DNA from: Asanoa ferruginea
Lineage (GTDB): Bacteria; Actinomycetota; Actinomycetes; Mycobacteriales; Micromonosporaceae
Direction of reading: 5' to 3'
Length of the DNA stretch: 64,000 bases
NCBI RefSeq assembly: GCF_003387075.1
Contig: NZ_QUMQ01000001.1
Coordinates: 8,556,001-8,620,000 of the forward strand
The first letter of the stretch is position 1. Every line of letters starts with the position of its first letter. Of the stretch, positions 1 to 64,000 are shown in pieces. The notes under the pieces were generated by a model. That model did no database searches. It was not told where the DNA came from and saw only the letters and a program-made list of their open reading frames with translations. A program made the translations under genes and the position numbers.

Positions 1-208
1 CGCGGCCGGCGTGACGTTCGCGGTCGCCGCGGCCCTGCTCGGCTTCGGTCGCCTCGAACCCAAGGAAAACCCGCTGGCCGCCGACGGCGACGCCGCCGTC
101 ATCGCGCCCGACGCCGACCCCCAGCCCGGCACCCAGCCGGAGCCCGCCCGCGAGCGCGAGCCCGCGGTCGCCGGCAGCGTCCCCGAGCAACGCACCGCCA
201 ACCCCTGA
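1..208 (+). CDS. C-terminal end of PTS mannitol-type EIIC (partial, cut by window edge)
   Basis: The frame is open from base 2 to a TGA at 206-208, so the gene begins before the window. What remains is the end of a hydrophobic segment (FAVAAALLGFG) followed by a hydrophilic Pro/Glu/Ala-rich tail of about 50 residues. Alone this is not diagnostic. The call rests on context: the next two genes are a mannitol-type EIIB and EIIA, and the membrane channel EIIC is the only missing part. In E. coli MtlA the B and A domains are fused to EIIC; here they would be separate proteins. Inference, moderately sure. Confidence 0.6.
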   Translation, partial: AAGVTFAVAAALLGFGRLEPKENPLAADGDAAVIAPDADPQPGTQPEPAREREPAVAGSVPEQRTANP

Positions 209-219
209 ACCCGGCACCG

Positions 220-275
220 CGTTAGGAAGGGGCCCTTCCTATGCAGAAAGCGTTGACAAGGGGCCCTTCCTTAAC
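220..275. repeat. Tandem pair of GGGGCCC-core intergenic palindromes
   Basis: Two copies of CGTT-n-AAGGGGCCCTTCCT lie 31 bp apart (220-240 and 251-272). The first contains AGGAAGGG-G-CCCTTCCT, a perfect 8-bp inverted repeat around one base; the second reads AAGGGGCCCTTCCTT. They fill the gap between EIIC and EIIB. From memory, elements with this core occur in many intergenic regions of Micromonospora-type genomes. Transcribed, each could form a short GC-rich hairpin and weaken read-through or protect the upstream mRNA end. Confidence 0.7.
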
Positions 276-299
276 CCCCACCCCCGAAAGGTTGACGAC

Positions 300-608
300 A
301 TGGCCACCATCAAGGGCAGCGACATCCACAAGGTCGTCGTGGCCTGCGACGCCGGTATGGGCAGCAGCGTCATGCTCGCCAGCCAGCTCCGGCGGCAGCT
401 CAAGAAGCACCAGGTCACCGTCGAGCACACCCCGGTCAACTCGATCCCGGCCGACGCCGACGTGGTGGTCTGCCACGCCGGCCTGGCCAGCCGCGCCCGG
501 GGCAGCGCGCCCGACAAGGTCATCGTGCCGGTGCAGGTGTTCATCGGCGACCCGGCCATCACCAAGCTGGTGAAGGTCGTCGAGTCCGGCGGCGAGCTCA
601 ATGGCTGA
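300..608 (+). CDS. PTS mannitol-type EIIB
   Basis: A 102-residue cytoplasmic phosphocarrier that takes phosphate from EIIA and gives it to the sugar crossing EIIC. The phospho-cysteine loop is clear: VVACDAGMGSS, with Cys16 as the phosphorylation site, typical of the mannitol/fructose B fold. The length fits a stand-alone EIIB domain. A GAAAGG motif lies upstream of the ATG. The gene overlaps the EIIA gene by 8 bases, suggesting translational coupling. The preference for mannitol over another hexitol is inferred from family resemblance only. Confidence 0.88.
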   Translation: MATIKGSDIHKVVVACDAGMGSSVMLASQLRRQLKKHQVTVEHTPVNSIPADADVVVCHAGLASRARGSAPDKVIVPVQVFIGDPAITKLVKVVESGGELNG

Positions 609-1053
609 GGGGCTCGGCGCGCTGCTCGACCCGCGGGCCATCCGGCTCACCGAGGTCGCGGCCGACCGCGACGCCGCCATCCGCCGCTGCGGCGAGGTGC
701 TGGTCGACGTCGGCGCGGTCGCACCGGCGTACGTCGACGCGATGCTGGCCCGCGAGCAGTCGATCTCCACCTACGTCGGCGAGGGTGTGGCCATCCCGCA
801 CGGCACCCTCGCCGGCAAGGAGACCGTGCTGCGCGACGCGCTGGCGGTCGTGCGCTTCCCCGACGGCGTCGACTGGGGCGGCCAGCCGGTCGCCGTCTGC
901 GTCGCCATCGCGGCCCGCGGCGACGGGCACGTCGAGGTGCTCGGCGAGCTCGCCCAGATCCTGCTCGACCCCGACCGGGCCGCGGCGCTGCGCGCGGCCA
1001 CCGACAGTGCGACGGTCTACGACCTGTTGACCCCGATCGAGGAGACCGCATGA
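601..1053 (+). CDS. PTS mannitol/fructose-type EIIA
   Basis: A 150-residue EIIA of the fructose-mannitol superfamily, which accepts phosphate from HPr and passes it to EIIB. The active-site histidine is His67 in GVAIPHGT, the family signature. The start overlaps the end of EIIB by 8 bases and the stop overlaps the next gene in ATGA (1050-1053), so the operon is tightly coupled. The protein is a single EIIA domain without a fused HPr, which makes sense because a separate HPr follows. Confidence 0.9.
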   Translation: MAEGLGALLDPRAIRLTEVAADRDAAIRRCGEVLVDVGAVAPAYVDAMLAREQSISTYVGEGVAIPHGTLAGKETVLRDALAVVRFPDGVDWGGQPVAVCVAIAARGDGHVEVLGELAQILLDPDRAAALRAATDSATVYDLLTPIEETA

Positions 1054-2084
1054 AGGTCGTGCGCTTCCACGCGCCCGGCGACGTTCGCGTCGAAGACGCT
1101 CCCGAACCCACCCGCACCGGCGGCGACGTGTTGATCCGGGTGCACAACTGCTCCACCTGCGGCACCGACGTGAAGATCTTCAAGTTCGGGCACCACCACA
1201 TCCGGCCGCCCCGGGTGATGGGCCACGAGATCGCCGGCGAGGTCGTCGACGGCGGCGACACGGGCTGGCGCGCGGGCGACCGCGTCCAGGTGATCGCCGC
1301 CATCCCCTGTGGACAGTGCGGCGAGTGCCGGCGCGGCCGGATGACGGTCTGCCCCAACCAGGAGTCGATGGGCTACCACTACGACGGCGGTTTCGCGGAA
1401 CTGATGCTCGTACCCGCGAAGGTCCTCGCCGTCGACGGCCTGAACAAGATCCCGGACGGCATCGGGTACGCCGAAGCGTCCGTCGCCGAACCTCTCGCCT
1501 GCGTGCTCAACGGGCAGAACCTGGCCCGGGTCGGCGAAGGTGACGACGTGGTCGTGATGGGCGCCGGCCCGATCGGCTGCCTGCACGTGCGGCTGGCCCG
1601 GGCCAGGGGCGCACAGCGGGTGTTCCTGGTCGACCTCAACCCCGACCGGCTCGCGTTGTCGGCCGACCGGGTCCAGCCGGACGCCGCGATCTGCGGCGCC
1701 AACACCGACGTGGTCGACGAGGTGCGCAAGCTCACCGACGGCCGTGGTGCCGACGTGGTGATCACCGCCGCGGCGGCGAAGGCGGCGCAGGAGCAGGCGT
1801 TCGCCCTCGCCGCGCGGCAGGCCCGGATCAGCTTCTTCGGCGGCCTGCCCAAGGACGATCCGGTGATCCGGGTCGACAGCAACGTCGTGCACTACCAGGA
1901 GCTGACCATCGTCGGCGCCAACGGCTCCAGCCCGGCACACAACAAGCAGGCGCTCGAGCTGATCGCCTCGGGCGCGGTGCCGGTCGCCGACCTGATCACT
2001 CACCGGCTGCCCGTGACGGCGGCGCTGGACGCCTTCGACATCGTCGCGCGTGGCGCCGCCATCAAGGTCACCATCGAGCCCTGA
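1050..2084 (+). CDS. Zinc-dependent alcohol/polyol dehydrogenase (MDR family)
   Basis: A 344-residue medium-chain dehydrogenase. Catalytic zinc ligands are Cys37 (STCGTD) and His59-Glu60 (GHE); the structural zinc site is Cys87, Cys90, Cys93 and Cys101. The NAD(P) fold carries GAGPIG at 171-176. Lying inside a PTS operon, it probably oxidises the imported polyol phosphate (mannitol-1-phosphate or a similar hexitol phosphate) to a ketose phosphate. Classical MtlD belongs to a different, non-zinc family, so this would be an analogous replacement. The substrate is inferred from context. An arabitol- or sorbitol-type activity is equally compatible with the sequence. Confidence 0.85.
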   Translation: MKVVRFHAPGDVRVEDAPEPTRTGGDVLIRVHNCSTCGTDVKIFKFGHHHIRPPRVMGHEIAGEVVDGGDTGWRAGDRVQVIAAIPCGQCGECRRGRMTVCPNQESMGYHYDGGFAELMLVPAKVLAVDGLNKIPDGIGYAEASVAEPLACVLNGQNLARVGEGDDVVVMGAGPIGCLHVRLARARGAQRVFLVDLNPDRLALSADRVQPDAAICGANTDVVDEVRKLTDGRGADVVITAAAAKAAQEQAFALAARQARISFFGGLPKDDPVIRVDSNVVHYQELTIVGANGSSPAHNKQALELIASGAVPVADLITHRLPVTAALDAFDIVARGAAIKVTIEP

Positions 2085-2096
2085 GGGGGTTGACCC

Positions 2097-2372
2097 ATGC
2101 CGTCCCGCACCGTGACCGTCGGCTCGACCAGCGGCCTGCACGCCCGCCCGGCGGCCCTGTTCGTCGCCGCGGCCACCGCCGCCCCGCTGCCCGTGAAGAT
2201 CAACGTCGAGGGCCGCAAACCCGTACCCGCCAACAGCATGCTCTCGGTCCTGTCCCTCGGCGCCAAGTGCGGCACCGCCGTCACCATCACGGCCGAGGGC
2301 GACGGCGCCGACACGGTGCTCGACGACCTGGCCGCGCTGCTGGCCCGCGACCTCGACGCGTCCGATGGCTGA
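2097..2372 (+). CDS. ptsH: Phosphocarrier protein HPr
   Basis: A 91-residue HPr carrying phosphate from EI to EIIA. The active histidine is His15 in GLHARPA. The regulatory-serine region reads ANSMLSVLSLG, with Ser47 at the place of Ser46 in Bacillus. Whether it is a target of HPr kinase is unknown, since most actinobacteria lack a clear HprK. A GAGGGGG motif precedes the ATG. The gene overlaps ptsI by 8 bases. Confidence 0.93.
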   Translation: MPSRTVTVGSTSGLHARPAALFVAAATAAPLPVKINVEGRKPVPANSMLSVLSLGAKCGTAVTITAEGDGADTVLDDLAALLARDLDASDG

Positions 2373-3996
2373 GCCACTGCACGGGATCGGCGTCTCCCCC
2401 GGCTTCGCGGCGGGCCCGGTCTGCCGCGCCGGCGCCGCGCCGCAGTTGCCCTCACCGCGAGCGGTGTCCGATGTCGACGCCGAGCTGGCGCTGGCCGCCG
2501 ACGCGTTGCGCGCCGTGGCCGCCGAACTGGCCCGCCGCGCGGAGGCGACGCCCGACGCCACCGCCGCCGAGATCCTGCGCGCCCAGGTGATGATGGCCGA
2601 GGACCCGGTGCTCGACGAGGCGGTGGCCGACGCGATCCGGGCCGGTTCCGACGCACCGCACGCGATCGACGCCGCGTTCGCCGTGCACCGGCAGGCCTTC
2701 CTGGAGGCCGGCGGCTACCTCGCCGAGCGGGTGGCCGACCTCGACGACCTGCGCGACCGCGCGGTGGCCGTGTCGAGCGGCGCACCGATGCCCGGCATCC
2801 CGTCGCCGGGCCACCCGTTCGTGCTGGTCGCGACCGACCTGGCCCCGGCCGACACGGCGGGCCTCGACCCCGAGCAGGTGCTCGCGCTGGTGACGGTGGC
2901 CGGCGGCCCGACCAGCCACACCGCGATCCTGGCCCGCTCACTGGGCATCCCGGCCGTGGTGCGGTGCGCGGAGGCGGCCAACCTTTCCGACGGGGTGGTC
3001 GTCGCCGTCGACGGCACCGCCGGCGCCGTGCGGGTCGGTGTCGACGAGGCCACTGTCGCCGACACCCGCCGCCGCGAGCAGGAACGCCGGGCCCGGGCGG
3101 CCGCGTCGACCGGCCCCGGCCGCACCGCCGACGGCTGGGCGGTCGAGTTGCTCGCCAATGTGGGCTCCGCCGCCGATCTGGTGACCGGCGCCGAGGGCGT
3201 CGGCCTGTTCCGCACGGAGTTGCTCTACCTCGACCGGGAGAAGGCACCCGGCCACGACGAGCAGGTGGAGGCTTACGCGGCGGTCTTCGCCGCCCTGGGC
3301 GGCCGCAAGGTCGTGGTTCGCACGCTGGACGCCGGCGCCGACAAGCCACTCCCCTTCCTCGACCAGGCCGGCGAACCCAACCCGGCGCTGGGCGTCCGCG
3401 GCGTCCGCCTGGCCCGCCGCGACCCGGCCCTGCTCGACGGTCAGTTGTCGGCGATCGCCGCGGCGGCCGCCCGCACCGGCGCGACCGCCTGGGTGATGGC
3501 ACCGATGATCGCGACCCCGGCCGAGGCCCGCGACTTCGTGGCCCGAGCCCGCGCCGCCGGCCTGGCGTCGGCGGGGGTGATGGTCGAGGTCCCGGCCGCC
3601 GCGCTGCGGATCCGCGCGTTGCTGCGCGAGGTCGACTTCGTCAGCATCGGCACCAACGACCTGAGCCAGTACGCGTTCGCGGCCGACCGCATGTGCGGGG
3701 AGCTGGCGGAGCTCCTCGACCCGTGGCAGCCGGCGTTGCTCGACCTGGTGGCGGCCTGCGCCCGCGCGGGCCGTGCGGCCGGGAAGCCGGTCGGCATCTG
3801 CGGCGAGGCGGCGGCCGATCCGGGGCTGGCGCCGGTCTTCGCCGGTCTGGGCATCAGCAGCCTGTCGATGCCGGCACGGGCGATCCCGGCGGTCCGCGAC
3901 GCGCTGGCCGCACACACGCGGGCGGATTGCGAGCGCCTGGCCACGGCAGTGCTGGCGGCCGAAGACCCCCTGACGGCCCGCGCGGCGGCCACCTGA
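2365..3996 (+). CDS. ptsI: PTS enzyme I (phosphoenolpyruvate-protein phosphotransferase)
   Basis: A 543-residue enzyme I that autophosphorylates from PEP and loads HPr. The phospho-histidine is His185 in GGPTSHTAILARSLGIPAVV. The PEP-binding barrel has LFRTE (Arg283), VVRTLD (Arg319), SIGTNDLSQY (428-437) and the proton donor Cys479 in GICGEA. Length is slightly below the usual 570 because of a short N-terminal part. It ends the operon; only 8 bases separate its stop from the end of the convergent M50-like gene, with no room for a conventional terminator. Confidence 0.95.
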   Translation: MAEPLHGIGVSPGFAAGPVCRAGAAPQLPSPRAVSDVDAELALAADALRAVAAELARRAEATPDATAAEILRAQVMMAEDPVLDEAVADAIRAGSDAPHAIDAAFAVHRQAFLEAGGYLAERVADLDDLRDRAVAVSSGAPMPGIPSPGHPFVLVATDLAPADTAGLDPEQVLALVTVAGGPTSHTAILARSLGIPAVVRCAEAANLSDGVVVAVDGTAGAVRVGVDEATVADTRRREQERRARAAASTGPGRTADGWAVELLANVGSAADLVTGAEGVGLFRTELLYLDREKAPGHDEQVEAYAAVFAALGGRKVVVRTLDAGADKPLPFLDQAGEPNPALGVRGVRLARRDPALLDGQLSAIAAAAARTGATAWVMAPMIATPAEARDFVARARAAGLASAGVMVEVPAAALRIRALLREVDFVSIGTNDLSQYAFAADRMCGELAELLDPWQPALLDLVAACARAGRAAGKPVGICGEAAADPGLAPVFAGLGISSLSMPARAIPAVRDALAAHTRADCERLATAVLAAEDPLTARAAAT

Positions 3997-4004
3997 CGGC
4001 GGCG

Positions 4005-4672
4005 TTACCGAAGGTGCGTGCCGATCGGGGGATCGATCACGCCGGCCAGGACCCCACCCCCGTAGACCAGTGCGGCTATGGTCGCCAGCCACCACAGACC
4101 ACCCAGATGCCGCGCGGCAACTTCGTGAGCTCTCGCAACGAGTTGGCGTCGCCGGACCACCCGACACTCTTCACGTTGGTCTCGACAGTGTGGACGAAGC
4201 CGCCGAGCAACAGAAACCACGTCCAGGTGTAGACGAACACCTGCCGTGTGGTCGGTGAGCCCTTGAGTGCGACCAGGACGAACAGGGACCCGGCCACGAG
4301 GATGACCAGCCGGCCGAAGAGATTTCTGACCCGCAGGAGGACGACTGCCATCATCACCACGGTCACCCAGAGGATGGCGCTCGGATCCAGGCCGTTGGAC
4401 AGCGCTGTCGCGCTGCTGATACCGAAGACGGATGGGCCGACATAGCCGACGAGGGCCGTGAGAAACGGGCTCGCACCAATGGTTTCGGTTTCTCCGCTGC
4501 CATTGGGTCGCATCCGCACGGACACGACCTTGCCCCCGGTTGCCGACCCGGCGATCGCGTGTGAGCCCTCGTGGGCCATGGTGATCAAATGCTTGGTCGC
4601 CGGCCAGAAGAGCGAACACAGCAGGCCAAGGAAGAGTGTCAGGACAACGAACGTAGTCGATGGCTGGCCCAT
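4005..4672 (-). pseudogene. M50B-like membrane metalloprotease family protein, frameshifted near its C-terminus
   Basis: The N-terminal part (ATG at 4672) is a polytopic membrane protein with a zinc-binding HEGSH motif (residues 34-38) just after the first membrane segment, as in actinobacterial M50B-like proteins of about 230 residues. The continuous frame stops at 4076 after 198 residues, inside what should be the last membrane helix. The missing end, GLWWLATIAALVYGGGVLAG, is encoded in another frame and stops at 4005. One base missing between 4100 and 4101 explains it (TGGGT-GGTCTG). Either a real 1-base deletion or a sequencing error. The function is unknown; no site-2 protease substrate is evident. 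Confidence 0.7.
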
Positions 4673-4840
4673 TTGGGCAGCATAGGACGCGATTGAACCC
4701 CGTCAACGGGTTACGGAAGGTCGTCCTCGGGTGGCACGCCGAGCCAGCCCGCGAGGTCACGGCCGAGGAACGCGGCACGGTCACCCGCGACGTGTCGCGC
4801 GGCTCGACGGCAATGGCAGAGCTCCGGCGGAGTAACGATG

Positions 4841-5497
4841 TCAGCGCGGCTCGGGTGTGACCAGGCCGTGGTCGAAGGCGAAGACGATCGCGGCCGCCCG
4901 GTCGCGTAGGTGCAGCTTGGCGAAGACGCGGCCGATGTGCGTCTTGATGGTTCCCTCGCCGACCACGAGCGCGGCCGCGATCTCGCCGTTGGTCAGCCCC
5001 CGGCCGATCAGGGTGAGGATCTCGCGCTCCCGGGGCGTGAGGGCGCTGACCGCCGCCTCCGCCCGGACCGTAGGCGGCGTCCGGCGATAAGCGGACAGCA
5101 CCCGTCCGGTAACGAGCGGGTCGAGCCAGGCGCCGCCGTCGGCGACCGCGCGCACGGCCCGCTGGAGATCGTCTGCCGGAACGCCCTTGAGCAGGAAGCC
5201 GGACGCGCCGGCGTGCAGCGCGCCCGCGAGGGCCTCGTCGTCGTCGAACGTGGTCAGCATGAGGACCGGTGGCGCGTTGTCGGACCGGCGCAACGCGGCG
5301 GTCGCAGCGACTCCGTCGACGACCGGCATCCGCACGTCCATCAGGACGATGTCGGGTTTGAGCCGGGCCACGGCCGCCGGCACGTCACGCCCGTCGGCAC
5401 ACTCGCCGACGATCTCGAACCCGAATCGGGTACGCAGGATGCCGCGCAACCCGGCCCGGATGAGCTCCTGGTCGTCGACCAGCAGGACGCGGATCAC
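4841..5497 (-). CDS. NarL/FixJ-family response regulator
   Basis: A 218-residue response regulator. The receiver domain has VDDQ at the start and phospho-acceptor Asp54 in VLMDVRMP; the C-terminal LuxR-type helix-turn-helix runs from LTPREREIL to GTIKTHIGRVFAKL. The GTG start at 5497 overlaps the stop of the histidine kinase in GTGA, so the pair is translationally coupled. The frame is open further upstream but only as the kinase's shadow. It is last in a four-gene operon (ABC ATPase, permease, kinase, regulator) and probably controls that exporter. Confidence 0.92.
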   Translation of the reverse strand: MIRVLLVDDQELIRAGLRGILRTRFGFEIVGECADGRDVPAAVARLKPDIVLMDVRMPVVDGVAATAALRRSDNAPPVLMLTTFDDDEALAGALHAGASGFLLKGVPADDLQRAVRAVADGGAWLDPLVTGRVLSAYRRTPPTVRAEAAVSALTPREREILTLIGRGLTNGEIAAALVVGEGTIKTHIGRVFAKLHLRDRAAAIVFAFDHGLVTPEPR

Positions 5498-6609
5498 GGG
5501 TGCGTCCCGGGTCGCAGGGGAAGCTCGGCCCGGACCTGCCAGCCGCCGTCGACCGGCCCGGCGACGCAGGTGCCGCCGAGCATCTGGGCTCGTTCCCGCA
5601 TGCTCAGCAGCCCGGAGCCCGCGCCGACGACGCTTCCGCCCACCCCCGCAGTGTCCACGACCAGCACGGCGCCCGTCGAGGTGACGGCCAGGAGAGCCGC
5701 GGTCCGCGCCGCGGGTGCATGGCGGGCCGCGTTGGTCAGCGACTCCTGGAGGATCCGGTAGAGGGCGAGCCCGAGGGTGTTGGGCAGCACGGACACGTCG
5801 CCGTCGGTGGTGAGGGCGACGTCGGCACCTGCCCGGCGGAACTGGTCGACGAGCGTGCTGAGCTGGGCCGCGCCGGGTAGGGGCGCCATCGTGCCGGCCT
5901 CGTCGTGGCGGAGCAGGCCGACGACCTGGCGCACCTCGGTGAGGCACTGGCGGCCGAGGCGCTCGGCTTCCCGCATCGCGCGGTCGGCTTCCACGGGGTC
6001 CTCGTCGAGCGCCAGCCGCGCACTCGAGACGTGCAACAGCGAGATGGTCAGCGAGTGGGCGATCACGTCGTGCAGTTCGCGGGCGATGCGGTCACGTTCC
6101 TCGGCGCGTACGCGGTCGGCCAGCCCTTCCTGCGCGATCCGCAGGCGCTTGACCAGGTCCCGCTCCCGCCGCGCGAGCAGACAGCCGAACGCGGAGAAGG
6201 TGGTGCCGGCGATCCACGCCCCCCAGCCGGCGTCGCCGACCGTGACAGCCCACTCGACGGCGAGCGTGCCGACGGTGGCCGCCCAGAGCGCGACCGTCGC
6301 GCGGGTCGTTCCGACGAGCGCGCACCAGCCGACGAGAACGCACAGCCCGAACCAGCCGACCTTCGACGGGGTGCCGTTGCCGAGCACCACCACTCCAGCC
6401 CCCGAGACGACGAAGAAGGCCAGCAGGCCGCGCCGGCCCTCGGCGATCAGCAGGGCCGCGGCGACGGTCACCGCCAGGGCGCACCCGGTCACGAGCGGGC
6501 TCTGGCGCACCGGCTGGACGGCGGCGGCCAGCGCGAACAGCGTCACGACGGCCCGCGCCGCCCACCGCACGAGGTGGGTGGGCGGCAGGTGGCGTACCAA
6601 TGCGGTCAT
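5494..6609 (-). CDS. Sensor histidine kinase (HisKA_3 type)
   Basis: A 371-residue membrane kinase. The first 150 residues hold about five hydrophobic segments and no obvious extracellular sensor domain, as in intramembrane-sensing or DesK-like kinases. The dimerisation/phosphorylation motif is ERDRIARELHDVIAHSL with phospho-His180; the ATPase N-box is QESLTNAARHA. Its partner is the downstream NarL-type regulator (4-base overlap). The start lies 6 bases after the permease stop. The signal is unknown; the linked ABC exporter suggests response to a toxic compound or envelope stress. Confidence 0.92.
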   Translation of the reverse strand: MTALVRHLPPTHLVRWAARAVVTLFALAAAVQPVRQSPLVTGCALAVTVAAALLIAEGRRGLLAFFVVSGAGVVVLGNGTPSKVGWFGLCVLVGWCALVGTTRATVALWAATVGTLAVEWAVTVGDAGWGAWIAGTTFSAFGCLLARRERDLVKRLRIAQEGLADRVRAEERDRIARELHDVIAHSLTISLLHVSSARLALDEDPVEADRAMREAERLGRQCLTEVRQVVGLLRHDEAGTMAPLPGAAQLSTLVDQFRRAGADVALTTDGDVSVLPNTLGLALYRILQESLTNAARHAPAARTAALLAVTSTGAVLVVDTAGVGGSVVGAGSGLLSMRERAQMLGGTCVAGPVDGGWQVRAELPLRPGTHP

Positions 6610-6615
6610 CTGGTC

Positions 6616-7386
6616 TTAGAGCCTTGCCCGCCGTGCGGCGACCACACAGGCCACCACGGACAGCCCGATCACGGTGGCGAGCGTGCCCGTCGCGCTGCCC
6701 AGGTCGAGCCAGGGCACCCGGATGGAGTTGGTGACCAGGGTCAACGGCAGCACGTCGGCGATCCGCTGCAGCGCCGATCCCATCACGTTGGGCGGCGGAC
6801 CGCCCGCGCCGAGCAGGAAGGACGGGAAGAACAGCAGCAGTCCGACGGCCTGGGCCGACCGTGCCGACGGCAGGAGTGACCCGAGCAGCACACCGACGCT
6901 GACGAAGCCGACCGCGCCGAACGCGAAGCCGAGCAGCGCCGGCCCGAGGTGTGCGACCGGCGGGATGCCGTAGACGGGCGCCGCGACCGCGAGGAGCAGC
7001 GCGACCGACAGCAGGATCGTCGTCAGCCCGAGCACCAGTTGCGCGAGCGCGAACGACCAGCGCGGGAAGCCGGCGGCGGCGAAGCGCCGCAACACCCCGC
7101 GTTCGCGGTAGGCGGCCATGTGCACGGGGAGCGTCACCAGGCCGGTGGCCGCGATCACCACGCTGAGGTAGGAGGCGACGTACCAATGTGCCGGGTTGGT
7201 GTTCTCGAACGCCGCGTCGGGTGTGGTGCCGAACGACCCGCCGATGATCAGCATGGTCACCACGGGGAAGGCGAAGACGAACGTCAGCGTCAACGGATCC
7301 CGGACCATGAGCACGAGTTCGGAGCGGATCAGCCGGGCGACCGGCGAGAGCGACCGCCGCGACCCCTCGATCGTCATCGTTGTCAT
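6616..7386 (-). CDS. ABC-2 type transporter permease
   Basis: A 256-residue integral membrane protein with six predicted membrane segments, of the ABC-2 exporter type (a soluble N-terminus, then ELVLMVRDPLTLTFVFAFPVV). The start overlaps the ATPase stop in ATGA. With the ATPase it should form an efflux pump of drug- or lipid-exporter type. The substrate cannot be read from the sequence. Confidence 0.9.
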   Translation of the reverse strand: MTTMTIEGSRRSLSPVARLIRSELVLMVRDPLTLTFVFAFPVVTMLIIGGSFGTTPDAAFENTNPAHWYVASYLSVVIAATGLVTLPVHMAAYRERGVLRRFAAAGFPRWSFALAQLVLGLTTILLSVALLLAVAAPVYGIPPVAHLGPALLGFAFGAVGFVSVGVLLGSLLPSARSAQAVGLLLFFPSFLLGAGGPPPNVMGSALQRIADVLPLTLVTNSIRVPWLDLGSATGTLATVIGLSVVACVVAARRARL

Positions 7387-8318
7387 CGTGACGCTCCGAT
7401 CAGGACGCGCTCATCACTCAACAGACCGAGCATCGCGGTCTCGAGGTTGGGGATCTCGACGGTGAGGTCGGCCGGAATGTGGCCACGGGAGACCAGCGCG
7501 GCGCCGACGTGCGCGATGGCCTGCCGATCGCCCTGCACGCTCAGGGTTCCACCGCTGTCGGACACGGTCCGGACCCCGGGCAGCGACCGCAGGCCGGCCA
7601 TCATCGCGTCCCGCTCCACCCCCGGCCAGCTGAACCGGACGGTCGCGCCGCCGGCGTGCCGGGCGACCACCTCGTGGGGCGTCCCCGCGTCCAGCACCCG
7701 CCCGGCCCGCAGCACCACGACCCGGTCGCACAGCACCTCCGCCTCGCCCATCTCGTGTGTCACCAGCAGCACGGTCGTCCCCGAGTCGCGAAGTCGCGCG
7801 ATGGCCGACCACACGTCGCGGCGGGCGGCGGGGTCCAGGCCCTGCGTCAGCTCGTCGAGAATGACCAACCTGGGCCGGTTGAGCAGCGCCAACACCAGGA
7901 AGAGGCGTTGCTGCTCACCCCCGCTGAGCCCGGCGAACGCCGACCGGCGCAGGTGGGTCAGGCCGAACTGGGCCAGCAGCGGCCCAGCGTCCCGGGCCCG
8001 ATCGTTGGCGAACAACGCGATGGCCTCACCGACCCGGAGCCGGTCCGGCAGCGCGGAGTCCTGCAACTGGCTGCCGAGCTGCGGACGCAGCCGGTCGGCC
8101 TGGCGGGCCGGATCGAGGCCGAGCACCCGCACCGACCCGCCGTCGGGCCGGCGCAGGCCCTGGACGCACTCGACGGTCGTCGTCTTTCCCGCGCCATTCG
8201 CGCCGAGCAGGCCGACGATCTCGCCCGCCTCGACCGTGAGGTCCAAACCGTCTACGACGACCCGGTCGCCGTAGACCTTCCGCAGACCGCGCACGGTCAG
8301 CACTTCGGATCCGTCCAT
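7383..8318 (-). CDS. ABC transporter ATP-binding protein (drug/antibiotic exporter type)
   Basis: A 311-residue ATPase with Walker A GANGAGKTT (39-47), signature LSGGEQQ (131-137) and Walker B LVILDE (151-156), followed by the roughly 90-residue C-terminal extension common in exporter ATPases of the DrrA/NatA type. The ATG at 8318 is preceded by AAGGA at 8-base spacing; a longer frame to 8354 lacks such a site. First gene of the exporter/two-component operon. Confidence 0.9.
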   Translation of the reverse strand: MDGSEVLTVRGLRKVYGDRVVVDGLDLTVEAGEIVGLLGANGAGKTTTVECVQGLRRPDGGSVRVLGLDPARQADRLRPQLGSQLQDSALPDRLRVGEAIALFANDRARDAGPLLAQFGLTHLRRSAFAGLSGGEQQRLFLVLALLNRPRLVILDELTQGLDPAARRDVWSAIARLRDSGTTVLLVTHEMGEAEVLCDRVVVLRAGRVLDAGTPHEVVARHAGGATVRFSWPGVERDAMMAGLRSLPGVRTVSDSGGTLSVQGDRQAIAHVGAALVSRGHIPADLTVEIPNLETAMLGLLSDERVLIGASR

Positions 8319-8395
8319 GACGCCAATCCTTCGCGGAACGCTCCGCCGGCACATCTACCCACGGGCAGAACCCGGGGTGTGCCCACGGGGGGACG

Positions 8396-8827
8396 CTATG
8401 GGAGGTCGCGGGTCAGGACGACGCGGTCGTGGCCGGGGCCGCTGTAGTCGGGGATCAGGCAGGCGGTGAAGCCGAGGCGTTCGTGGAAGCGGATCGATTC
8501 CGTGTTGGCCGGGCCGGTGATCGCCTTGAGCCGGGTGGCGCCGCGGGCGCGGGCCGCGTCGGCGAACGCCGCGTGCAGGTGGCGGCCCAGGCCGGTGCCG
8601 CGTTGGCGTTGGTGGACAGCCACCGCGTGGATGTAGCCGATGTGGGCCGGGGCGACGAAGCCGAACAGGTAGCCGTCGACCGTGCCCGCGACGAACGCCG
8701 TGTCGCCGAACTCGCGGACGAACATCGGGTGGTGCAGGTGGCGGACGTCGCGGTCGCCCCAGTAGGCGGGGAGGTCGGCGAGGATGGCGGCCAGGTCGGT
8801 CGGGGTGGCGCGGCGTAGTTCAGGCAT
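8396..8827 (-). CDS. GNAT-family N-acetyltransferase
   Basis: A GNAT acetyltransferase of 143 residues. The acetyl-CoA binding segment is HQRQRGTGLGRHLHAAF (R/Q-x-x-G-x-G), followed by NTESIRFHERLGF, the usual fourth motif. The ATG at 8827 overlaps the end of the RpiB-like gene; a GTG at 8836 would add three residues. It is the last gene of a four-gene minus-strand run (reductase, phosphatase, RpiB-like, GNAT). The acceptor substrate is unknown. Confidence 0.8.
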   Translation of the reverse strand: MPELRRATPTDLAAILADLPAYWGDRDVRHLHHPMFVREFGDTAFVAGTVDGYLFGFVAPAHIGYIHAVAVHQRQRGTGLGRHLHAAFADAARARGATRLKAITGPANTESIRFHERLGFTACLIPDYSGPGHDRVVLTRDLP

Positions 8828-9242
8828 CGAGGGCACCGAGCCGGGCGATGTTGGCGGCCTCGTCGGGGTCGGGCGCGGTGGTGTCGAGGAAGGCCGACAG
8901 CACCTCGACGGCCACGTCGGGGGCCAGCCGTTTGAGGCTCATCGCCAGCACGTTGGCGTCGTTCCACCTGCGCGCGCCGGCGGCGATCCAGGGGTCCCAG
9001 GCGAGCGCGGCGCGGGCGCCGGGGATCTTGTTGGCGGCGATGGCCGTGCCGGTGCCGGTCCAGCAGAGCACCACACCGAGGTCGGCTTCGCCGGTGACCA
9101 CGGCGCGGCCGACGGCGGCGCCGATGTCGGGCCACGCCTGGTCGGCGGTCACGTCGACGACCTCGATGCCCCGGTCGGCGAGCGCCTGCCGCACCGCCCG
9201 TGTGGTCTCGTTCGCGTCGTCGGCTCCGTACGCCACCCGCAT
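8820..9242 (-). CDS. RpiB/LacA/LacB-family sugar-phosphate isomerase
   Basis: A 140-residue protein of the RpiB fold, which interconverts aldose and ketose phosphates. The anion/active-site stretch LCWTGTGTAIAANKIPGARAAL contains Cys60, matching the catalytic cysteine of RpiB, and the IAANK-x-x-G-x-RAA signature. The start ATG at 9242 was chosen because family members begin directly with MR-(V/I); GTG at 9251 is an alternative. Whether it acts on ribose-5-phosphate or a tetrose/hexose phosphate is not evident. Confidence 0.82.
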   Translation of the reverse strand: MRVAYGADDANETTRAVRQALADRGIEVVDVTADQAWPDIGAAVGRAVVTGEADLGVVLCWTGTGTAIAANKIPGARAALAWDPWIAAGARRWNDANVLAMSLKRLAPDVAVEVLSAFLDTTAPDPDEAANIARLGALDA

Positions 9243-9252
9243 ACCGCCCACC

Positions 9253-9981
9253 CTACGGGTCGAGCAGTCGGGCCCTCAGCGCGGCCAGCAGGGCGTCGTC
9301 GGCGCCGAGCCGGTCGCGGGCGTAGTCGTGGGCCGAGCCGTGCGTGGCCGCCAGTTCCTTGAGCGTCAGGCGCATCGACTCGGCCGGGGAACGGCCGTAG
9401 GCCGGCCAGGTGATCGGTGGGTTGGCCGGGTTGGCCTGCCAGTCGGCGACGAACTTGTGCGCCGCCAACTCGGTCAGGGCGTAGTCGGCGATGATGTCCT
9501 CGTCGTCGACGCCGACCAGGGCCAGCACGAGCGCGGCGAGCAGGCCGGTGCGGTCCTTGCCGGCCGCACAGTGGATCACCACAGGGGTGCTGTCGGCGCC
9601 GGCGATGGCCGCCAGGGCCTGGCCGAGCTCGACCACGCCGTCATCCAGGACCTCGGCGTTGCGGTCGGCGAGGAAGCGGACCGGCTCGACGTCGGGGGCG
9701 ATGGTGGCCTGCTTGTAGGGGCGGTGCTCGATCGACAGGTTGTGGTAGGTCAGGCCCGGATAGTCGGGGACCCGGCCCCGGCGGACGATCTCCTCCGGGT
9801 AGCGCAGGTCGATCACCGTCTTGACGCCCAGCGTCTGGAACTTCGCCCAGTCGGCGCCGGCCAGCTTGCCCAGCCCGTCGGAGCGGTAGAGCCGGCGCCA
9901 CTGGACCGTGCGGCCGTCCGATGTGGAATAGCCGCCGACGTCGCGGAAGTTGTGCAGCCGGTCGAAGGCGATGTGCCTCAT
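9253..9981 (-). CDS. Tyrosine-protein phosphatase (PTP/DSP-like)
   Basis: A 242-residue cytoplasmic phosphatase of the bacterial family that begins NFRDVGGY. The P-loop is HCAAGKDRTG: Cys138 nucleophile and Arg144. Its start overlaps the upstream reductase in ATGA and its stop lies 10 bases before the RpiB-like gene. The window contains a second member at 28028-28825 with the same fold. Substrates could be phosphotyrosine, phosphoinositides or small phosphate esters; nothing here decides. Confidence 0.87.
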   Translation of the reverse strand: MRHIAFDRLHNFRDVGGYSTSDGRTVQWRRLYRSDGLGKLAGADWAKFQTLGVKTVIDLRYPEEIVRRGRVPDYPGLTYHNLSIEHRPYKQATIAPDVEPVRFLADRNAEVLDDGVVELGQALAAIAGADSTPVVIHCAAGKDRTGLLAALVLALVGVDDEDIIADYALTELAAHKFVADWQANPANPPITWPAYGRSPAESMRLTLKELAATHGSAHDYARDRLGADDALLAALRARLLDP

Positions 9982-10535
9982 CGGGTCACCGTGAACCGCA
10001 GCGACGTGCGGGGGCCGACCTCGAGCACCGACTTCTTGCGCAGCCCGAGGGCGGCCAGGTCGGCGTCGGGTTCGAAGAGGCGCTGGCCGGCGCCGAGGAG
10101 CACGGGCATCACGTCGAGGCGCAACTCGTCGACCAGGCCTTTGGTCAGCAACTGGCGGCCGAGGTCGACGCCGCCGACGCAGGTGACGTCGCGGTCGCCC
10201 GCGCTGCTCTTCGCCGCGCTGACCGCGGCCTCGACGCCGTCGGTGACGAACGTGAAGGTCAGCTTGTCGGACTCGCGCGGGTGGACCGGCGGCGGCTCGT
10301 GGGTCACGACGACGATGGGCACCTGGAACTCGTAGCGGCCGGCGTAGCTGTCGGGGTCGCCCATCGCGAACGTGTGCCGGCCCATCAGCACCGCGCCGGT
10401 TTCGTCGATCATCTCGGTCATGTAGTGGGTCGGGCGCAACTCGGCCAGGTCGGGGTAGAGCGCCGCGGCGCTGCCCTCGGTGTCGGCCACGTAGCCGTCG
10501 ATCGACATGGTCATTCCGAAGATCACCCTGGCCAT
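9978..10535 (-). CDS. RibD C-terminal / dihydrofolate-reductase-fold protein
   Basis: A 185-residue member of the dihydrofolate reductase-like superfamily (RibD_C). It begins MARVIFGMTMSIDGYVAD, has GAVLMGRHTF and a late GGVDLGRQLL-GLVDELRLDVMPVLLGAG block, all typical. The frame extends upstream to 10640, but the family N-terminus fits the ATG at 10535. It probably uses NADPH; members are rarely true folate enzymes. First gene of the minus-strand run down to 8396. Confidence 0.85.
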   Translation of the reverse strand: MARVIFGMTMSIDGYVADTEGSAAALYPDLAELRPTHYMTEMIDETGAVLMGRHTFAMGDPDSYAGRYEFQVPIVVVTHEPPPVHPRESDKLTFTFVTDGVEAAVSAAKSSAGDRDVTCVGGVDLGRQLLTKGLVDELRLDVMPVLLGAGQRLFEPDADLAALGLRKKSVLEVGPRTSLRFTVTR

Positions 10536-10659
10536 GGGCTCGAACCTACCAGCGCGGTCGTGGGGCACCCGGTTGTTCACCCACCTCGTCGCCGGCCGGC
10601 TGGCGATCGAGGGGCAATATTGGGAAGGAGCCCGGCCCATATGGAGAAGAGGACCATCC

Positions 10660-11757
10660 GTGCGGATCCTGTTCGTGGCAGCCCCGTTGATCGGTCACCT
10701 CTATCCGATGATCCCGCTCGCCGAGGCCCTGCGCGGCGCCGGGCACGAGGTGTTGGTGGCCTCCGGCGGCGACGCCGCGACCCGGCCGCCGGCCGGTTTC
10801 CCGGTCGAGGATGTCGCCGGGCCCTTCAACTTCGGGCGGATCGCCATCGGGGCCATGCTCCGGCACCCGCGGGTGATGGCCAAGGAGATCGTCGGCAAGG
10901 CCGGCACCAGCGCGGTCGGGCACATCTTCGGCGCGGTCAACGACCAACTCGTCGGCGCCACGTCGGAGTTGATCGCCCGCTGGCGCCCGGACGTGGTCGT
11001 GCACGAGCCGCTGGCCGGCGCCGGCGCGGTGGCCGCGGCGCGGCACGGCGTGCCGGCCGTGCTGCACGGCAACACGCTCTTCGACGACGCGCTGCTGCTG
11101 GCCGTGACGACCGACAAGATGCGGCCGCGGCCCGAGGTGCCGGCCAGCGCCGCGGTGTTGCGGATCTGCCCCGGCAGCCTGGTGCCCGGCGTGGACGCTC
11201 AGCCCATGCGACCGGTCGGGTATGGCGGCGGCGCGAGCCTCCCTTCGTTGTTGCGCGAGCCGGGGAAACGCCCCCGGATCCTGGTCAGCCACAGCACCAT
11301 CGCCGGGCCCGGGTCGACCGCGGTGCTGGACCGCATCGTGCGGCTGGCGCCCGCCGTCGACGCCGAGTTTGTGCTGCTGCGGGCCGCCGACCGGCTCAGC
11401 GGCCGGACCCTGCCGCCGAACGTGCGGGCGACCGGCTGGGCGCCCCTGCCGGAGGCGCTGGAGACGGCCAGCGCGATCGTGCACCACGGTGGCGCCGGCA
11501 CGATCTTCGCCGCGCTGGCGGCCGGCGTGCCGCAGCTCATGACCCCGGGCCCGGGCGACCGCGCCCACAACGGCGAGGTGATCGCCGCCCGCGGCGCCGG
11601 GCTGGCCGTCGCGGTCAAGAAGATCGACGCCGCAGTCCTCAACCGCCTGGTCGACGACGCCGCGATGCGCGCCGCGGCGGTCGAGGTGTCGACCGAGATC
11701 GCGGCCATGCCGGCGCCCGAGGAGATCGTCGCGATCGTCTTCGCCAAGCTCGGCTAG
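10660..11757 (+). CDS. MGT-type glycosyltransferase (GT1 family)
   Basis: A 365-residue GT-B glycosyltransferase related to macrolide and natural-product glycosyltransferases. The N-terminal acceptor half opens RILFVAAPLIGHLYPMIPLAEALRG; the donor half has the HHGGAGT motif and ends GVPQLMTPGPGDRAHNGE. The GTG start at 10660 is preceded by AGAGGA at 7-base spacing; the longer frame overlaps the divergent reductase promoter. No biosynthetic cluster is nearby, so a housekeeping or detoxification role (glycosylating a toxic macrolide or lipid) is possible. The substrate is unknown. Confidence 0.85.
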   Translation: MRILFVAAPLIGHLYPMIPLAEALRGAGHEVLVASGGDAATRPPAGFPVEDVAGPFNFGRIAIGAMLRHPRVMAKEIVGKAGTSAVGHIFGAVNDQLVGATSELIARWRPDVVVHEPLAGAGAVAAARHGVPAVLHGNTLFDDALLLAVTTDKMRPRPEVPASAAVLRICPGSLVPGVDAQPMRPVGYGGGASLPSLLREPGKRPRILVSHSTIAGPGSTAVLDRIVRLAPAVDAEFVLLRAADRLSGRTLPPNVRATGWAPLPEALETASAIVHHGGAGTIFAALAAGVPQLMTPGPGDRAHNGEVIAARGAGLAVAVKKIDAAVLNRLVDDAAMRAAAVEVSTEIAAMPAPEEIVAIVFAKLG

Positions 11758-11765
11758 GCCGGGTC

Positions 11766-11818
11766 CTGCCGATCATCGTGAGCCGAGACCGCCCGTCGCG
11801 GGCCGCGACGATCGGCAG
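11766..11818. terminator. Inverted repeat between convergent genes, possible bidirectional terminator
   Basis: CTGCCGATC at 11766-11774 pairs perfectly with GATCGGCAG at 11810-11818; including the next four bases the arms are 13 long with one mismatch. The loop is about 30 bases and itself GC-rich. It occupies the 69-bp gap between the convergent glycosyltransferase and VOC genes. There is no T-tract, so a terminator role is inferred from position. Confidence 0.5.
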
Positions 11819-11826
11819 AACGCGGC

Positions 11827-12225
11827 CTAACTCTTGCCGCCCAGAACATCCACGTAGTGCGGGTTGAACATGATGCCCAGGATGTTGTCGAACGGGTCGG
11901 TGACCGTGGCCGTGATGAAGCCCTTGCCGCGGTCGCGGGGCTGCTCGCGGACCGTCGCGCCGAGGCTGGTCAGCCGGTCGAGGGCGGCGTCGATGTCGTC
12001 GACGTGCCAGTAGGCGACCACCCCGCCGGACCTGGTCGCCGCGTCGTCGGGCGCGAACGCGCGGTCGATCAGGCCGAGCTCCTGCTGATAGTCACCGAGC
12101 CGGAACTCGGCGTAACCACCCGGCACTTCGAAATAAGGCTCGATCCCGAGCACCTCGGAGTACCACTTCTTTGCCGCGGCCAGGTCGTCGGTCCAGTAGT
12201 TGACCGTCGCGATCCCCCGGAACAT
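11827..12225 (-). CDS. VOC-family (glyoxalase/bleomycin-resistance fold) protein
   Basis: A 132-residue protein with the two beta-alpha-beta-beta-beta modules of the vicinal oxygen chelate fold: ATVNYWTDDLAAAKKWYSEVLG at the start and ATVTDPFDNILGIMFNPHY at the end. The ATG at 12225 has GGAG upstream at about 9 bases. The chemistry varies widely in this superfamily; no specific substrate can be assigned. Confidence 0.85.
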   Translation of the reverse strand: MFRGIATVNYWTDDLAAAKKWYSEVLGIEPYFEVPGGYAEFRLGDYQQELGLIDRAFAPDDAATRSGGVVAYWHVDDIDAALDRLTSLGATVREQPRDRGKGFITATVTDPFDNILGIMFNPHYVDVLGGKS

Positions 12226-12347
12226 GGCCCCACTCCTTTCGTCGGTGTCAATGCCGACGCTATCGGCGACCTCTGACATTTCCGGGTCGGCGCGGCGGCG
12301 GCATAGTCTCGATCGCGAACGCACCCCTCGTGTTTGGAGCAATCCGC

Positions 12348-13139
12348 ATGGCATCCTCCGCTGACCGCGTCATCGCGGTGCTGCGTACCGGCCACGACGA
12401 CCTCGTCGCCCAGGTCGCCCGGTTCACCCCCGTCGACCTCGCCCGCCCCTCCGGCGCCAGCGAGTGGGACGTCTCGCAGGTGCTCAGCCACCTCGGCAGC
12501 GGCGCCGAGATCAACCTGGCCACGCTGGAGGCCGGCATCACCGGCGGCGCCGCGCCCGACGGCGAGTTCAACAAGAGCGTCTGGGCCAAGTGGGACAACG
12601 CGTCCCGCGAGGAGCGCGCCGAGTGGGTCGTCACGGCCAACGAGGCCCTGGTCAAGCGCTACGAGTCGCTCAGTGACTCGGAGCGCGAGTCGGTCCGGGT
12701 CAGCTACGCCTGGATGCCGGCACCGGTCGACGTCGCCGCCTCCGCGACGATGCGGCTCTCCGAGTTCGCGCTGCACGCCTGGGACGTCGCGGTCGCCTTC
12801 GACCCGGCGGCGACCGTCGCGGCCGACGCGGCGCCGCTGCTGCTCGGCCAGATGGCCCACATGTTCGCCTGGGTCGCCAAGCCCGAGCACCTCGAGGGCA
12901 AGACCGCGACGCTGGCCGTCGAGCTGACCGACGTCCCCGAGTCGTTCGGCCTGGTGCTCGGCCCGGAGATCTCGCTGGCCGAGGCCCCGGCCGACCCCGA
13001 CGGCACCCTGCGGCTGCCGGCGGAGACCTGGCTGCGGCTGGTCAGCGGCCGGCTCAAGCCGGAGTTCGCTGCGTCGACGGCCAAGATCGACGGTCCGCTG
13101 AGCCTCGACGAGCTGCGCCGGGTGTTCCCCGGCTTCTGA
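12348..13139 (+). CDS. Mycothiol-dependent maleylpyruvate isomerase family protein
   Basis: A 263-residue DinB-like four-helix protein of the MDMPI family. N-terminal features are ASEWDVSQVLSHLGSGAEI, with the histidine that usually binds metal, and LHAWDVAVAF in the middle; a C-terminal MDMPI_C-like part follows. The ATG at 12348 has GGAG at 8-base spacing. Family members use mycothiol, the actinobacterial thiol, for isomerisation or conjugation. A paralogue lies at 15598-16296. The specific reaction is not known. Confidence 0.82.
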   Translation: MASSADRVIAVLRTGHDDLVAQVARFTPVDLARPSGASEWDVSQVLSHLGSGAEINLATLEAGITGGAAPDGEFNKSVWAKWDNASREERAEWVVTANEALVKRYESLSDSERESVRVSYAWMPAPVDVAASATMRLSEFALHAWDVAVAFDPAATVAADAAPLLLGQMAHMFAWVAKPEHLEGKTATLAVELTDVPESFGLVLGPEISLAEAPADPDGTLRLPAETWLRLVSGRLKPEFAASTAKIDGPLSLDELRRVFPGF

Positions 13140-13144
13140 TCGCC

Positions 13145-14236
13145 ATGATCGCAACGCCGCCGGCGGCGCTCGACGACCTGCGCCGCCGGCTCCGCGCCAC
13201 GAGATGGCCGGAGCCGGCGGCGGTCGACGGCTGGGACCAGGGCGTACCCCTGGAATATCTTCAAGATCTTGTCGCCTATTGGGCCGACGACCATGACTGG
13301 CGGGCGACGCAGACCCGGGTCGACCAGATCGAGCAGCGCCGCATCACCGTCGACGGCCTGGAGATCCACCTCCTGCACCGGCGCTCGACCGGCACCCTGC
13401 CGATCATCCTCACGCACGGCTGGCCCGGATCATTCTTCGAGTACGAGGCCGTGGTCGAACCCCTGGCCAAAGCCGGCTTCGACGTGGTGGTGCCGTCGCT
13501 GCCCGGCTACGGCTTCAGCGGGCAACCCACCGCACCGGGGTGGGACATCCACCGGATCGCGCGGGCGTGGGCCGAGCTGATGACCGCGCTCGGCTATCCC
13601 CGCTTCATCGCGGCCGGCGGCGACTGGGGCACCAGCATCTCGACCAGCCTCGCGCTGCAGGCGCCGGAGCGGTTGCTGGGCATCCACCTCGTACCCCCGT
13701 TGGTGGCGCCCATCCGCACTGACCTGACACCGGCGGAGGCCAGCGCCCTGGCCGACCTGGCCGACCGGGAACGGGACGGCTCCGGCTATTCGGCCGTGCA
13801 CGCCACCCGGCCGCAGACGCTCGGCTATTCCCTTGTGGACTCCCCCGCCGGCCTGTGCGCCTGGATCGTCGAGAAGATCTGGGCCTGGTCCGACCACGAC
13901 GGCGATCTGGCCACCGTGCTCACCCGCGACCAGGTCCTCGACAACGTCACGCTCTACTGGCTGACGGGGACCGGTGCGTCATCGGCCCGCCTCTATTGGG
14001 AGAGCATCGCCGAGGTGTCGCGCTGGTTCACAACGTCAACCGACGATGTCGTACGCGTGCCGACCGGTTGCACGATCTTCCCCAAGGAGGTGCCCCGCCC
14101 GTCGCGCCGCTGGGCGGAGCGCCGCTTCCCCAATATCGTCCACTGGGGAGAGCCACTCCGCGGGGGCCACTTCGGCGCCTGGGAGCAGCCTGAGCTGTTC
14201 GTCGAGGAGCTGAAGGCCTTCGCCGGGCGCCTCTGA
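13145..14236 (+). CDS. Epoxide hydrolase (alpha/beta hydrolase with EHN domain)
   Basis: A 363-residue epoxide hydrolase. An N-terminal EHN segment (LRRRLRATRWPEP, then a Trp-rich stretch) precedes the alpha/beta core. Oxyanion-hole motif HGWPG is at 91-95, nucleophile Asp160 is in GGDWGTSIS, and the terminal histidine is in RGGHFGAWEQPE. It opens epoxides to diols. It follows the mycothiol-family gene by only 5 bases, so the two are probably co-transcribed; together they may detoxify epoxides or electrophiles, which is inference. Confidence 0.88.
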   Translation: MIATPPAALDDLRRRLRATRWPEPAAVDGWDQGVPLEYLQDLVAYWADDHDWRATQTRVDQIEQRRITVDGLEIHLLHRRSTGTLPIILTHGWPGSFFEYEAVVEPLAKAGFDVVVPSLPGYGFSGQPTAPGWDIHRIARAWAELMTALGYPRFIAAGGDWGTSISTSLALQAPERLLGIHLVPPLVAPIRTDLTPAEASALADLADRERDGSGYSAVHATRPQTLGYSLVDSPAGLCAWIVEKIWAWSDHDGDLATVLTRDQVLDNVTLYWLTGTGASSARLYWESIAEVSRWFTTSTDDVVRVPTGCTIFPKEVPRPSRRWAERRFPNIVHWGEPLRGGHFGAWEQPELFVEELKAFAGRL

Positions 14237-14261
14237 GACCACGGATGAAGGGCCCACCGGG

Positions 14262-14690
14262 ATGCCGACCGTTGAGGAGACCGACGCGTTCGCCGCGCGC
14301 TGCCACGAAGGCCAGGTCGACAAGGCCGGGCTGCCCTACATCGCGCACCCGCGCGCGGTCGCGGCGGCCCTGGTCGAACACGGCGACGAGGCGGTCATGG
14401 CCGGGCTGCTCCACGACGTCGTCGAGGACTGCGGCGTGACCCTCGACGAGCTGCGGGCGATGGGCTACCCGGAGCGGGTGGTCTCGGCGGTGGATTCTGT
14501 GACGCACCGTGCCGGCGAGTCCTATCTGGACGCGGTCCGCCGTGCGGCAGCCGATCCGTTGGGCCGGCTCGTCAAGCTGTCGGACAACGCGACCAACAGC
14601 GATGAGGAGCGGTTGGCCCTGCTCGACGCGGCGACGGCGGACCGGCTGCGGACGAAATACGCGGAGGCGCGAGCCGTGCTGCTCGCCTAG
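14262..14690 (+). CDS. HD-domain phosphohydrolase (RelA/SpoT-hydrolase-like, small)
   Basis: A 142-residue single-domain HD protein. The metal-binding pattern is H in YIAHPRAVAA, HD in GLLHDVVEDC, and a late D in LVKLSDNATNS. This arrangement resembles the hydrolase half of RelA/SpoT and stand-alone MESH1-type (p)ppGpp hydrolases. It could degrade (p)ppGpp or another nucleotide; the small size and lack of a synthetase fit a small alarmone hydrolase. It starts 25 bases after the epoxide hydrolase stop. Confidence 0.78.
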   Translation: MPTVEETDAFAARCHEGQVDKAGLPYIAHPRAVAAALVEHGDEAVMAGLLHDVVEDCGVTLDELRAMGYPERVVSAVDSVTHRAGESYLDAVRRAAADPLGRLVKLSDNATNSDEERLALLDAATADRLRTKYAEARAVLLA

Positions 14691-14711
14691 CAGCGGTCAT
14701 GGGAGGTGCCG

Positions 14712-14897
14712 CTAGCCAGGCCGCAGTCCGCGTCCCGCGAAGTAGTCGGTCCACGCCTCGGATTCGGTCTCGTTCCTGGCCCCGAGCCGTTCGTAGAAGC
14801 CCCGATCGCCATCGAGGATCGCGGGCTCTGCCTTCATCTCGGACAGGGCGGGTTCCAGCAATCGGCCTACGATGGGTTCGCCATCACGGAGGAGCAC
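14712..14897 (-). other. Possible remnant open frame of 61 codons
   Basis: A GTG-started frame between the HD gene and the metallo-beta-lactamase gene gives a 61-residue, well-composed peptide (ILDGDRGFYERLGARNETES, then a Trp-containing end). Third positions are GC-rich, as in real genes here. The frame stays open upstream under the neighbouring gene. It may be the 3' stump of a lost gene or a small unrecognised protein. No family was recognised. Confidence 0.25.
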
Positions 14898-14919
14898 TGC
14901 ACGAGATCGCCGAGCGGCA

Positions 14920-15576
14920 TCACCAGCCGCGAGCCCGCCACTCGGGGATCGAACCGCGCTCGGCGCCCAACGTGGAGTCGTTGCCGTGGCCCGGGTAGAA
15001 CCAGGTCTCGTCGGGGAGCGCGTCGAAGAGCTTGTGCTCGACGTCGTCGATCAACGACGCGAACGCCACCGGGTCGTCGTGGGTGTTGCCGACGCCGCCC
15101 GGGAACAGGCTGTCGCCGGTGAAGAGGTGTGGCGTGCCCGACGGGTCGCGGTAGACCAGGGCGATCGAGCCCGGCGTGTGGCCGACCAGGTGGATGACCT
15201 CGAGCTCGCAGTCGCCGACCGGGATGCGGTCGCCCTCGGCCACCGGCGACGTCGAGATCGGCAGGCCCTCGGCGTCGTCGGGGTGGGCCAGCGCGCGGGC
15301 GCCGGTCGCGGCCACGACCTCCTCCAGCGCCACCCAGTGGTCCATGTGCTGGTGGGTGGTCACCACCGCGGAGAGCGGGCGGCCACCGACGAGTTCGAGC
15401 AGGCGCGGCGCCTCGTTGGCCGCGTCGATCAGCAGCAGGTCGCCGGTGCCCAGGCATTCCAGCAGGTAGGCGTTGTTGGACATCGGGCCGACCGAGACCT
15501 TGGTGATGCGCAGGCCGGGCAGTTCGCGGACGGCCGGCGCACCGCCGGTTTCGACGTTTCCGGTGTACGAGGACAT
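14920..15576 (-). CDS. Metallo-beta-lactamase fold hydrolase (glyoxalase II-like)
   Basis: A 218-residue hydrolase with the dinuclear metal motif THQHMDH (His75, His77, Asp79, His80), a later GHTPGS and GDSLFPGG, and the terminal PGHGNDSTLG. The length and order fit small glyoxalase II-like enzymes that hydrolyse thioesters. It sits 21 bases downstream of a mycothiol-family gene, so a mycothiol thioester or conjugate is an attractive substrate, but that is inference. GGGAG lies before the ATG. Confidence 0.85.
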   Translation of the reverse strand: MSSYTGNVETGGAPAVRELPGLRITKVSVGPMSNNAYLLECLGTGDLLLIDAANEAPRLLELVGGRPLSAVVTTHQHMDHWVALEEVVAATGARALAHPDDAEGLPISTSPVAEGDRIPVGDCELEVIHLVGHTPGSIALVYRDPSGTPHLFTGDSLFPGGVGNTHDDPVAFASLIDDVEHKLFDALPDETWFYPGHGNDSTLGAERGSIPEWRARGW

Positions 15577-15597
15577 GGCGGGTCTCCCAAGAAGCGG

Positions 15598-16296
15598 TTA
15601 GATCCAGGCGGGCGGGGTGGGCAGCGGACCGTCGGGCGAGACGGTGAGGCCGGCGCCGTCGGAGCGGCCGGTGACCCAGGCCGCGAGCGCGCAGGCCGAG
15701 CCCGACACCACCGGGCCGCCGGTGCCGACCTCGAGCGGGTGGCCGGCGCCGAGCGGCCGGAGCACGAGCGGGGGCGTGTCGCCGAGCCCGCTGGTCACCT
15801 CGTGCAGCAGCCGGTGGCCGAACCAGTCGGGCCAGTCGTCGTGGCCGTAGCCGGCCGCCAGGTCGACGTGATGCACCTCGACCTCGCGCAGCCGGCGCCA
15901 GACGCCGAACACGGCCGCCTGCGGCTGGCCGGGGATGTCGAGGATGGTCGCCCACTGCTCAGGGGTGAGCGCGTCCGCGGCCGCCGCGTAGGCCAGCGCC
16001 GACTCGCGGATGTCGGCCAGGTGCACCGCGGCCGGCCGGTCGGCGTCGGCGGCGATGTCGGCCTCGCGCTGGCCGGGCTGGTATTGCGGGGTCACCACAC
16101 CGGTGCGGGCCCAGGTCAGCAGGTTGCGCATGCCGTCGGCGTTGCGGGCGACGTGGGCCAGCACGTGGCCGCGGGTCCAGCCGGGCAGCGCGGACGGTGC
16201 CGCCACGGCAGCGTCGTCGAATCCCTCCGCTGTGGCGATCAACCGCTCGGTCGCGCGGTTGACCTCCGCCATGAGTGACAGCGGATCCGTGCTCAC
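15598..16296 (-). CDS. Mycothiol-dependent maleylpyruvate isomerase family protein (second copy)
   Basis: A 232-residue MDMPI-family protein. It opens with TERLIATAEGFDDAAVAAPS, then LPGWTRGHVLAHVARNADG with the metal-ligand histidines, and REVEVHHVDLAAGYG, all closely matching mycothiol-dependent maleylpyruvate isomerase. It is nearer the characterised enzyme than the 12.3-kb paralogue. The GTG start at 16296 has a GGGGG site at about 6 bases; the ORF remains open far upstream only as the shadow of rsgA. It is probably co-transcribed with the metallo-hydrolase behind it. Confidence 0.85.
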   Translation of the reverse strand: MSTDPLSLMAEVNRATERLIATAEGFDDAAVAAPSALPGWTRGHVLAHVARNADGMRNLLTWARTGVVTPQYQPGQREADIAADADRPAAVHLADIRESALAYAAAADALTPEQWATILDIPGQPQAAVFGVWRRLREVEVHHVDLAAGYGHDDWPDWFGHRLLHEVTSGLGDTPPLVLRPLGAGHPLEVGTGGPVVSGSACALAAWVTGRSDGAGLTVSPDGPLPTPPAWI

Positions 16297-16407
16297 GAAA
16301 GCCCCCTTAACGACGCGCAGCACCACCCTAGCCGTTGGCCCCACCAGAATTCGGTTTCGGCCCCACCGAGGGCGGCCTACCGTCGATGCCAACAACGAAA
16401 GGCACCC

Positions 16408-17469
16408 ATGACCTTTGATCTCGCGTCCCTCGGTTGGGACGCCGCGTTCTCCGCCGACCTGCCGGTGCTCGACGCCGACGTGGTCCCGGGCCGGGTGGCC
16501 CGGGTCGACCGCGGCGTCTGCACGGTGCTGTCCGCCGACGGCCCGGTCCGCGCCAGCCTGGCCGGCGCCGTGCTCGCCGCCGCGTCCCGCGACGCGGTGC
16601 GGCTGCCCTGCGCGGGCGACTGGGTGCTGGTGCGCACCTGGCCCGACGACCGGGTCACGATCGAGGCGGTGCTGCCCCGGCGCACCGCGATCGTCCGGCG
16701 CACCGCCGACAAGGACTCGTCCGGCCAGGTGCTGGCGGCCAACCTCGACGTCGCCGCCGTGGTCGAGCCGCTCGACCCGTCGCCCGACATCGGCCGCGTG
16801 GAGCGGCTGCTGGCCCTGGCCTGGGACTCCGGCGCCCGCCCGCTGGTCGTGTTCACCAAGAGCGACGCCGTGCGCGACCCCGCGGCGGTGGCCGCCGACC
16901 TGGCCCGCGCGACGCCCGGCGTCGAGGTGCTGACCGTCAGCGCCCGGCTGGGCACCGGCCTCGACCAGGTCCGCCCGCTGGTGGCGCCCGGCCGCACGCT
17001 CGGCCTGCTCGGCCCGTCCGGCGCCGGCAAGTCGACGCTGGTCAACGCGCTCGCCGGGGCAGAGGTGATGGGCACCCGAGCGGTCCGCGAGACCGACGGC
17101 AAGGGCCGCCACATGACCACCTACCGGGCGCTGATCCCGATCCCCGGCGGCGGCGCGGTGCTCGACACGCCGGGCATGCGCCAGGTCGGCCTGCTCGACG
17201 GCGCCGTCGGCCTCGACCGGGCGTTCGCCGACGTGGCCGAGATGATCGCGGCCTGCCGGTTCGCCGACTGCACCCACCAGGCCGAGCCGGCGTGCGCGGT
17301 CCGCGCGGCGCTGGAGTCCGGCGACCTCAGCCCGCGGCGCTGGGAGAGCTGGCAGCGGCTGAACCGCGAAGTCGCCTACGAGACCCGGCGCCGCGAGGCC
17401 CGCCAGGCGGCCGTCGAGCGGGCCAGGCTCAAACAGCACCGCGTCCGCGACACCAGCCGCCACCTCTAG
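16408..17469 (+). CDS. rsgA: Ribosome small-subunit-dependent GTPase A
   Basis: A 353-residue circularly permuted GTPase acting late in 30S subunit maturation. Motif order is permuted: G4 TKSD (150-153) precedes the P-loop GPSGAGKST (202-210) and G3 DTPGM (253-257). The C-terminal zinc knuckle is Cys283, Cys288, His290, Cys296. An N-terminal OB-fold domain covers about 1-90. GAAAGG precedes the ATG at 6 bases. Its stop overlaps the convergent glucosaminidase stop within CTAG. Confidence 0.95.
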   Translation: MTFDLASLGWDAAFSADLPVLDADVVPGRVARVDRGVCTVLSADGPVRASLAGAVLAAASRDAVRLPCAGDWVLVRTWPDDRVTIEAVLPRRTAIVRRTADKDSSGQVLAANLDVAAVVEPLDPSPDIGRVERLLALAWDSGARPLVVFTKSDAVRDPAAVAADLARATPGVEVLTVSARLGTGLDQVRPLVAPGRTLGLLGPSGAGKSTLVNALAGAEVMGTRAVRETDGKGRHMTTYRALIPIPGGGAVLDTPGMRQVGLLDGAVGLDRAFADVAEMIAACRFADCTHQAEPACAVRAALESGDLSPRRWESWQRLNREVAYETRRREARQAAVERARLKQHRVRDTSRHL

Positions 17470-18560
17470 GAGCGCGCCGCCGGGTCATACCGGTAGAGGT
17501 CGTACTCCTTCATCAGGTCGATCAGGTCGGTCGCATACGACGGGGTCGTCGCATACCCCGCCTTGGCGATCTCCTTGGCGAACTGGTTCGGGTTGGTGCT
17601 GTATTTGAAGGCGTTGGCGTAGCGGTCGTTGACGGTCAGGAAATAGCCGTGGTCGGCGAACGACGCGGTCACGTTCTTGTAGGCCCGGAAGGTCGCCGTC
17701 GTGTCGTAGCACTTCGAGCCCTCGCACTCGCGGGTCGCGTAGGAGCGGCAGCCCAGCGCGATCGTGCCCGGATCGCCGAAGCACTTGATGCCGAAATAGT
17801 TGTGGTCGCGCCGCGACAGGTAGGACCGGCCCCAGCCGGACTCCAGGATCGACTGCGCGATGGTCACCGACGCCGGGACGCGGTATTTCGTGAAGCCCGC
17901 CTTGGCCGGCTCGGCCACCCGCGCGAGGAACTGCGCCGAGCCCGCCGGCGGCACCACCGGCGGCACCTGGCCACACCACGGCAACACCGGCATGCCTTTG
18001 CTGTACGCGACCAGGGCGTCGGAGATAAATCGCCCGTCGGTCAGCCGGTCCCAGGCGTTGGTGGTGCGCACGTGGCCGACCACCTTCTCGCCCCACACCT
18101 GGCAGTTGACCGCGAGCGTCCTACCGTTGGCCAGCGTGCCGATCCGGGCGGTCCCGGTGCTGGCGCCGGCCCGGATGTTGGCCGGCCCGCCGCCGCTGCT
18201 GACGGTGGCGACGCTGGCGCCCTTGGCCGAACACCAGGGCAGGGCGGGACGCGACGGCGACCAGCGCAGGTAGGCGTCCGCGACATAGCTGCCGTTGCTC
18301 AGCTTGTCCCAGTACGGGCTGGTCCGCTGGGTGCCCTTGATCTGCTCGCCGAACTCCTGGCAGGCGGCCGTGACCTTGCTGCCGTCGGCGACCGAGCCGG
18401 TGCGGCTGTCGGCCGTGGACGGTCCGGCGCGCAGGTTGAGCGGTCCGCCGGCGGAGACCGTGGCGGTCGGTGCGGCCATGGCCACCCCGGGCAGCAGGGC
18501 GACCGCCGCGGCGCCGGCCAGCACACCGGTGACGAGCGCGCGGGTCAGAGCAGACTTCAC
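17466..18560 (-). CDS. Secreted N-acetylmuramoyl-hydrolase (GH73 glucosaminidase) with two SH3-like domains
   Basis: A 364-residue exported protein. The signal peptide runs from the start to about residue 29 (AVALLPGVAMA). Two SH3b-like modules follow, each with a GPLNLRAGPST or GPANIRAGAST motif, then the glucosaminidase domain with the probable catalytic Glu in SILESGWGRSYL and DHNYFGIKC. It would cleave cell-wall peptidoglycan while binding it through the SH3 modules. The GTG at 18560 was chosen for AAGGGGG at 8 bases; a longer frame to 18605 adds residues before the signal peptide. Confidence 0.9.
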   Translation of the reverse strand: MKSALTRALVTGVLAGAAAVALLPGVAMAAPTATVSAGGPLNLRAGPSTADSRTGSVADGSKVTAACQEFGEQIKGTQRTSPYWDKLSNGSYVADAYLRWSPSRPALPWCSAKGASVATVSSGGGPANIRAGASTGTARIGTLANGRTLAVNCQVWGEKVVGHVRTTNAWDRLTDGRFISDALVAYSKGMPVLPWCGQVPPVVPPAGSAQFLARVAEPAKAGFTKYRVPASVTIAQSILESGWGRSYLSRRDHNYFGIKCFGDPGTIALGCRSYATRECEGSKCYDTTATFRAYKNVTASFADHGYFLTVNDRYANAFKYSTNPNQFAKEIAKAGYATTPSYATDLIDLMKEYDLYRYDPAARS

Positions 18561-18705
18561 CGTCCGGTCCCCCTTCCGACCAACCGCCGACGATCCCGAC
18601 GCCATCGGCCGGATTCAGGCTATTTGCCGTAAATGGGACTCGTGGGAAAAGTGAGAAAGGCGCGAAACATCGTCGCGTTAATCCGGTTTGTCCGGTTGGG
18701 TCGAG

Positions 18706-20364
18706 CTAGGCGACCGTGAAGCGCACCGACGACGGCCGTGCCTCGTCGTGGAAGACCCACCGCCGGCCGCCGCGCAGGGCGACCGCACTGCCCAGCGGCT
18801 CGCCCGTGCCCGGATTGCGGGCCCACCGCGGGTGCGCACCGCCGGTCACCTGGACCCGCATCCGGTGCCCGGGCGCGAACCGGTGTGCGGTCGGAAACAT
18901 CGGCACGGTCACCCGGGTCACCCCGTCGGCGTCCCGCGGGAAGCGGCCCGGCACCACCCGGACCAGCCCGTCGCAGACGTTCCACGAGCGACCCTTCGGG
19001 TCGACGTCGCAGAGCCGCACGAACACGTCGAAGAACTCGGGCTCGCCGTGCACGTGGATGGTCGCGGACACCTCACCGACCAGGTCGAGCGGCGTCTCCA
19101 CCGGCTCGCCGGTGAAGACCAGCACGTCGGACCGCGCCTCGACGGGCCGGTTGTCGACCCGGCCGGCCTTGTTGGCCGCCAGCACCGCACCGCCCAACGA
19201 CGGCGTCGGGTCGGCGGGGTCGTAGTAGAACGTGGACGGCTCCCCGGTTCCAGGACCCGCACCCAGCCCGCCGTCGGGGTGCAGGAACACCTCGCCGGGC
19301 GTGCCGGGCGGCGGCCAACTCGGAAACTCGCGCCACCCGTCGTTGGCCACGTGTAGGTGCACGCCACCGGCGCGGGGCGCCGTCGCCGAGTTGCGCAACG
19401 CGGCCGCGGCGTCGGTGCCGCCCGGCATCCGGTCGCAGAGGAACGCCAGCCCTTCGCGCATCCAGGCGGCGAACAGGCCGGGGCTGCCGTGCGTCCACGG
19501 GCCGATCATCAGGTAGGGCGACGCCCCGGCCGCGGTCAGCGCCGCGTAGTCGCGGAGCTGGGCGGTCAGGAAGATGTCGTGCCAGCCGGTGATCATCGCG
19601 ATCGGCGCGCGCACCGTCGGGACGCCGTCGTCGAAGCGGCGGTCGGCCCAGTAGGTGGCTTCGGGCTCCACCTCGCGCAGCCAGTCCTGGTAGAACGGCA
19701 CCGGCGCGCCGACGGCGACCCGGTCGGCCGTCTCCAGCGGCAGTGTCGCCAGGCCGCGCAGCAGCTTGGGCTGCCCGCGCTTGAGCTCGCGCTGCCGGGT
19801 GAAGAACGGCTGCCCCTCGGCGCTGAGCAACTCGGCCCAGGTCAGCACCGTGTCGAGGGAGAACGCTTCGCCGGCGTAGGTCGAGTCGCGGGCCGACGAG
19901 GTGGTGCAGACCAGCACCATCGCCCGCAACTCGTCGCCGACGTAGGGCGCCACCGCCCACTGCGCGAAGCCCTGGTAGCTGGACCCGAACATCGCCAGGT
20001 TGCCGTTGTACCAGGGCTGCCGGCGAAGCCAGTCGATCGTGTCGATGCCGTCGATGCGCTCGTGCAGCATGGGATCGAAGGTGCCGCCGGACCCGTAGGT
20101 GCCGCGGCACGACTGGATCACCGTGTGCAGCCCGCGCTGGGCGATCAGCCGCCCGAAGAGGGTGATCGGCCCGCCCCGCCCGTAGGGCGTGCGGATCAGC
20201 ACGGTGCCGGCGTCGGGCACGTCGGTGGCGTAGTGGTCGGTCATCAGCACGACGCCGTCACGCGCCCGCACCCGCTGGTGCCGCCGGTAGCTGACCTTGC
20301 CGGCGACGGCCGGCGGAAGGCGCAGAGCGCGGGCGGCGGCGAAGGTCGCGACCTGGGCGAGCAC
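18706..20364 (-). CDS. CocE/NonD-family serine hydrolase
   Basis: A 552-residue alpha/beta hydrolase of the X-Pro dipeptidyl-peptidase/cocaine-esterase type. The nucleophile is Ser129 in GSSYQG; the catalytic histidine probably lies in IGPWTHGSPG. The C-terminal jelly-roll domain (from about FHPDGGLG onward) contains SATIHVHG and the closing RGGRRWVFHDE. There is no signal peptide. The reaction is probably ester or amide hydrolysis of small acyl substrates; the physiological role is unknown. Confidence 0.87.
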   Translation of the reverse strand: MLAQVATFAAARALRLPPAVAGKVSYRRHQRVRARDGVVLMTDHYATDVPDAGTVLIRTPYGRGGPITLFGRLIAQRGLHTVIQSCRGTYGSGGTFDPMLHERIDGIDTIDWLRRQPWYNGNLAMFGSSYQGFAQWAVAPYVGDELRAMVLVCTTSSARDSTYAGEAFSLDTVLTWAELLSAEGQPFFTRQRELKRGQPKLLRGLATLPLETADRVAVGAPVPFYQDWLREVEPEATYWADRRFDDGVPTVRAPIAMITGWHDIFLTAQLRDYAALTAAGASPYLMIGPWTHGSPGLFAAWMREGLAFLCDRMPGGTDAAAALRNSATAPRAGGVHLHVANDGWREFPSWPPPGTPGEVFLHPDGGLGAGPGTGEPSTFYYDPADPTPSLGGAVLAANKAGRVDNRPVEARSDVLVFTGEPVETPLDLVGEVSATIHVHGEPEFFDVFVRLCDVDPKGRSWNVCDGLVRVVPGRFPRDADGVTRVTVPMFPTAHRFAPGHRMRVQVTGGAHPRWARNPGTGEPLGSAVALRGGRRWVFHDEARPSSVRFTVA

Positions 20365-20400
20365 GCACCCACCGTACCCAGCCGCCGCCCGTCGCGCGCC

Positions 20401-21870
20401 TCAGACGCCGATCTTGCGCCAGTCGCCCCAGATCGCGAACGTCATCCCGGCGCCGGCCTGGATGTTGACGAACAGCGTGTGCCCGTCGGGGCTGAACGTC
20501 GAACCGGCGAACTCGTCGTTGAACCGCGACGTGCCGGTGCTCGAGGTGAGCCGGTTGAGCGCGATGTCAAACAGTTCGCCCTGCCGGGTCAGCCCGCGCA
20601 GGTAGTTGTCGTTGGTGTTGTCCTCGCAGACCACCAGCGTGCCGCGCGGGCTGGTGGTGACGTTGTCGGGGAAGTCCAACGTGTCCGGACCCGGCGACTG
20701 GTAGATCGCGCGCAGCACCTGGTGCTTCGGGTAGTAGGCCCAGATCTGGCCGGACCCGTTGCCGTAGCCGCCGGTCGCGTGCGGGCCGAGCTCGGTCTCC
20801 GCCTCACCGCCGCCCTGGGTGGAGGTGAAGTAGATGACGCCGTCGTCGTAGACCGCGCCCTCCAACCGGGAGAAGTAGGCCGCGCCCTGCTCCCAACCCT
20901 GCTTCGGCACGTACACCGTCGCATCGTCGTTCGTGGTCGGTGCCGTTTCCCCGGGCGTGTAGGGGAAGCGGGGCGCCGGATCATCGATATCGACCCATTT
21001 CACGTCGTACGTGTCTCCGCGCCGCTGGTTGCCCTCGAGATGGATGTTGGGGCGCTTGCGGACGGCGAGCATCTGCAGGCGGCCCCGGTTGTCGAGGTAG
21101 CCGAGCTTCATCGGATCGCGGCGCGGCTTGTAGCGGTAGAAACCCGACGGGAACTCGAAGCTGTCCTCGGTCAGGTAGAGATAGCCGGAGTGCGGGTCGT
21201 AGGCGACCGCCTCGTGGGTGAACCGCCCGGCGGCGGTGATCGGCTCACCGCTGGCCTCGCCGCGCACCGGCACCTCGAAGACGAACCCGTGCGGCTGGGT
21301 CAGCGGCACGTTGGACGCGTTGGTGAAGTCGGGGCCGACGTCGGGCCCGTTGACGGTCTCCTCGCAGGTCACCCACGAACCCCACGGCATCCGCCCGCCG
21401 GAGCAGTTCATCATCGTGCCGTTGATGCTGGTGTAGGCCCGGCGCACCTCCCCGGTCCGGCTGACGTGCACGGTCGTGGTGCCGCCGCGGGCCTGCGCGT
21501 CGTAGGGCGTACGCGGGCCGAAGGCGGGTCCCGGGTTGTTGACCTCGTGGTTGCGGACCAGCACGACATCGTCGCCGCGGTCACGGAAGGCGCCCATGCC
21601 GTCGTGCCGGCCGGGCAGCGCCGTGCCGTCGTCGAGCACGACCGGCGCCTCGGTGTCGTGGAAGGAGCGATAGTGGAACCCCGCCGGCACGTGCAGCCGG
21701 ACCTTGCCGTCACGCAGGTCGGCCACGGTGTCGACGAGCGGCGCGCGCTGACTGCCGTGCGCGGCGGCGGTGTCACGGTTGACGAAGCCGAGGAACGGCC
21801 CACCGAGCACGGCGCCACCGGCCGCGGCGGCCGCACCCCGCAACACCGTCCGGCGATCGAGATCAGACAT
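20401..21870 (-). CDS. Tat-exported PhoX-family (DUF839) phosphatase-like protein
   Basis: A 489-residue protein with a twin-arginine signal (LDRRTVLRG, Arg6-Arg7) followed by an alanine/glycine-rich hydrophobic stretch, so it is exported folded. The body is the DUF839/PhoX beta-propeller: RNHEVNNPGPAF near the start, TCEETVNGPD, then HEAVAYDPHSGYLYLTED and VVCEDNTNDNYLRG. These acidic repeats bind calcium and iron in characterised PhoX. The ATG at 21870 has AAAGGAG at 6 bases. Phosphate-starvation control is plausible but no convincing Pho box was seen. Confidence 0.87.
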   Translation of the reverse strand: MSDLDRRTVLRGAAAAAGGAVLGGPFLGFVNRDTAAAHGSQRAPLVDTVADLRDGKVRLHVPAGFHYRSFHDTEAPVVLDDGTALPGRHDGMGAFRDRGDDVVLVRNHEVNNPGPAFGPRTPYDAQARGGTTTVHVSRTGEVRRAYTSINGTMMNCSGGRMPWGSWVTCEETVNGPDVGPDFTNASNVPLTQPHGFVFEVPVRGEASGEPITAAGRFTHEAVAYDPHSGYLYLTEDSFEFPSGFYRYKPRRDPMKLGYLDNRGRLQMLAVRKRPNIHLEGNQRRGDTYDVKWVDIDDPAPRFPYTPGETAPTTNDDATVYVPKQGWEQGAAYFSRLEGAVYDDGVIYFTSTQGGGEAETELGPHATGGYGNGSGQIWAYYPKHQVLRAIYQSPGPDTLDFPDNVTTSPRGTLVVCEDNTNDNYLRGLTRQGELFDIALNRLTSSTGTSRFNDEFAGSTFSPDGHTLFVNIQAGAGMTFAIWGDWRKIGV

Positions 21871-22038
21871 CGAGACTCCTTTGTCGGGAATCCATCGATC
21901 CTCATCGCGCCTAGCGACCCGCGCAACCGTCCATTGGCCCTGAGTTAACCTGCCGTCCACCTACCGAACCAGGACAGACGACGACGCGCCCGGCTCCGGG
22001 TTGGAGTCGGGCACGTCGTCGGCGCTGTGCGAGCCGGG

Positions 22039-23907
22039 TCAGCCGGCGTGCTTGCGGCGGGCGGCCTGGCGGCCGCGGGTGGTCTGGTCGAGGATGACCT
22101 TGCGGATGCGCACCGCGGCCGGGGTGACCTCGACGCACTCGTCTTCGCGGCAGAACTCGAGGGCCTGCTCCAGCGAGAGCTTGCGCGGCGGGATGACCTT
22201 CTCCGTCTCGTCCGACGTCGACTGCCGCATGTTCGTCAGCTTCTTTTCCTTGGTGATGTTGACGTCCATGTCGTCGGAGCGGGAGTTCTCACCCACGATC
22301 ATGCCCTCGTAGACCTCGGTGCCCGGCTCGACGAACAGTGAGCCGCGCTCCTGGAGGTTGATCATCGCGAACCCGGTCACCGCGCCCGTGCGGTCGGCGA
22401 CCAGCGAGCCGTTGCCGCGGGTGCGCAGCTCGCCGAACCACGGCTCGTAGTTTTCGAACACGTGGTGCAGGATGCCGGTGCCGCGGGTGTCGGTCAGGAA
22501 CTCGGTGCGGAAGCCGATCAGGCCGCGCGCCGGGACCAGCCACTCCATCCGGATCCAGCCGGTGCCGTGGTTGACCAGCTGCTCCATCCGACCCTTACGG
22601 GTCGCCAGGAGCTGGGTGATCGCGCCCAGGTATTCCTCGGGGGCGTCGATCGTGAGCCGCTCGACCGGCTCGCAGATCTTGCCGTCGATCTCCCGGGTCA
22701 CCACCTGGGGCTTGCCGACCGTCAGCTCGTACTGCTCGCGGCGCATCTGCTCGACCAGGATGGCCAGCGCCAGCTCGCCGCGGCCCTGCACCTCCCACGC
22801 GTCGGGGCGATCGGTGGGCAGCACCCGCAGCGACACGTTGCCGACCAGTTCGCGCTCGAGCCGGTCCTTGACCATCCGCGCGGTGACCTTGGCGCCCTTG
22901 ACCCGGCCGACCAGCGGCGAGGTGTTGGTGCCGATGGTCATCGAGATCGCCGGCTCGTCGACGGTGATCAGCGGGAGCGGGCGGGGGTCGTCGGCGTCGG
23001 CCAGCGTCTCGCCGATCATGATCTCCGGGATGCCGGCGACGGCCATGATGTCGCCGGGGCCGGCGGACTCGGCCGGCTTGCGCTCCAGGCCCTCGGTCAT
23101 CAGCAGCTCGGAGATCCGGACCTTCTCGGTGCTGCCGTCGATCTTGCACCAGGTGACCGTCTGACCCTTGCGGATCGTGCCCTCCCGCACCCGGCACAGC
23201 GCCAGGCGGCCGAGGAACGGCGACGCGTCCAGGTTGGTGACGTGCGCCTGGAGCGGGGCGCCCTCCTCGTATGACGGCGCCGGGATGGTGTCGAGCAGCG
23301 TCTGGAACAGGGGCTGCAACGAGTCGCTGTCGGCCGGCACCGTGCCGTCGGCGGGCTGGGTCAGCGAGGCGATGCCGTCGCGGGCGCACGCGTACACGAT
23401 GGGGAAGTCGATCTGGGCGTCGTCGGCGTCGAGGTCGAGGAACAGCTCGTAGGTGTCGTCGACGACCTCTTTGATCCGGGCGTCGGGCCGGTCGACCTTG
23501 TTGATCACCAGGATGATCGGCAGCCGGGCCTTGAGCGCCTTGCGCAGCACGAACCGGGTCTGCGGCAGCGGGCCCTCACTGGCGTCGACCAGCAACACGA
23601 CGCCGTCGACCATGGTCAGGCCGCGCTCGACCTCGCCACCGAAGTCGGCGTGGCCCGGGGTGTCGATGATGTTGATGACCACCGGTTGGCCGTCGGCGGG
23701 CGCATAGCTGATGGCGGTGTTCTTGGCGAGAATGGTGATGCCCTTCTCGCGCTCAAGGTCCATCGAGTCCATCATGCGGTCGGTGGTGAGCTCGTTGCGG
23801 GCATGGAACTGGCCGCCCTGGCGCAGCATCGCGTCGACAAGAGTTGTCTTGCCGTGGTCGACGTGGGCCACGATGGCGACGTTGCGGAGATCGGAACGGG
23901 TCGGCAT
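22039..23907 (-). CDS. typA: Translational GTPase TypA/BipA
   Basis: A 622-residue ribosome-associated GTPase involved in 50S assembly and stress growth. The P-loop is AHVDHGKTT (14-22), G2/G3 include ERGITI-like LEREKGITI and [14 protein letters not shown], and G4 is INKVDRPDA. Elongation-factor domains and the TypA-specific C-terminal domain (ending [11 protein letters not shown]) follow. The length is normal. It stands alone, divergent from the DedA gene. Confidence 0.96.
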
Positions 23908-24037
23908 GTCTCCATCCTCCAGGTTGCACCAACTCGAACCCCGTCGGGGTATCCCGGAGGTGGCCCGGATCTCTGCTTATTGCCTGTTTTAGTGCAGCAC
24001 CGCACTGGCATGCTGGTCCCGTGGGCCGGGGGACGCA

Positions 24038-25600
24038 ATGGTCGATCTACTGACACGGCTGGCAGATCTGCCACCCGCCGTGATCTACGTGGTCGCATTC
24101 ATCTTGATCGCGGGTGAAACCGCGGTGTTGCTGGGGCTGGTGTTTCCGGCCGAGGCGACGTTACTGCTAGTGGGCTTTCTCGCATTCCGGGGAACGCTCG
24201 ACCTGCCGTTGACGATCGGTTTGATGGTCGTCGCCGGGCTGATCGGCGACTCGCTGGCGTTCCGCGCGGGCCGCCGCTACGGCGCTCGGCTGCGCGAGGG
24301 GCGGTGGGGAGCGCGGGTCGGCCCCGAACGCTGGGCCAAGGCCGAGGGCCTGCTGCACCGCCTCGGTGGCCGCGGCGTGCTAGTTGCCCGATTTGTCGCT
24401 TTTGCGCGTACGCTCGTGCCGCGCCTGGCCGGTGCCGCCGAGATGCCCTACCGGCGCTTCGCGGTCTGGAACGCCCCCGGCGTGGTGCTGTTCGTCGGCG
24501 CCTCGGTGCTGGTCGGCTACGCCGCCGGCGAGTCATACGAGACGGTCTCCGAATACTTCGGCAAGGCCACCGGCGCCGTGCTGATCCTGGTCGCCACGAT
24601 CATCGCGATCGTCCTGGTCGGCCGCTGGCTCGGCCGCAACCCCGACCCGTGGCGGGCGCTGGTCGCGCGGGCCGGCGCCCTGCCGCCGCTGCGCTGGTTC
24701 AACCAGCACTTCGGGGTGCTGTTCTTCCTGATGACGATGCGCGTCGGCCGCCGCTGGGCGCTGGTCGCCAACCTGGTGGCGGGCGTGGCCCTGCTGTTCG
24801 GCATCGGCTTCGGGCTCGCCTTCGTGATGAAGTGGGCGGTCGACCAGAGCGGGCTGAGCGTCATCGACGACAACATCGCCGGCTGGTTCGCCCCGCGCCG
24901 CACCGACCACGTCGTCGACCTCGCCCGCGACACCCTCGGCGTCCTGCGCGGCTCGCTGCTGATCCTGGTGGTCGCGCTGGTCGCGCTGCTGCTGGCCTGG
25001 CGGCACCGGTCCTGGCGGGGCGACCTGGTCACCCTGGTCAGCACGGCCGGCGCGTTCGTGCCGCTGGTGGTCCTCGCGGTGATCACCGACGTGACCCTGG
25101 CCGGCAAGATCACTCCGGCCAGCGCCTCGGTCTCCGGCCTGTTCCCCAGCCAGAACGCGGTGCTGACGGCCGGGTTCTGCACGCTGGCCTGGCTGCTGTC
25201 CCGGCGGCGGCACTGGCCCTTGCGGGTGGCGCTGTGGACCGTGGCGGCCGCGGCGATCGCGAGTCTCAGCGGGGCCCGGCTCTACCTGGGCTGGAGCACC
25301 TCCAGCGAGACCGCCACCTCGGTGTTGGTGGGCGGGATGTGGACGCTCTTCTTCATGGTCGCCTGGGCCAGCCGCGGCGACGCCACGAGCGAGGAGCCGG
25401 CCGCCGCAGTGCCGGCAGAAGCGCCCGCGCCGGCCGCCGCACTACCGGCAGGACCGGCCGCGCCGGCCGCCGCAGTGCCTGGGGGAGCGGCCGCGCCTGC
25501 CACCGCACAGGCGGCGGAACTGGCCGCGCCGGCCGTCGAGGCCGATCCCGCCGCGCCGCGGTCCGCCGAAAGCGGGACAGTAGGAAACCGGGCCGGCTGA
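24038..25600 (+). CDS. DedA (VTT) membrane protein fused to a degenerate PAP2-like domain
   Basis: A 520-residue membrane protein. Residues 1-200 are a DedA/VTT domain with VFPAEATLLLVGFLA, the re-entrant GDSLAFRAGRRYG segment and the conserved ARFVAFARTLVPRLAG. Residues about 215-455 resemble a PAP2 phosphatase, but the signatures are lost: PSGH is PSQN, and the histidine after SR is replaced in ARLYLGWSTSSE. The C-terminus is an Ala/Pro-rich repeat tail of about 70 residues. DedA proteins flip polyprenyl or phospholipids; a fused PAP2 would normally dephosphorylate them. Here the second domain is probably catalytically dead. Confidence 0.85.
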   Translation: MVDLLTRLADLPPAVIYVVAFILIAGETAVLLGLVFPAEATLLLVGFLAFRGTLDLPLTIGLMVVAGLIGDSLAFRAGRRYGARLREGRWGARVGPERWAKAEGLLHRLGGRGVLVARFVAFARTLVPRLAGAAEMPYRRFAVWNAPGVVLFVGASVLVGYAAGESYETVSEYFGKATGAVLILVATIIAIVLVGRWLGRNPDPWRALVARAGALPPLRWFNQHFGVLFFLMTMRVGRRWALVANLVAGVALLFGIGFGLAFVMKWAVDQSGLSVIDDNIAGWFAPRRTDHVVDLARDTLGVLRGSLLILVVALVALLLAWRHRSWRGDLVTLVSTAGAFVPLVVLAVITDVTLAGKITPASASVSGLFPSQNAVLTAGFCTLAWLLSRRRHWPLRVALWTVAAAAIASLSGARLYLGWSTSSETATSVLVGGMWTLFFMVAWASRGDATSEEPAAAVPAEAPAPAAALPAGPAAPAAAVPGGAAAPATAQAAELAAPAVEADPAAPRSAESGTVGNRAG

Positions 25601-25629
25601 TAACGTCCCTCCCGTCACGGGGAGGTGCG

Positions 25630-26487
25630 ATGGTCCGCTACGCCCGCCATCTGGTCGCGCTCTGCGCGGTCGGCACTCTGTTGCTCGCCGGCGGGTGCGG
25701 CCAGCCGGCCGACGCCGGCAGCGGCCAGACCACCAGCGCCCAGGCCGGCAGCGACACGTCCGACGTGGTCGAGTCGCCCGACGCGCCGGAAGACGAAGCG
25801 GCCGCCGACGCCGCGGTCGGCCTCGGCGCCGCGCCGACGAAGCCGCCGACCACCACCAAGGCGCCGACGCCCCGCAAGACCCCCAAGAAGAAGAGCCCGC
25901 CGCGCCACTCGACCACCGAGAAGCTGCCGCCGGCCCCGCCGAAGCCGGCGGCCGGGTGCACCAAGCCGCGCTACGTCGGCACGCAGGCGAGCCGGGCCGA
26001 CGCCAAGGCCGCGCTGACCGACGCCGCGGGCCGCACCTACTGGCCGAGCAGCGCGCCGAGCCTGCGGGTGCCGCTCGACCTGGTCAAGGCCACCGCCTAC
26101 CAGGAGAGCGGCTGGCAGTCCAACATCGTCGCCTGCGACGGCGGGGTCGGGCTGATGCAGGTCATGAAAGACACCGCGACGTTCGTCAACAACCGGTTCG
26201 ACCAGAGCTATGACATCGACAAATACCAGGACAATGCCGCCCTCGGCGCCAACTACCTGGCCTGGCTGATCAAATACTTCGGCGACGTCTACTTCGAGGG
26301 CGACTATTCGGTCGACCCCGACGACTGCGCCGACCACAGCGACCTGTGCCTGCTCAACGCGGTGATCGCGGCCTACAACTTCGGCCCGGGCGCGGTCGAC
26401 ACCGACGCCGGCCTGAAGATCCCCAACCCGCAATACGTCGACAACGTGCGGTCGCTGATGACCAACTGCGTCTGCCTCAACTGGTAG
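25630..26487 (+). CDS. SLT-type lytic transglycosylase lipoprotein
   Basis: A 285-residue lipoprotein. The signal ends LLLAGGC, making Cys23 the lipidated residue. A Thr/Pro/Lys-rich linker (about 30-110) leads to an SLT domain with the probable catalytic Glu159 in AYQESGW, GGVGLMQVM and AAYNFGPGAVD. It would cut glycan strands at the outer membrane face. GGAGG lies 4 bases before the ATG. It follows the DedA gene by 29 bases and may share its transcript. Its end overlaps the convergent methyltransferase by 11 bases. Confidence 0.9.
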   Translation: MVRYARHLVALCAVGTLLLAGGCGQPADAGSGQTTSAQAGSDTSDVVESPDAPEDEAAADAAVGLGAAPTKPPTTTKAPTPRKTPKKKSPPRHSTTEKLPPAPPKPAAGCTKPRYVGTQASRADAKAALTDAAGRTYWPSSAPSLRVPLDLVKATAYQESGWQSNIVACDGGVGLMQVMKDTATFVNNRFDQSYDIDKYQDNAALGANYLAWLIKYFGDVYFEGDYSVDPDDCADHSDLCLLNAVIAAYNFGPGAVDTDAGLKIPNPQYVDNVRSLMTNCVCLNW

Positions 26488-27145
26488 CCGGTTTCCGGGC
26501 GAGGAAGGCGAAGACGTCGGGGATGCCGTTCGCGCCCGACTCGGCCACCCGCTCGATCCGCAGGCCGGCGGCGGTGACGGCGTTGAGCATGTCGGCCAGC
26601 GGCACGTGCCACGCGCCGACCCGGGCCCGCACGCCGTGCGGCGCCCAGGCGTGGAAAGTGTGCGACCGGTCCGCGTAACGGGTGTCGATCGTGATCCGCG
26701 CGGCGTCGGAGCGGTCGGCGAACGCCCCCACGAAGCACGGGTGCACCCCGACGTGCACCAGCCGGCCGCCGGGCGCCAGCACCCGCGCCGCCTCGCGCAG
26801 CACCGCCGCCCAGTCCGGCAGGTCGGTGTGCGCGAGCACGCAGGCCACCGCGGGCACGGCGGCGTCGGCCAGCGGCAACCGCGTCGCGTCGCCGGCCGCC
26901 ACCGGCAGCCGCCCGCTGGCCCAGCGGAGCTGGCCCTGGGACAGGTCGACGCCGAGCGGTGTCCAGCCCAGGTCGCGGATCGTCGTGGCGTGCGCTCCCC
27001 CGCCGCAGCACAGGTCGAGGCAGCGGCCGCGGCCCGGGCCGAGCAGGTCGGCGAGGTGCTCGCGGACCCGGTCCATGAAGCCCGAGACGCCATGGGTGTA
27101 GGTCTCGTACCAGTCGGCGTACGCGTCATAGGCCGGTGCCGTCAT
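26477..27145 (-). CDS. Class I SAM-dependent methyltransferase
   Basis: A 222-residue methyltransferase: motif I LDLCCGGGAHATTI, motif II GVDLSQGQL, motif III AAGDATRLPLAD, then LREAARVLAPGGRLVHVG. The N-terminus YDAYADWYETYTHG is typical of small-molecule or ubiquinone-type methyltransferases. Cys-Cys in motif I is an unusual but tolerated variation. The substrate is unknown. The 3' ends of this and the SLT gene overlap. Confidence 0.85.
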   Translation of the reverse strand: MTAPAYDAYADWYETYTHGVSGFMDRVREHLADLLGPGRGRCLDLCCGGGAHATTIRDLGWTPLGVDLSQGQLRWASGRLPVAAGDATRLPLADAAVPAVACVLAHTDLPDWAAVLREAARVLAPGGRLVHVGVHPCFVGAFADRSDAARITIDTRYADRSHTFHAWAPHGVRARVGAWHVPLADMLNAVTAAGLRIERVAESGANGIPDVFAFLARKPATS

Positions 27146-27218
27146 CCGGGCACGCTAACCCCACGCGAAGGGTGGTCGGGGCGCTGTTCGCGGACAGCGC
27201 ACACTATGGTCGAGCCCG

Positions 27219-28031
27219 ATGGACAGCCTTACCGACGTCGACCGCGCGCTGGCCGCCGCGCCGGGTGTCGCGTCCGCGTGGATCGGCCCGGTCGGCGGGC
27301 CGCCCGCCTACGCCCGGCTCGCCGACGCCACCCACTACGCCGCCAGCACGATGAAAGTCGGCGTGCTGGTCGCCCTGCACCGGGCCGCCGCGGCCGGCCA
27401 CCTCGACCTCGACGCACCGATCACCGTCCACAACAGACATCCCTCGGCCGCGCCGAACGCAGAGCCCTACGGCAACGATCCGGCCGAAGACGCCGACGCG
27501 ACCACCTGGGCGCTGCTCGGCGGCACCAGCACGGCGCGGGCACTGGCCCGGCAGATGATCGTGCGCTCCGGCAACCTGGCGACCAACCTGTGCCTGGGCG
27601 CGGTCGGCCTGCCCGCGGCGCAGGAGGTGTGGCGGCTCGCGGGCGCGACCCACAGCGTCACCGCGCGCGGCATCGAGGACGACGCCGCCCGCCGCGCCGG
27701 GATCAGCAACCTGGTCACCGCGGGCGACCTCGCCGCCCTGTTCGGCGCGATCGTCGCCGGCGACCTGGTCCCGGCCGGCGCCCGCGCCGAGGTGCTCGCG
27801 CTGCTGGAGGCCAACGAACACCGCGACGACCTGGTCGCCGGCCTGCCCGAGGGCACCCGGGTGGCACACAAGAACGGCTGGATCACGGGGGTACGGCACG
27901 GCGCCGGCGTCGTGTTCCCGGCCGACGCGCCGCCGTACACCGTGGTGGTCTGCACCTCGACCACCCTGACCGACGACGCGGCGTGCGCGCTGGTCGCGGG
28001 CGTCTCGGCGGCGGCCTGGCGAGCGCGTTAG
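27219..28031 (+). CDS. Class A beta-lactamase-fold serine hydrolase (cytoplasmic)
   Basis: A 270-residue serine hydrolase with class A beta-lactamase motifs: STMK (Ser43, Lys46), SGN at 117-119 in place of SDN, and KNG at 218-220 in place of KTG. No signal peptide is present, so a periplasm-type beta-lactamase is unlikely. Downstream genes for a dipeptide epimerase and an NlpC/P60 endopeptidase suggest hydrolysis of cytoplasmic muropeptides, perhaps the LD-carboxypeptidase step done by YkfA in Bacillus. That role is inference. Confidence 0.83.
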   Translation: MDSLTDVDRALAAAPGVASAWIGPVGGPPAYARLADATHYAASTMKVGVLVALHRAAAAGHLDLDAPITVHNRHPSAAPNAEPYGNDPAEDADATTWALLGGTSTARALARQMIVRSGNLATNLCLGAVGLPAAQEVWRLAGATHSVTARGIEDDAARRAGISNLVTAGDLAALFGAIVAGDLVPAGARAEVLALLEANEHRDDLVAGLPEGTRVAHKNGWITGVRHGAGVVFPADAPPYTVVVCTSTTLTDDAACALVAGVSAAAWRAR

Positions 28032-28825
28032 GCCTCCAGCAGTCGCTCGCGCAGTGAGGTGACCATGGCGTCGTCGATGCCGAGAGCGTCGCGCAGGTAG
28101 CTGTCCATGTCGCCGTGCCGCTTGGCGACCTCGTCGTAGGCCGCGTCCAGGTAGGAACCGCGGGCCTCCAGCACCGGCCGGATCGCGTCGAGGTCGAGGC
28201 CCGGCCGGCGGACCAGCATCGCCCCCATGATCGACTCGTTGACGCCGTCGGCCAGGTCATTGGTGCGCAAATAGTCGGCGCGGATCGCGTCCTTGTCGAC
28301 GCCCAGGGCGGTCAGCAGGATCACCGAGAGCCAGCCGGTGCGGTCCTTGCCGGCGCTGCAGTGGTAGAGCAGCGGCAGGTTGCCGGGCTCGGCCACCTCG
28401 CGCACCGCCCGGGTGAACGCCTCGGTCGCGACCGGTGACGCGACGAACCAGCGGTAGATCGCCTCCATCGCGCCGGTGGTGCCCTCCCGGGCCAGCGCCT
28501 CGTAGGCGGCCAGGTCGTGCCCGAGCATCACGGCCGAGACGTAGGTGAAGACCGGGTGCGCCGGGTCGTGCACCGGGATGTGCACCACCCGCGGCTCGCC
28601 GACCAGCCGGTCCGGCGGCGCGACCTCGATCTCCGACGCCGCCCGCAGGTCGACCACGCAGGCGATGCCGAGCTTGCCCAGCGTCGGCAGGTCGTCGTCG
28701 ACCAGCCGGCCCAGCCCGCTGGCCCGGATCAGGGCACCGGCCCGCACCAAGCGCCCCTCGGCACCCACGAATCCGCCCAGGTCACGGGCGTTCGGCGCGC
28801 CCGTCAACGACCACTCCGCCGTCAT
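28028..28825 (-). CDS. Tyrosine-protein phosphatase (PTP/DSP-like), second copy
   Basis: A 265-residue phosphatase with NARDLGGF near the start and the P-loop HCSAGKDRTGW (Cys156, Arg162). The C-terminal helices after the P-loop (DAIRADYLRTNDL) follow the same plan as the 9.25-kb paralogue, with low identity elsewhere. GGAAGG lies 6 bases before the chosen ATG at 28825. Its stop overlaps the convergent serine-hydrolase stop in TTAG. Confidence 0.87.
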   Translation of the reverse strand: MTAEWSLTGAPNARDLGGFVGAEGRLVRAGALIRASGLGRLVDDDLPTLGKLGIACVVDLRAASEIEVAPPDRLVGEPRVVHIPVHDPAHPVFTYVSAVMLGHDLAAYEALAREGTTGAMEAIYRWFVASPVATEAFTRAVREVAEPGNLPLLYHCSAGKDRTGWLSVILLTALGVDKDAIRADYLRTNDLADGVNESIMGAMLVRRPGLDLDAIRPVLEARGSYLDAAYDEVAKRHGDMDSYLRDALGIDDAMVTSLRERLLEA

Positions 28826-28872
28826 ACCTTCGCCTTCCGCCGCCCACAGGTCCTCCGGATAGGGTGCCGCAC

Positions 28873-29970
28873 ATGACGATCGAGGATGTGAGGACCCACC
28901 GGGTACGCGCGCCACTGCACACGCCTTTCGTGACGGCGCTGCGCCGGGCGACCTCCGTGGAGACGCTGATCGTCGAGATCGTCGACGGCGACGGCCGGTC
29001 CGGTTTCGGCGAGGCGCCGCAGGTCTGGCAGGTCACCGGGGCGTCGCTGGCCGGTTCCGAGGCGTGCGTCATGACGATGCTGCGGCCGCTGCTGATCGGG
29101 CGCGACCCGGACGACCTGGTCGCCCTCTGCCGGGCGACCGCGGGCGCCGTCGCGGGCAACGAGACCGCCAAGGCCGCGGTCGACGTCGCGCTGCACGACC
29201 TGGCGGCGCGCCGGCTCGGCGTACCCCTGGCGCGGTTGCTCGGCGGCAGCACCCGGCGGGTGCCCACGGACGTGACGCTGACCGCGGCCGACGAGGTCAG
29301 CGTCGCCGACTCGGCGCGCTTCCGGGTCGCCGAGGGCTTCACCGTGCTCAAGGTCAAGGTCGGCGCCGACCCGGCGACCGACCTGGCCCGGATCCGCGAC
29401 GTCCGCGCCGCCGCCGGCGCCGCGACGCGCATCCGGCTCGACGCCAACCAGGGCTGGACCGCGAAGGAGGCGGTACGGATCATCCGCAGCGCCCAGGACG
29501 CCGGTGCCGATCTGGAGCTGGTCGAGCAGCCGGTGGACCATCGCGACATCGAGGGCCTGCGCTGGGTCACCGACCGGGTCGACGTGCCGATCCTCGCCGA
29601 CGAGTCGGTCTACGGGGTCCGCGACCTGGTCACGGTGATCCGCAACCGGGCGGCCGACATGGTCAACGTGAAGCTGGCCAAGTGCGGCGGCCTCGCGCCC
29701 GCCCGCACGCTGCTGGCGCTGGCCGAGGCGCACGACATGGGCACGATCGTCGGCACGATGATGGAGAGCGCGGTCGGCGTCGGCGCCGCCGCCAGCCTGG
29801 TCGCCGCCTGCGGCACCACCGCGGTCCCGGACCTCGACGCCGCCTGGTGGCTGGCGTCGTCGCCGGTGATCGGCGGCCTGACCTATGAGGCATCGACGGT
29901 CGTGCTGCCAGACGCGCCGGGCCTCGGCCTCACGCTGCCCCCGTCGGCCAACGGCGCCGCCCCACGCTGA
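28873..29970 (+). CDS. Dipeptide (L-Ala-D/L-Glu) epimerase, enolase superfamily
   Basis: A 365-residue muconate-lactonising-subgroup enzyme. The catalytic lysines are in LKVKVG (Lys160, Lys162) and NVKLAK (Lys267); metal ligands are Asp190 (RLDANQ), Glu218 (LVEQPV) and Asp243 (ADESV). This KxK plus DxN/EQP/DE-S pattern is that of YkfB/YcjG, which epimerises L-Ala-D-Glu from murein peptides. The following gene encodes a YkfC-like endopeptidase, as in the Bacillus ykf operon, strengthening the call. ATG at 28873; a GTG at 28864 is possible. Confidence 0.87.
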   Translation: MTIEDVRTHRVRAPLHTPFVTALRRATSVETLIVEIVDGDGRSGFGEAPQVWQVTGASLAGSEACVMTMLRPLLIGRDPDDLVALCRATAGAVAGNETAKAAVDVALHDLAARRLGVPLARLLGGSTRRVPTDVTLTAADEVSVADSARFRVAEGFTVLKVKVGADPATDLARIRDVRAAAGAATRIRLDANQGWTAKEAVRIIRSAQDAGADLELVEQPVDHRDIEGLRWVTDRVDVPILADESVYGVRDLVTVIRNRAADMVNVKLAKCGGLAPARTLLALAEAHDMGTIVGTMMESAVGVGAAASLVAACGTTAVPDLDAAWWLASSPVIGGLTYEASTVVLPDAPGLGLTLPPSANGAAPR

Positions 29971-30151
29971 TCGTCCGAAATCGGTCAATGGGGTTTGCGG
30001 CCGAGGATCTGGACGGTCGGCCCGTCGGGGTCGGCCGAGCGGTCAGAATGAAGGAGAGTTCCAGCGGGTGATTGAGCACCGGCGAAGAGTTTCGTAGCCT
30101 GGCTGAAGGGGTGGGGACCCCGTCGGCGGTGCGGACGGGGGGCGGGCGACG

Positions 30152-31078
30152 ATGCGAGCGGACAGGCAACGGGCGGTGCGGGCAGGCAGTGACGCGATGG
30201 TGCGAGTGGCCGTCGCGACCCTGTGGTCCACACCCGACGCGGTCCGTCCGATCGACAGCCGCGCGCTCGGGCGCACCGCCGACATCCCCTCCTGGGTGGC
30301 GTCGATGTCCGTCGAGCAGCAGATCGGCGAGGGCGTGCTGAGCCAGTTGCTGCTGGGCGAGCGGGTCCGGGTCGACGAGGTCCGCGATGACGGCTGGGCC
30401 CGCGTCGTGGCGCTTCAGCAGCCCGGCGTCCGTGACCGGCGTGGCTACCCGGGGTGGATCCCGGATGCGCAACTCGCTCCGGCACCGGCTCCCCCTTCGG
30501 TCGACGACACCACCCTTGTCGTCGACGCGACCTCGACCGACCTGCGGGTCTCACCGGGTGGGCCGGTGGCCGTGGCCAACGTGGTGCTGGGCACCCGGCT
30601 GGTGCTCACGGGTGTCGCCGTCTCCGGCTGGCTGCCGGTGCGCGCGGTCGATGGCGACGAGCCGCACTGGGTCGCGGCCGCCGACGTGGTGACGTTCGAC
30701 GGCGACGGTGGGCAGCCGGCCGCCGCGCTCGATGTGGCGTCACGGCTGCAAGGGGTGCCCTATGTCTGGGGCGGGCTCTCGGCGTACGGGATCGACTGTT
30801 CCGGTCTGGTCCATCTGTCCTGGCGCCGGTTCGGGGTGACCCTCCCCCGCGACGCCGCCGACCAGGCCGCGGCGACCCGGTCCGTGCCGCTGGGCTCCGA
30901 GCGGGCCGGTGACCTCTACTTTTTCGCGCGTCCCGGCCGTCGCATCCACCACGTCGGCATCGTGACCGGTCAGCCGGGGCGGATGCTGCACGCCTGCTAC
31001 ACCCAGCGGCGGGTGGTCGAGGAGCCGATGTCGGAAGCGCGGGCGGCGACCCTGGTCGCGGCGCACCGGGTTGGCTGA
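30152..31078 (+). CDS. NlpC/P60 (C40) peptidase with N-terminal SH3-like domains, YkfC type
   Basis: A 308-residue protein (292 if it starts at the in-frame ATG 30197, which fits the family N-terminus VRVAVATLW better). Two SH3b-like modules are followed by the NlpC/P60 domain: YVWGGLSAYGIDCSGLVHLSW with the catalytic cysteine, LPRDAADQ, and HHVGIV with the catalytic histidine. No signal peptide is seen, as in the cytoplasmic gamma-D-glutamyl-L-diamino acid endopeptidase YkfC. Together with the epimerase upstream it should recycle murein peptides. Confidence 0.88.
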   Translation: MRADRQRAVRAGSDAMVRVAVATLWSTPDAVRPIDSRALGRTADIPSWVASMSVEQQIGEGVLSQLLLGERVRVDEVRDDGWARVVALQQPGVRDRRGYPGWIPDAQLAPAPAPPSVDDTTLVVDATSTDLRVSPGGPVAVANVVLGTRLVLTGVAVSGWLPVRAVDGDEPHWVAAADVVTFDGDGGQPAAALDVASRLQGVPYVWGGLSAYGIDCSGLVHLSWRRFGVTLPRDAADQAAATRSVPLGSERAGDLYFFARPGRRIHHVGIVTGQPGRMLHACYTQRRVVEEPMSEARAATLVAAHRVG

Positions 31079-31231
31079 GCTCCCGGGAATGCCCGGCGGG
31101 GGTCCGTGGTTGACGTATTTGTCGGTGTGTTCAGTGTCCCCGGGCCTCACCTAAATTGCCTTCGCGGAATACCGTTCGGCTGGAGCCGCGTCGCGCCACT
31201 CGCCGAGAGGCGACCTGCACACCGACATGAG

Positions 31232-31265
31232 AACGCCGCCCCGGCATAGCTGCCGGAGCGGCGTT
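31232..31265 (-). terminator. Rho-independent-type terminator between NlpC/P60 gene and terC
   Basis: AACGCCGC at 31232-31239 pairs with GCGGCGTT at 31258-31265, with CCGG-CATAGCTG-CCGG continuing the stem inside. It lies 13 bases beyond the terC stop and is followed on the plus side by TCTGTTTCTG, so it may work in both directions. The 31079-31231 stretch before it shows only a small CCGGG-AATG-CCCGG hairpin and no gene. Confidence 0.75.
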
Positions 31266-31277
31266 TCTGTTTCTGCG

Positions 31278-32300
31278 CTAGCTGCCCACGCTGGTCAGCT
31301 CGCGCTCTTTGCGTTTGTCCCGGGCCGATTTGGCCAAGCTCGCCACCGTCGCTATCAGCAGGGTTCCGAGGATGACCGAGAGCGACAGCCAGATCGGGAT
31401 GTGCGGTGCCCAGCTGATGTGCTCGCCGCCGTTGAGGAACGGCAGGTTGTTGTCGGCCAGCGCCTCGAGCACCAGCTTCACGCCGATGAACGCCAGCACC
31501 ACGGCCAGGCCGATGTTGAGGTAGACCAGCCGGTCGAGCAGGCCGCCGAGCAGGAAGTAGAGCTGGCGCAGGCCCATCAGCGCGAACACGTTGGCGGTGA
31601 AGACCAGGTAGGGCTCCTTGGTCACGCCGAAGATGGCCGGGATCGAGTCGAGCGCGAAGATCAGATCCGTGGTGCCGATCGCGATCATCACGACCAGCAT
31701 CGGGGTGAACAGCCGCTTACCCATGCTGTCCCGGGTGGTGATCTTCGCTCCGTCGAAGTCGCGAGAGAAGGGCACGGCTCGCCGTACCCACCGGATCACG
31801 ATGTTTTCCTTGAACTCTTCTTCGCTCGGCTCGCCCTGACGCGCGAAGTTGATCGCCGTGTAGACCAGGAACGCGCCGAAGATGTAGAAGACCCAGGAGA
31901 ACTGGCTGATCAGCGCCGAACCCGCGGCGATGAAGGCGCCACGCATCACCAGCGCCAGGATGATGCCGACGAGCAGCACCTCCTGTTGCAGATGCCGCGG
32001 CACCACGAACCTGGTCATGATGATCACGAAGACGAACAGGTTGTCGACGGAGAGGCTGTATTCGGTCAGCCAGCCGGCATAGAACTCGCCGGCGAACACG
32101 CCGCCTGAGGTGAGCCACAAGCCGAGACCGAACAGCAGGGCGAGCCCTACATAGATCGATACCCAGATCGTCGACTCTTTGATGCTCGGCTCGTGGGGTC
32201 GGCGACCGATGATGAACAGGTCGGCCAGTAGGACCGCGACCATCACGATCAAGGTGATGGCCCAGACGAGCGGGGACACGTGCAAAGCAGGCGCGTTCAA
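31278..32300 (-). CDS. TerC-family metal-efflux membrane protein
   Basis: A 340-residue TerC/Alx-type membrane protein with about nine membrane segments. Family motifs are SLSVDNLFVFVII and TDLIFALDSIPAIFGVT, whose acidic residues coordinate metal. Members such as Alx export or buffer manganese. A TTG start at 32300 is chosen because GGAGG lies 5 bases before it and the membrane domain begins soon after. The longer frame to 32498 would translate through a riboswitch and is rejected. The riboswitch upstream supports manganese control. Confidence 0.9.
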   Translation of the reverse strand: MNAPALHVSPLVWAITLIVMVAVLLADLFIIGRRPHEPSIKESTIWVSIYVGLALLFGLGLWLTSGGVFAGEFYAGWLTEYSLSVDNLFVFVIIMTRFVVPRHLQQEVLLVGIILALVMRGAFIAAGSALISQFSWVFYIFGAFLVYTAINFARQGEPSEEEFKENIVIRWVRRAVPFSRDFDGAKITTRDSMGKRLFTPMLVVMIAIGTTDLIFALDSIPAIFGVTKEPYLVFTANVFALMGLRQLYFLLGGLLDRLVYLNIGLAVVLAFIGVKLVLEALADNNLPFLNGGEHISWAPHIPIWLSLSVILGTLLIATVASLAKSARDKRKERELTSVGS

Positions 32301-32358
32301 ATAGACCTCCGGCAGGCACACGACTATCGCCGTCAGGCGACGTGCAGGGTGGTGACTG

Positions 32359-32484
32359 TCGGGAGGTCTCTTCCACCACCGGGCCCAAGGCCTTGGTGAC
32401 CGACGCTGCCGGGTGGACGCCCAGCTGACGCTGGACGACTGCCGTGTTGACGACAACGCCGCGGGGGAATACTCCCCTCCTCTG
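32359..32484 (-). promoter_or_regulatory. yybP-ykoY manganese riboswitch upstream of terC
   Basis: Read on the minus strand, the terC leader contains the family's conserved blocks in the right order: GAGGGGAGTATTCCCC at the 5' side, GTCGTCAACACGGC in the middle, and GGAAGAGACCTCCC at the 3' side. GGAGG of the first block can pair with CCTCC of the last to close stem P1. This element senses Mn2+ and is known in front of TerC-family genes. The rest of the 32301-32625 gap holds the ribosome binding site of terC and the divergent promoter area. Confidence 0.87.
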
Positions 32485-32625
32485 CGCACCATTGTCACCC
32501 ATCACATGCCGATTTGACACATCGACCAGCACAAGTCACCCGTGATCTTGGTGAACATGACACACCGCGTAGTGCATCCTAGGATGTTTCGGTGCCTCCT
32601 GGCCGATCATGGGAGGCTCTCTCGC

Positions 32626-32925
32626 ATGATCCTCGAGGTTGCGCTGATCGACATCCGGCCGGGCGAGGAGGAGGCGTTCACCGCCGCCTACCGGACCGCA
32701 CACACCCTGGTCAGGGGCACGCCGGGCTTCCGTTCCATCCGGATGACCCGCGGCGTGGAGTCGCCGTCACGGTTCGTCCTGCTCGTCGAGTGGGACACGG
32801 TCGAAGCGCATCTGGAGAACTTCCGGGAGACGGACCGCTTCACCCAGTGGCGCGGCCACATCGGGCCCTACTTCGCCTCTCCCCCGGTCGTCGAGCACTT
32901 CACCGACATCTCGACCGACGCCTGA
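32626..32925 (+). CDS. Antibiotic biosynthesis monooxygenase (ABM)-fold protein
   Basis: A 99-residue dimeric ferredoxin-like protein: EVALIDIRPGEEEAFTAAY, then GFRSIRMTRGVESPSRFVLLVEW and HLENFRETDRFTQWRGHI. These match small ABM-domain proteins, many of which are cofactor-free oxygenases or stress proteins. The ATG at 32626 with GGGAGG about 10 bases upstream is preferred to 32542. No partner suggests a pathway. Confidence 0.8.
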   Translation: MILEVALIDIRPGEEEAFTAAYRTAHTLVRGTPGFRSIRMTRGVESPSRFVLLVEWDTVEAHLENFRETDRFTQWRGHIGPYFASPPVVEHFTDISTDA

Positions 32926-32931
32926 CGTGGT

Positions 32932-34014
32932 TTAGCCCATCAGGGTGGTGACGTAGGCGTCCAGCCGTTCCTCCACGGCTCGGGTCGTCAGATCGGTCCT
33001 GCCTGCCTTGCGCCATGGCCGCGCCACGAACTCCAGCTCCTCGGAGAAGGCCAGCGCGTCGCGGACCAGCCAGTAGAGCCGCTCGCTCTTGGCTTCGGCC
33101 AGGACTCCGCCGGCCTCCTCGTAGGCCGCGGCGAAGGCCAGGCCCCAGGTCGGGCCGTGCAGGAGCGCGAGATTGGTGGAGGTGTGCGCCACGTCGAGGT
33201 CTGCCGGGCCCCAGGAGGTGCCTGCCCAGTCGACGACGCCGGTGATCCGAACCTGCTGCGACCCTTCGGCGTCGAACAGCACGTTGCCGGGTTGGAAGTC
33301 TCGGTGCAGGAATCGCCCTTGGTAGCGCGGCGCGGGGCTGCGGATCACGTCGATCGCGGCGGCCCAGGTGGCCGCGTCGGCGCCCTGCGGAGTCACGACG
33401 GTGTCGGCGGTCGTCAGGGTCACGTATTTCCTGGGCCGCTCGGCAGGTCGCAACGCGTGTATCGCCACGAGTTGACGGGCCAGCAGCGGGACCCGCGTCG
33501 CCAACCCCTCGTCGTCGAGGACCGTCCGGCCGGGCAGATGGGTCATCAGCAGCGACGGATACTCGCAATGCTCGGCTGTGGGGTCGACCGCGACGAGTGC
33601 CGGAGCCGGCACGCCGGTGCCCGGGAGCAGGGACAGGGCGCCGGACTCGCGGGTCAGCAGATCCTCGGCGTAGCCCAGGTAGAACGGGTCGACGTAGCTC
33701 CGCAGCACCAGGTCGCGCGTGCTTGCGTCGCGCGTGCTTGCGTCGCGCGTGCTTCCGTGGCGCGTGCTTCCGTCACGGGTGCTTCCGTCGCGCGGGCTTC
33801 CGTCGCGCGGGCTTCCGTCGCGCGGGCTTCCGTCGCGCGGGCTTCCGTCGCGCGTGCTTTCGTCGTGCCTGCCGACGGTCAGCTTCCGCACGTCGGCGGT
33901 GATGCCGCCGTGCAGCACTTCGGTCCTGACGATCCGTTCGCCGACCTCCAGGTGCCGGTTCACCCAAGCCACCGTCAACGGCAGGACAGCCGCCGCCTCA
34001 TCCTGGTCGGTCAC
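32932..34014 (-). CDS. Aminoglycoside phosphotransferase-family (APH) kinase-like protein with internal repeat
   Basis: A 360-residue APH/choline-kinase-fold protein. The catalytic loop is FLHRDFQPGNVLFD and the metal motif GVVDWAGTSWGPADLD. In the N-lobe, between VRKLTVG and DLVLRSY, the chain carries ten copies of a five-residue unit (GSPRD/GSTRD/ASTRD), about 50 residues that replace a normal short beta-turn. Repeats are highly charged and probably disordered. Without the insertion the length is usual for the family. The phosphate acceptor is unknown; resistance should not be assumed. Confidence 0.85.
   Translation of the reverse strand: MTDQDEAAAVLPLTVAWVNRHLEVGERIVRTEVLHGGITADVRKLTVGRHDESTRDGSPRDGSPRDGSPRDGSPRDGSTRDGSTRHGSTRDASTRDASTRDLVLRSYVDPFYLGYAEDLLTRESGALSLLPGTGVPAPALVAVDPTAEHCEYPSLLMTHLPGRTVLDDEGLATRVPLLARQLVAIHALRPAERPRKYVTLTTADTVVTPQGADAATWAAAIDVIRSPAPRYQGRFLHRDFQPGNVLFDAEGSQQVRITGVVDWAGTSWGPADLDVAHTSTNLALLHGPTWGLAFAAAYEEAGGVLAEAKSERLYWLVRDALAFSEELEFVARPWRKAGRTDLTTRAVEERLDAYVTTLMG
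33712..33861 (-). repeat. Ten tandem 15-bp units inside the APH-like gene
   Basis: Ten contiguous 15-bp units run from 33712 to 33861 with no interruption. On the plus strand units read GTCGCGCGGGCTTCC or close variants; four central units (33787-33846) are identical, flanked by diverged ones, the usual pattern of a minisatellite expanding from the middle. Because 15 is a multiple of three, copy-number change keeps the reading frame. Confidence 0.93.
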
Positions 34015-34138
34015 CGTGCCACCTCATCATGGGAACGGCCGCACGCGCCTGGGATATCTCCGGCGAGGTTGCTCGGGCGCGGCATCGGAGCATCCCACCT
34101 CCGAGTTGGCGTCTCTCTCTTCACGCGTATCGGCGGCC

Positions 34139-34642
34139 TCAGGCAACAGCAGCGGCGGGTGAGACGAGGTCGCGGATGTGCCGCAGGCAGGGCTTGCCGT
34201 GCATGTGGACCTCGCCGGTGGGGGTGAAGTCGTTGCGGCGGAGCACCCCGAGCGAGCCGGCGTTCGTCAGGGCCGCGACGGCGGTCAGGCGGTGCAGCCC
34301 GTAGCTGTCGCGGGCCAGTTCGCAGACCTGGCCGACCGCGGCTGTCGCGACGCCGCGGCCGGTCGCGTGCTCGGCGAGCCGGAAGCCGAGTTCGGCCGTG
34401 CCGTCGGCGACGTCGAACAGGTTGAAGCGACCGAGCACGTCGCCGGCTTCGTCGACCAAAACGTGGAGGTGGTGCTCGCCGGCCGCCTGCTCGGCGAGCA
34501 GGGTCGCGTGGCGGGCGTCGAACTCGGCGAAGTAGTCGTCGCCCCGGTCGGAGATGAAGCGCGCGAAGTAGGCGCGGTTCTCGCGCTCGAAGCGCAGCAG
34601 GGCAGTGGCGTGGCCCGCGTCGAGGCGCTGAAGCTCGGGCAT
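34139..34642 (-). CDS. GNAT-family N-acetyltransferase (RimJ/RimL-like)
   Basis: A 167-residue acetyltransferase. GELGFRLAEH-like AELGFRLAEHATGRGVATAAVGQVCE is the acetyl-CoA site and LTAVAALTNAGSLGVLRRNDF the C-terminal motif, the plan of RimJ/RimL ribosomal-protein or aminoacyl acetyltransferases. It stands alone, divergent from the SDR gene. The natural substrate is unknown. Confidence 0.82.
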   Translation of the reverse strand: MPELQRLDAGHATALLRFERENRAYFARFISDRGDDYFAEFDARHATLLAEQAAGEHHLHVLVDEAGDVLGRFNLFDVADGTAELGFRLAEHATGRGVATAAVGQVCELARDSYGLHRLTAVAALTNAGSLGVLRRNDFTPTGEVHMHGKPCLRHIRDLVSPAAAVA

Positions 34643-34686
34643 CGCGCCATCGTAAAGGTGACCGGCGTTCGCCGATATGTGATTAG

Positions 34687-35457
34687 GTGTCCGGCGTGAC
34701 GCAACGGGTGGCGCTCGTGACCGGGGTGAGTCGGCGCATCGGCATCGGCGCGGCGGTCGCCCGGCGGCTGGCCGCCAGTGAGCATCGCCTGCTGTTGAGC
34801 GGGTTGCCCTCCTATGACGACGAGCAGCCCTATGGCGGCGATCCCGACGGCATCGCGGCGATCATGGCGGAGTTGGGCGCGGGACCGCATCACTACGCCC
34901 CCGCGGACCTGACCGACCCCGACGCGCCCGGCGCACTGGTCCAGGACGCGGTCGAGCGCTTCGGTCGGGTCGACACCCTGGTCGCCGTGCACACCTATTC
35001 GACCGGCAACACCTTCGGTGCACTCGACGCCGCGGAGATCGACCGGCACCTGGTCGTCAACATCCGCGCCACGATGTTGCTGGTCGAGGCGTTCGCGGCA
35101 GCACACGAGGCCGGCGCCGGGCGGGTGGTGCTGTTCTCCAGCGGTCAGCGGCTGGGTCCGATGATCGGCGAACTGCCCTACGCGGTCAGCAAGGCCGCCG
35201 TGGAAAGCCTGACCCAGCAACTCGGCACGACCCTGATGCGCCGCGGCATCACGATCAACTGCGTCAACCCGGGACCGACCGAGACCGGCTGGGCGTCGGC
35301 CGACACGCAGACCGCCGTCGCCGAGCTGTTCCCCGGCGGGCGCTGGGGCACCCCCGACGACGCGGCCCGCCTCGTCGCCTGGCTCTGCTCCCCCGACGCC
35401 GGCTGGGTCACCGGCCAGGTGATCGACTCCGAGGGCGGCTTCAACCGCTACGGCTGA
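34687..35457 (+). CDS. Short-chain dehydrogenase/reductase (SDR)
   Basis: A 256-residue classical SDR with a modified cofactor motif VTGVSRRIGIGAAVA, catalytic YAVSK and the NPGPTETGW segment; it closes with GQVIDSEGG. The usual catalytic serine segment is VVLFSSGQRLGPM. The start may be GTG 34687 or GTG 34696; neither has a strong ribosome binding site. Its stop codon lies in the first copy of a 39-bp tandem repeat shared with the convergent SDR gene. Confidence 0.85.
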   Translation: MSGVTQRVALVTGVSRRIGIGAAVARRLAASEHRLLLSGLPSYDDEQPYGGDPDGIAAIMAELGAGPHHYAPADLTDPDAPGALVQDAVERFGRVDTLVAVHTYSTGNTFGALDAAEIDRHLVVNIRATMLLVEAFAAAHEAGAGRVVLFSSGQRLGPMIGELPYAVSKAAVESLTQQLGTTLMRRGITINCVNPGPTETGWASADTQTAVAELFPGGRWGTPDDAARLVAWLCSPDAGWVTGQVIDSEGGFNRYG

Positions 35458-35576
35458 GGGCCCGTCAGCTCCCGTCGATGGCGGTGCCGCGGCTGAGGGC
35501 CCGTCAGCTCCCGTCGATGGCGGTGCCGCGGCTGAGGGCCCGTCAGCTCCCGTCGATGGCGGTGGCGCGGCTGAGG
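35451..35576. repeat. Three 39-bp tandem copies spanning the junction of two convergent SDR genes
   Basis: A 39-bp unit starting CGGCTGAGGGCCCGTCAG is present at 35451, 35490 and 35529, followed by a 9-base start of a fourth at 35568. The three copies are identical except one base in the last. Each holds TGA on the plus strand, TGA on the minus strand (TCA), and a small hairpin GCTGA-GGGCCCG-TCAGC. The first copy includes the plus-strand SDR stop, the third the end of the minus-strand SDR (ATAIDGS-stop). Confidence 0.95.
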
Positions 35577-36385
35577 TCCGCCCACTTCGCCAGCTCCGCG
35601 GTCTGTTCGGCCAGCACGGCACCGATCGATTCGACGGCGTCGGCGCCCAGGGCCAGGCGGAGCGGTGGATCCGGTGCGTCGAGGACGGCCAGGATCGCGC
35701 GGGCCGCCTTGGCCGGGTCGCCGGGTTGGCTGCCGTGGGTGCCCAGATATTCGCGGGTAGGGCCGACGGTGGCCGCGTAGGCCGGGTGTGGCTCGGAGAC
35801 GTAGGCGGCGTCCGGACCGAACAGGCCCGTGCGGAAAGAGCCCGGCTCGACGATCAGGAACCGCACCCCGAAGTCGACCTCCTGCCGCAACGCCTCGGTG
35901 AGACCTTCCAGCGCGAACTTCGTGGCCGAGTAGGCGCCGAAGCCGGGTCCGCTGTATTTCCCGCCCACGCTCGACATCTGCACCACCGTGCCCCCGCCGG
36001 CGTGGCGCATGTGCGGCAGCACCGCCCGGGTCAGCGCCGCCGGGCCGAAGAAGTGCAGCTCGAACAGGTAGCGCAACTCGTCGTCGGTGGTCTCCTCCAG
36101 CGCGCCCACCTGCGTACGGCCGGCGTTGTTGACCAGCACGTCGATCCGGCCGAACCGGTCGGCCACCTCGTCGACGACCGCCGCGCACCGGGTTGTGTCG
36201 GTGACGTCGAGCGCGACGGCGTGCACCCGGCCCGGGTGAGCGGCCGCGAGATCGTCGAGGCGGTCGGTGGTGCGGGCGGCACCCACCACGGTGTCGCCGC
36301 GAGCCGCCGCCTCCTCCGCGATCGCCCGGCCGAACCCGGAGGTCGCCCCGGTCACCAGCCAGACCCGCGTTGCATTGCCAGCCAT
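35543..36385 (-). CDS. Short-chain dehydrogenase/reductase (SDR)
   Basis: A 280-residue classical SDR: VTGATSGFGRAIA for NAD(P), DVLVNNAGRT, MSSVGGKYSG with the catalytic serine, and YSATKFALEG with Tyr and Lys. The C-terminal extension fits the retinol-dehydrogenase-like oxidoreductases common in actinobacteria. The ATG at 36385 has GGGGG at 6 bases; the upstream frame to 36457 is not needed. Its last codons lie in the 39-bp repeat. Confidence 0.87.
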   Translation of the reverse strand: MAGNATRVWLVTGATSGFGRAIAEEAAARGDTVVGAARTTDRLDDLAAAHPGRVHAVALDVTDTTRCAAVVDEVADRFGRIDVLVNNAGRTQVGALEETTDDELRYLFELHFFGPAALTRAVLPHMRHAGGGTVVQMSSVGGKYSGPGFGAYSATKFALEGLTEALRQEVDFGVRFLIVEPGSFRTGLFGPDAAYVSEPHPAYAATVGPTREYLGTHGSQPGDPAKAARAILAVLDAPDPPLRLALGADAVESIGAVLAEQTAELAKWADLSRATAIDGS

Positions 36386-36466
36386 CAGATCCCCCGATCC
36401 ATCAACACGCCACGACCCACCATCGCACCCACCGCCCGGCGACGGGCCAACATCCACACGGAGGTA

Positions 36467-36760
36467 GTCGCCGTCGGATCGGAGCGGTCAGCGCCGGACC
36501 GGCGCGAAGTCGCCGTCACCATTGCGGTCACCGCCGGAAACGACGAGGGGGCGTCGCCGTCAGATCGCCGCGGTCAGCACCGGGAACGGCGCAGGGGTCG
36601 CCGTCAGATCGGAGCGGTCAGCGCCGGACCGGCGCGAAGTCGCCGTCAGCACAGCGGTCACAGCCGGAAACGGCGCGGAGAAGTCGCCGTCAGATCGCGG
36701 CAGTCACCACCGGCGACCGGCGCAGCGCAGCCGCCGTCAGGTCGCGGCCGTCAGCGCTGG
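36467..36760. repeat. Seven degenerate 42-47 bp units derived from the 3' end of the AraC gene
   Basis: Units beginning GTCGCCGTCAG start at 36467, 36509, 36553, 36598, 36640, 36684 and 36730. The seventh is the real 3' end of the AraC gene including its stop (TCA at 36737-36739). Units 1 and 4 are nearly identical, as are 2 and 5, so a block of three was duplicated. Units 1 and 4 also carry a GCGCCGG-A-CCGGCGC palindrome. The array fills most of the gap between the AraC stop and the SDR start; the remaining part (36386-36466) shows no gene. Confidence 0.88.
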
Positions 36761-37554
36761 GCCAAGGGCGGGGACCCGGGCGGGGGTCGCGCCGGCGAAG
36801 GCGCGGAAGTCGCGGATCAGATGGGCCTGGTCGTAGTAGCCCGCGTCGGCCGCGACCGTGGCCCAGCCGACCGACGACGCCCGGGCGGCCTGGGCGTGGG
36901 CGCGCTCGAAGCGCACCAGCCGGGCCAGCACCTTGGGCGGCAGGCCTAGCTCCCGACGGAACATCGCCCCCAGATGGCGGCGGCTCCAACCGGTGGCCGC
37001 GGCCAAAGCCTCGACCGGGACGGCGCCGCCCGTCGTGCGCAGCTGACGCCAGGCGCCGGCCAGCCGCGGGTCTGGTGGTGGCGTCGCCGACAGGCGGGCG
37101 CCGAAGGCCTGGTCGAGGAGTGCGAACCGCTCGCCCCAGCCAGCCGCGGCGCCCAGCCGAGCGGGCAGGGCGCGCAGGTCGCGCAGCGCGGCGCCGTCGA
37201 GGTCGGAGAGGGCGACGACCCGGTTGGCGACCTCGCCGAACGGGCGGCCCAGGATGCGGGCGGCGACCAGCGGGTCGAGCATCACCTGGACGCCCTCGGC
37301 CTGGCCGGGTGCGGTGACCGTGTCGACGTAGGTGTCGGCCAGGCCCGCCGCGAAGGACGCGACCGAGGTCGCGCCGCCGGCCGGGCCGCGTGGGTCGTGC
37401 ACGTCGAGCGAGGCGCCCCAGCCGATCACCAGGACGCAGCGGGAGACCGCCACCTCGCGGCGGGCGAGCGGTGCCGTGGCCCGCTCGGCGTAGCCGACGT
37501 AGGGGCCGACGGCCCGTCGGAGCGCGGCACCTGGCGCTCCGACGGTGTAGGCGG

Positions 37555-37558
<4 letters not shown>
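36737..37558 (-). CDS. AraC-family transcriptional regulator
   Basis: A 273-residue regulator. The C-terminal double helix-turn-helix reads [25 protein letters not shown] then [28 protein letters not shown]. The N-terminal 180 residues resemble the DUF6597-type ligand domain of small AraC proteins. It starts in ATGA overlapping the uvrB stop (37555-37558), so it is translationally coupled to uvrB, an unusual partner. Its 3' end seeded the repeat array downstream. The ligand and targets are unknown. Confidence 0.88.
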
Positions 37559-39675
<2,117 letters not shown>

Positions 39676-39682
39676 GCCCATA

Positions 39683-39688
39683 AAACTA
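39683..39688 (-). promoter_or_regulatory. Candidate -10 element for leaderless uvrB transcript
   Basis: On the minus strand TAGTTT sits so that transcription would begin at or next to the ATG at 39675. No ribosome binding site precedes that ATG. A GGGAAC lies 17 bases upstream of TAGTTT; this could instead belong to an ECF-type promoter. Read from sequence only. Confidence 0.35.
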
Positions 39689-40016
39689 CGTCGGGGGTAC
39701 GACATGTTCCCACGCGCCAACTCCCCGTAGGTGATCGGCTTCAATATTGTCATTGTGTGGGATAGGTCACCGCGCTACCGTTTGAGCGTAGGCCGCTCGC
39801 GGCGGCCGACCGGGAGCAATGACCGGGCCTCCACACCGGCCGGTCATCCCCGGCGCTGTGGTTGCAGCCCCGGCACATCGTCGGCGTGCGCACCCGACGC
39901 GGTCGCGCGATGCGCAGACCGGCCGCCGCGAGCGCCCTGACCTCACCAGTCGCAAAGGGCGCTGCCAACACTCCCGATATACGTCACCTCTGCCACTTTC
40001 AGCCGTTCAACCACGC
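39689..40016. other. Intergenic region between uvrB and the tandem-domain protein gene
   Basis: About 330 bases without a convincing gene. Short frames on both strands (up to 73 codons) have no recognisable family. The AT-richer stretch around 39740-39765 (CAATATTGTCATTGTG) is the likely promoter area for the divergent genes. The inverted repeat GACCGGCC...GGCCGGTC near 39820-39846 could form a hairpin. Confidence 0.4.
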
Positions 40017-41753
40017 GTGACCCTTTCCCGTCGTCCAGCCGAACGGCGCCGCGTTGTCGCGTTGGTCGTGCTCTCCTGCCTCTCCCTCGGCTCGATCGCC
40101 GGCCTGGTCGGCGGCATGGTCTCCTGCGCACCGGAGAAGCAGGCCGTGCAGGCCCGGCCGCTGTCCGCGAGCGAGGCCAGCCGCCTCGGCGACATGCGGG
40201 TCACCAACTACCGCGACGAGCGCGCCGGCCTGCACGCCACCTGGGGCGACGGCGACGCCCAGGTCCGCGTCGCCGGCTGGGTCGACTGGAAGAAGGGGCT
40301 GTCCTACCTGCGGGTCGGTGGGCCCGGGGCCGGCGACATGCGGGGGCTGCTCCAGTCCGTACCCGGTGTGGTGGCGACCCGTTCCGCGACGCCCGGTGAA
40401 GCGGCCGAGGAGGCCAACCCCGCGCAGTCGACGGACGCCACCAAGCCGGCGCCGCCGGTGGCCGAGCCGCCCGCCACCCCGCCGGCCGACGGCTGGCAGG
40501 TCCGGACCTGGTCAGCGTCGGGCAAGACGGCCAAGCCACTGGACGCGTTCCTGTCGCTCGTGTTCGTCATGGCCAGCACCAAGCCCGACCCCGCGGACCT
40601 GCTGGCAAAGACCGAATCGCGGTGGATGGGCCAGGAACGCATCGGGGGTACGACGGTCGACGTGCTCCTCGGCCCGGCAGTGCCACCCCAGCCGTTCCCG
40701 ACCGCCACCCCGCCGGCCGCCAAGCCGAAGAAGTCCCAGCCGAGCTCCGCCGAGCCGAGCACGAACGGGTCGACCACCGACCAGCCGAACGGCGACGCGC
40801 CGAACGGCGGCCAGCCGACCGCCGCCGACCAGGCCACGGACGACACCACCCGCCAGCCGGAACGCGCGAAGGCCACCGAGAGCGCCGCTCCGGCGACGGC
40901 CACGGCGAGCCCGAGCCCGGCGCGCACCGCCCCGCCGACCGCCCTCAGCGAACTCGGCGGCACCGTTCGCTATTGGCTCGACAGCGGCGCCAAGCTCCGC
41001 CGCTTCGAGGCGCTGCTGCCGGGCAACCTGTCCGTACGCGCCGACCTCGACCGCGAGAACCGCCCCGACCTCACGGCCGTCGCCGCGTTCGGCGGTGCCC
41101 CGATCACGCCGCGCGCCCCGAGCAAGTCGGAGGCCGCCCTGCTGGCCAAGATGCGCCAGCGCAGCCTGGAGCGCGGCGGGGCCCGGCTCACCATCGCCGT
41201 CCCGACGGTGCCGACGGCCAACCTGCGCGGCGGCGGCTGGGTGGACTGGACCTCGACGGTGGCCTACCTGGCCGTTTCCGACACCGCGAAGCCGACCGAC
41301 GTGGCGTTCCTGCGGGCCAACGCGGCCGGCGTGGCCTATCAGACGAAGTCCGGTAAGGCGATGGACACCCCGCCGCTGCCGGCGCCGGACAACGGCTGGC
41401 AGTTCCAGGCCTGGGCCCAGCGCACCGACGCGCGCGGCAGCCTCGACATCGACCTGCTGCTCGGCGAGGCGCTCGCGTCGGCTGCCACCAGCAAGGACAG
41501 CGCGTCGTACTTCATCGATCACGCCTCTTTCCTGCGCAAGGACAAGATCGACGGGGCCGGCATGACCGTCTTCGAGATCGCCAAGCCGGCCGAGCAGGGC
41601 ATCATCGGCCGCGGCCAGGCCCGGATGCGCTACTGGCTGGACAAGACCGGCGCGGTCCGCCGGCTGGAGGCGCGCACCCGCTCCGGCACGTGGGCCCAGC
41701 TCGACCTGACCGACGACACCGTGCCGACCCTGCCCACCGCACCGCTCGGCTAG
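40017..41753 (+). CDS. Exported protein with two copies of an unrecognised domain
   Basis: A 578-residue protein from a GTG at 40017 (no clear ribosome binding site, so the start is uncertain). A hydrophobic segment (VVALVVLSCLSLGSIAGLVG) near the start is a signal anchor or signal peptide; a Cys follows, but the lipobox is poor. Two similar halves follow. Each contains a WVDW...YL block, a DGWQ(V/F) block and closes with RYWLD...(L/V)RR(F/L)EA, around 45-360 and 390-570. A Pro/Thr-rich linker and a Thr/Ala-rich low-complexity stretch separate parts. No known family was recognised. Confidence 0.72.
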   Translation: MTLSRRPAERRRVVALVVLSCLSLGSIAGLVGGMVSCAPEKQAVQARPLSASEASRLGDMRVTNYRDERAGLHATWGDGDAQVRVAGWVDWKKGLSYLRVGGPGAGDMRGLLQSVPGVVATRSATPGEAAEEANPAQSTDATKPAPPVAEPPATPPADGWQVRTWSASGKTAKPLDAFLSLVFVMASTKPDPADLLAKTESRWMGQERIGGTTVDVLLGPAVPPQPFPTATPPAAKPKKSQPSSAEPSTNGSTTDQPNGDAPNGGQPTAADQATDDTTRQPERAKATESAAPATATASPSPARTAPPTALSELGGTVRYWLDSGAKLRRFEALLPGNLSVRADLDRENRPDLTAVAAFGGAPITPRAPSKSEAALLAKMRQRSLERGGARLTIAVPTVPTANLRGGGWVDWTSTVAYLAVSDTAKPTDVAFLRANAAGVAYQTKSGKAMDTPPLPAPDNGWQFQAWAQRTDARGSLDIDLLLGEALASAATSKDSASYFIDHASFLRKDKIDGAGMTVFEIAKPAEQGIIGRGQARMRYWLDKTGAVRRLEARTRSGTWAQLDLTDDTVPTLPTAPLG

Positions 41754-41812
41754 CGGCCGCTACCGGGAAATCCTGGTGCGGTGCCGGCGGCACCGCTGGT
41801 TGACTGTCGGCC

Positions 41813-42562
41813 ATGGCTACCGGCGAAGGCATCGACGCCTACCTGCTCTGCGGCACACCGCGGACCGGGAGCACGCTGCTGTGCGGGCTGCTCCGCGACA
41901 CCGGGGTCGCCGGCCGGCCGGAGTCCTACTTCCGGGTGCCGGGCGAGGAGTTGTGGGTCGATCGCTGGCGCCTGCCCCACGACGAAACCGGATCGTTCGA
42001 CTACCGCGACTACGTCCGAGCGGCGATCGCGGAGGGCAGCACTCCCAACGGCATCTTCGCTGCCCGGGTGATGTGGGGAACGCTCGACGAGCTGGTCGCC
42101 AAGCTCGCCGCCGCGCACGGCTCGACACACACCGACCTCGACCTGCTCACCCGCGCCTTCGGCCGGCTCCGCTTCGTGCATTGCTGGCGTGACGACACGG
42201 TGGCGCAGGCCGTGTCCTGGGCGCGCGCCGAGCAGACCCAGTTCTGGCAGCACGACGACGTCGCCCTGCCCGACCGTGAGCCCCGCTTCGACTTCGCGCA
42301 GATCGACACCCTCGTCCGGACCATCCGCCAACACAACGACGCCTGGCGCACCTGGTTCACGACCTACGACATCCAGCCGCACAGCGTGCGCTATGAAGAC
42401 CTGACCACCGACATCGATGGCGTCACCAGCGGAATCATCGGCTTCCTCGGGCTCGATCTCCCGGCCGGGCACGCGTTCGTCCCGCGGCACCGCAGGCAGG
42501 CCGACCAGCTCAACCGCGACTGGGTCAGCCGCTACCACGCGCTCGCCGGCCAGCACCTCTAA
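41813..42562 (+). CDS. Stf0-type sulfotransferase
   Basis: A 249-residue sulfotransferase. The PAPS-binding loop CGTPRTGSTLLC (13-24) opens the protein, followed by GRPESYFR and RFVHCWRDDTVAQAVSW, which match the Stf0 family (trehalose 2-sulfotransferase of mycobacteria). It would move sulfate from PAPS to a sugar hydroxyl. The acceptor is unproven. Its stop lies in the 73-bp duplication shared with coaE. Confidence 0.85.
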   Translation: MATGEGIDAYLLCGTPRTGSTLLCGLLRDTGVAGRPESYFRVPGEELWVDRWRLPHDETGSFDYRDYVRAAIAEGSTPNGIFAARVMWGTLDELVAKLAAAHGSTHTDLDLLTRAFGRLRFVHCWRDDTVAQAVSWARAEQTQFWQHDDVALPDREPRFDFAQIDTLVRTIRQHNDAWRTWFTTYDIQPHSVRYEDLTTDIDGVTSGIIGFLGLDLPAGHAFVPRHRRQADQLNRDWVSRYHALAGQHL

Positions 42563-42684
42563 CCGACCAGCACGGCCACCTCGGCCGCCCGGCCCCGGTC
42601 GGCGCTACTAGGTGCTAGCCGGCCAGGACCGTTAACCGACCAGCACGCGCACCTCGGCCGGCCGCCCCGGGTCGGCGTTGGCAT
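42539..42684. repeat. 73-bp tandem duplication across the sulfotransferase/coaE junction
   Basis: Copy A begins around 42539 and copy B around 42612, with an offset of 73 bases measured at AACCGACCAGCAC (42561 and 42634). Copy A contains the end and stop of the sulfotransferase gene and a diverged copy of the coaE end (AEVAVLVG-stop on the minus strand). Copy B contains the real coaE end (AEVRVLVG-stop). Identity is roughly 80 percent, so it is older than the 39-bp array at 35.45 kb. Confidence 0.85.
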
Positions 42685-43549
42685 ACGTGCCGCCGGCCGA
42701 CGGCAGGAACCCGGCGGCACCCAGCGGCGACCGCAAATCGTCGACCTGCGAGGCCGACCCAGCCGTCAGCGACATGCCGATGACGTCCGGCGCGGCCGCG
42801 CCGACGATGGCGGTAGGCCCGACGTGCGCGATCGGGCGGTCGCCGACCCGGTGCCGGATCCGCGCCGCGAGCCGCTCGAACTGCGCCGGCCAGGCCGGGT
42901 CGTAAGCGACGACGTCGGGCGCCCAGGCAGCCGGTCGATCCTCGGCGAGGTTGCGCGCGAACGGCACCAGCCGGTCGGCCCAGAGGGCATCGGCGGCCGA
43001 GTCCAATGCCGACGGTGCGCCGCTGTTGTCGAGCACTACGTCGGCGGCCGCGCGGCGGGTGGCGTCGTCGATCTGGGCGGCGATCCGGGCCGACGCGTCG
43101 TCGGTGGTCATCCCCCGGTCGCGGACCAGCCGCTCGACCCGCACCGCGGGCGCGGCGTCGACCACCACGACCAGGTGGTAGGCCGCCGCTACCCCGCCCT
43201 CGACCAGCAGCGGGATGTCGTTGACGATGATCGCGCCCGCTGGTGCGGCGGACGCCAGGGCTGCGCTACGCCGCTGGATCAGCGGGTGCAGGATGCCTTC
43301 GAGCCGCTTGCGGGCGGCCGCGTCGCCGAACACGATCCGGCCGAGTGCGGGCCGGTCCAGCGCGCCGTCGTCGCGCAGCACCCCCGACCCGAAGGCGGCG
43401 ACCACCTCGGCCAGCCCGGGCGTGCCGGGCTCGACCACCTCACGCGCCAGCCGGTCGGAGTCGATCACCACCGCGCCGTTGGCGGCGAACCGCGCGGCCG
43501 CCGCGCTCTTGCCCGCCCCGATGCCGCCCGTCAGCCCCACTCGTAACAC
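42632..43549 (-). CDS. coaE: Dephospho-CoA kinase fused to a shortened GrpB-like domain
   Basis: A 305-residue enzyme making the last step of coenzyme A synthesis. The kinase part (1-200) has P-loop GGIGAGKS (8-15), VIDSDRLAREV and DIPLLVE. A GrpB/UPF0157-like domain follows from about 205 (AYDPAWPAQFERLA, HVGPTAIVG), as in M. tuberculosis CoaE, but it stops at ADPGRPAEVRVLVG, about 75 residues earlier than that 407-residue homologue. The end coincides with the 73-bp duplication. GTG start at 43549. It follows rpsA by 70 bases after a strong terminator. Confidence 0.92.
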   Translation of the reverse strand: MLRVGLTGGIGAGKSAAAARFAANGAVVIDSDRLAREVVEPGTPGLAEVVAAFGSGVLRDDGALDRPALGRIVFGDAAARKRLEGILHPLIQRRSAALASAAPAGAIIVNDIPLLVEGGVAAAYHLVVVVDAAPAVRVERLVRDRGMTTDDASARIAAQIDDATRRAAADVVLDNSGAPSALDSAADALWADRLVPFARNLAEDRPAAWAPDVVAYDPAWPAQFERLAARIRHRVGDRPIAHVGPTAIVGAAAPDVIGMSLTAGSASQVDDLRSPLGAAGFLPSAGGTYANADPGRPAEVRVLVG

Positions 43550-43570
43550 GCGCGCCAGGCTAACAAGCCG

Positions 43571-43602
43571 AACGGCCCCGCACCTTGCGGTGCGGGGCCG
43601 TT
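43571..43602 (-). terminator. Terminator behind rpsA
   Basis: A perfect 14-bp stem, AACGGCCCCGCACC / GGTGCGGGGCCGTT, with a 4-base loop lies 18 bases after the rpsA stop and 22 bases before the coaE GTG. Downstream on the minus strand there is only a weak T-rich run (TTGTT). It should limit rpsA read-through into coaE. Confidence 0.85.
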
Positions 43603-43619
43603 CGTTGGACGTGCCGTGC

Positions 43620-45113
43620 TTACTTGCCGGCCAGCTTCTCCCGAAGCGCGGCGAGCGCTTCGTCGGTCGCCAGCGTGCCGGCCGGCTCCTCGGCCGGACG
43701 GGTCGGCGTGGAGGACGAGGAGGAAGCCCCGCCACCACTCTGGCCCGCCGGCGCGGGCGGAGCCGCGGCGGCCTCGGCGTCGGCGGCGCGGGACGACACA
43801 ACCTGCTTGGTGTGCGCCTCCCACCGCTGGCGCGCCTCGGCGTATTGCGTCTCCCAGGTTTCGCGCTGCTTGTCGTAACCCTCGAGCCACTCACCCGTCT
43901 CCGGGTCGAAGCCCTCGGGGTAGATGTAGTTGCCCTCGTTGTCGTAGGTCGCGGCCATGCCGTAGAGGGTCGGGTCGAAGTGCTCTTCACCCTCGACGAA
44001 GCCCTCGTTGGCCTGCTTGAGCGACAGCGAGATCCGCCGGCGCTCGAGGTCGATGTCGATGACCTTGACCATGACGTCGGAACCGACCTGGACGACCTGC
44101 TCCGGGATCTCCACGTGGCGCTCGGCCAGCTCGGAGATGTGGACCAGGCCCTCGATGCCGTCGTCGACCCGCACGAACGCACCGAACGGAACCAGCTTCG
44201 TGACCTTGCCCGGCACGATCTGCTGGATCGCGTGGGTGCGGGCGAACTGGCGCCACGGGTCTTCCTGGGTCGCCTTGAGCGACAGGGACACCCGCTCGCG
44301 GTCGAGATCGACGTCGAGAACCTCGACCTCGACCTCCTGGCCGACCTCGACAACCTCGGACGGGTGGTCGATGTGCTTCCAGGAGAGCTCGGAGACGTGC
44401 ACCAGACCGTCGACGCCGCCCAGGTCGACGAACGCGCCGAAGTTGACGATCGACGAGACCACGCCCTTGCGGACCTGGCCCTTCTGGAGCTTGTTGAGGA
44501 ACTCGGTGCGCACCTCGGACTGGGTCTGCTCGAGCCAGGCCCGGCGCGACAGAACCACGTTGTTGCGGTTCTTGTCGAGCTCTATGATCTTGGCCTCGAG
44601 CTCACGGCCCACGTAGGGCTGAAGGTCACGGACCCGCCGCATCTCAACAAGGGAGGCGGGCAGGAAGCCCCGGAGACCGATGTCGAGAATCAGACCACCC
44701 TTGACCACCTCGATGACGGAGCCGCGGACGACGCCGTCTTCTTCCTTGATCTTCTCGATGGTGCCCCACGCCCGCTCGTATTGCGCGCGCTTCTTCGAGA
44801 GGATCAGGCGACCTTCCTTGTCCTCCTTCTGGAGGACCAGGGCCTCGATGTGGTCACCGACCGACACCACCTCGGCGGGGTCGACGTCGTGCTTGATCGA
44901 CAACTCACGAGAGGGGATGACCCCCTCGGTCTTGTAGCCGATGTCGAGCAGGACCTCGTCCCGATCGACCTTGACGACGGTGCCTTCGACAATGTCGCCG
45001 TCGTTGAAGTACTTGATGGTCTCATCGATCGCGGCGAGGAATGCCTCCTCGGAACCGAGGTCGTCGATGGTGACCTTGTTGGCGCTCGAGGTGGCCTCGA
45101 TGCTGCTCGTCAT
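43620..45113 (-). CDS. rpsA: 30S ribosomal protein S1
   Basis: A 497-residue S1 with four S1 RNA-binding domains (about 40-110, 125-195, 210-280, 295-370), each with the GxVxxIxxFGAFVD-type pattern, for example GVVSSIVNFGAFVDLGGVDGL. The C-terminal 110 residues are acidic then Ala/Pro/Ser-rich and unstructured, as in other actinobacterial S1 proteins. It helps mRNA bind the 30S subunit. The ATG at 45113 is chosen because the upstream frame to 45272 lacks family similarity; a leader of about 150 bases remains. Confidence 0.96.
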   Translation of the reverse strand: MTSSIEATSSANKVTIDDLGSEEAFLAAIDETIKYFNDGDIVEGTVVKVDRDEVLLDIGYKTEGVIPSRELSIKHDVDPAEVVSVGDHIEALVLQKEDKEGRLILSKKRAQYERAWGTIEKIKEEDGVVRGSVIEVVKGGLILDIGLRGFLPASLVEMRRVRDLQPYVGRELEAKIIELDKNRNNVVLSRRAWLEQTQSEVRTEFLNKLQKGQVRKGVVSSIVNFGAFVDLGGVDGLVHVSELSWKHIDHPSEVVEVGQEVEVEVLDVDLDRERVSLSLKATQEDPWRQFARTHAIQQIVPGKVTKLVPFGAFVRVDDGIEGLVHISELAERHVEIPEQVVQVGSDVMVKVIDIDLERRRISLSLKQANEGFVEGEEHFDPTLYGMAATYDNEGNYIYPEGFDPETGEWLEGYDKQRETWETQYAEARQRWEAHTKQVVSSRAADAEAAAAPPAPAGQSGGGASSSSSTPTRPAEEPAGTLATDEALAALREKLAGK

Positions 45114-45370
45114 GTGGGCGGTTGCTCCGGTCGGATGGTGTGTCACAGCTGCGATGCGGGTAGCTAATGACCTGTGTGCGCCCACGAATTGGTCGTCGGG
45201 CACACCGCAACGATCGCCCATGATCATTGATGGTGTCCGTTGACCGCGGACGCCTGCTCCCTGCCGAGGCACACAATCCGCGTGCGCATCGACTAGCTTA
45301 CCGTGCGCATTACCACAGCGTGCAAGCCCTCCCCAAGCCGCGCCGGGTTCGTACCGCGTGATGGGGTTAA

Positions 45371-46177
45371 GTGGTGTCTGACGACGATCCCGGGGTGGGC
45401 CGACGCACGGTGACCGACGCCGAAGCCCGCCGGGCCAGCCGGGGCTGGTGGGACAAGGATGCCGACGCCTACCAGGCCGAGCACGGTGGCTTCCTCGGCG
45501 AGGTGGATTTCCGCTGGTGCCCGGAGGGTTTGCGGGAGGCCGACGCCCACCTGCTCGGCCCGATCGCGGGGCGGCGGATCATCGAGGTCGGTGCCGGCGC
45601 CGCGGCCGCCGCGCGCTGGCTCGCCACGCAGGGTGCGCAGGTCGTTGCCACCGATCTCTCCGGCGGCATGCTCCGGCACGCTGTGACCCAGAACACAGCA
45701 TCGGGTGTACGGCTGCCGCTGGTCCAGGCCGACGCGCTGGCGCTGCCGTTCCGGACCGAGGCGTTCGACATCGCGTTCACCGCCTTCGGCGCCGTGCCGT
45801 TCGTGGCCGACTCCGGCGCACTGATGCGCGAGGTGTTCCGGGTGGTGCGACCGGGCGGGCGGTGGGTGTTCGCGGTGACCCACCCGATGCGGTGGATCTT
45901 CCTGGACGACCCGGGCGAGGGCGGCCTGGTGGCCGTCCACTCCTACTTCGACCGCCGTCCCTACGTCGAGACCGCCGCCGGCGGGGCGCCGACCTACGTC
46001 GAGCAGCACCGCACGCTCGGCGACCGCATCCGCGAACTGGTGGCCGCCGGGTTCGTGCTCGAAGACCTGATCGAGCCGGAATGGCCCGAGGGGCACACCC
46101 AGATCTGGGGCCAGTGGAGCCCGCTGCGCGGCCGCCTCTTCCCTGGGACCGCGATCTTCGTCGCCGCCAGGCCCTAG
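45371..46177 (+). CDS. Class I SAM-dependent methyltransferase
   Basis: A 268-residue methyltransferase: WWDKDADAYQAEHGGFLG near the start, motif I IIEVGAGAAAAARW, then VVATDLSGGML and VVRPGGRWVFAVTHPMRWIF. A methyltransferase of this type next to rpsA is, from memory, a recurring actinobacterial arrangement. GTG at 45371 or 45374. The substrate is unknown. Confidence 0.87.
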   Translation: MVSDDDPGVGRRTVTDAEARRASRGWWDKDADAYQAEHGGFLGEVDFRWCPEGLREADAHLLGPIAGRRIIEVGAGAAAAARWLATQGAQVVATDLSGGMLRHAVTQNTASGVRLPLVQADALALPFRTEAFDIAFTAFGAVPFVADSGALMREVFRVVRPGGRWVFAVTHPMRWIFLDDPGEGGLVAVHSYFDRRPYVETAAGGAPTYVEQHRTLGDRIRELVAAGFVLEDLIEPEWPEGHTQIWGQWSPLRGRLFPGTAIFVAARP

Positions 46178-46234
46178 CGCCACCGCCGCCCGCTCGCGCT
46201 GCGGCGCGGCGCGTGCGGGTCGAGAATCACATTC

Positions 46235-47743
46235 ATGGCCCTCCCTGTCTTCCGCACCAAGAGCATCGAGCGGTCCATTCAGGAGACGGACGAGCCCGGG
46301 CACAAGCTCAAGCGCGAGTTGAGCGCCCTGGACCTGACCGTCTTCGGCGTGGGCGTGATCGTAGGTACCGGCATCTTCGTGCTGACCGGCCAGCAGGCGG
46401 CCCGCAACGCCGGCCCGGCCATCGTCATCTCGTTCCTGCTCGCCGCGGTGGTCTGCGCGCTCGCCGCGCTCTGCTACGCGGAGTTCGCGTCGACGGTGCC
46501 GGTGGCGGGGAGCGCCTACACGTTCGGCTACGCCACGCTCGGCGAGCTGGTCGCCTGGATCATCGGCTGGGACCTGGTGCTGGAACTCGGCCTCGGCGCG
46601 GCGGTGGTGGCGCGCGGCTGGAGCGCGTACCTCCAGACGCTCTTCGGTCTGCCCACCTGGCTGGCCGGTGACGACGCCATCCCGGACTGGGGTGCGATCT
46701 TCATCGTGGCCCTGCTGACCGTCGTCGGCGTGGTCGGCACGAAGCTGTCCGGGCGGGTCACCGGCATCCTGGTCGCGATCAAGGTCGCGGTGGTGCTGTT
46801 CGTGATCGGCCTGGGGCTGTTCTACATCACGTCCGACAACTGGAGCCCGTTCGTGCCGCCGGGCCAGCCCGCGCCCGGTGTCTCCGGTGGCGAGGAGCCG
46901 CTGCTCCAGGCGCTGCTCGGCGTGGTGCCGCAGCAGTTCGGCGTCTTCGGCATCGTGGCGGCGGCGTCGATCGTCTTCTTCGCCTACATCGGCTTCGATG
47001 TCGTCGCCACCACGGCCGAGGAGACCCGCAACCCGCAACGCGACGTGCCCCGCGGGATCCTGTGGTCGCTCGGCATCTGCGCCGTGCTCTACATGGCGGT
47101 CGCTTTCGTGGTGACCGGGATGTCGAAATACTCGTCGCTGGACACCGGCGCCCCGCTGGCGAAGGCGTTCACCGACGTCGGCGTCGACTGGGCGTCGAAG
47201 GTGATCTCGGTTGGCGCCGTCTGCGGCATCACCACGGTGATCCTGGTGCTGCTGCTCGGCCAGTCGCGGGTGCTGTTCGCGATGTCGCGCGACCACCTGC
47301 TGCCGCCAGCGGTGGCGCGGGTGCACCCGCGGTTCGGCACGCCGTGGCTGATCACGATCGGGACGGGCGTACTCGTGGCGCTCGTGTCCGGGTTTGTTCC
47401 CCTGTCGAAGCTGTCGGAGCTGACGTCGATTGGCACGCTGTTCGCGTTCGTCGTCGTCGCGATCGGCGTGGTGGTGCTGCGCCGCACCCGGCCCGACCTG
47501 CCCCGCGCCTTCCGCACCCCGTGGGTGCCGGTGCTGCCGATCGTCGCGGTCATCGCGTGCCTCTGGCTGATGATCAATCTGCCGGTCGATACGTGGATCC
47601 GGTTCGTGGTCTGGATGGCGATCGGCTTCGTCCTCTACTTCGCCTACGGCATGCACGCCGCCGGCCGCCGGCGCGCGGCGGAGGCGGAGGCGGAGGAGCC
47701 GACGGCGGTCTCCCCCGCTCCCGAACCGCACGACCGGGTGTGA
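46235..47743 (+). CDS. APC-family amino acid permease (cationic amino acid transporter type)
   Basis: A 502-residue transporter with about twelve membrane segments. The first segment carries GVGVIVGTGIFVLTG, the APC signature, and FVAYIGFDVVATTAEE-like FFAYIGFDVVATTAEETRNPQRDVP matches the CAT subgroup. It should import basic or branched amino acids with protons. The C-terminal tail is Glu/Ala-rich and cytoplasmic. Confidence 0.92.
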   Translation: MALPVFRTKSIERSIQETDEPGHKLKRELSALDLTVFGVGVIVGTGIFVLTGQQAARNAGPAIVISFLLAAVVCALAALCYAEFASTVPVAGSAYTFGYATLGELVAWIIGWDLVLELGLGAAVVARGWSAYLQTLFGLPTWLAGDDAIPDWGAIFIVALLTVVGVVGTKLSGRVTGILVAIKVAVVLFVIGLGLFYITSDNWSPFVPPGQPAPGVSGGEEPLLQALLGVVPQQFGVFGIVAAASIVFFAYIGFDVVATTAEETRNPQRDVPRGILWSLGICAVLYMAVAFVVTGMSKYSSLDTGAPLAKAFTDVGVDWASKVISVGAVCGITTVILVLLLGQSRVLFAMSRDHLLPPAVARVHPRFGTPWLITIGTGVLVALVSGFVPLSKLSELTSIGTLFAFVVVAIGVVVLRRTRPDLPRAFRTPWVPVLPIVAVIACLWLMINLPVDTWIRFVVWMAIGFVLYFAYGMHAAGRRRAAEAEAEEPTAVSPAPEPHDRV

Positions 47744-47782
47744 GGCGGTTTGGCGGGTTCTTCCCCGGGTATCCGGCTGCAC

Positions 47783-47986
47783 ATGGGACTCCAGAAGGGC
47801 GACAAGGTCAGCTGGAAGAGCCACGGCCAGCAGGTCATGGGCACGGTCGAAGAGAAGATCACCAAGCGCACCTCGGCGGCCGGCCGGACAGTGGACGCGT
47901 CGGAGGACGAGCCGCAGTATCGCGTGCGCAGCGTCCACACGGGTCAGGACGCCGTGCACACCGAGGACGCTCTGCACCGCGAGTAA
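47783..47986 (+). CDS. DUF2945 / HVA1-family small protein
   Basis: A 67-residue protein: GLQKGDKVSWKSHGQQVMGTV, ITKRTSAAGRTVDAS, then EPQYRVRSVHTGQDAVHTEDAL. This is the compact Tudor-like fold of the hypervirulence-associated (DUF2945) family. ATG at 47783 gives the family N-terminus; TTG at 47750 is less likely. The function is unknown. Confidence 0.8.
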   Translation: MGLQKGDKVSWKSHGQQVMGTVEEKITKRTSAAGRTVDASEDEPQYRVRSVHTGQDAVHTEDALHRE

Positions 47987-48076
47987 CCCCGGCGCTGGCG
48001 AAATCCAGCCGCGGGCGGCCCGTCGTGTTCGACGGGCCGCCCGCTCCGGTCGACCCCTACCAGGCAGCCGCACCCG

Positions 48077-50764
48077 TCAGTGGTCGGCGCTGTTCCAGTC
48101 GCGGCCCAGGCCGACCGAGACCTCGAGCGGCACCGCCAGCGGGTAGGCGCCGCCCATGGCCTCGCGGACGATCGCCTCGAGTTGCTCGCGCTCCCCCGGC
48201 GCGACCTCGAACACCAGCTCGTCGTGGACCTGGAGGAGCATCCGGGAGCCGAGGCCGGCCTCCTTGATCGCCGCGTCGACGCGGAGCATCGCGACCTTGA
48301 TGATGTCGGCGGCGGAGCCCTGGATGGGTGCGTTGAGCGCCATCCGCTCGGCCATCTCGCGGCGTTGGCGGTTGTCGCTGATCAGGTCGGGCAGGTAACG
48401 GCGGCGGCCGAGGATGGTCTCGGTGTAGCCGTCCTGACGGGCCCGGTCGACGACGGCCCGCAGGTAGTCGCGGACGCCACCGAAGCGGTCGAAGTATTCG
48501 TCCATCAGGCCGCGCGCCTCGTCGGCGCCGATGCCGAGTTGCTGGGACAGGCCGTAGACGCTCAGCCCGTACGCCAGGCCGTAGTTCATGGCCTTGATCT
48601 TGCGCCGGTGGTCGGCGGTGACCTCCGCGAGCGGAAGCGTGAAGACCGATGACGCCGTGGCCGCGTGGAAGTCGGCGCCCGAGTTGAACGCGTCGATCAG
48701 GGCCTCGTCTTTCGACATGTCGGCCATGATGCGCATTTCGATCTGGCTGTAGTCAGCCGTCAGCAGCGTCTCGAACCCCTCGCCGACCACGAACGCCCGC
48801 CGGATGCGACGGCCTTCCTCCGTGCGGATCGGGATGTTCTGGAGGTTGGGGTCGGTCGACGAGAGCCGGCCGGTAGCGGCGACGGTCTGGAAATAGGTCG
48901 TGTGGATGCGGCCGTCGTCGGACACCGACTTGAGCAGCCCGTCGACAGTGGACTTGAGCTTGGCGACGTCGCGGTGCCGCAGCAGGTGCTCGAGCAGCGG
49001 GTCGCCGGTCTGCGCGAACAGCCCCTGCAACGCGTCGGCGTCGGTGGTGTAGCCCGACTTGATCCGCCGTGTCTTCGGCAGCTCGCGCTCGGTGAACAGG
49101 ATCTCCTGCAACTGCTTCGGAGAGCCCAGGTTGAACTCGCGCCCGTGCACCGCGTAGGCCGCCTGGGCCGCCGCCTTCACCTCGGCCGCGAAGTGCGCCT
49201 CGATGTCGGAGAGGTAGTGGGTGTCGGCCGCTATGCCGACCTGCTCCATGCGGGCGAGCACCTCAGACAGCGGCAGCTCGACGTCGGCCATGAGGCGGAT
49301 GGAGAGCTCACCGTCGCGGGACAGCTCGGCGTCGATCGCCTCGGCCAGGTCGAGCGTGGCGCGGGCGTGCAGCATCAGGTTTTGCTCGACGATGCCCTCG
49401 TCGGCGCCCAGGCCGTCGATGGTGAGCTGGCCGGTCTCCGGCGTGTCGACCCGCAGCTCGCGGTGCAGATAGCGCAGCGCGAGATCGGCCAGGTCGTAGG
49501 TGCGCTGGTCGGGCCGGGCCAGATAAGCGGCGATGGCCGTGTCACGGGCGACGCCGCGCAGCTCCCAGCCGCGGGCGGCGAAGGCCAGCCGGGCGGGCTT
49601 GCTGTCGTGCAGCACCTTGGGGTGCTCCTCGGAGACGAGCCACGCCGCGACCGCGTTCTCGTCGCCGGGCTCGAGCTGGGTCGGGTCGAACCAGGCGGCC
49701 GGCCCGTCGGCGGTGGCCAGCGCGATGCCGGTCAGCTCGCCGGTGCCCCGCCCGAAGTGCCCCGCGACGGCCACGCCGGTCGGCACGCCGGGCCGCACGT
49801 GCTCGGCCAGCCAGGGCCCGACCGCACCGGCGGCGAGGACCTCGCCGAACAGGTCGAACCCGGACTCGGCCTCAGGCTCGACGGCGTCGAGGTATTGATA
49901 GAGCCGCTCGCGCAACACCCGGAACTCGAGGGCGTCGAAGACCTGGTGCACGGCCTCGCGATCCCACCCGTGCCAGCGCGCGTCTTCGGGACCCATCGAC
50001 AGCTCGAGGTCGCAGACGAGCGCGTTGAGCTCGTAGTTGCGGATCACGTTGGCGAGGTTGGCCCGCAGACTCTCGCCGGCCTTGCCCTTGATCTTGTCGG
50101 CATTGGCGATCACCCCGTCGAGGCCGCCATACTCCTTGATCCACTTAGCCGCGGTCTTGTCGCCGACCCCGGGCACGCCCGGCAGGTTGTCACTGGTCTC
50201 GCCGACCAGCGCGGCCTTGTCGCGGTAGCGCTCCGGCGGCACGAAGTATTTGGCCTCGACCGCCTCGGGATTCATCCGCCAGACCTCGGACACCCCCCGC
50301 ACCGGATAGAGCACGGTCACGTGCTCATCGACCAGCTGGAACGCGTCGCGGTCACCGGAGCTGATGATCACCTCCATGCCGGCGTCGCGCGACCGCTTGG
50401 TCAGCGTGCCGATCACGTCGTCGGCCTCGTAGCCGGCCTTCTCCACCACCGGGATGCGCAGCGCGGCGAGCACCTCTTTGACGAGGCTGACCTGCCCCTG
50501 GAACGGCTTGGGCGTCTCGGACCGCCCGGCCTTGTATTCCGCGTAACGCTCGGTGCGGAACGACTGCCGCGACACGTCAAACGACACGATGATGTGCGTC
50601 GGCTTCTCGTCGCGCAGCATGTTGATCAGCATCGACGTGAACCCGAACACCGCGTTGGTCGCCTGCCCGGTCGCGGTGGAGAAGTTCTCCACCGGCAGGG
50701 CATGAAACGCGCGGTAGGCCAGCGAGTGGCCATCGAGCAGCAGGATCCGGGGTTGGTCGCTCAC
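48077..50764 (-). CDS. polA: DNA polymerase I
   Basis: An 895-residue polymerase. Residues 1-290 form the 5'-3' exonuclease (LLLDGHSLAYRAF, then GETSDNLPGVPGVGDKTA). The middle 3'-5' exonuclease domain lacks the metal-binding acidic motifs, as in other actinobacterial PolA, so it does not proofread. The polymerase domain has motif A LTADYSQIEMRI, motif B RRKIKAMNYGLAYG and motif C LLQVHDELVFEV. GTG at 50764 gives the family start (SDQPRILLLDG); the upstream frame to 50794 lacks similarity. A TAGCAT hexamer about 7 bases upstream suggests a leaderless mRNA. Confidence 0.96.
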   Translation of the reverse strand: MSDQPRILLLDGHSLAYRAFHALPVENFSTATGQATNAVFGFTSMLINMLRDEKPTHIIVSFDVSRQSFRTERYAEYKAGRSETPKPFQGQVSLVKEVLAALRIPVVEKAGYEADDVIGTLTKRSRDAGMEVIISSGDRDAFQLVDEHVTVLYPVRGVSEVWRMNPEAVEAKYFVPPERYRDKAALVGETSDNLPGVPGVGDKTAAKWIKEYGGLDGVIANADKIKGKAGESLRANLANVIRNYELNALVCDLELSMGPEDARWHGWDREAVHQVFDALEFRVLRERLYQYLDAVEPEAESGFDLFGEVLAAGAVGPWLAEHVRPGVPTGVAVAGHFGRGTGELTGIALATADGPAAWFDPTQLEPGDENAVAAWLVSEEHPKVLHDSKPARLAFAARGWELRGVARDTAIAAYLARPDQRTYDLADLALRYLHRELRVDTPETGQLTIDGLGADEGIVEQNLMLHARATLDLAEAIDAELSRDGELSIRLMADVELPLSEVLARMEQVGIAADTHYLSDIEAHFAAEVKAAAQAAYAVHGREFNLGSPKQLQEILFTERELPKTRRIKSGYTTDADALQGLFAQTGDPLLEHLLRHRDVAKLKSTVDGLLKSVSDDGRIHTTYFQTVAATGRLSSTDPNLQNIPIRTEEGRRIRRAFVVGEGFETLLTADYSQIEMRIMADMSKDEALIDAFNSGADFHAATASSVFTLPLAEVTADHRRKIKAMNYGLAYGLSVYGLSQQLGIGADEARGLMDEYFDRFGGVRDYLRAVVDRARQDGYTETILGRRRYLPDLISDNRQRREMAERMALNAPIQGSAADIIKVAMLRVDAAIKEAGLGSRMLLQVHDELVFEVAPGEREQLEAIVREAMGGAYPLAVPLEVSVGLGRDWNSADH

Positions 50765-50771
50765 CCGAGCG

Positions 50772-50777
50772 ATGCTA
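50772..50777 (-). promoter_or_regulatory. Candidate -10 element for leaderless polA transcript
   Basis: TAGCAT on the minus strand ends 7 bases before the GTG at 50764, the spacing expected when transcription starts at the start codon. No ribosome binding site is visible. A clear -35 at 17-bp spacing was not found. Confidence 0.35.
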
Positions 50778-51061
50778 GTCGCCGGGTACGACAAGTTGTC
50801 CGGCGGTCCCGCGCAGTTTCGTCCGCGATGTCCAGATCAAGGGATTGCTGGCCCGGGTCCGTCCCGGTCCGGACCGTCGCTCCCGCCGGGGACCGCTCGC
50901 TACGCGTCGCTGCCAGGCCCGCGACACGAACGCTTCCTCTCCTGTCAGCCCTCAATATCGTGGCCGGCGCGCCGCGTGGGGTGCTGGCCGAGTGTCCTGG
51001 GCGCCAGGCAACAGCGAGCGGGCGTCGGTGGCCGGGCTGGGACGTGCGGGCATTGCCGGCG
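50778..51061. other. Region upstream of polA, no gene recognised
   Basis: About 285 bases, open in several frames but with no family resemblance. Composition is GC-rich like coding DNA. It ends at the left 26-bp direct repeat that borders the 23-bp array. Confidence 0.4.
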
Positions 51062-51691
51062 GAGGTCCCGCACGGCCAGCGATGGCGACAGAGGTCCCGA
51101 CCGCCGAATGCGGCAAAGGTCCGACCGCCGAAGGCAGCATGTCCCGCCCGACCGCCCGGCACCAGGTCCGACGCCGGAGGGAGCAGGTCACGACCGCCGA
51201 AGGCAGCAGAGGTCCCACCCGACCGTCAAAGGCAGCAGGTCCGACCGCCAGAGGCAGCAGGTCCCGACCGACCCCCGGAGGCACTAAGTCACGACCGCCA
51301 GAGGCAGCAGGTCACGACCGCCGAAGAGAGCAGAAGTCCCGACCGACCGCCGAAGGCACCCGGTCCGACCGCCGAAGGCAGCAGGTCACGACCGTCGAAG
51401 GCAGCAGGTCACGACCGTCGAAGGCAGCAGGTCACGACCGTCGAAGGCAGCAGGTCACGACCGACCGTCGAAGGCACCAGGTCCGACCGCCAGAGGCAGC
51501 AGGTCACGACTGCCGAAGGCAGCAGGTCACGACCGACCGCCGAAGGCACCAGGTCCGACCGCCAGAGGCAGCAGGTCACGACCGCCCGAGGCAGCAGGTC
51601 ACGACCGCCCGAGGCAGCAGGTCACGACCGCCCGAGGCAGCAGGTCACGACCGCCGGAGGCGGCAGAGGTCCCGCGCGGCCGGCGATGGCG
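51062..51691. repeat. About 24 tandem units of 23-bp modal length upstream of polA, bounded by 26-bp direct repeats
   Basis: From about 51098 to 51668 the unit CCGAAGGCAGCAGGTCACGACCG and variants of 22-29 bp repeat about 24 times with no spacers. Within units GGTC-n-GACC (n 1-2 bases) and GCC-n3-GGC recur as small inverted repeats; their loops vary more than their stems. Some units gain an extra GACC. The array is flanked at 51062-51087 and 51666-51691 by direct repeats GAGGTCCCGC(A/G)CGGCC(A/G)GCGATGGCG. All plus-strand frames stay open because the unit lacks stop codons. Confidence 0.93.
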
Positions 51692-52140
51692 TCTGATGAA
51701 GCCATCGCGGAAAGACCGGCGCCGTAGGCCTCGCGCCTGCTGGAATGCTCCCCGGTGCGGGCGGCGTTCACCCAGCCGCACCTCACGGGGTGGCAACTGC
51801 CCGCGCCGCCGCTGACGGTCCGCCGCTGCCCGGCGCGGGCGCCGCGGGCAGCGGGCCGCCCGGTCCGAGGGCTCGCGCCGGTGTCGACGCCGGACACCCA
51901 TGATCGTTTGCAGCGGAGCTGCACGATTCGGGCCCTGCGGCATGATCATGTGTGTCGGATCTGCACGACACGCCGCGCCAGGTGTCGATGGGGCGCACAC
52001 GATCAAGCGCGGCCGACCGGGCGGTATCGACCAGATGCAAACGATCGCCGATCAGAACCCGGCGCCGCCATCCGCCGGCGAGTCGACGGCGCCACGCCGG
52101 TCCTGGACCAGGCCGTGGGAGATCTAAGATCTGCCCCGGG
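51692..52140. other. Intergenic region between the 23-bp array and the marR gene
   Basis: About 450 bases without a convincing gene. At 51900-51983 a 42-bp degenerate direct repeat is visible: ATGATC(G/A)T(T/G)TG at 51900 and 51942, each followed by CGGA(G/T)CTGCACGA. Further GATC-rich variants follow up to about 52050 (CACACGATCAAGCG, AAACGATCGCCGATC). The remainder shows nothing recognised. Confidence 0.5.
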
Positions 52141-52623
52141 CTAGCCCTCGGTGTCGGGGCCGGCCGCCGGGAGGCTCGTCGTGGCCTGGCCCAGAGCCGC
52201 GCGGAACGAGCGGTAAGGATCGGCACCGAGCAGCGAGGCCAGGCCCTGCTCGATTTGGCTTACGAAGTCGTCGGTCAGGTTCATGAAACGCAGACCGCGC
52301 TCGGTCGGGACGATCAGTTTTGCCCGGCGGTCGGCGGGGTCGGGCTCGCGGCGGACGTACCCCAGGCGTTCCAGTTCGTCGATGATCGCGCCCATTGTCT
52401 GTTTGTTGCGACCAGCCAGACGGGCCAGCTCGCTCGGGCGGGTGCCTTCCTCGTCCAGAAAAGCCAGCACCGCGCCGTGTCGGGGGCGGGCGTCGCTGAA
52501 TCCCTGTGCCGCCGCCCGCGCGAAGATCTCGCGCTGGACGCGCGCCGAGAGCTGGACCGCCAGGATGCCGAGGTCCGGGTCCTGCTCCTTGCGTGTGCTG
52601 CGCTTCATATTTGGTCCATTCAT
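52141..52623 (-). CDS. MarR-family transcriptional regulator
   Basis: A 160-residue MarR repressor (155 if it starts at ATG 52608). The winged helix reads RPSELARLAGRNKQTMGAIIDELERLGYVRREPDPADRRAKLI, with the DxRxK wing. It lies divergent from an NmrA-type oxidoreductase gene, and a palindrome overlaps both promoters, the usual layout for a repressor that controls its neighbour and itself and is released by a small molecule. Confidence 0.9.
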   Translation of the reverse strand: MNGPNMKRSTRKEQDPDLGILAVQLSARVQREIFARAAAQGFSDARPRHGAVLAFLDEEGTRPSELARLAGRNKQTMGAIIDELERLGYVRREPDPADRRAKLIVPTERGLRFMNLTDDFVSQIEQGLASLLGADPYRSFRAALGQATTSLPAAGPDTEG

Positions 52624-52650
52624 TGGACGGTCACACTCTTGGACTATATC
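52614..52650 (+). promoter_or_regulatory. Divergent promoter and candidate MarR operator
   Basis: The palindrome GTCCA-TTCAT-TGGAC (52614-52628) overlaps the -35 hexamer TTGGAC (52623-52628) of a plus-strand promoter whose -10 is TATATC (52645-52650), spacing 16. A second TTGGAC lies at 52639-52644. On the minus strand TATAGT (52643-52648) can serve as the -10 for marR. A repressor bound at the palindrome would block both. Confidence 0.6.
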
Positions 52651-52700
52651 TTCGGTGCTGCGCGGCCGTGTGGAGGTCCGCGGAACTGGGAGGAACAGCC

Positions 52701-53543
52701 ATGACCATTCTGGTGACCGGAGCGAACGGCACCGTCTCGAGGGAGGTGCTTCGCGCGCTCGCCGGCAGGGAGCCCGTGCGGGCCCTGGTGCGCGACAAGT
52801 CGCGTGCGCCCGACCTCGACGGCGTCGAGTTCGTCGTCGGCGACCTGGACCGGCCCGACACCCTCGCGAAGGCGTTCGACGGCGTCGACAAGCTGTTCCT
52901 GCTGACGCCGATGGGTGCCCACGCACCGGCGCAGAGCATGAACGCGCTCTGGGCCGCCCGGCAGGCCGGGGTCGAGCACATCGTGCGGCTCTCCGCTATC
53001 GGCGCGGCGCACGACGCGCCCACTCGCAACGGGCGGCTGCACGCACTCTCCGACGCCGAGTTGCAGCAGTCGGGCATCCCCTGGACGATCCTGCGGCCCA
53101 GCAACTTCATGCAGAACCTGTTCGGCGCGGTCAACGGCAACGAGCTCTACGGCGTGTTCGGTGACGGCCGGGTGGGTGTGGTCGACGTGCGGGACATAGC
53201 CGCTGTCGCCGCCGAGGTGCTCGCCAACCCGAAGCCGCACGCCGGGAAGATCTACACGCCTACCGGCCCGGCCAGCGTTTCGCTGCACGACGCCGCGGAG
53301 GAGATCGGGCGGGCGCTCGGCAAGCCCGTGCGCTACGTGCCACAGAGTCCGGAGGAGACCCACGCCGCGCTGCGGGACGCCGGCCTCGACGAGTGGATGG
53401 CGGCGGCGCTGACCGAATACCGGGCCGCCTATGGCTCCGGGTGGGGCGACTTCACCAACGACCACGTCGCCACCGTTGTCGGGCGGGAGCCACACAGCCT
53501 CGCCGACTTCATCCGCGACCACCGCGACCGGCTAGAGAGCTAA
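52701..53543 (+). CDS. NmrA/SDR_a5-type NAD(P)-binding oxidoreductase
   Basis: A 280-residue atypical SDR: ILVTGANGTVSREVLRAL for NAD(P), FVVGDLDRPDTLAKAF, LTPMGAHAP and WTILRPSNFMQNL. The family includes NmrA-like redox sensors and quinone reductases such as QorB, often repressed by a linked MarR-type or HxlR-type regulator. ATG at 52701 has GGAGG at 7 bases. Probably responds to quinones or electrophiles; inferred. Confidence 0.88.
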   Translation: MTILVTGANGTVSREVLRALAGREPVRALVRDKSRAPDLDGVEFVVGDLDRPDTLAKAFDGVDKLFLLTPMGAHAPAQSMNALWAARQAGVEHIVRLSAIGAAHDAPTRNGRLHALSDAELQQSGIPWTILRPSNFMQNLFGAVNGNELYGVFGDGRVGVVDVRDIAAVAAEVLANPKPHAGKIYTPTGPASVSLHDAAEEIGRALGKPVRYVPQSPEETHAALRDAGLDEWMAAALTEYRAAYGSGWGDFTNDHVATVVGREPHSLADFIRDHRDRLES

Positions 53544-53551
53544 ATACGCCA

Positions 53552-53578
53552 GAGGCCCGGCCCGGTGGGCCGGGCCTC
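53552..53578. terminator. Bidirectional terminator between the NmrA-type gene and livF
   Basis: GAGGCCCGGCCC / GGGCCGGGCCTC forms a perfect 12-bp stem with a 3-base loop. It begins 8 bases after the oxidoreductase stop and lies 12 bases from the livF stop. No clear T-tract on either side, as is common in actinobacteria. Confidence 0.8.
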
Positions 53579-53589
53579 CGAAGCGCCCG

Positions 53590-54303
53590 TCAGGCGACGC
53601 CGAGGTAGGCGTCCTTGACCGCCGGGTCGTTGAGCAGCTCGCGACCCGAGCCTTCCTTCACGATCTTTCCGGTCTCGAGCACGTAGGCCCGGTGGGCGCG
53701 GGACAGCGCCTGCTGGGCGTTTTGCTCCACGAGCAGGATGGTCGTGCCGTCGCGCTCGTTGATCTCCGTGATGATCTCGAAGATCTGCTGGATCAGCATC
53801 GGGGCCAGGCCCATCGACGGCTCGTCGAGCAGGAGCAGCTTCGGCCGGCTCATCAGGGCCCGGCCGACCGCCAGCATCTGCTGCTCACCGCCGGACAGGG
53901 TGCCGCCCGGCTGCTTGAAGCGCTCGCGCAGCCGCGGGAACAGCTCCAGGACATGTTGGATGTCCTTGGCGATGTTGGCCGTGTCGCGACGGGTGTAGGC
54001 ACCCATCTCCAGGTTGTCCTTCACCGACATGCCCGGGAAGACGCCCCGGCCTTCCGGCGACTGGCAGATGCCCTGGATGACCCGCAGGTCGGCGCGCATC
54101 CGGGTGATGTCGGTGCCGTTGAACCGGATGCGGCCCGACGCCACCGCGTGCAGGCCCGAGATCGCCCGCATGGTGGTTGTCTTGCCGGCACCGTTGGCAC
54201 CGATCAGGGCCACGATCTCGCCCTGGTCGACGGTCACGGAGATGCCGTGCAGCGCCTGGATCCGCCCGTAGAGCAGGGTGATGTTGTCGACCTCAAGCAG
54301 CAT
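53590..54303 (-). CDS. livF: Branched-chain amino acid ABC transporter ATPase LivF
   Basis: A 237-residue ATPase: Walker A GANGAGKTT, signature LSGGEQQML, Walker B LLLLDEPSMGLAP, the LivF hallmark. Last gene of the livKHMGF operon; it overlaps livG by 11 bases. With LivG it powers uptake through LivH and LivM. Confidence 0.95.
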   Translation of the reverse strand: MLLEVDNITLLYGRIQALHGISVTVDQGEIVALIGANGAGKTTTMRAISGLHAVASGRIRFNGTDITRMRADLRVIQGICQSPEGRGVFPGMSVKDNLEMGAYTRRDTANIAKDIQHVLELFPRLRERFKQPGGTLSGGEQQMLAVGRALMSRPKLLLLDEPSMGLAPMLIQQIFEIITEINERDGTTILLVEQNAQQALSRAHRAYVLETGKIVKEGSGRELLNDPAVKDAYLGVA

Positions 54304-55219
54304 CTGCTGGCACCCCCAGATAGGCGGCGATCACCTTCGGGTTGTCGCGGACCTCGGCCGGCGAACCCTCGGCGATCTTCTTGCCGAACTCGAGCACCAC
54401 GATCCGGTCGGTGACGCCCATGACCAGGCGCATGTCGTGCTCGATGAGCAGCACGGTGACGCCGGTGCCGCGGATGTCGCGGATCAGCTGGAGCAGCGAG
54501 TCTTTCTCGGCCGGGTTGAAGCCGGCCGCCGGCTCGTCGAGGCAGAGCAAGGCCGGGCTGGTCGCCAGCGCGCGGGCGATCTCCAGCCGCCGCTGCTCAC
54601 CGTAGGAGAGGTTGCGGGCCGCCTCGCCGTGCCGGCGGATGCCGACGAAGTCGAGCAGCTCGTGTGACCGCTCCCGACCGCTGCGCTCCTCCTGCCAGTA
54701 ACGCGGCAGCCGCAGCAGGGCACTGGGCACGCTCGTCTTGTGGTGCGCGTCGGCGCCCACCATCACGTTTTCCAGCGCGGTCATCTCGGGGAACAACCGG
54801 ATGTTCTGGAACGTGCGGGCGATGCCCAGCTGGGTGATCTTGTAGCGGGCGCGGCCGCTCAGCTTCTTGCCCTGGAACCGGATCTCGCCCGAGGTCGGGG
54901 CGTAGACGCCGGTCATGGCGTTGAAGCAGGTGGTCTTGCCGGCGCCGTTGGGGCCGATCAGACCGAGGATCTCGCCCTCGTAGAGGTTGAAGTTGACCTG
55001 GTCGAGCGCGACGACGCCGCCGAAGCGGAGCGTCACGTTGTCGACCTCGAGCAGGGCCTTGCGCCCCGCCAGGTCGGTCGGTGCCGGGTGCGCGGTCGAG
55101 TCGCCGGTCGGCGGCTCGGCCGGCACGCCGACCGTGGTGCGGGCGTCGGGCGCCGCGTCGCGTTCGCTGGTGACGTCGCGCTCGCTGGCGTCCTGCGGCT
55201 CCGGAGGCGTCTCAGGCAC
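54293..55219 (-). CDS. livG: Branched-chain amino acid ABC transporter ATPase LivG
   Basis: A 308-residue ATPase: Walker A GPNGAGKTT, signature LSYGEQRRLEIARAL, Walker B LLCLDEPAAGFNP, the LivG variant. The GTG at 55219 overlaps the end of livM. The N-terminus carries about 55 extra residues rich in Pro, Glu and Asp before the usual start (ALLEVDNVTLRFGG), longer than in E. coli LivG and probably disordered. A later start would remove this tail but no better ribosome binding site is seen. Confidence 0.94.
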   Translation of the reverse strand: MPETPPEPQDASERDVTSERDAAPDARTTVGVPAEPPTGDSTAHPAPTDLAGRKALLEVDNVTLRFGGVVALDQVNFNLYEGEILGLIGPNGAGKTTCFNAMTGVYAPTSGEIRFQGKKLSGRARYKITQLGIARTFQNIRLFPEMTALENVMVGADAHHKTSVPSALLRLPRYWQEERSGRERSHELLDFVGIRRHGEAARNLSYGEQRRLEIARALATSPALLCLDEPAAGFNPAEKDSLLQLIRDIRGTGVTVLLIEHDMRLVMGVTDRIVVLEFGKKIAEGSPAEVRDNPKVIAAYLGVPADAA

Positions 55220-56402
55220 CGACCATCGCCTCCTTCTCGCGATCCTTGATTTCGGCGGCACGCCGCCGGTTGGGCCACAACCCCTGTGGTCGGAAGATCA
55301 TGACCACGATGAGGATGATGCCGAAGAACAGATAACGCAGGTTGGTCGCGCTGACGTCGTAGGGCTCGCCGGCGATGCGCACCTGCTCCGGCAGACCGAA
55401 CACGTCACCGATCGAACGGAGCCACTCCGGCACGTAGATGACCAGGAAGCCGCCCAGGATCGCGCCGAAGATGTTGCCGGCGCCGCCGAGCAGCACTGCG
55501 GCGAGCACCAGGATCGACTGCTCCAGCCGGAACGTCGACGAGTTGACGAAGTTGGCCTGGCCGGCCCACAGCGCTCCGGAGAAGCCGCCGATGCCGGCGC
55601 CCATCGCGAACGCCCAGATCTTGAACTTGTAGGTCGGCACGCCCATCAGCTCGGCCGCGTCCTCGTCTTCCCGGATCGCGACCCAGGCGCGGCCGACCCG
55701 GCTGCGGACCAGGTTGCGGATCAGGAAAACCATGCCGATGATCACGGTCAGCACCAGCCAGTAATAGGGCTTGGCGTCGAACGCGAAGATCGGCTTGCCG
55801 CCGCTGGAGCCCGGCGGGTGGGCGATCTGGGTGATGCCCCGGTCGCCGTTGAAGATCCAGTCGTTCTGTTGCGCCACGATCCGGATCATCTCGGCGAAGC
55901 CAAGTGTCACGATCGCCAGATAGTCACCGCGCAATCTCAGCACGGGCCAGCCGAGGATGACGCCGGCCAGCAGCGACAGGGCGATCGCCAGTGGCAGCGC
56001 CACCAGCCACGGCCACGGGCTGTCGAGCCAGTTGTATTCCGTGAAGATCTTGCTCGTGGGCGAGGTCAGCGTCGCGACCGTGTAGGCGCCGACGGCGAAG
56101 AAGCCGAAGAAGCCGAGGTCGAGCAGGCCGGCGTAGCCGACGACGATGTTGAGGCCCAGCGCCAGCAGGATGTAGTAGCCGCACTGGAACAGCACCGTCG
56201 CCATGTCGTTGCGCGTGGTGTAGAGAGGGATGTATTCGCCGAGCGGCAGGCCCAGGTATTCGTAGAAACCCTTGTTGGGCAGGGCGTAGAGGAACACGAT
56301 GAAGACCACGATCAGGCCGATCTTGCTGGCCTTCGGCAGGCGGTCCCAACGCTGGCTCATGCCGCTGCGGAAGCCGCGCCACCGGGTACGAAGGTCGGTC
56401 AT
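55212..56402 (-). CDS. livM: Branched-chain amino acid ABC transporter permease LivM
   Basis: A 396-residue permease with about ten membrane segments, with GLNIVVGYAGLLDLGFFGFFAVGAY and the cytoplasmic coupling region RVGRAWVAIREDEDAAELMG. The C-terminal GGAGNIFGAILGGF is typical. Starts in the overlap with livH (ATGA-type, 56399-56402). Confidence 0.95.
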   Translation of the reverse strand: MTDLRTRWRGFRSGMSQRWDRLPKASKIGLIVVFIVFLYALPNKGFYEYLGLPLGEYIPLYTTRNDMATVLFQCGYYILLALGLNIVVGYAGLLDLGFFGFFAVGAYTVATLTSPTSKIFTEYNWLDSPWPWLVALPLAIALSLLAGVILGWPVLRLRGDYLAIVTLGFAEMIRIVAQQNDWIFNGDRGITQIAHPPGSSGGKPIFAFDAKPYYWLVLTVIIGMVFLIRNLVRSRVGRAWVAIREDEDAAELMGVPTYKFKIWAFAMGAGIGGFSGALWAGQANFVNSSTFRLEQSILVLAAVLLGGAGNIFGAILGGFLVIYVPEWLRSIGDVFGLPEQVRIAGEPYDVSATNLRYLFFGIILIVVMIFRPQGLWPNRRRAAEIKDREKEAMVGA

Positions 56403-57349
56403 GCGCGGGCCCTCCCGAGCGACTCGCCCAACAGGCCGGTCGGGCGGAACATCAGAAGCAGGATCAGCACGAGGAACCCGATGAAGTCACGGAAGTTCGT
56501 GCCGAACACCGCCGAGCCGTAGTTTTCGACCAGGCCGAGCAGGATCCCGCCGAGGGCGGCGCCACGCAGGTTGCCGATGCCGCCGAGCACGGCGGCCGCG
56601 AACGCCTTGAGGCCGATCAGGAAGCCGACGTTGAAGCGGGTGCTGGCCGCCTTCATGTCGGACATCACCGCCGCGACGCCGGCCATCAGGCCGCCGATGA
56701 GGAAGACCAGGAGGATCACGCGGTTCTTGTTGACACCCATCAGGGCGGCCGTGTTGCCGTCTTGCGCCACGGCCCGGATGCCACGCCCGAAGCGGGTGTG
56801 CTGCACGAACCAGTCGAGCCCGATCATCGCGAGGATCGCGACGGCCAGCGTCGAGATCTGGAGCGGGGTCAGCGACCACCCACCCAGGTTGATGACCGGG
56901 TCGGTCGGCAGCATGGCCGGCACGCCGAACTGGCGGCGGTTGGTGAACGCGCCCATGCCCTCGGAGAGCACGAAGGACGCGCCGATGGCGGTGATCAGGA
57001 AGGCGAGGGGTGGTGCGTTGCGCGCCCGCAGTGGCCGGTAGGCGGTCACCTCGACGAGCATCGCGAACATTCCACAGAGGATCGCGGCCACCACGATCGC
57101 GAGGGCGATCAGACCGAGTGCCTCACCGAGGGACGGTCGGGCCGAGTTGGCGTCGAAACCGAACGCCGACCAGGTCCAGATGGCACCGAAGGTGCCGATC
57201 ATGAAGACGTCGGAGTGCGCGAAGTTGATCAGGCGCAGCACGCCGTAGACGAGCGTGTATCCGAGCGCGACGAGTGCGTAGATCGCGCCCTGGGTCAACC
57301 CGGTGATCGTCAGCACCGGGAAACCATGGATCAAGTCATTGAATTGCAA
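56399..57349 (-). CDS. livH: Branched-chain amino acid ABC transporter permease LivH
   Basis: A 316-residue permease with about eight membrane segments. GLTQGAIYALVALGYTLVYGVLRLINFAHSDVFMIG is the family start, FGRGIRAVAQDGNTAALMGVN the coupling loop, GIGNLRGAALGGILLG the late segment. About 150 bases separate it from livK, including a hairpin that may lower its expression relative to the binding protein. Confidence 0.95.
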   Translation of the reverse strand: MQFNDLIHGFPVLTITGLTQGAIYALVALGYTLVYGVLRLINFAHSDVFMIGTFGAIWTWSAFGFDANSARPSLGEALGLIALAIVVAAILCGMFAMLVEVTAYRPLRARNAPPLAFLITAIGASFVLSEGMGAFTNRRQFGVPAMLPTDPVINLGGWSLTPLQISTLAVAILAMIGLDWFVQHTRFGRGIRAVAQDGNTAALMGVNKNRVILLVFLIGGLMAGVAAVMSDMKAASTRFNVGFLIGLKAFAAAVLGGIGNLRGAALGGILLGLVENYGSAVFGTNFRDFIGFLVLILLLMFRPTGLLGESLGRARA

Positions 57350-57452
57350 CAGGTTCTCCCGGGAGATCCTTCAGTCAAGGCAGATGCGGCCGGGGCTTGC
57401 GCGCCCGGCCGCACCGGCAATGGGTTGACGCGACCGTCTTGCCTGATGAGAA

Positions 57453-57488
57453 GAGCCGGCTCGGGAAGGGGTGCTGCCGAGCCGGCTC
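57453..57488 (-). terminator. Hairpin between livK and livH, partial terminator
   Basis: GAGCCGGCTCGG (57453-57464) pairs with CCGAGCCGGCTC (57477-57488), a 12-bp perfect stem with a 12-base loop, 9 bases after the livK stop. In binding-protein-first operons such hairpins let the binding protein be made in excess over the membrane components. Confidence 0.75.
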
Positions 57489-57497
57489 AACCATGGA

Positions 57498-58664
57498 TCA
57501 GGCCTTCGGGATCTCCTTGTCCGGCGCCCAGGCGCCGTCCTTGGCGACGTAGGCCCAGACGCGAACCTGGGTCGGGTCGAGCTCGCCCTTGGCGTCCCAC
57601 TTGTAGGTGACACCGGTGGCCGAGCCGGCCTTGTTGTAGCTCGTCAGGAAGGCCTGGATGTCGGCGCGGGTCGACTTACCCTCGCCGATGGCCTCGAGGA
57701 AGATGTTGGTGAGGTCGTAGGCAACGTCGGCGTAGACACCCGGAGCGGCGTTGTATTCCGCCTGGAAGTCCTGCACGAAGGTGCCCTTGGCGGTGGTCGC
57801 CGGGGCGCACGGGCAAGTAGCGACCGCACCCTCCACGTCGGCCTTACCGGTCACCGACAGCATGTTGGCGTCGTAGATGCCGTCGCCACCAACGAAGGTG
57901 CCCTTGTAGCCAGCGGCCCGAAGCTGCTTGAGGAACGGGCTGGCCTCCTCGGTGTAACCGCCGTAGAAGAGCGCGGTGGCACCGCTCGAGGTCACCTTGG
58001 TGACGATGGCGCTGAAGTCCTGCTGGTTGTCGGTCGCCTTGTCGGTCGCCGTCACCAGCGGGCCGAGCGCCTTCTTGACCTCGTCGGCCAGGCCGGCACC
58101 GTAGGCCGACTGGTCGTCGACGACGAACACCTTCTGGGCGTTGAGGCCCTTGATGTAGGCCGCCGCCGCCGGGCCCTGCGAGAAGTCGTTGCCGACGCCG
58201 CGGTGGAAGATGGTCCAGCTGTTGTCGGCCAGGCTCGGCCGGGTCGCGGACTGGGTGATGACCGGCAGGCCAGCCTGCTGGAAGATCGGGTTGGCGGTCT
58301 CCGACTCACCGGAGAACGCCGGGCCGACCATCGCCACGACCTTGGTGTCGCCGACCGCGCTGGTGGCCAGACCGCCGGCGAGCTCCGGCTTGCCCTGCGA
58401 GTCATAGGGCTGGATCGAGACCTTGCAGTCAGCGTGCTTCGCGTTGTATTGCTTCACCGCCATGTCGGCGGCCTGCTTGCCAGGGAGCACCAGACCGGAG
58501 TCAGCGGCGGAAAGCGCGCCGAAGAAGCCGATCTTGAGGTCGCACACCTTGCCGGCCTCGGTGCTGCCGGATCCGCCCTCGTCCTGCTTACATGCGGCCG
58601 CGCCGCCCATGACGAGTGCCGCAAGCGCGACCCCGCCGATAGCGCGTACGAAAATCTGCCTCAA
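57498..58664 (-). CDS. livK: Branched-chain amino acid ABC transporter substrate-binding lipoprotein
   Basis: A 388-residue periplasmic-type binding protein of the LivK/LivJ class: DLKIGFFGALSAADSGLVLPGKQAADMAV, VAMVGPAFSGES and the FVVDDQSAYGAGLADEV hinge region. The signal peptide ends ALVMGGAAAC, whose Cys is lipidated. A TTG start at 58664 has AAGGGG at 8 bases and gives RQIFVRAIGG at the start; an ATG at 58688 would add eight residues. It delivers branched-chain or related amino acids to LivHM. Confidence 0.92.
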   Translation of the reverse strand: MRQIFVRAIGGVALAALVMGGAAACKQDEGGSGSTEAGKVCDLKIGFFGALSAADSGLVLPGKQAADMAVKQYNAKHADCKVSIQPYDSQGKPELAGGLATSAVGDTKVVAMVGPAFSGESETANPIFQQAGLPVITQSATRPSLADNSWTIFHRGVGNDFSQGPAAAAYIKGLNAQKVFVVDDQSAYGAGLADEVKKALGPLVTATDKATDNQQDFSAIVTKVTSSGATALFYGGYTEEASPFLKQLRAAGYKGTFVGGDGIYDANMLSVTGKADVEGAVATCPCAPATTAKGTFVQDFQAEYNAAPGVYADVAYDLTNIFLEAIGEGKSTRADIQAFLTSYNKAGSATGVTYKWDAKGELDPTQVRVWAYVAKDGAWAPDKEIPKA

Positions 58665-58870
58665 GGCTGAAGCCCCTTCTCCATCCATCAGCCCGCCGTC
58701 GCGGGCCAGGAGGTTGCAACGACGAACCGGACCGTTCACCCGGTCTGGGCCGGGACGTTATCCCACTACAGCGACCAACGTAAGGCCTCACTAGGCGCGT
58801 TGACGCAACCGTTACTTAGGGTGTCGGAATTGGCCCGCGTGGTGTCACAGTCGACGGTCGTCGGCCGAGG

Positions 58871-60076
58871 TCACGGCCGAGGAAACTGGCTCACCCAGGC
58901 GGTGCTGGCGGTGCCGTCGTCGGCCAGCAGCACCAAAGTCTGGCCAGAACCACCGACCGCCGTGGCCGTCGTGCCGCCCGGTCCGACTTGGACAGGGGTG
59001 GCCACGCTCTGCCACTCCTTACCGCCAAGATCCGCTGTCCACAACCGATGGCCGTCAGCTCCCGTGGTGGCCGCGACCAGCCGGGACGCCCCATCGAGCA
59101 CGGTAACAGCATCGATGCCCGAAATGACGCCAGCACCGGTGGCACCGAACCGGCTCGCGCCGGACCAGCCGCCCGCGCCGGCCGCGTCGCCGCGCCAGGC
59201 CGCGAAAGCGCTGCCAGCAACGCCGACGGCGACGATCCCATCGGGGGTACGGACCACCCGCTGCGCCTCTTCGTCGTCGGGCGTCCCAGGAAGTGGGACG
59301 CGGGTCCAGGCGCGCGCGTCGGCCGAGGTCCACACGAACGGATCGCGGTCGATCCGCCCCTTCGGCCGGCCGCCACCCACAACCACCCACCCGGCCGGCA
59401 CCGCGACGGCGTCCTGCGCGGAGGTGCCCAACTCCGGGGTGCTGGCCAGCGGGGCCACGTCTTCGTGGATGGTGAACAGGGTCGCGTCGGGCGAGGTCCA
59501 GACCGTCGCGCCGCCCGCCCGGTTGCCGGCCAGCAGCCAGCCGCCCGGCCCGCCGCCGGCGATCCGGTTGGTGCTGACCTGGCGCCCGCCGCCGTAGAGC
59601 TCGAAATCGGTGGAGGGTACGGCGACCAGCGTGCCGTCGGCCCTGGAGTAGAAGGTGCGCACCCGCGGGTTGCCGTGCGCGCCCCCGGTCTTCGCGCCGA
59701 TCGCGGCGAGCCGCCCGTCGAAGCAGCCGAGCGCGTAGAGCACGCTGCGGATCGCGTAGTAGTCGGAGACGGTGTCGATCGGCACCGGGGCCCAGCCGGT
59801 CGCGGCGGCCGCGTCGGTGGTGGACCAGAGCGCCGGCCGGGTGTCACCCGCGGGGGTGGCGACGCCGCCGGCGACGTACCACCTGGATCCGCACCTGATC
59901 GTGTCGCGGACCAGGTTGCGGCCCGCGGCGCCGGGCGGCGCGGGCAGCGTCAGCTGTTTCCACTGTGGATGCACGGGCTCCGGCGGGGCCGGCGCGGTGC
60001 CGCCCGAGTCGCAGGCGGCCAGCAGGAGCAGCAGCGCGATCGCCACGAACCGACGTGGCCGGGAGGAGCCGGGCAT
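58871..60076 (-). CDS. Lipoprotein with beta-propeller-like repeats, function unknown
   Basis: A 401-residue lipoprotein: signal FVAIALLLLLAACDSG with lipidated Cys22. The rest contains repeated short strands ending in Trp (WYVAGG, LWSTTDAAA, VWTSPDATLF, VWTSADARAW, LWTADLGGKEW), the pattern of sialidase- or BNR-type propeller blades (S/T-x-D-x-G-x-x-W-like). Catalytic sialidase residues were not recognised. No genomic context helps. Confidence 0.8.
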   Translation of the reverse strand: MPGSSRPRRFVAIALLLLLAACDSGGTAPAPPEPVHPQWKQLTLPAPPGAAGRNLVRDTIRCGSRWYVAGGVATPAGDTRPALWSTTDAAAATGWAPVPIDTVSDYYAIRSVLYALGCFDGRLAAIGAKTGGAHGNPRVRTFYSRADGTLVAVPSTDFELYGGGRQVSTNRIAGGGPGGWLLAGNRAGGATVWTSPDATLFTIHEDVAPLASTPELGTSAQDAVAVPAGWVVVGGGRPKGRIDRDPFVWTSADARAWTRVPLPGTPDDEEAQRVVRTPDGIVAVGVAGSAFAAWRGDAAGAGGWSGASRFGATGAGVISGIDAVTVLDGASRLVAATTGADGHRLWTADLGGKEWQSVATPVQVGPGGTTATAVGGSGQTLVLLADDGTASTAWVSQFPRP

Positions 60077-60109
60077 GGATCACAGCATGCCGCCGGACGC
60101 GGCGACGGG

Positions 60110-60736
60110 CTACCCCGCGTCGGTCGGGGTCTCCGCGGCCGGGCCGCCGGCGCCCTCGGCCACGATGCGGTCGGCGACCTCGCGCATGGTCATCCGGTGG
60201 TCCATCGCGGTGCGCTGGATCCACTTGAAGGCCTGTGGCTCGGTCATCCCGTAGGTCGTCATCAACGCGCCCTTGGCCCGCTCGACGCTCTTGCGGGTCT
60301 CCAGCCGGTCGGCCAGACCCGCGACCTCCGACTCGAGCGAGGAGATCTCGGAGTAGCGGGACAGCGCGATCTCGATCGCCGGCACCAGGTCGCTCTTCTG
60401 GAACGGCTTGACCAGGTAGGCCATCGCGCCCGCGGCGCGCGCCCGCTCGACCAGGTCGCGCTGGCTGAACGCGGTCAGGATGATGACCGGCGCGATCCGG
60501 CCGCCGGCGATCCGCTCGGCGGCGGCGAGCCCATCCATGATCGGCATCTTGATGTCGAGGATGACCAGATCGGGCTTGAGGTCCTCGGCCAACCGCACCG
60601 CGGTCTCGCCGTCGGCGGCCTCGCCGACCACGTCATAGCCCTCTTCGACGAGCATCTCCGCCAGGTCGAGCCGGATGAGCGCCTCGTCCTCGGCGATCAG
60701 CACGCGCCGACGTTCGGCAGTCTGCGACTCGCCCAC
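60110..60736 (-). CDS. pdtaR: ANTAR-domain response regulator, PdtaR type
   Basis: A 208-residue regulator: receiver domain with phospho-acceptor Asp61 (VILDIKMPIMDG) followed by an ANTAR domain (VERAKGALMTTYGMTEPQAFKWIQRTAMDHRMTMREVADRI). ANTAR domains bind paired hairpins in nascent RNA and prevent termination. The order and neighbourhood match M. tuberculosis Rv1626 (PdtaR), which controls ethanolamine/iron-linked and other transcripts. The partner kinase is not in the window. Confidence 0.92.
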   Translation of the reverse strand: MGESQTAERRRVLIAEDEALIRLDLAEMLVEEGYDVVGEAADGETAVRLAEDLKPDLVILDIKMPIMDGLAAAERIAGGRIAPVIILTAFSQRDLVERARAAGAMAYLVKPFQKSDLVPAIEIALSRYSEISSLESEVAGLADRLETRKSVERAKGALMTTYGMTEPQAFKWIQRTAMDHRMTMREVADRIVAEGAGGPAAETPTDAG

Positions 60737-60803
60737 GAAGCCTCTCCCCAGGTGTGCAATCCGCGACCGGCCTGTCCGGTGTCGCGCCCCTTAGCGTAGT
60801 GGG

Positions 60804-60809
60804 TAGTCT
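60804..60809 (+). promoter_or_regulatory. Candidate -10 element for the tRNA gene
   Basis: TAGTCT lies 27 bases before the tRNA 5' end, in GTAGTGGGTAGTCTGAAC. No good -35 at the right spacing was seen. Assigned by position only. Confidence 0.35.
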
Positions 60810-60835
60810 GAACGCACTTCACCCGCGCGGTGTCG

Positions 60836-60911
60836 GTCCCCGTAGCCCAATGGCAGAGGCACGGAGCTCAAACCTCCGACAGTGTCGGTTCGAATCCGAC
60901 CGGGGGCACCA
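60836..60911 (+). tRNA. tRNA with anticodon CAA (leucine by code) but class I fold
   Basis: A 76-base tRNA with encoded CCA. The acceptor stem GTCCCCG pairs with CGGGGGC (one G-T pair), D-stem GCC/GGC, anticodon stem CGGAG/CTCCG with loop CTCAAAC, so the anticodon is CAA, and T-stem GTCGG/CCGAC with loop TTCGAAT. T8, T33, T54-T55-C56 and A73 are all present. The variable loop is only ACAGT (5 bases), whereas normal leucine tRNAs have a long variable arm. By anticodon it should read UUG. Lies 93 bases before a glycyl-tRNA synthetase gene. Confidence 0.85.
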
Positions 60912-61004
60912 CTGGCCCCATTGGCCCCAGGTGTCGCCGCCCGAAAGGGCTCGCCCGCCACCTGCGTAGGCTTGACGGGACAAATCCCCACCAAGGAGTC
61001 ATCG

Positions 61005-63968
61005 ATGCTGACCATGCAGGACGCCCTGTCGCGGCTCACCGCCTACTGGGTCGACCAGGGTTGCCTCACGGTCCAACCGATGAACACCGAGGTCGGCGCC
61101 GGCACGCTCAACCCCGCGACGTTCCTGCGGGTGCTCGGGCCGGAGCCGTGGCGGGTCGTCTACGTCGAGCCCTCCGTGCGCCCCGACGACTCGCGCTACG
61201 GCGAGAACCCCAACCGGATCCAGACGCACACCCAGGTGCAGGTCATCCTCAAGCCCGAGCCGGGCAACGCGCAGGAGCTCTACCTCAACAGCCTCGCCGC
61301 CCTCGGCATCGACGTCGCGGCACACGACGTGCGGTTCGTCGAGGACAACTGGGCCGCGCCGGGCGTCGGCGCCTGGGGCCTGGGCTGGGAGGTCTGGCTC
61401 GACGGGCTGGAGATCACCCAGTTCACCTATTTCCAGCAGGCCGGCGGGGTGACCCTCGACCCGCCCTCGGTGGAGATCACCTACGGCATCGAGCGCATCC
61501 TGATGGCGCTTCAGGGCGTCCGGCACTTCAAGGAGATCGCGTACGCACCGGGCGTCAGCTACGGCGAGGTCTTCGGCCAGGGTGAATACGAGATGTCCCG
61601 TTACTACCTCGACGACGCCGATGTCGAGACCAACCGGGTGCTCCTCGACCTCTACGCCGCCGAGGCGCAGCGGATGGTCGACGCCGGGCTGCCGGTCCCC
61701 GCGCACACCTACGTGCTGAAGAGCTCGCACGCCTTCAACGTGCTCGACGCCCGCGGCGCCGTCTCCACATCGGACCGGGCCGCCGAGTTCGGCCGGATGC
61801 GCCGGCTGGCCGGCGAGGTCTCTCAGCTCTGGATGGCCCGCCGCGAGGAGCTCGGGCACCCGCTGGGCGTGGTCCCGCCGACGCCGGCCGCGACCGCACC
61901 CACCGAGACCGAGGCGTCCACCGGCAGCCGGCAGTTGGTCTTCGAGATCGGCACCGAGGAGATGCCGCCGGCCGAGGCCCGCACCGCGCGCGAGCAGGTG
62001 CGCCGCGAGCTGACCGAGCGGCTGGCCGCGACCCGGCTGGCGCACGGTGACATCCGGGTGCTGGCCACCCCGCGCCGGCTCGTCGCGATCGTCGACGGCG
62101 TCGCCGACCGCGAGCAGGACCACGTCCGCACGGTCCGCGGCCCGAAGGTCTCGGCGGCCTACGACGCGGCCGGCGAGCCCACCAAGGCCGTCCAGGGTTT
62201 CGCCCGCGGCCAGGGCGTCGACGTGGCCGACCTCCAGGAGCAGGACGTCAACGGCACCGCGCACGTGACGGTCGTGAAGCACGAGGCCGGCCGGCCCGCC
62301 GCCGAGGTGCTGGCCGACGTGCTGGCCAAGGTCGTCGCCGCGCTGCGGTCGGCGAAGAACATGCGCTGGAACGACCCGGCCCTGTCGTTCACCCGCCCGG
62401 TCCGCTGGCTGCTCGCCCTGCGCGGCGACGAGGTCGTGCCGTTCGCCGTCTCGGCGCTGGCTTCCGGCCGCGAGACCCGGGTGCACCGCAAGGCCGCGAC
62501 GCCGGTGGTCACCGTCAACAGCGCCGAGACGCACCTCGACACGCTGGCCGCGCACGGCATCGTGGCCGACCCTGACGAGCGTCGCGCGCAGATCGTCGCG
62601 GCGGCCGAACGGCTCGCCGCGGGCGCCGGCGGCCAGGTCGACGTCGACGGCGAGCGGGCGCTGATCGACCAGATCAGCTACCTGGTCGAGACCCCGACGC
62701 CGCTGCTCGGCCGGTTCGACGAGAGCTACCTGCGGCTGCCCGAGGCGGTGCTGGCCAACGTGATGCGCAAGCACCAGCGCTACCTGCCGGTGCGCGGCGC
62801 CGACGGCGCGCTGCTGCCCTGCTTCGTCGCGGTGGCCAACGGCGACATCGACGAAGACCTGGTCCGCGCCGGCAACGAGGCGGTGCTGCGGGCCCGCTAC
62901 GAGGACGCGGCCTTCTTCTACCGCGCCGACCGGGACACCCCGCTCGACGCGATGCGCGCCCGGCTGGAGCGGCTCACGTTCACCGACAAGCTCGGGTCGA
63001 TGGCCGACCGGGCGGCCCGGATCAGCACGCTGGCCCGCACCCTGGCCAGCTCCATCGGGTTGAGCGGCGCCGAACGCGACACCCTGGGCCGCGCCGCGGA
63101 GCTGGTCAAGTTCGACCTGGGCGCCCAGCTCGTCACCGAGATGACCAGCCTGGCCGGCGTGATGGCGCGCGACTACGCCGCGCACGCCGGCGAGCCGGCC
63201 GCCGTGGCCGAGGCGGTCTTCGAGAGCGAGTTGCCGCGCAACACCGGCGACGCCGTGCCCACCCACGTCCCCGGCGCCCTGCTGTCCCTGGCCGACCGCC
63301 TCGACCTGGTCGCCGGCCTCGCGGCGACGGTCGGCCTGCCGACCGGCAGCAGCGACCCGTTCGCGGTGCGCCGCGCGGTGCTCGGCCTGCTCGCCGTGCA
63401 CCGCACCGGCCTGGTGCCGGTCAGCCTGACCGAGGCGCTGGCCGAGGCGGCCGCGCTCCAGCCCGTCGAGGTCTCGCCGAAGGTGCTGGCCGACTCGGGC
63501 GAGTTCCTGACCCGCCGGCTCGAGCAGGTGCTGGTCGAAGAAGGGCACCCGATCGATCGCGTACGCGCGGTCCTCCCGCACGCCGCCCGCCCGGCGCTGG
63601 CCGACCGGCTGCTGCACCAGCTCGACGAGCTGGTCAAGGACGAGCGCTTCCGGGCGCTGGTCGAGGCGATCCAGCGGGCCCGGCGGATCGTCCCGGCCGG
63701 CACCCCGGCGGAATACGACGCGGCGGCCCTGGTCGAGCCGGCCGAGCGCCGCCTCGACGAGGTGGTCCGCGGAATCGAGGTGCCCGGCACCGACCTGACC
63801 GCGTTCCTCGCGGCGGCCGGCAAGGTCACCGAGCCGGTCAACACGTTCTTCGACGAGGTCTTCGTGATGGCCGAGGAGCCGGAGCTGCGCAAGGCCCGCC
63901 TCGGCCTGCTGGCCACGGTCCGCGACCTGGGCGACGGCATCCTCGACTGGGACCACCTCCGGATGTGA
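61005..63968 (+). CDS. glyS: Glycyl-tRNA synthetase, alpha and beta subunits fused
   Basis: A 987-residue bacterial-type GlyRS. Residues 1-285 are the catalytic alpha subunit (TMQDALSRLTAYWVDQGC, then QVQVILKPEPGNAQELYLNSL, VEDNWAAPGVGAWGLGWEVW, GGVTLDPPSVEITYG), followed by a Pro/Thr linker and the beta subunit from about 309 (LVFEIGTEEMPPAEA) with its HD-like region and a C-terminal anticodon-binding domain. The ATG at 61005 has AAGGAG at 7 bases; the longer frame to 60882 overlaps the tRNA and is rejected. Mycobacterium and Streptomyces use the unrelated alpha-2 GlyRS, so this form is atypical for the phylum. Confidence 0.95.
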   Translation: MLTMQDALSRLTAYWVDQGCLTVQPMNTEVGAGTLNPATFLRVLGPEPWRVVYVEPSVRPDDSRYGENPNRIQTHTQVQVILKPEPGNAQELYLNSLAALGIDVAAHDVRFVEDNWAAPGVGAWGLGWEVWLDGLEITQFTYFQQAGGVTLDPPSVEITYGIERILMALQGVRHFKEIAYAPGVSYGEVFGQGEYEMSRYYLDDADVETNRVLLDLYAAEAQRMVDAGLPVPAHTYVLKSSHAFNVLDARGAVSTSDRAAEFGRMRRLAGEVSQLWMARREELGHPLGVVPPTPAATAPTETEASTGSRQLVFEIGTEEMPPAEARTAREQVRRELTERLAATRLAHGDIRVLATPRRLVAIVDGVADREQDHVRTVRGPKVSAAYDAAGEPTKAVQGFARGQGVDVADLQEQDVNGTAHVTVVKHEAGRPAAEVLADVLAKVVAALRSAKNMRWNDPALSFTRPVRWLLALRGDEVVPFAVSALASGRETRVHRKAATPVVTVNSAETHLDTLAAHGIVADPDERRAQIVAAAERLAAGAGGQVDVDGERALIDQISYLVETPTPLLGRFDESYLRLPEAVLANVMRKHQRYLPVRGADGALLPCFVAVANGDIDEDLVRAGNEAVLRARYEDAAFFYRADRDTPLDAMRARLERLTFTDKLGSMADRAARISTLARTLASSIGLSGAERDTLGRAAELVKFDLGAQLVTEMTSLAGVMARDYAAHAGEPAAVAEAVFESELPRNTGDAVPTHVPGALLSLADRLDLVAGLAATVGLPTGSSDPFAVRRAVLGLLAVHRTGLVPVSLTEALAEAAALQPVEVSPKVLADSGEFLTRRLEQVLVEEGHPIDRVRAVLPHAARPALADRLLHQLDELVKDERFRALVEAIQRARRIVPAGTPAEYDAAALVEPAERRLDEVVRGIEVPGTDLTAFLAAAGKVTEPVNTFFDEVFVMAEEPELRKARLGLLATVRDLGDGILDWDHLRM

Positions 63969-63973
63969 GCTCA

Positions 63974-64000
63974 ATGATCTCCGTCGGTCTGGTGCTGCAC
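63974..64000 (+). CDS. Possible start of the next gene (cut by window edge)
   Basis: An ATG five bases after the glyS stop opens a frame reading ISVGLVLH to the window end. Too short to identify; the position suggests co-transcription with glyS. Confidence 0.3.

Follow-up and report, generated by a model that had tools for sequence, protein, structure and literature searches.

A short-armed tRNA-Leu(CAA) that appears to keep its leucine meaning lies beside a second, alpha-beta fused glycyl-tRNA synthetase in Asanoa ferruginea

The usual rule, as given in the accessible part of PMC7609411, is that leucine tRNAs belong to class II. A departure from the rule is described in the accessible part of PMC6582537: a mycobacterial tRNA cluster contains a short-loop tRNA-Leu(TAG) that departs from the isoacceptor having the expected larger loop. 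Short-armed (class I) leucine tRNAs also occur in phages, including Felixounavirus VpaE1, Mycobacterium phages ET08 and Itos, Streptomyces phages Treat and Sham, and Rhodococcus phage Dorin. Nine of the ten phage tRNAs are annotated as tRNA-Leu in their records, and the Sham record calls its own CAA gene tRNA-Gln. Among synthetases with a partner tRNA, ProRSx and tRNA-ProA form a mistranslation pair. ProRSx appears in a table within the accessible part of the review PMC9437257. Short-armed tRNA-Leu was not reported in the accessible parts of PMC9976931, PMC7609411, PMC4524478, PMC8450103, PMC11541572, and PMC9569102. The literature covered included few subscription papers, and an absence from it is weak; nothing was found there on order-wide class I tRNA-Leu, on exchange of tRNA class at one locus, or on a precedent for pairing a glycyl-tRNA synthetase (GlyRS) with a leucine-anticodon tRNA.

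We analyzed a 64-kb stretch of the Asanoa ferruginea chromosome (64,000 nucleotides; the window). ARAGORN identified a single tRNA in it, a tRNA-Leu(CAA) at 60836..60911 on the + strand, which lies between an ANTAR-domain response regulator gene (60110..60736, − strand; PF00072 + PF03861) and the gene of a fused GlyRS. The tRNA scored 54.4 bits with the Rfam model RF00005 (gathering score, 29) and has a full cloverleaf, a variable loop of 5 bases, and an encoded CCA, in agreement with an earlier note on this DNA. Two further models were used: R1, built from 15 short-armed leucine tRNAs (4 from this genome, 7 from phage records, and 4 from plasmid records), and R2, a class II leucine model of 5 rows. 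The window tRNA scored 86.9 bits with R1, a match by construction, the tRNA being one of the 15 model rows; it was absent from the 13 matches to R2 in its own genome (E 1e-4). Its variable loop is not the long arm of class II. The short loop, the leucine anticodon, and the R1 match (by construction) are those of a class I tRNA-Leu as found in Actinobacteria and phages, and the CAA anticodon stands within a sound cloverleaf, as in an elongator tRNA.

The premise of the earlier note that leucine tRNAs are class II fails in the bacterium's own order. In a search of 150 order genomes with R1, using stricter filters and a threshold of E 1e-16 or better, class I tRNA-Leu was found in 141 genomes and in 52 of 56 genera. 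Within the family, 13 of the 18 other genomes were matched; the 9 order genomes with no class I match at the R1 threshold include 5 of these 18. The 29 R1 loci listed from outside this genome were all class I tRNA-Leu (19 UAA, 6 CAA, and 4 UAG). Short-armed tRNA-Leu is common in the order and is not odd here.

Whole-genome searches with RNA models scored part of the first-look candidates and yielded 63 tRNAs above the Rfam cut-off in this genome; the window tRNA is the sole CAA among them. Four tRNAs of the genome that bear leucine anticodons are short-armed: one CAA, two UAG, and one CAG. R2 matched one CAG, one GAG, and one UAA tRNA in each of six genus genomes; these 18 matches scored at least 87.7 bits, and the next match, at 57.5 bits, was 30 bits lower. 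The second, class II tRNA-Leu(CAA) that the earlier note proposed to look for was not found with R2 in this genome or in any of the six genus genomes. Since R2 gives 80.8-92.6 bits to class II CAA tRNAs from other genera of the family, a class II CAA tRNA in the genus should have shown up. In all six genus genomes, class I comprises the UAG tRNAs as well as the CAA tRNA beside the regulator gene. Some genus mates carry extra class I leucine tRNAs (CAG, GAG, and CAA) in tRNA arrays.

The meaning of UUG was evaluated by codon comparison with two genus mates, covering 26 and 39 genes and 10,200 and 14,552 codon pairs, respectively. UUG codons of this genome stood opposite leucine in 44 of 51 pairs for the first mate and 88 of 100 for the second, as for the codon of an elongator tRNA-Leu; glycine was the partner in 0 and 1 pairs, respectively. 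The single UUG-glycine pair falls in the spacer between the tRNA and glyS, in a non-coding extension of the frame before the glyS start. In conserved surroundings, the UUG-leucine counts were 33 of 36 and 64 of 67, and no UUG stood opposite glycine. Over the full comparison, CUA matched leucine in 5 of 7 pairs for the first mate and 10 of 13 for the second, with no glycine. The leucine share of UUG was 86-88% versus 92-96% for CUG and CUC. Much of this shortfall sits in poorly conserved stretches, and the non-leucine partners were mostly Ser, Val, Met, Phe, and Arg. Judged from these alignments, UUG appears still to mean leucine; rare mistranslation at UUG is possible.

The bases A14, A15, U48, and A73 are features of leucine identity in bacteria, as established in E. 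coli. All four occur in each of the 7 distinct leucine tRNAs of the genome, the window tRNA and 6 others, and also in 3 of 59 of its other tRNAs (one Ala and two Lys). They were present at 41 of 41 CAA loci compared, one gene being counted twice. The accessible part of PMC3990555 names as glycine determinants N73, acceptor pairs 1-72, 2-71, and 3-70, and the anticodon bases C35 and C36. The window tRNA has A73, U2-G71, C3-G70, A35, and A36; only G1-C72 agrees, and the tRNA does not qualify as a glycine tRNA. The earlier note had likewise pointed to the missing CC in the anticodon; A35 and A36 stand in place of C35 and C36. Its suggestion that the tRNA might be charged with an unexpected amino acid finds no support in the UUG-leucine pairs, the leucine features, or the few glycine determinants. 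A search for the editing domain of leucyl-tRNA synthetase (LeuRS) gave one strong match and one weak match (30.7 bits), the latter read from its sequence as ValRS.

The gene downstream of the tRNA (61005..63968, + strand) encodes an alpha-beta fused GlyRS of 987 aa, as the earlier note had claimed. The protein contains both the GlyRS alpha (PF02091) and beta (PF02092) domains. Its match to the glycine--tRNA ligase model NF011499 is full-length, spanning residues 1-986 of 987, and the score of 1383.6 bits exceeds the curated cut-off (1244). It is the second GlyRS of the genome: a search elsewhere, likewise proposed in the earlier note, located an ordinary alpha2 GlyRS at 161678-163015, and all six genus genomes have an alpha2 GlyRS. 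The description of the fused enzyme as atypical also held, the alpha domain matching 11 of 150 order genomes, this one included. Among these 11, an alpha2 enzyme scored above the cut-off in 7 and not in 4. Near full-length relatives with 44-74% identity occur in Actinoplanes, Amorphoplanes, Winogradskya, Saccharothrix, Frankia, Streptomyces atratus, and Anaerolineae; the closest named ones among the matches listed are from Amorphoplanes (74%), Actinoplanes (73%), and Winogradskya (70%). This patchy distribution suggests horizontal acquisition, by which the fused GlyRS probably arrived. Compared over its full length with one genus mate, glyS has 189 synonymous and 103 residue-changing codons; from this comparison, the gene is taken to be conserved in the genus.

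A GlyRS gene stands next to tRNA-Leu(CAA) in 6 of 6 genus genomes and at 0 of 27 family loci outside the genus. The conservation of the pair across Micromonosporaceae, which the earlier note proposed as a check, was thus seen in the genus only. Linkage was equally absent from the side of the synthetase. The 1.5 kb upstream of 10 other order GlyRS genes contained no tRNA by ARAGORN or R1. Among the matches listed, 80 named GlyRS loci with flanks of up to 4 kb included 6 with any tRNA by ARAGORN; these 80 loci held one class II tRNA-Leu(GAG) and no class I tRNA-Leu. R1 likewise matched no class I tRNA-Leu within up to 4 kb at the 17 of these 80 loci that were searched with it (13 from Actinomycetota and 4 from Chloroflexota), and in this the relatives differ from the window locus. 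The co-occurrence of a mistranslation pair was therefore lacking: the partners are together in 6 of 6 genus genomes and at 0 of 27 other tRNA loci and 0 of 17 other GlyRS loci. Complete linkage within the genus would also be expected under a functional link. The best reading is that the tRNA and the fused GlyRS are coincidental neighbors with no working connection, an option that the earlier note had listed and that the genus-limited distribution supports.

Both in this family and in others of the order, the ANTAR regulator gene is a conserved divergent neighbor of tRNA-Leu(CAA). It flanks each of the 6 CAA loci in the set of 29 listed from outside this genome; in a Tsukamurella plasmid record, it is near a CAA tRNA with one gene between. 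The regulator is present in 59 of 61 genomes of the family, and the best 30 of the 59 loci by regulator similarity were compared. All 30 carry tRNA-Leu(CAA), of class I at 22 (3 of them from the genus) and of class II at 8, and the two classes seem to do the same job. The fused GlyRS accompanies the 3 genus loci; the other 27 lack it. As the tRNA occupies all 30 family loci and GlyRS the 3 genus loci only, the tRNA at this slot is the older of the two.

These distributions bear on a dedicated mistranslation pair, in which the fused GlyRS would glycylate the CAA tRNA and glycine would be put at UUG. Such a pair would fit the adjacency of the two genes in 6 of 6 genus genomes, the fused enzyme being extra to the alpha2 GlyRS, and the finding of no other CAA tRNA in the genome. 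We nevertheless regard it as barely credible. The determinants in the accessible part of PMC3990555 are missing except for G1-C72, and the 5 distinct glycine tRNAs of the genome start with GCG and have U73 where the window tRNA has A73. Moreover, UUG aligns with leucine rather than glycine, a class II tRNA-Leu(CAA) occupies the slot at 8 of 30 family loci, and GlyRS is missing from every one of the 27 family loci that belong to other genera.

The same data apply to a proposal in the earlier note that the tRNA is a decoy or non-coding RNA. The tRNA might act on the fused GlyRS as a decoy or a regulatory RNA, or it might be a decayed copy with no role in translation; its position 93 bases ahead of glyS, with no terminator found between them, is compatible with either. 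Both are very improbable given that five of the six genus genomes share one tRNA sequence and the sixth differs from it by a single change, against a variable spacer. In addition, the gene has an encoded CCA and a full cloverleaf, no other CAA tRNA was found in the genome, and the tRNA is present at loci that lack GlyRS. On the strength of the distribution, the codon pairs, and the identity positions, we rejected glycine charging, the decoy, and the decayed copy.

The spacer between the tRNA and glyS (60912..61004, + strand; 93 bases) was studied in a 6-locus alignment, by pattern scan, and by folding (z-score, −0.07). It contains TAGGCT at 60967-60972, which is TAGACT in the other five genus genomes, and AAGGAG at 60993-60998, ahead of the glyS ATG at 61005. 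A TAGACT-like hexamer and AAGGAG precede glyS in all 6 genus genomes. This conservation suggests that glyS has its own promoter, of which the hexamer could be the −10 box. No sigma-70-type promoter and no terminator were detected in the spacer by the pattern scan, so read-through from the tRNA into glyS is possible. No T-box or other known RNA was detected in the spacer with Rfam, the tRNA alone passing the gathering score. It follows that UUG could be read as leucine and the two genes nonetheless be co-transcribed, the tRNA promoter also driving the second GlyRS. The shared strand, the short spacer with no terminator found by the scan, and a gene order that all 6 genus genomes retain speak for this arrangement; the hexamer and AAGGAG before glyS, conserved in all 6, suggest an own promoter and speak against it, even though the sigma-70 scan found none. 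On balance, we consider co-transcription rather unlikely. It would add a weak link to the reading of the genes as coincidental neighbors and is compatible with that reading.

The class of the tRNA at the regulator slot was mapped on a tree of the regulator gene, which is not a species tree and in which 14 of 37 inner branches are open. On this tree, class changes 7 times, at least 3 of them via well-supported branches. When labels were shuffled, about 220 of 500 draws gave as few changes, so tRNA class does not cluster on the tree. The changes point to repeated exchange between class I and class II tRNA-Leu(CAA) at a single locus. Over the 0.6-1.4 kb that follow the tRNA, 13 of the 27 family loci have no frame in common with another locus, in some genera not even with one of the same genus, and LAGLIDADG-like genes are found at some loci. 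The 3′ side of the tRNA looks like an insertion site, with GlyRS as one of several occupants. A LAGLIDADG-like gene accompanies 6 of 8 class II versus 2 of 19 class I loci (Fisher p 0.002 on raw counts). With independent pairs, about 2 were for and 1 was against, and the link to class II is thus a lead only, unsupported by such pairs. An NAD-kinase-like gene that follows glyS was rejected as its travelling companion: it was not found within up to 4 kb around the 80 named GlyRS loci among the matches listed or in the 0.6-1.4 kb downstream of the 27 family tRNA loci; 10 further loci in this comparison extend no farther than the end of glyS. A tentative extension, which we hold possible and yet somewhat doubtful, is that both arm lengths of tRNA-Leu(CAA) are interchangeable in the family, with repeated replacement at the one slot helped by mobile DNA entering at the 3′ side and one LeuRS serving both. 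The mobile DNA in this extension would be the LAGLIDADG-like genes in some genera and the fused GlyRS in this genus.

We are confident, short of certainty, that the window holds an ordinary, LeuRS-charged, UUG-reading class I tRNA-Leu with a second, probably acquired GlyRS downstream that is functionally unconnected to it. According to this account, tRNA-Leu(CAA) occupied the place beside the ANTAR regulator gene first, and the fused GlyRS would have been placed 3′ of it in an ancestor of the genus. The LeuRS of the genome would charge the CAA tRNA with leucine, and the tRNA would read UUG. The fused GlyRS would most likely charge the normal set of U73 tRNA-Gly beside the alpha2 enzyme. For this order, recoding is not signaled by a short arm on a tRNA with a leucine anticodon, which removes a false lead. 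The family also offers a natural experiment, as one LeuRS apparently charges both structural classes and either class occurs in the same slot of close relatives. The slot permits a direct test of how little LeuRS depends on a long arm and of the way in which a tRNA gene switches class. The pairing of tRNA and GlyRS is ordinary, and the class exchange may be the part for specialists to follow.

Compared with known systems, the locus resembles the ProRSx/tRNA-ProA pair in combining a duplicated synthetase with an odd tRNA; it differs in that there is no sign of altered charging here and that the link to the synthetase was observed in a single genus. The phage tRNAs are alike in kind, being 74-78 nt long with leucine anticodons by ARAGORN, and 5 of the 10 share TAGCCCAA at the start of the D arm with the window tRNA. 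Phage records matching the tRNA numbered 295, with identities of 60-80% in 284, 80-90% in 7, and 90-95% in 4. In contrast to the ten phage-borne tRNAs, which mostly lie amid other tRNAs, the window tRNA is chromosomal and in conserved synteny. This synteny favors a resident gene, and a phage origin is disfavored. Finally, the tRNA-Leu of the mycobacterial cluster, as described in the accessible part of PMC6582537, shares the leucine anticodon and short variable loop; unlike it, the window tRNA is a conserved chromosomal gene and the only CAA tRNA found in its genome.

The class of the tRNA-Leu(CAA) held beside the ANTAR regulator gene differed within a single genus (code g61): at this slot, the tRNA was class II (long-armed) in L260 and class I (short-armed) in L270. 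Among the 27 Micromonosporaceae loci outside the Asanoa genus, a LAGLIDADG-like gene lay 3′ of the tRNA in 6 of the 8 class II loci versus 2 of the 19 class I loci. The gene was intact at L253, L257, L259, L268, L277 and L270, starting 32 to 36 bases past the called end of the tRNA, and was present as remnants at L265 and L269. It is free-standing and, as read by eye, encodes a helix-turn-helix at its start followed by two LAGLIDADG-like motifs. The L270 protein scored above the cut-off of Pfam LAGLIDADG_3; the L253 protein fell below it. The LAGLIDADG-like gene might spread one of the two tRNA classes; of the independent pairs on the regulator-gene tree, about 2 favoured a link with class II and 1 opposed it.

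Short-armed leucine tRNAs also occurred in or near dense tRNA arrays. Such arrays were found in the A. ferruginea genome (L038, 384.6–387.4 kb) and in genus mates (L099, L100 and L102–L106). In the genus-mate stretches, which were reached via matches to R1, an RNA model built from 15 short-armed leucine tRNAs, the leucine tRNAs were class I and carried the anticodons CAG, GAG and CAA. In A. ferruginea itself, a class I tRNA-Leu(UAG) was located approximately 2 kb away from the dense array.

Downstream of the tRNA, the end of glyS (61005–63968) is overlapped by an NAD-kinase-like gene that runs from window position 63965 onward (L055:4966-5892; PF01513, PF20143). A search for this gene around 80 named GlyRS loci, whether of the fused or the split type, did not recover it. 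Elsewhere in the genome, sequences read by eye at L034 (near 3154 kb), L035 and L036 seemingly encode further synthetase-like proteins: two resemble ProRS, and another is a second ThrRS-like protein of reduced length.

Short-armed tRNA-Leu(CAA) was also observed in plasmid and phage records. In a Tsukamurella plasmid record (L076), an ANTAR-type regulator lies near such a tRNA, and a site-specific integrase gene is encoded on the opposite strand, 12 bases beyond the end of the tRNA. In Streptomyces phage Sham, the tRNA at L074:2632-2706 is labelled tRNA-Gln(caa) in the record and was identified as a short-armed tRNA-Leu(CAA) using ARAGORN.
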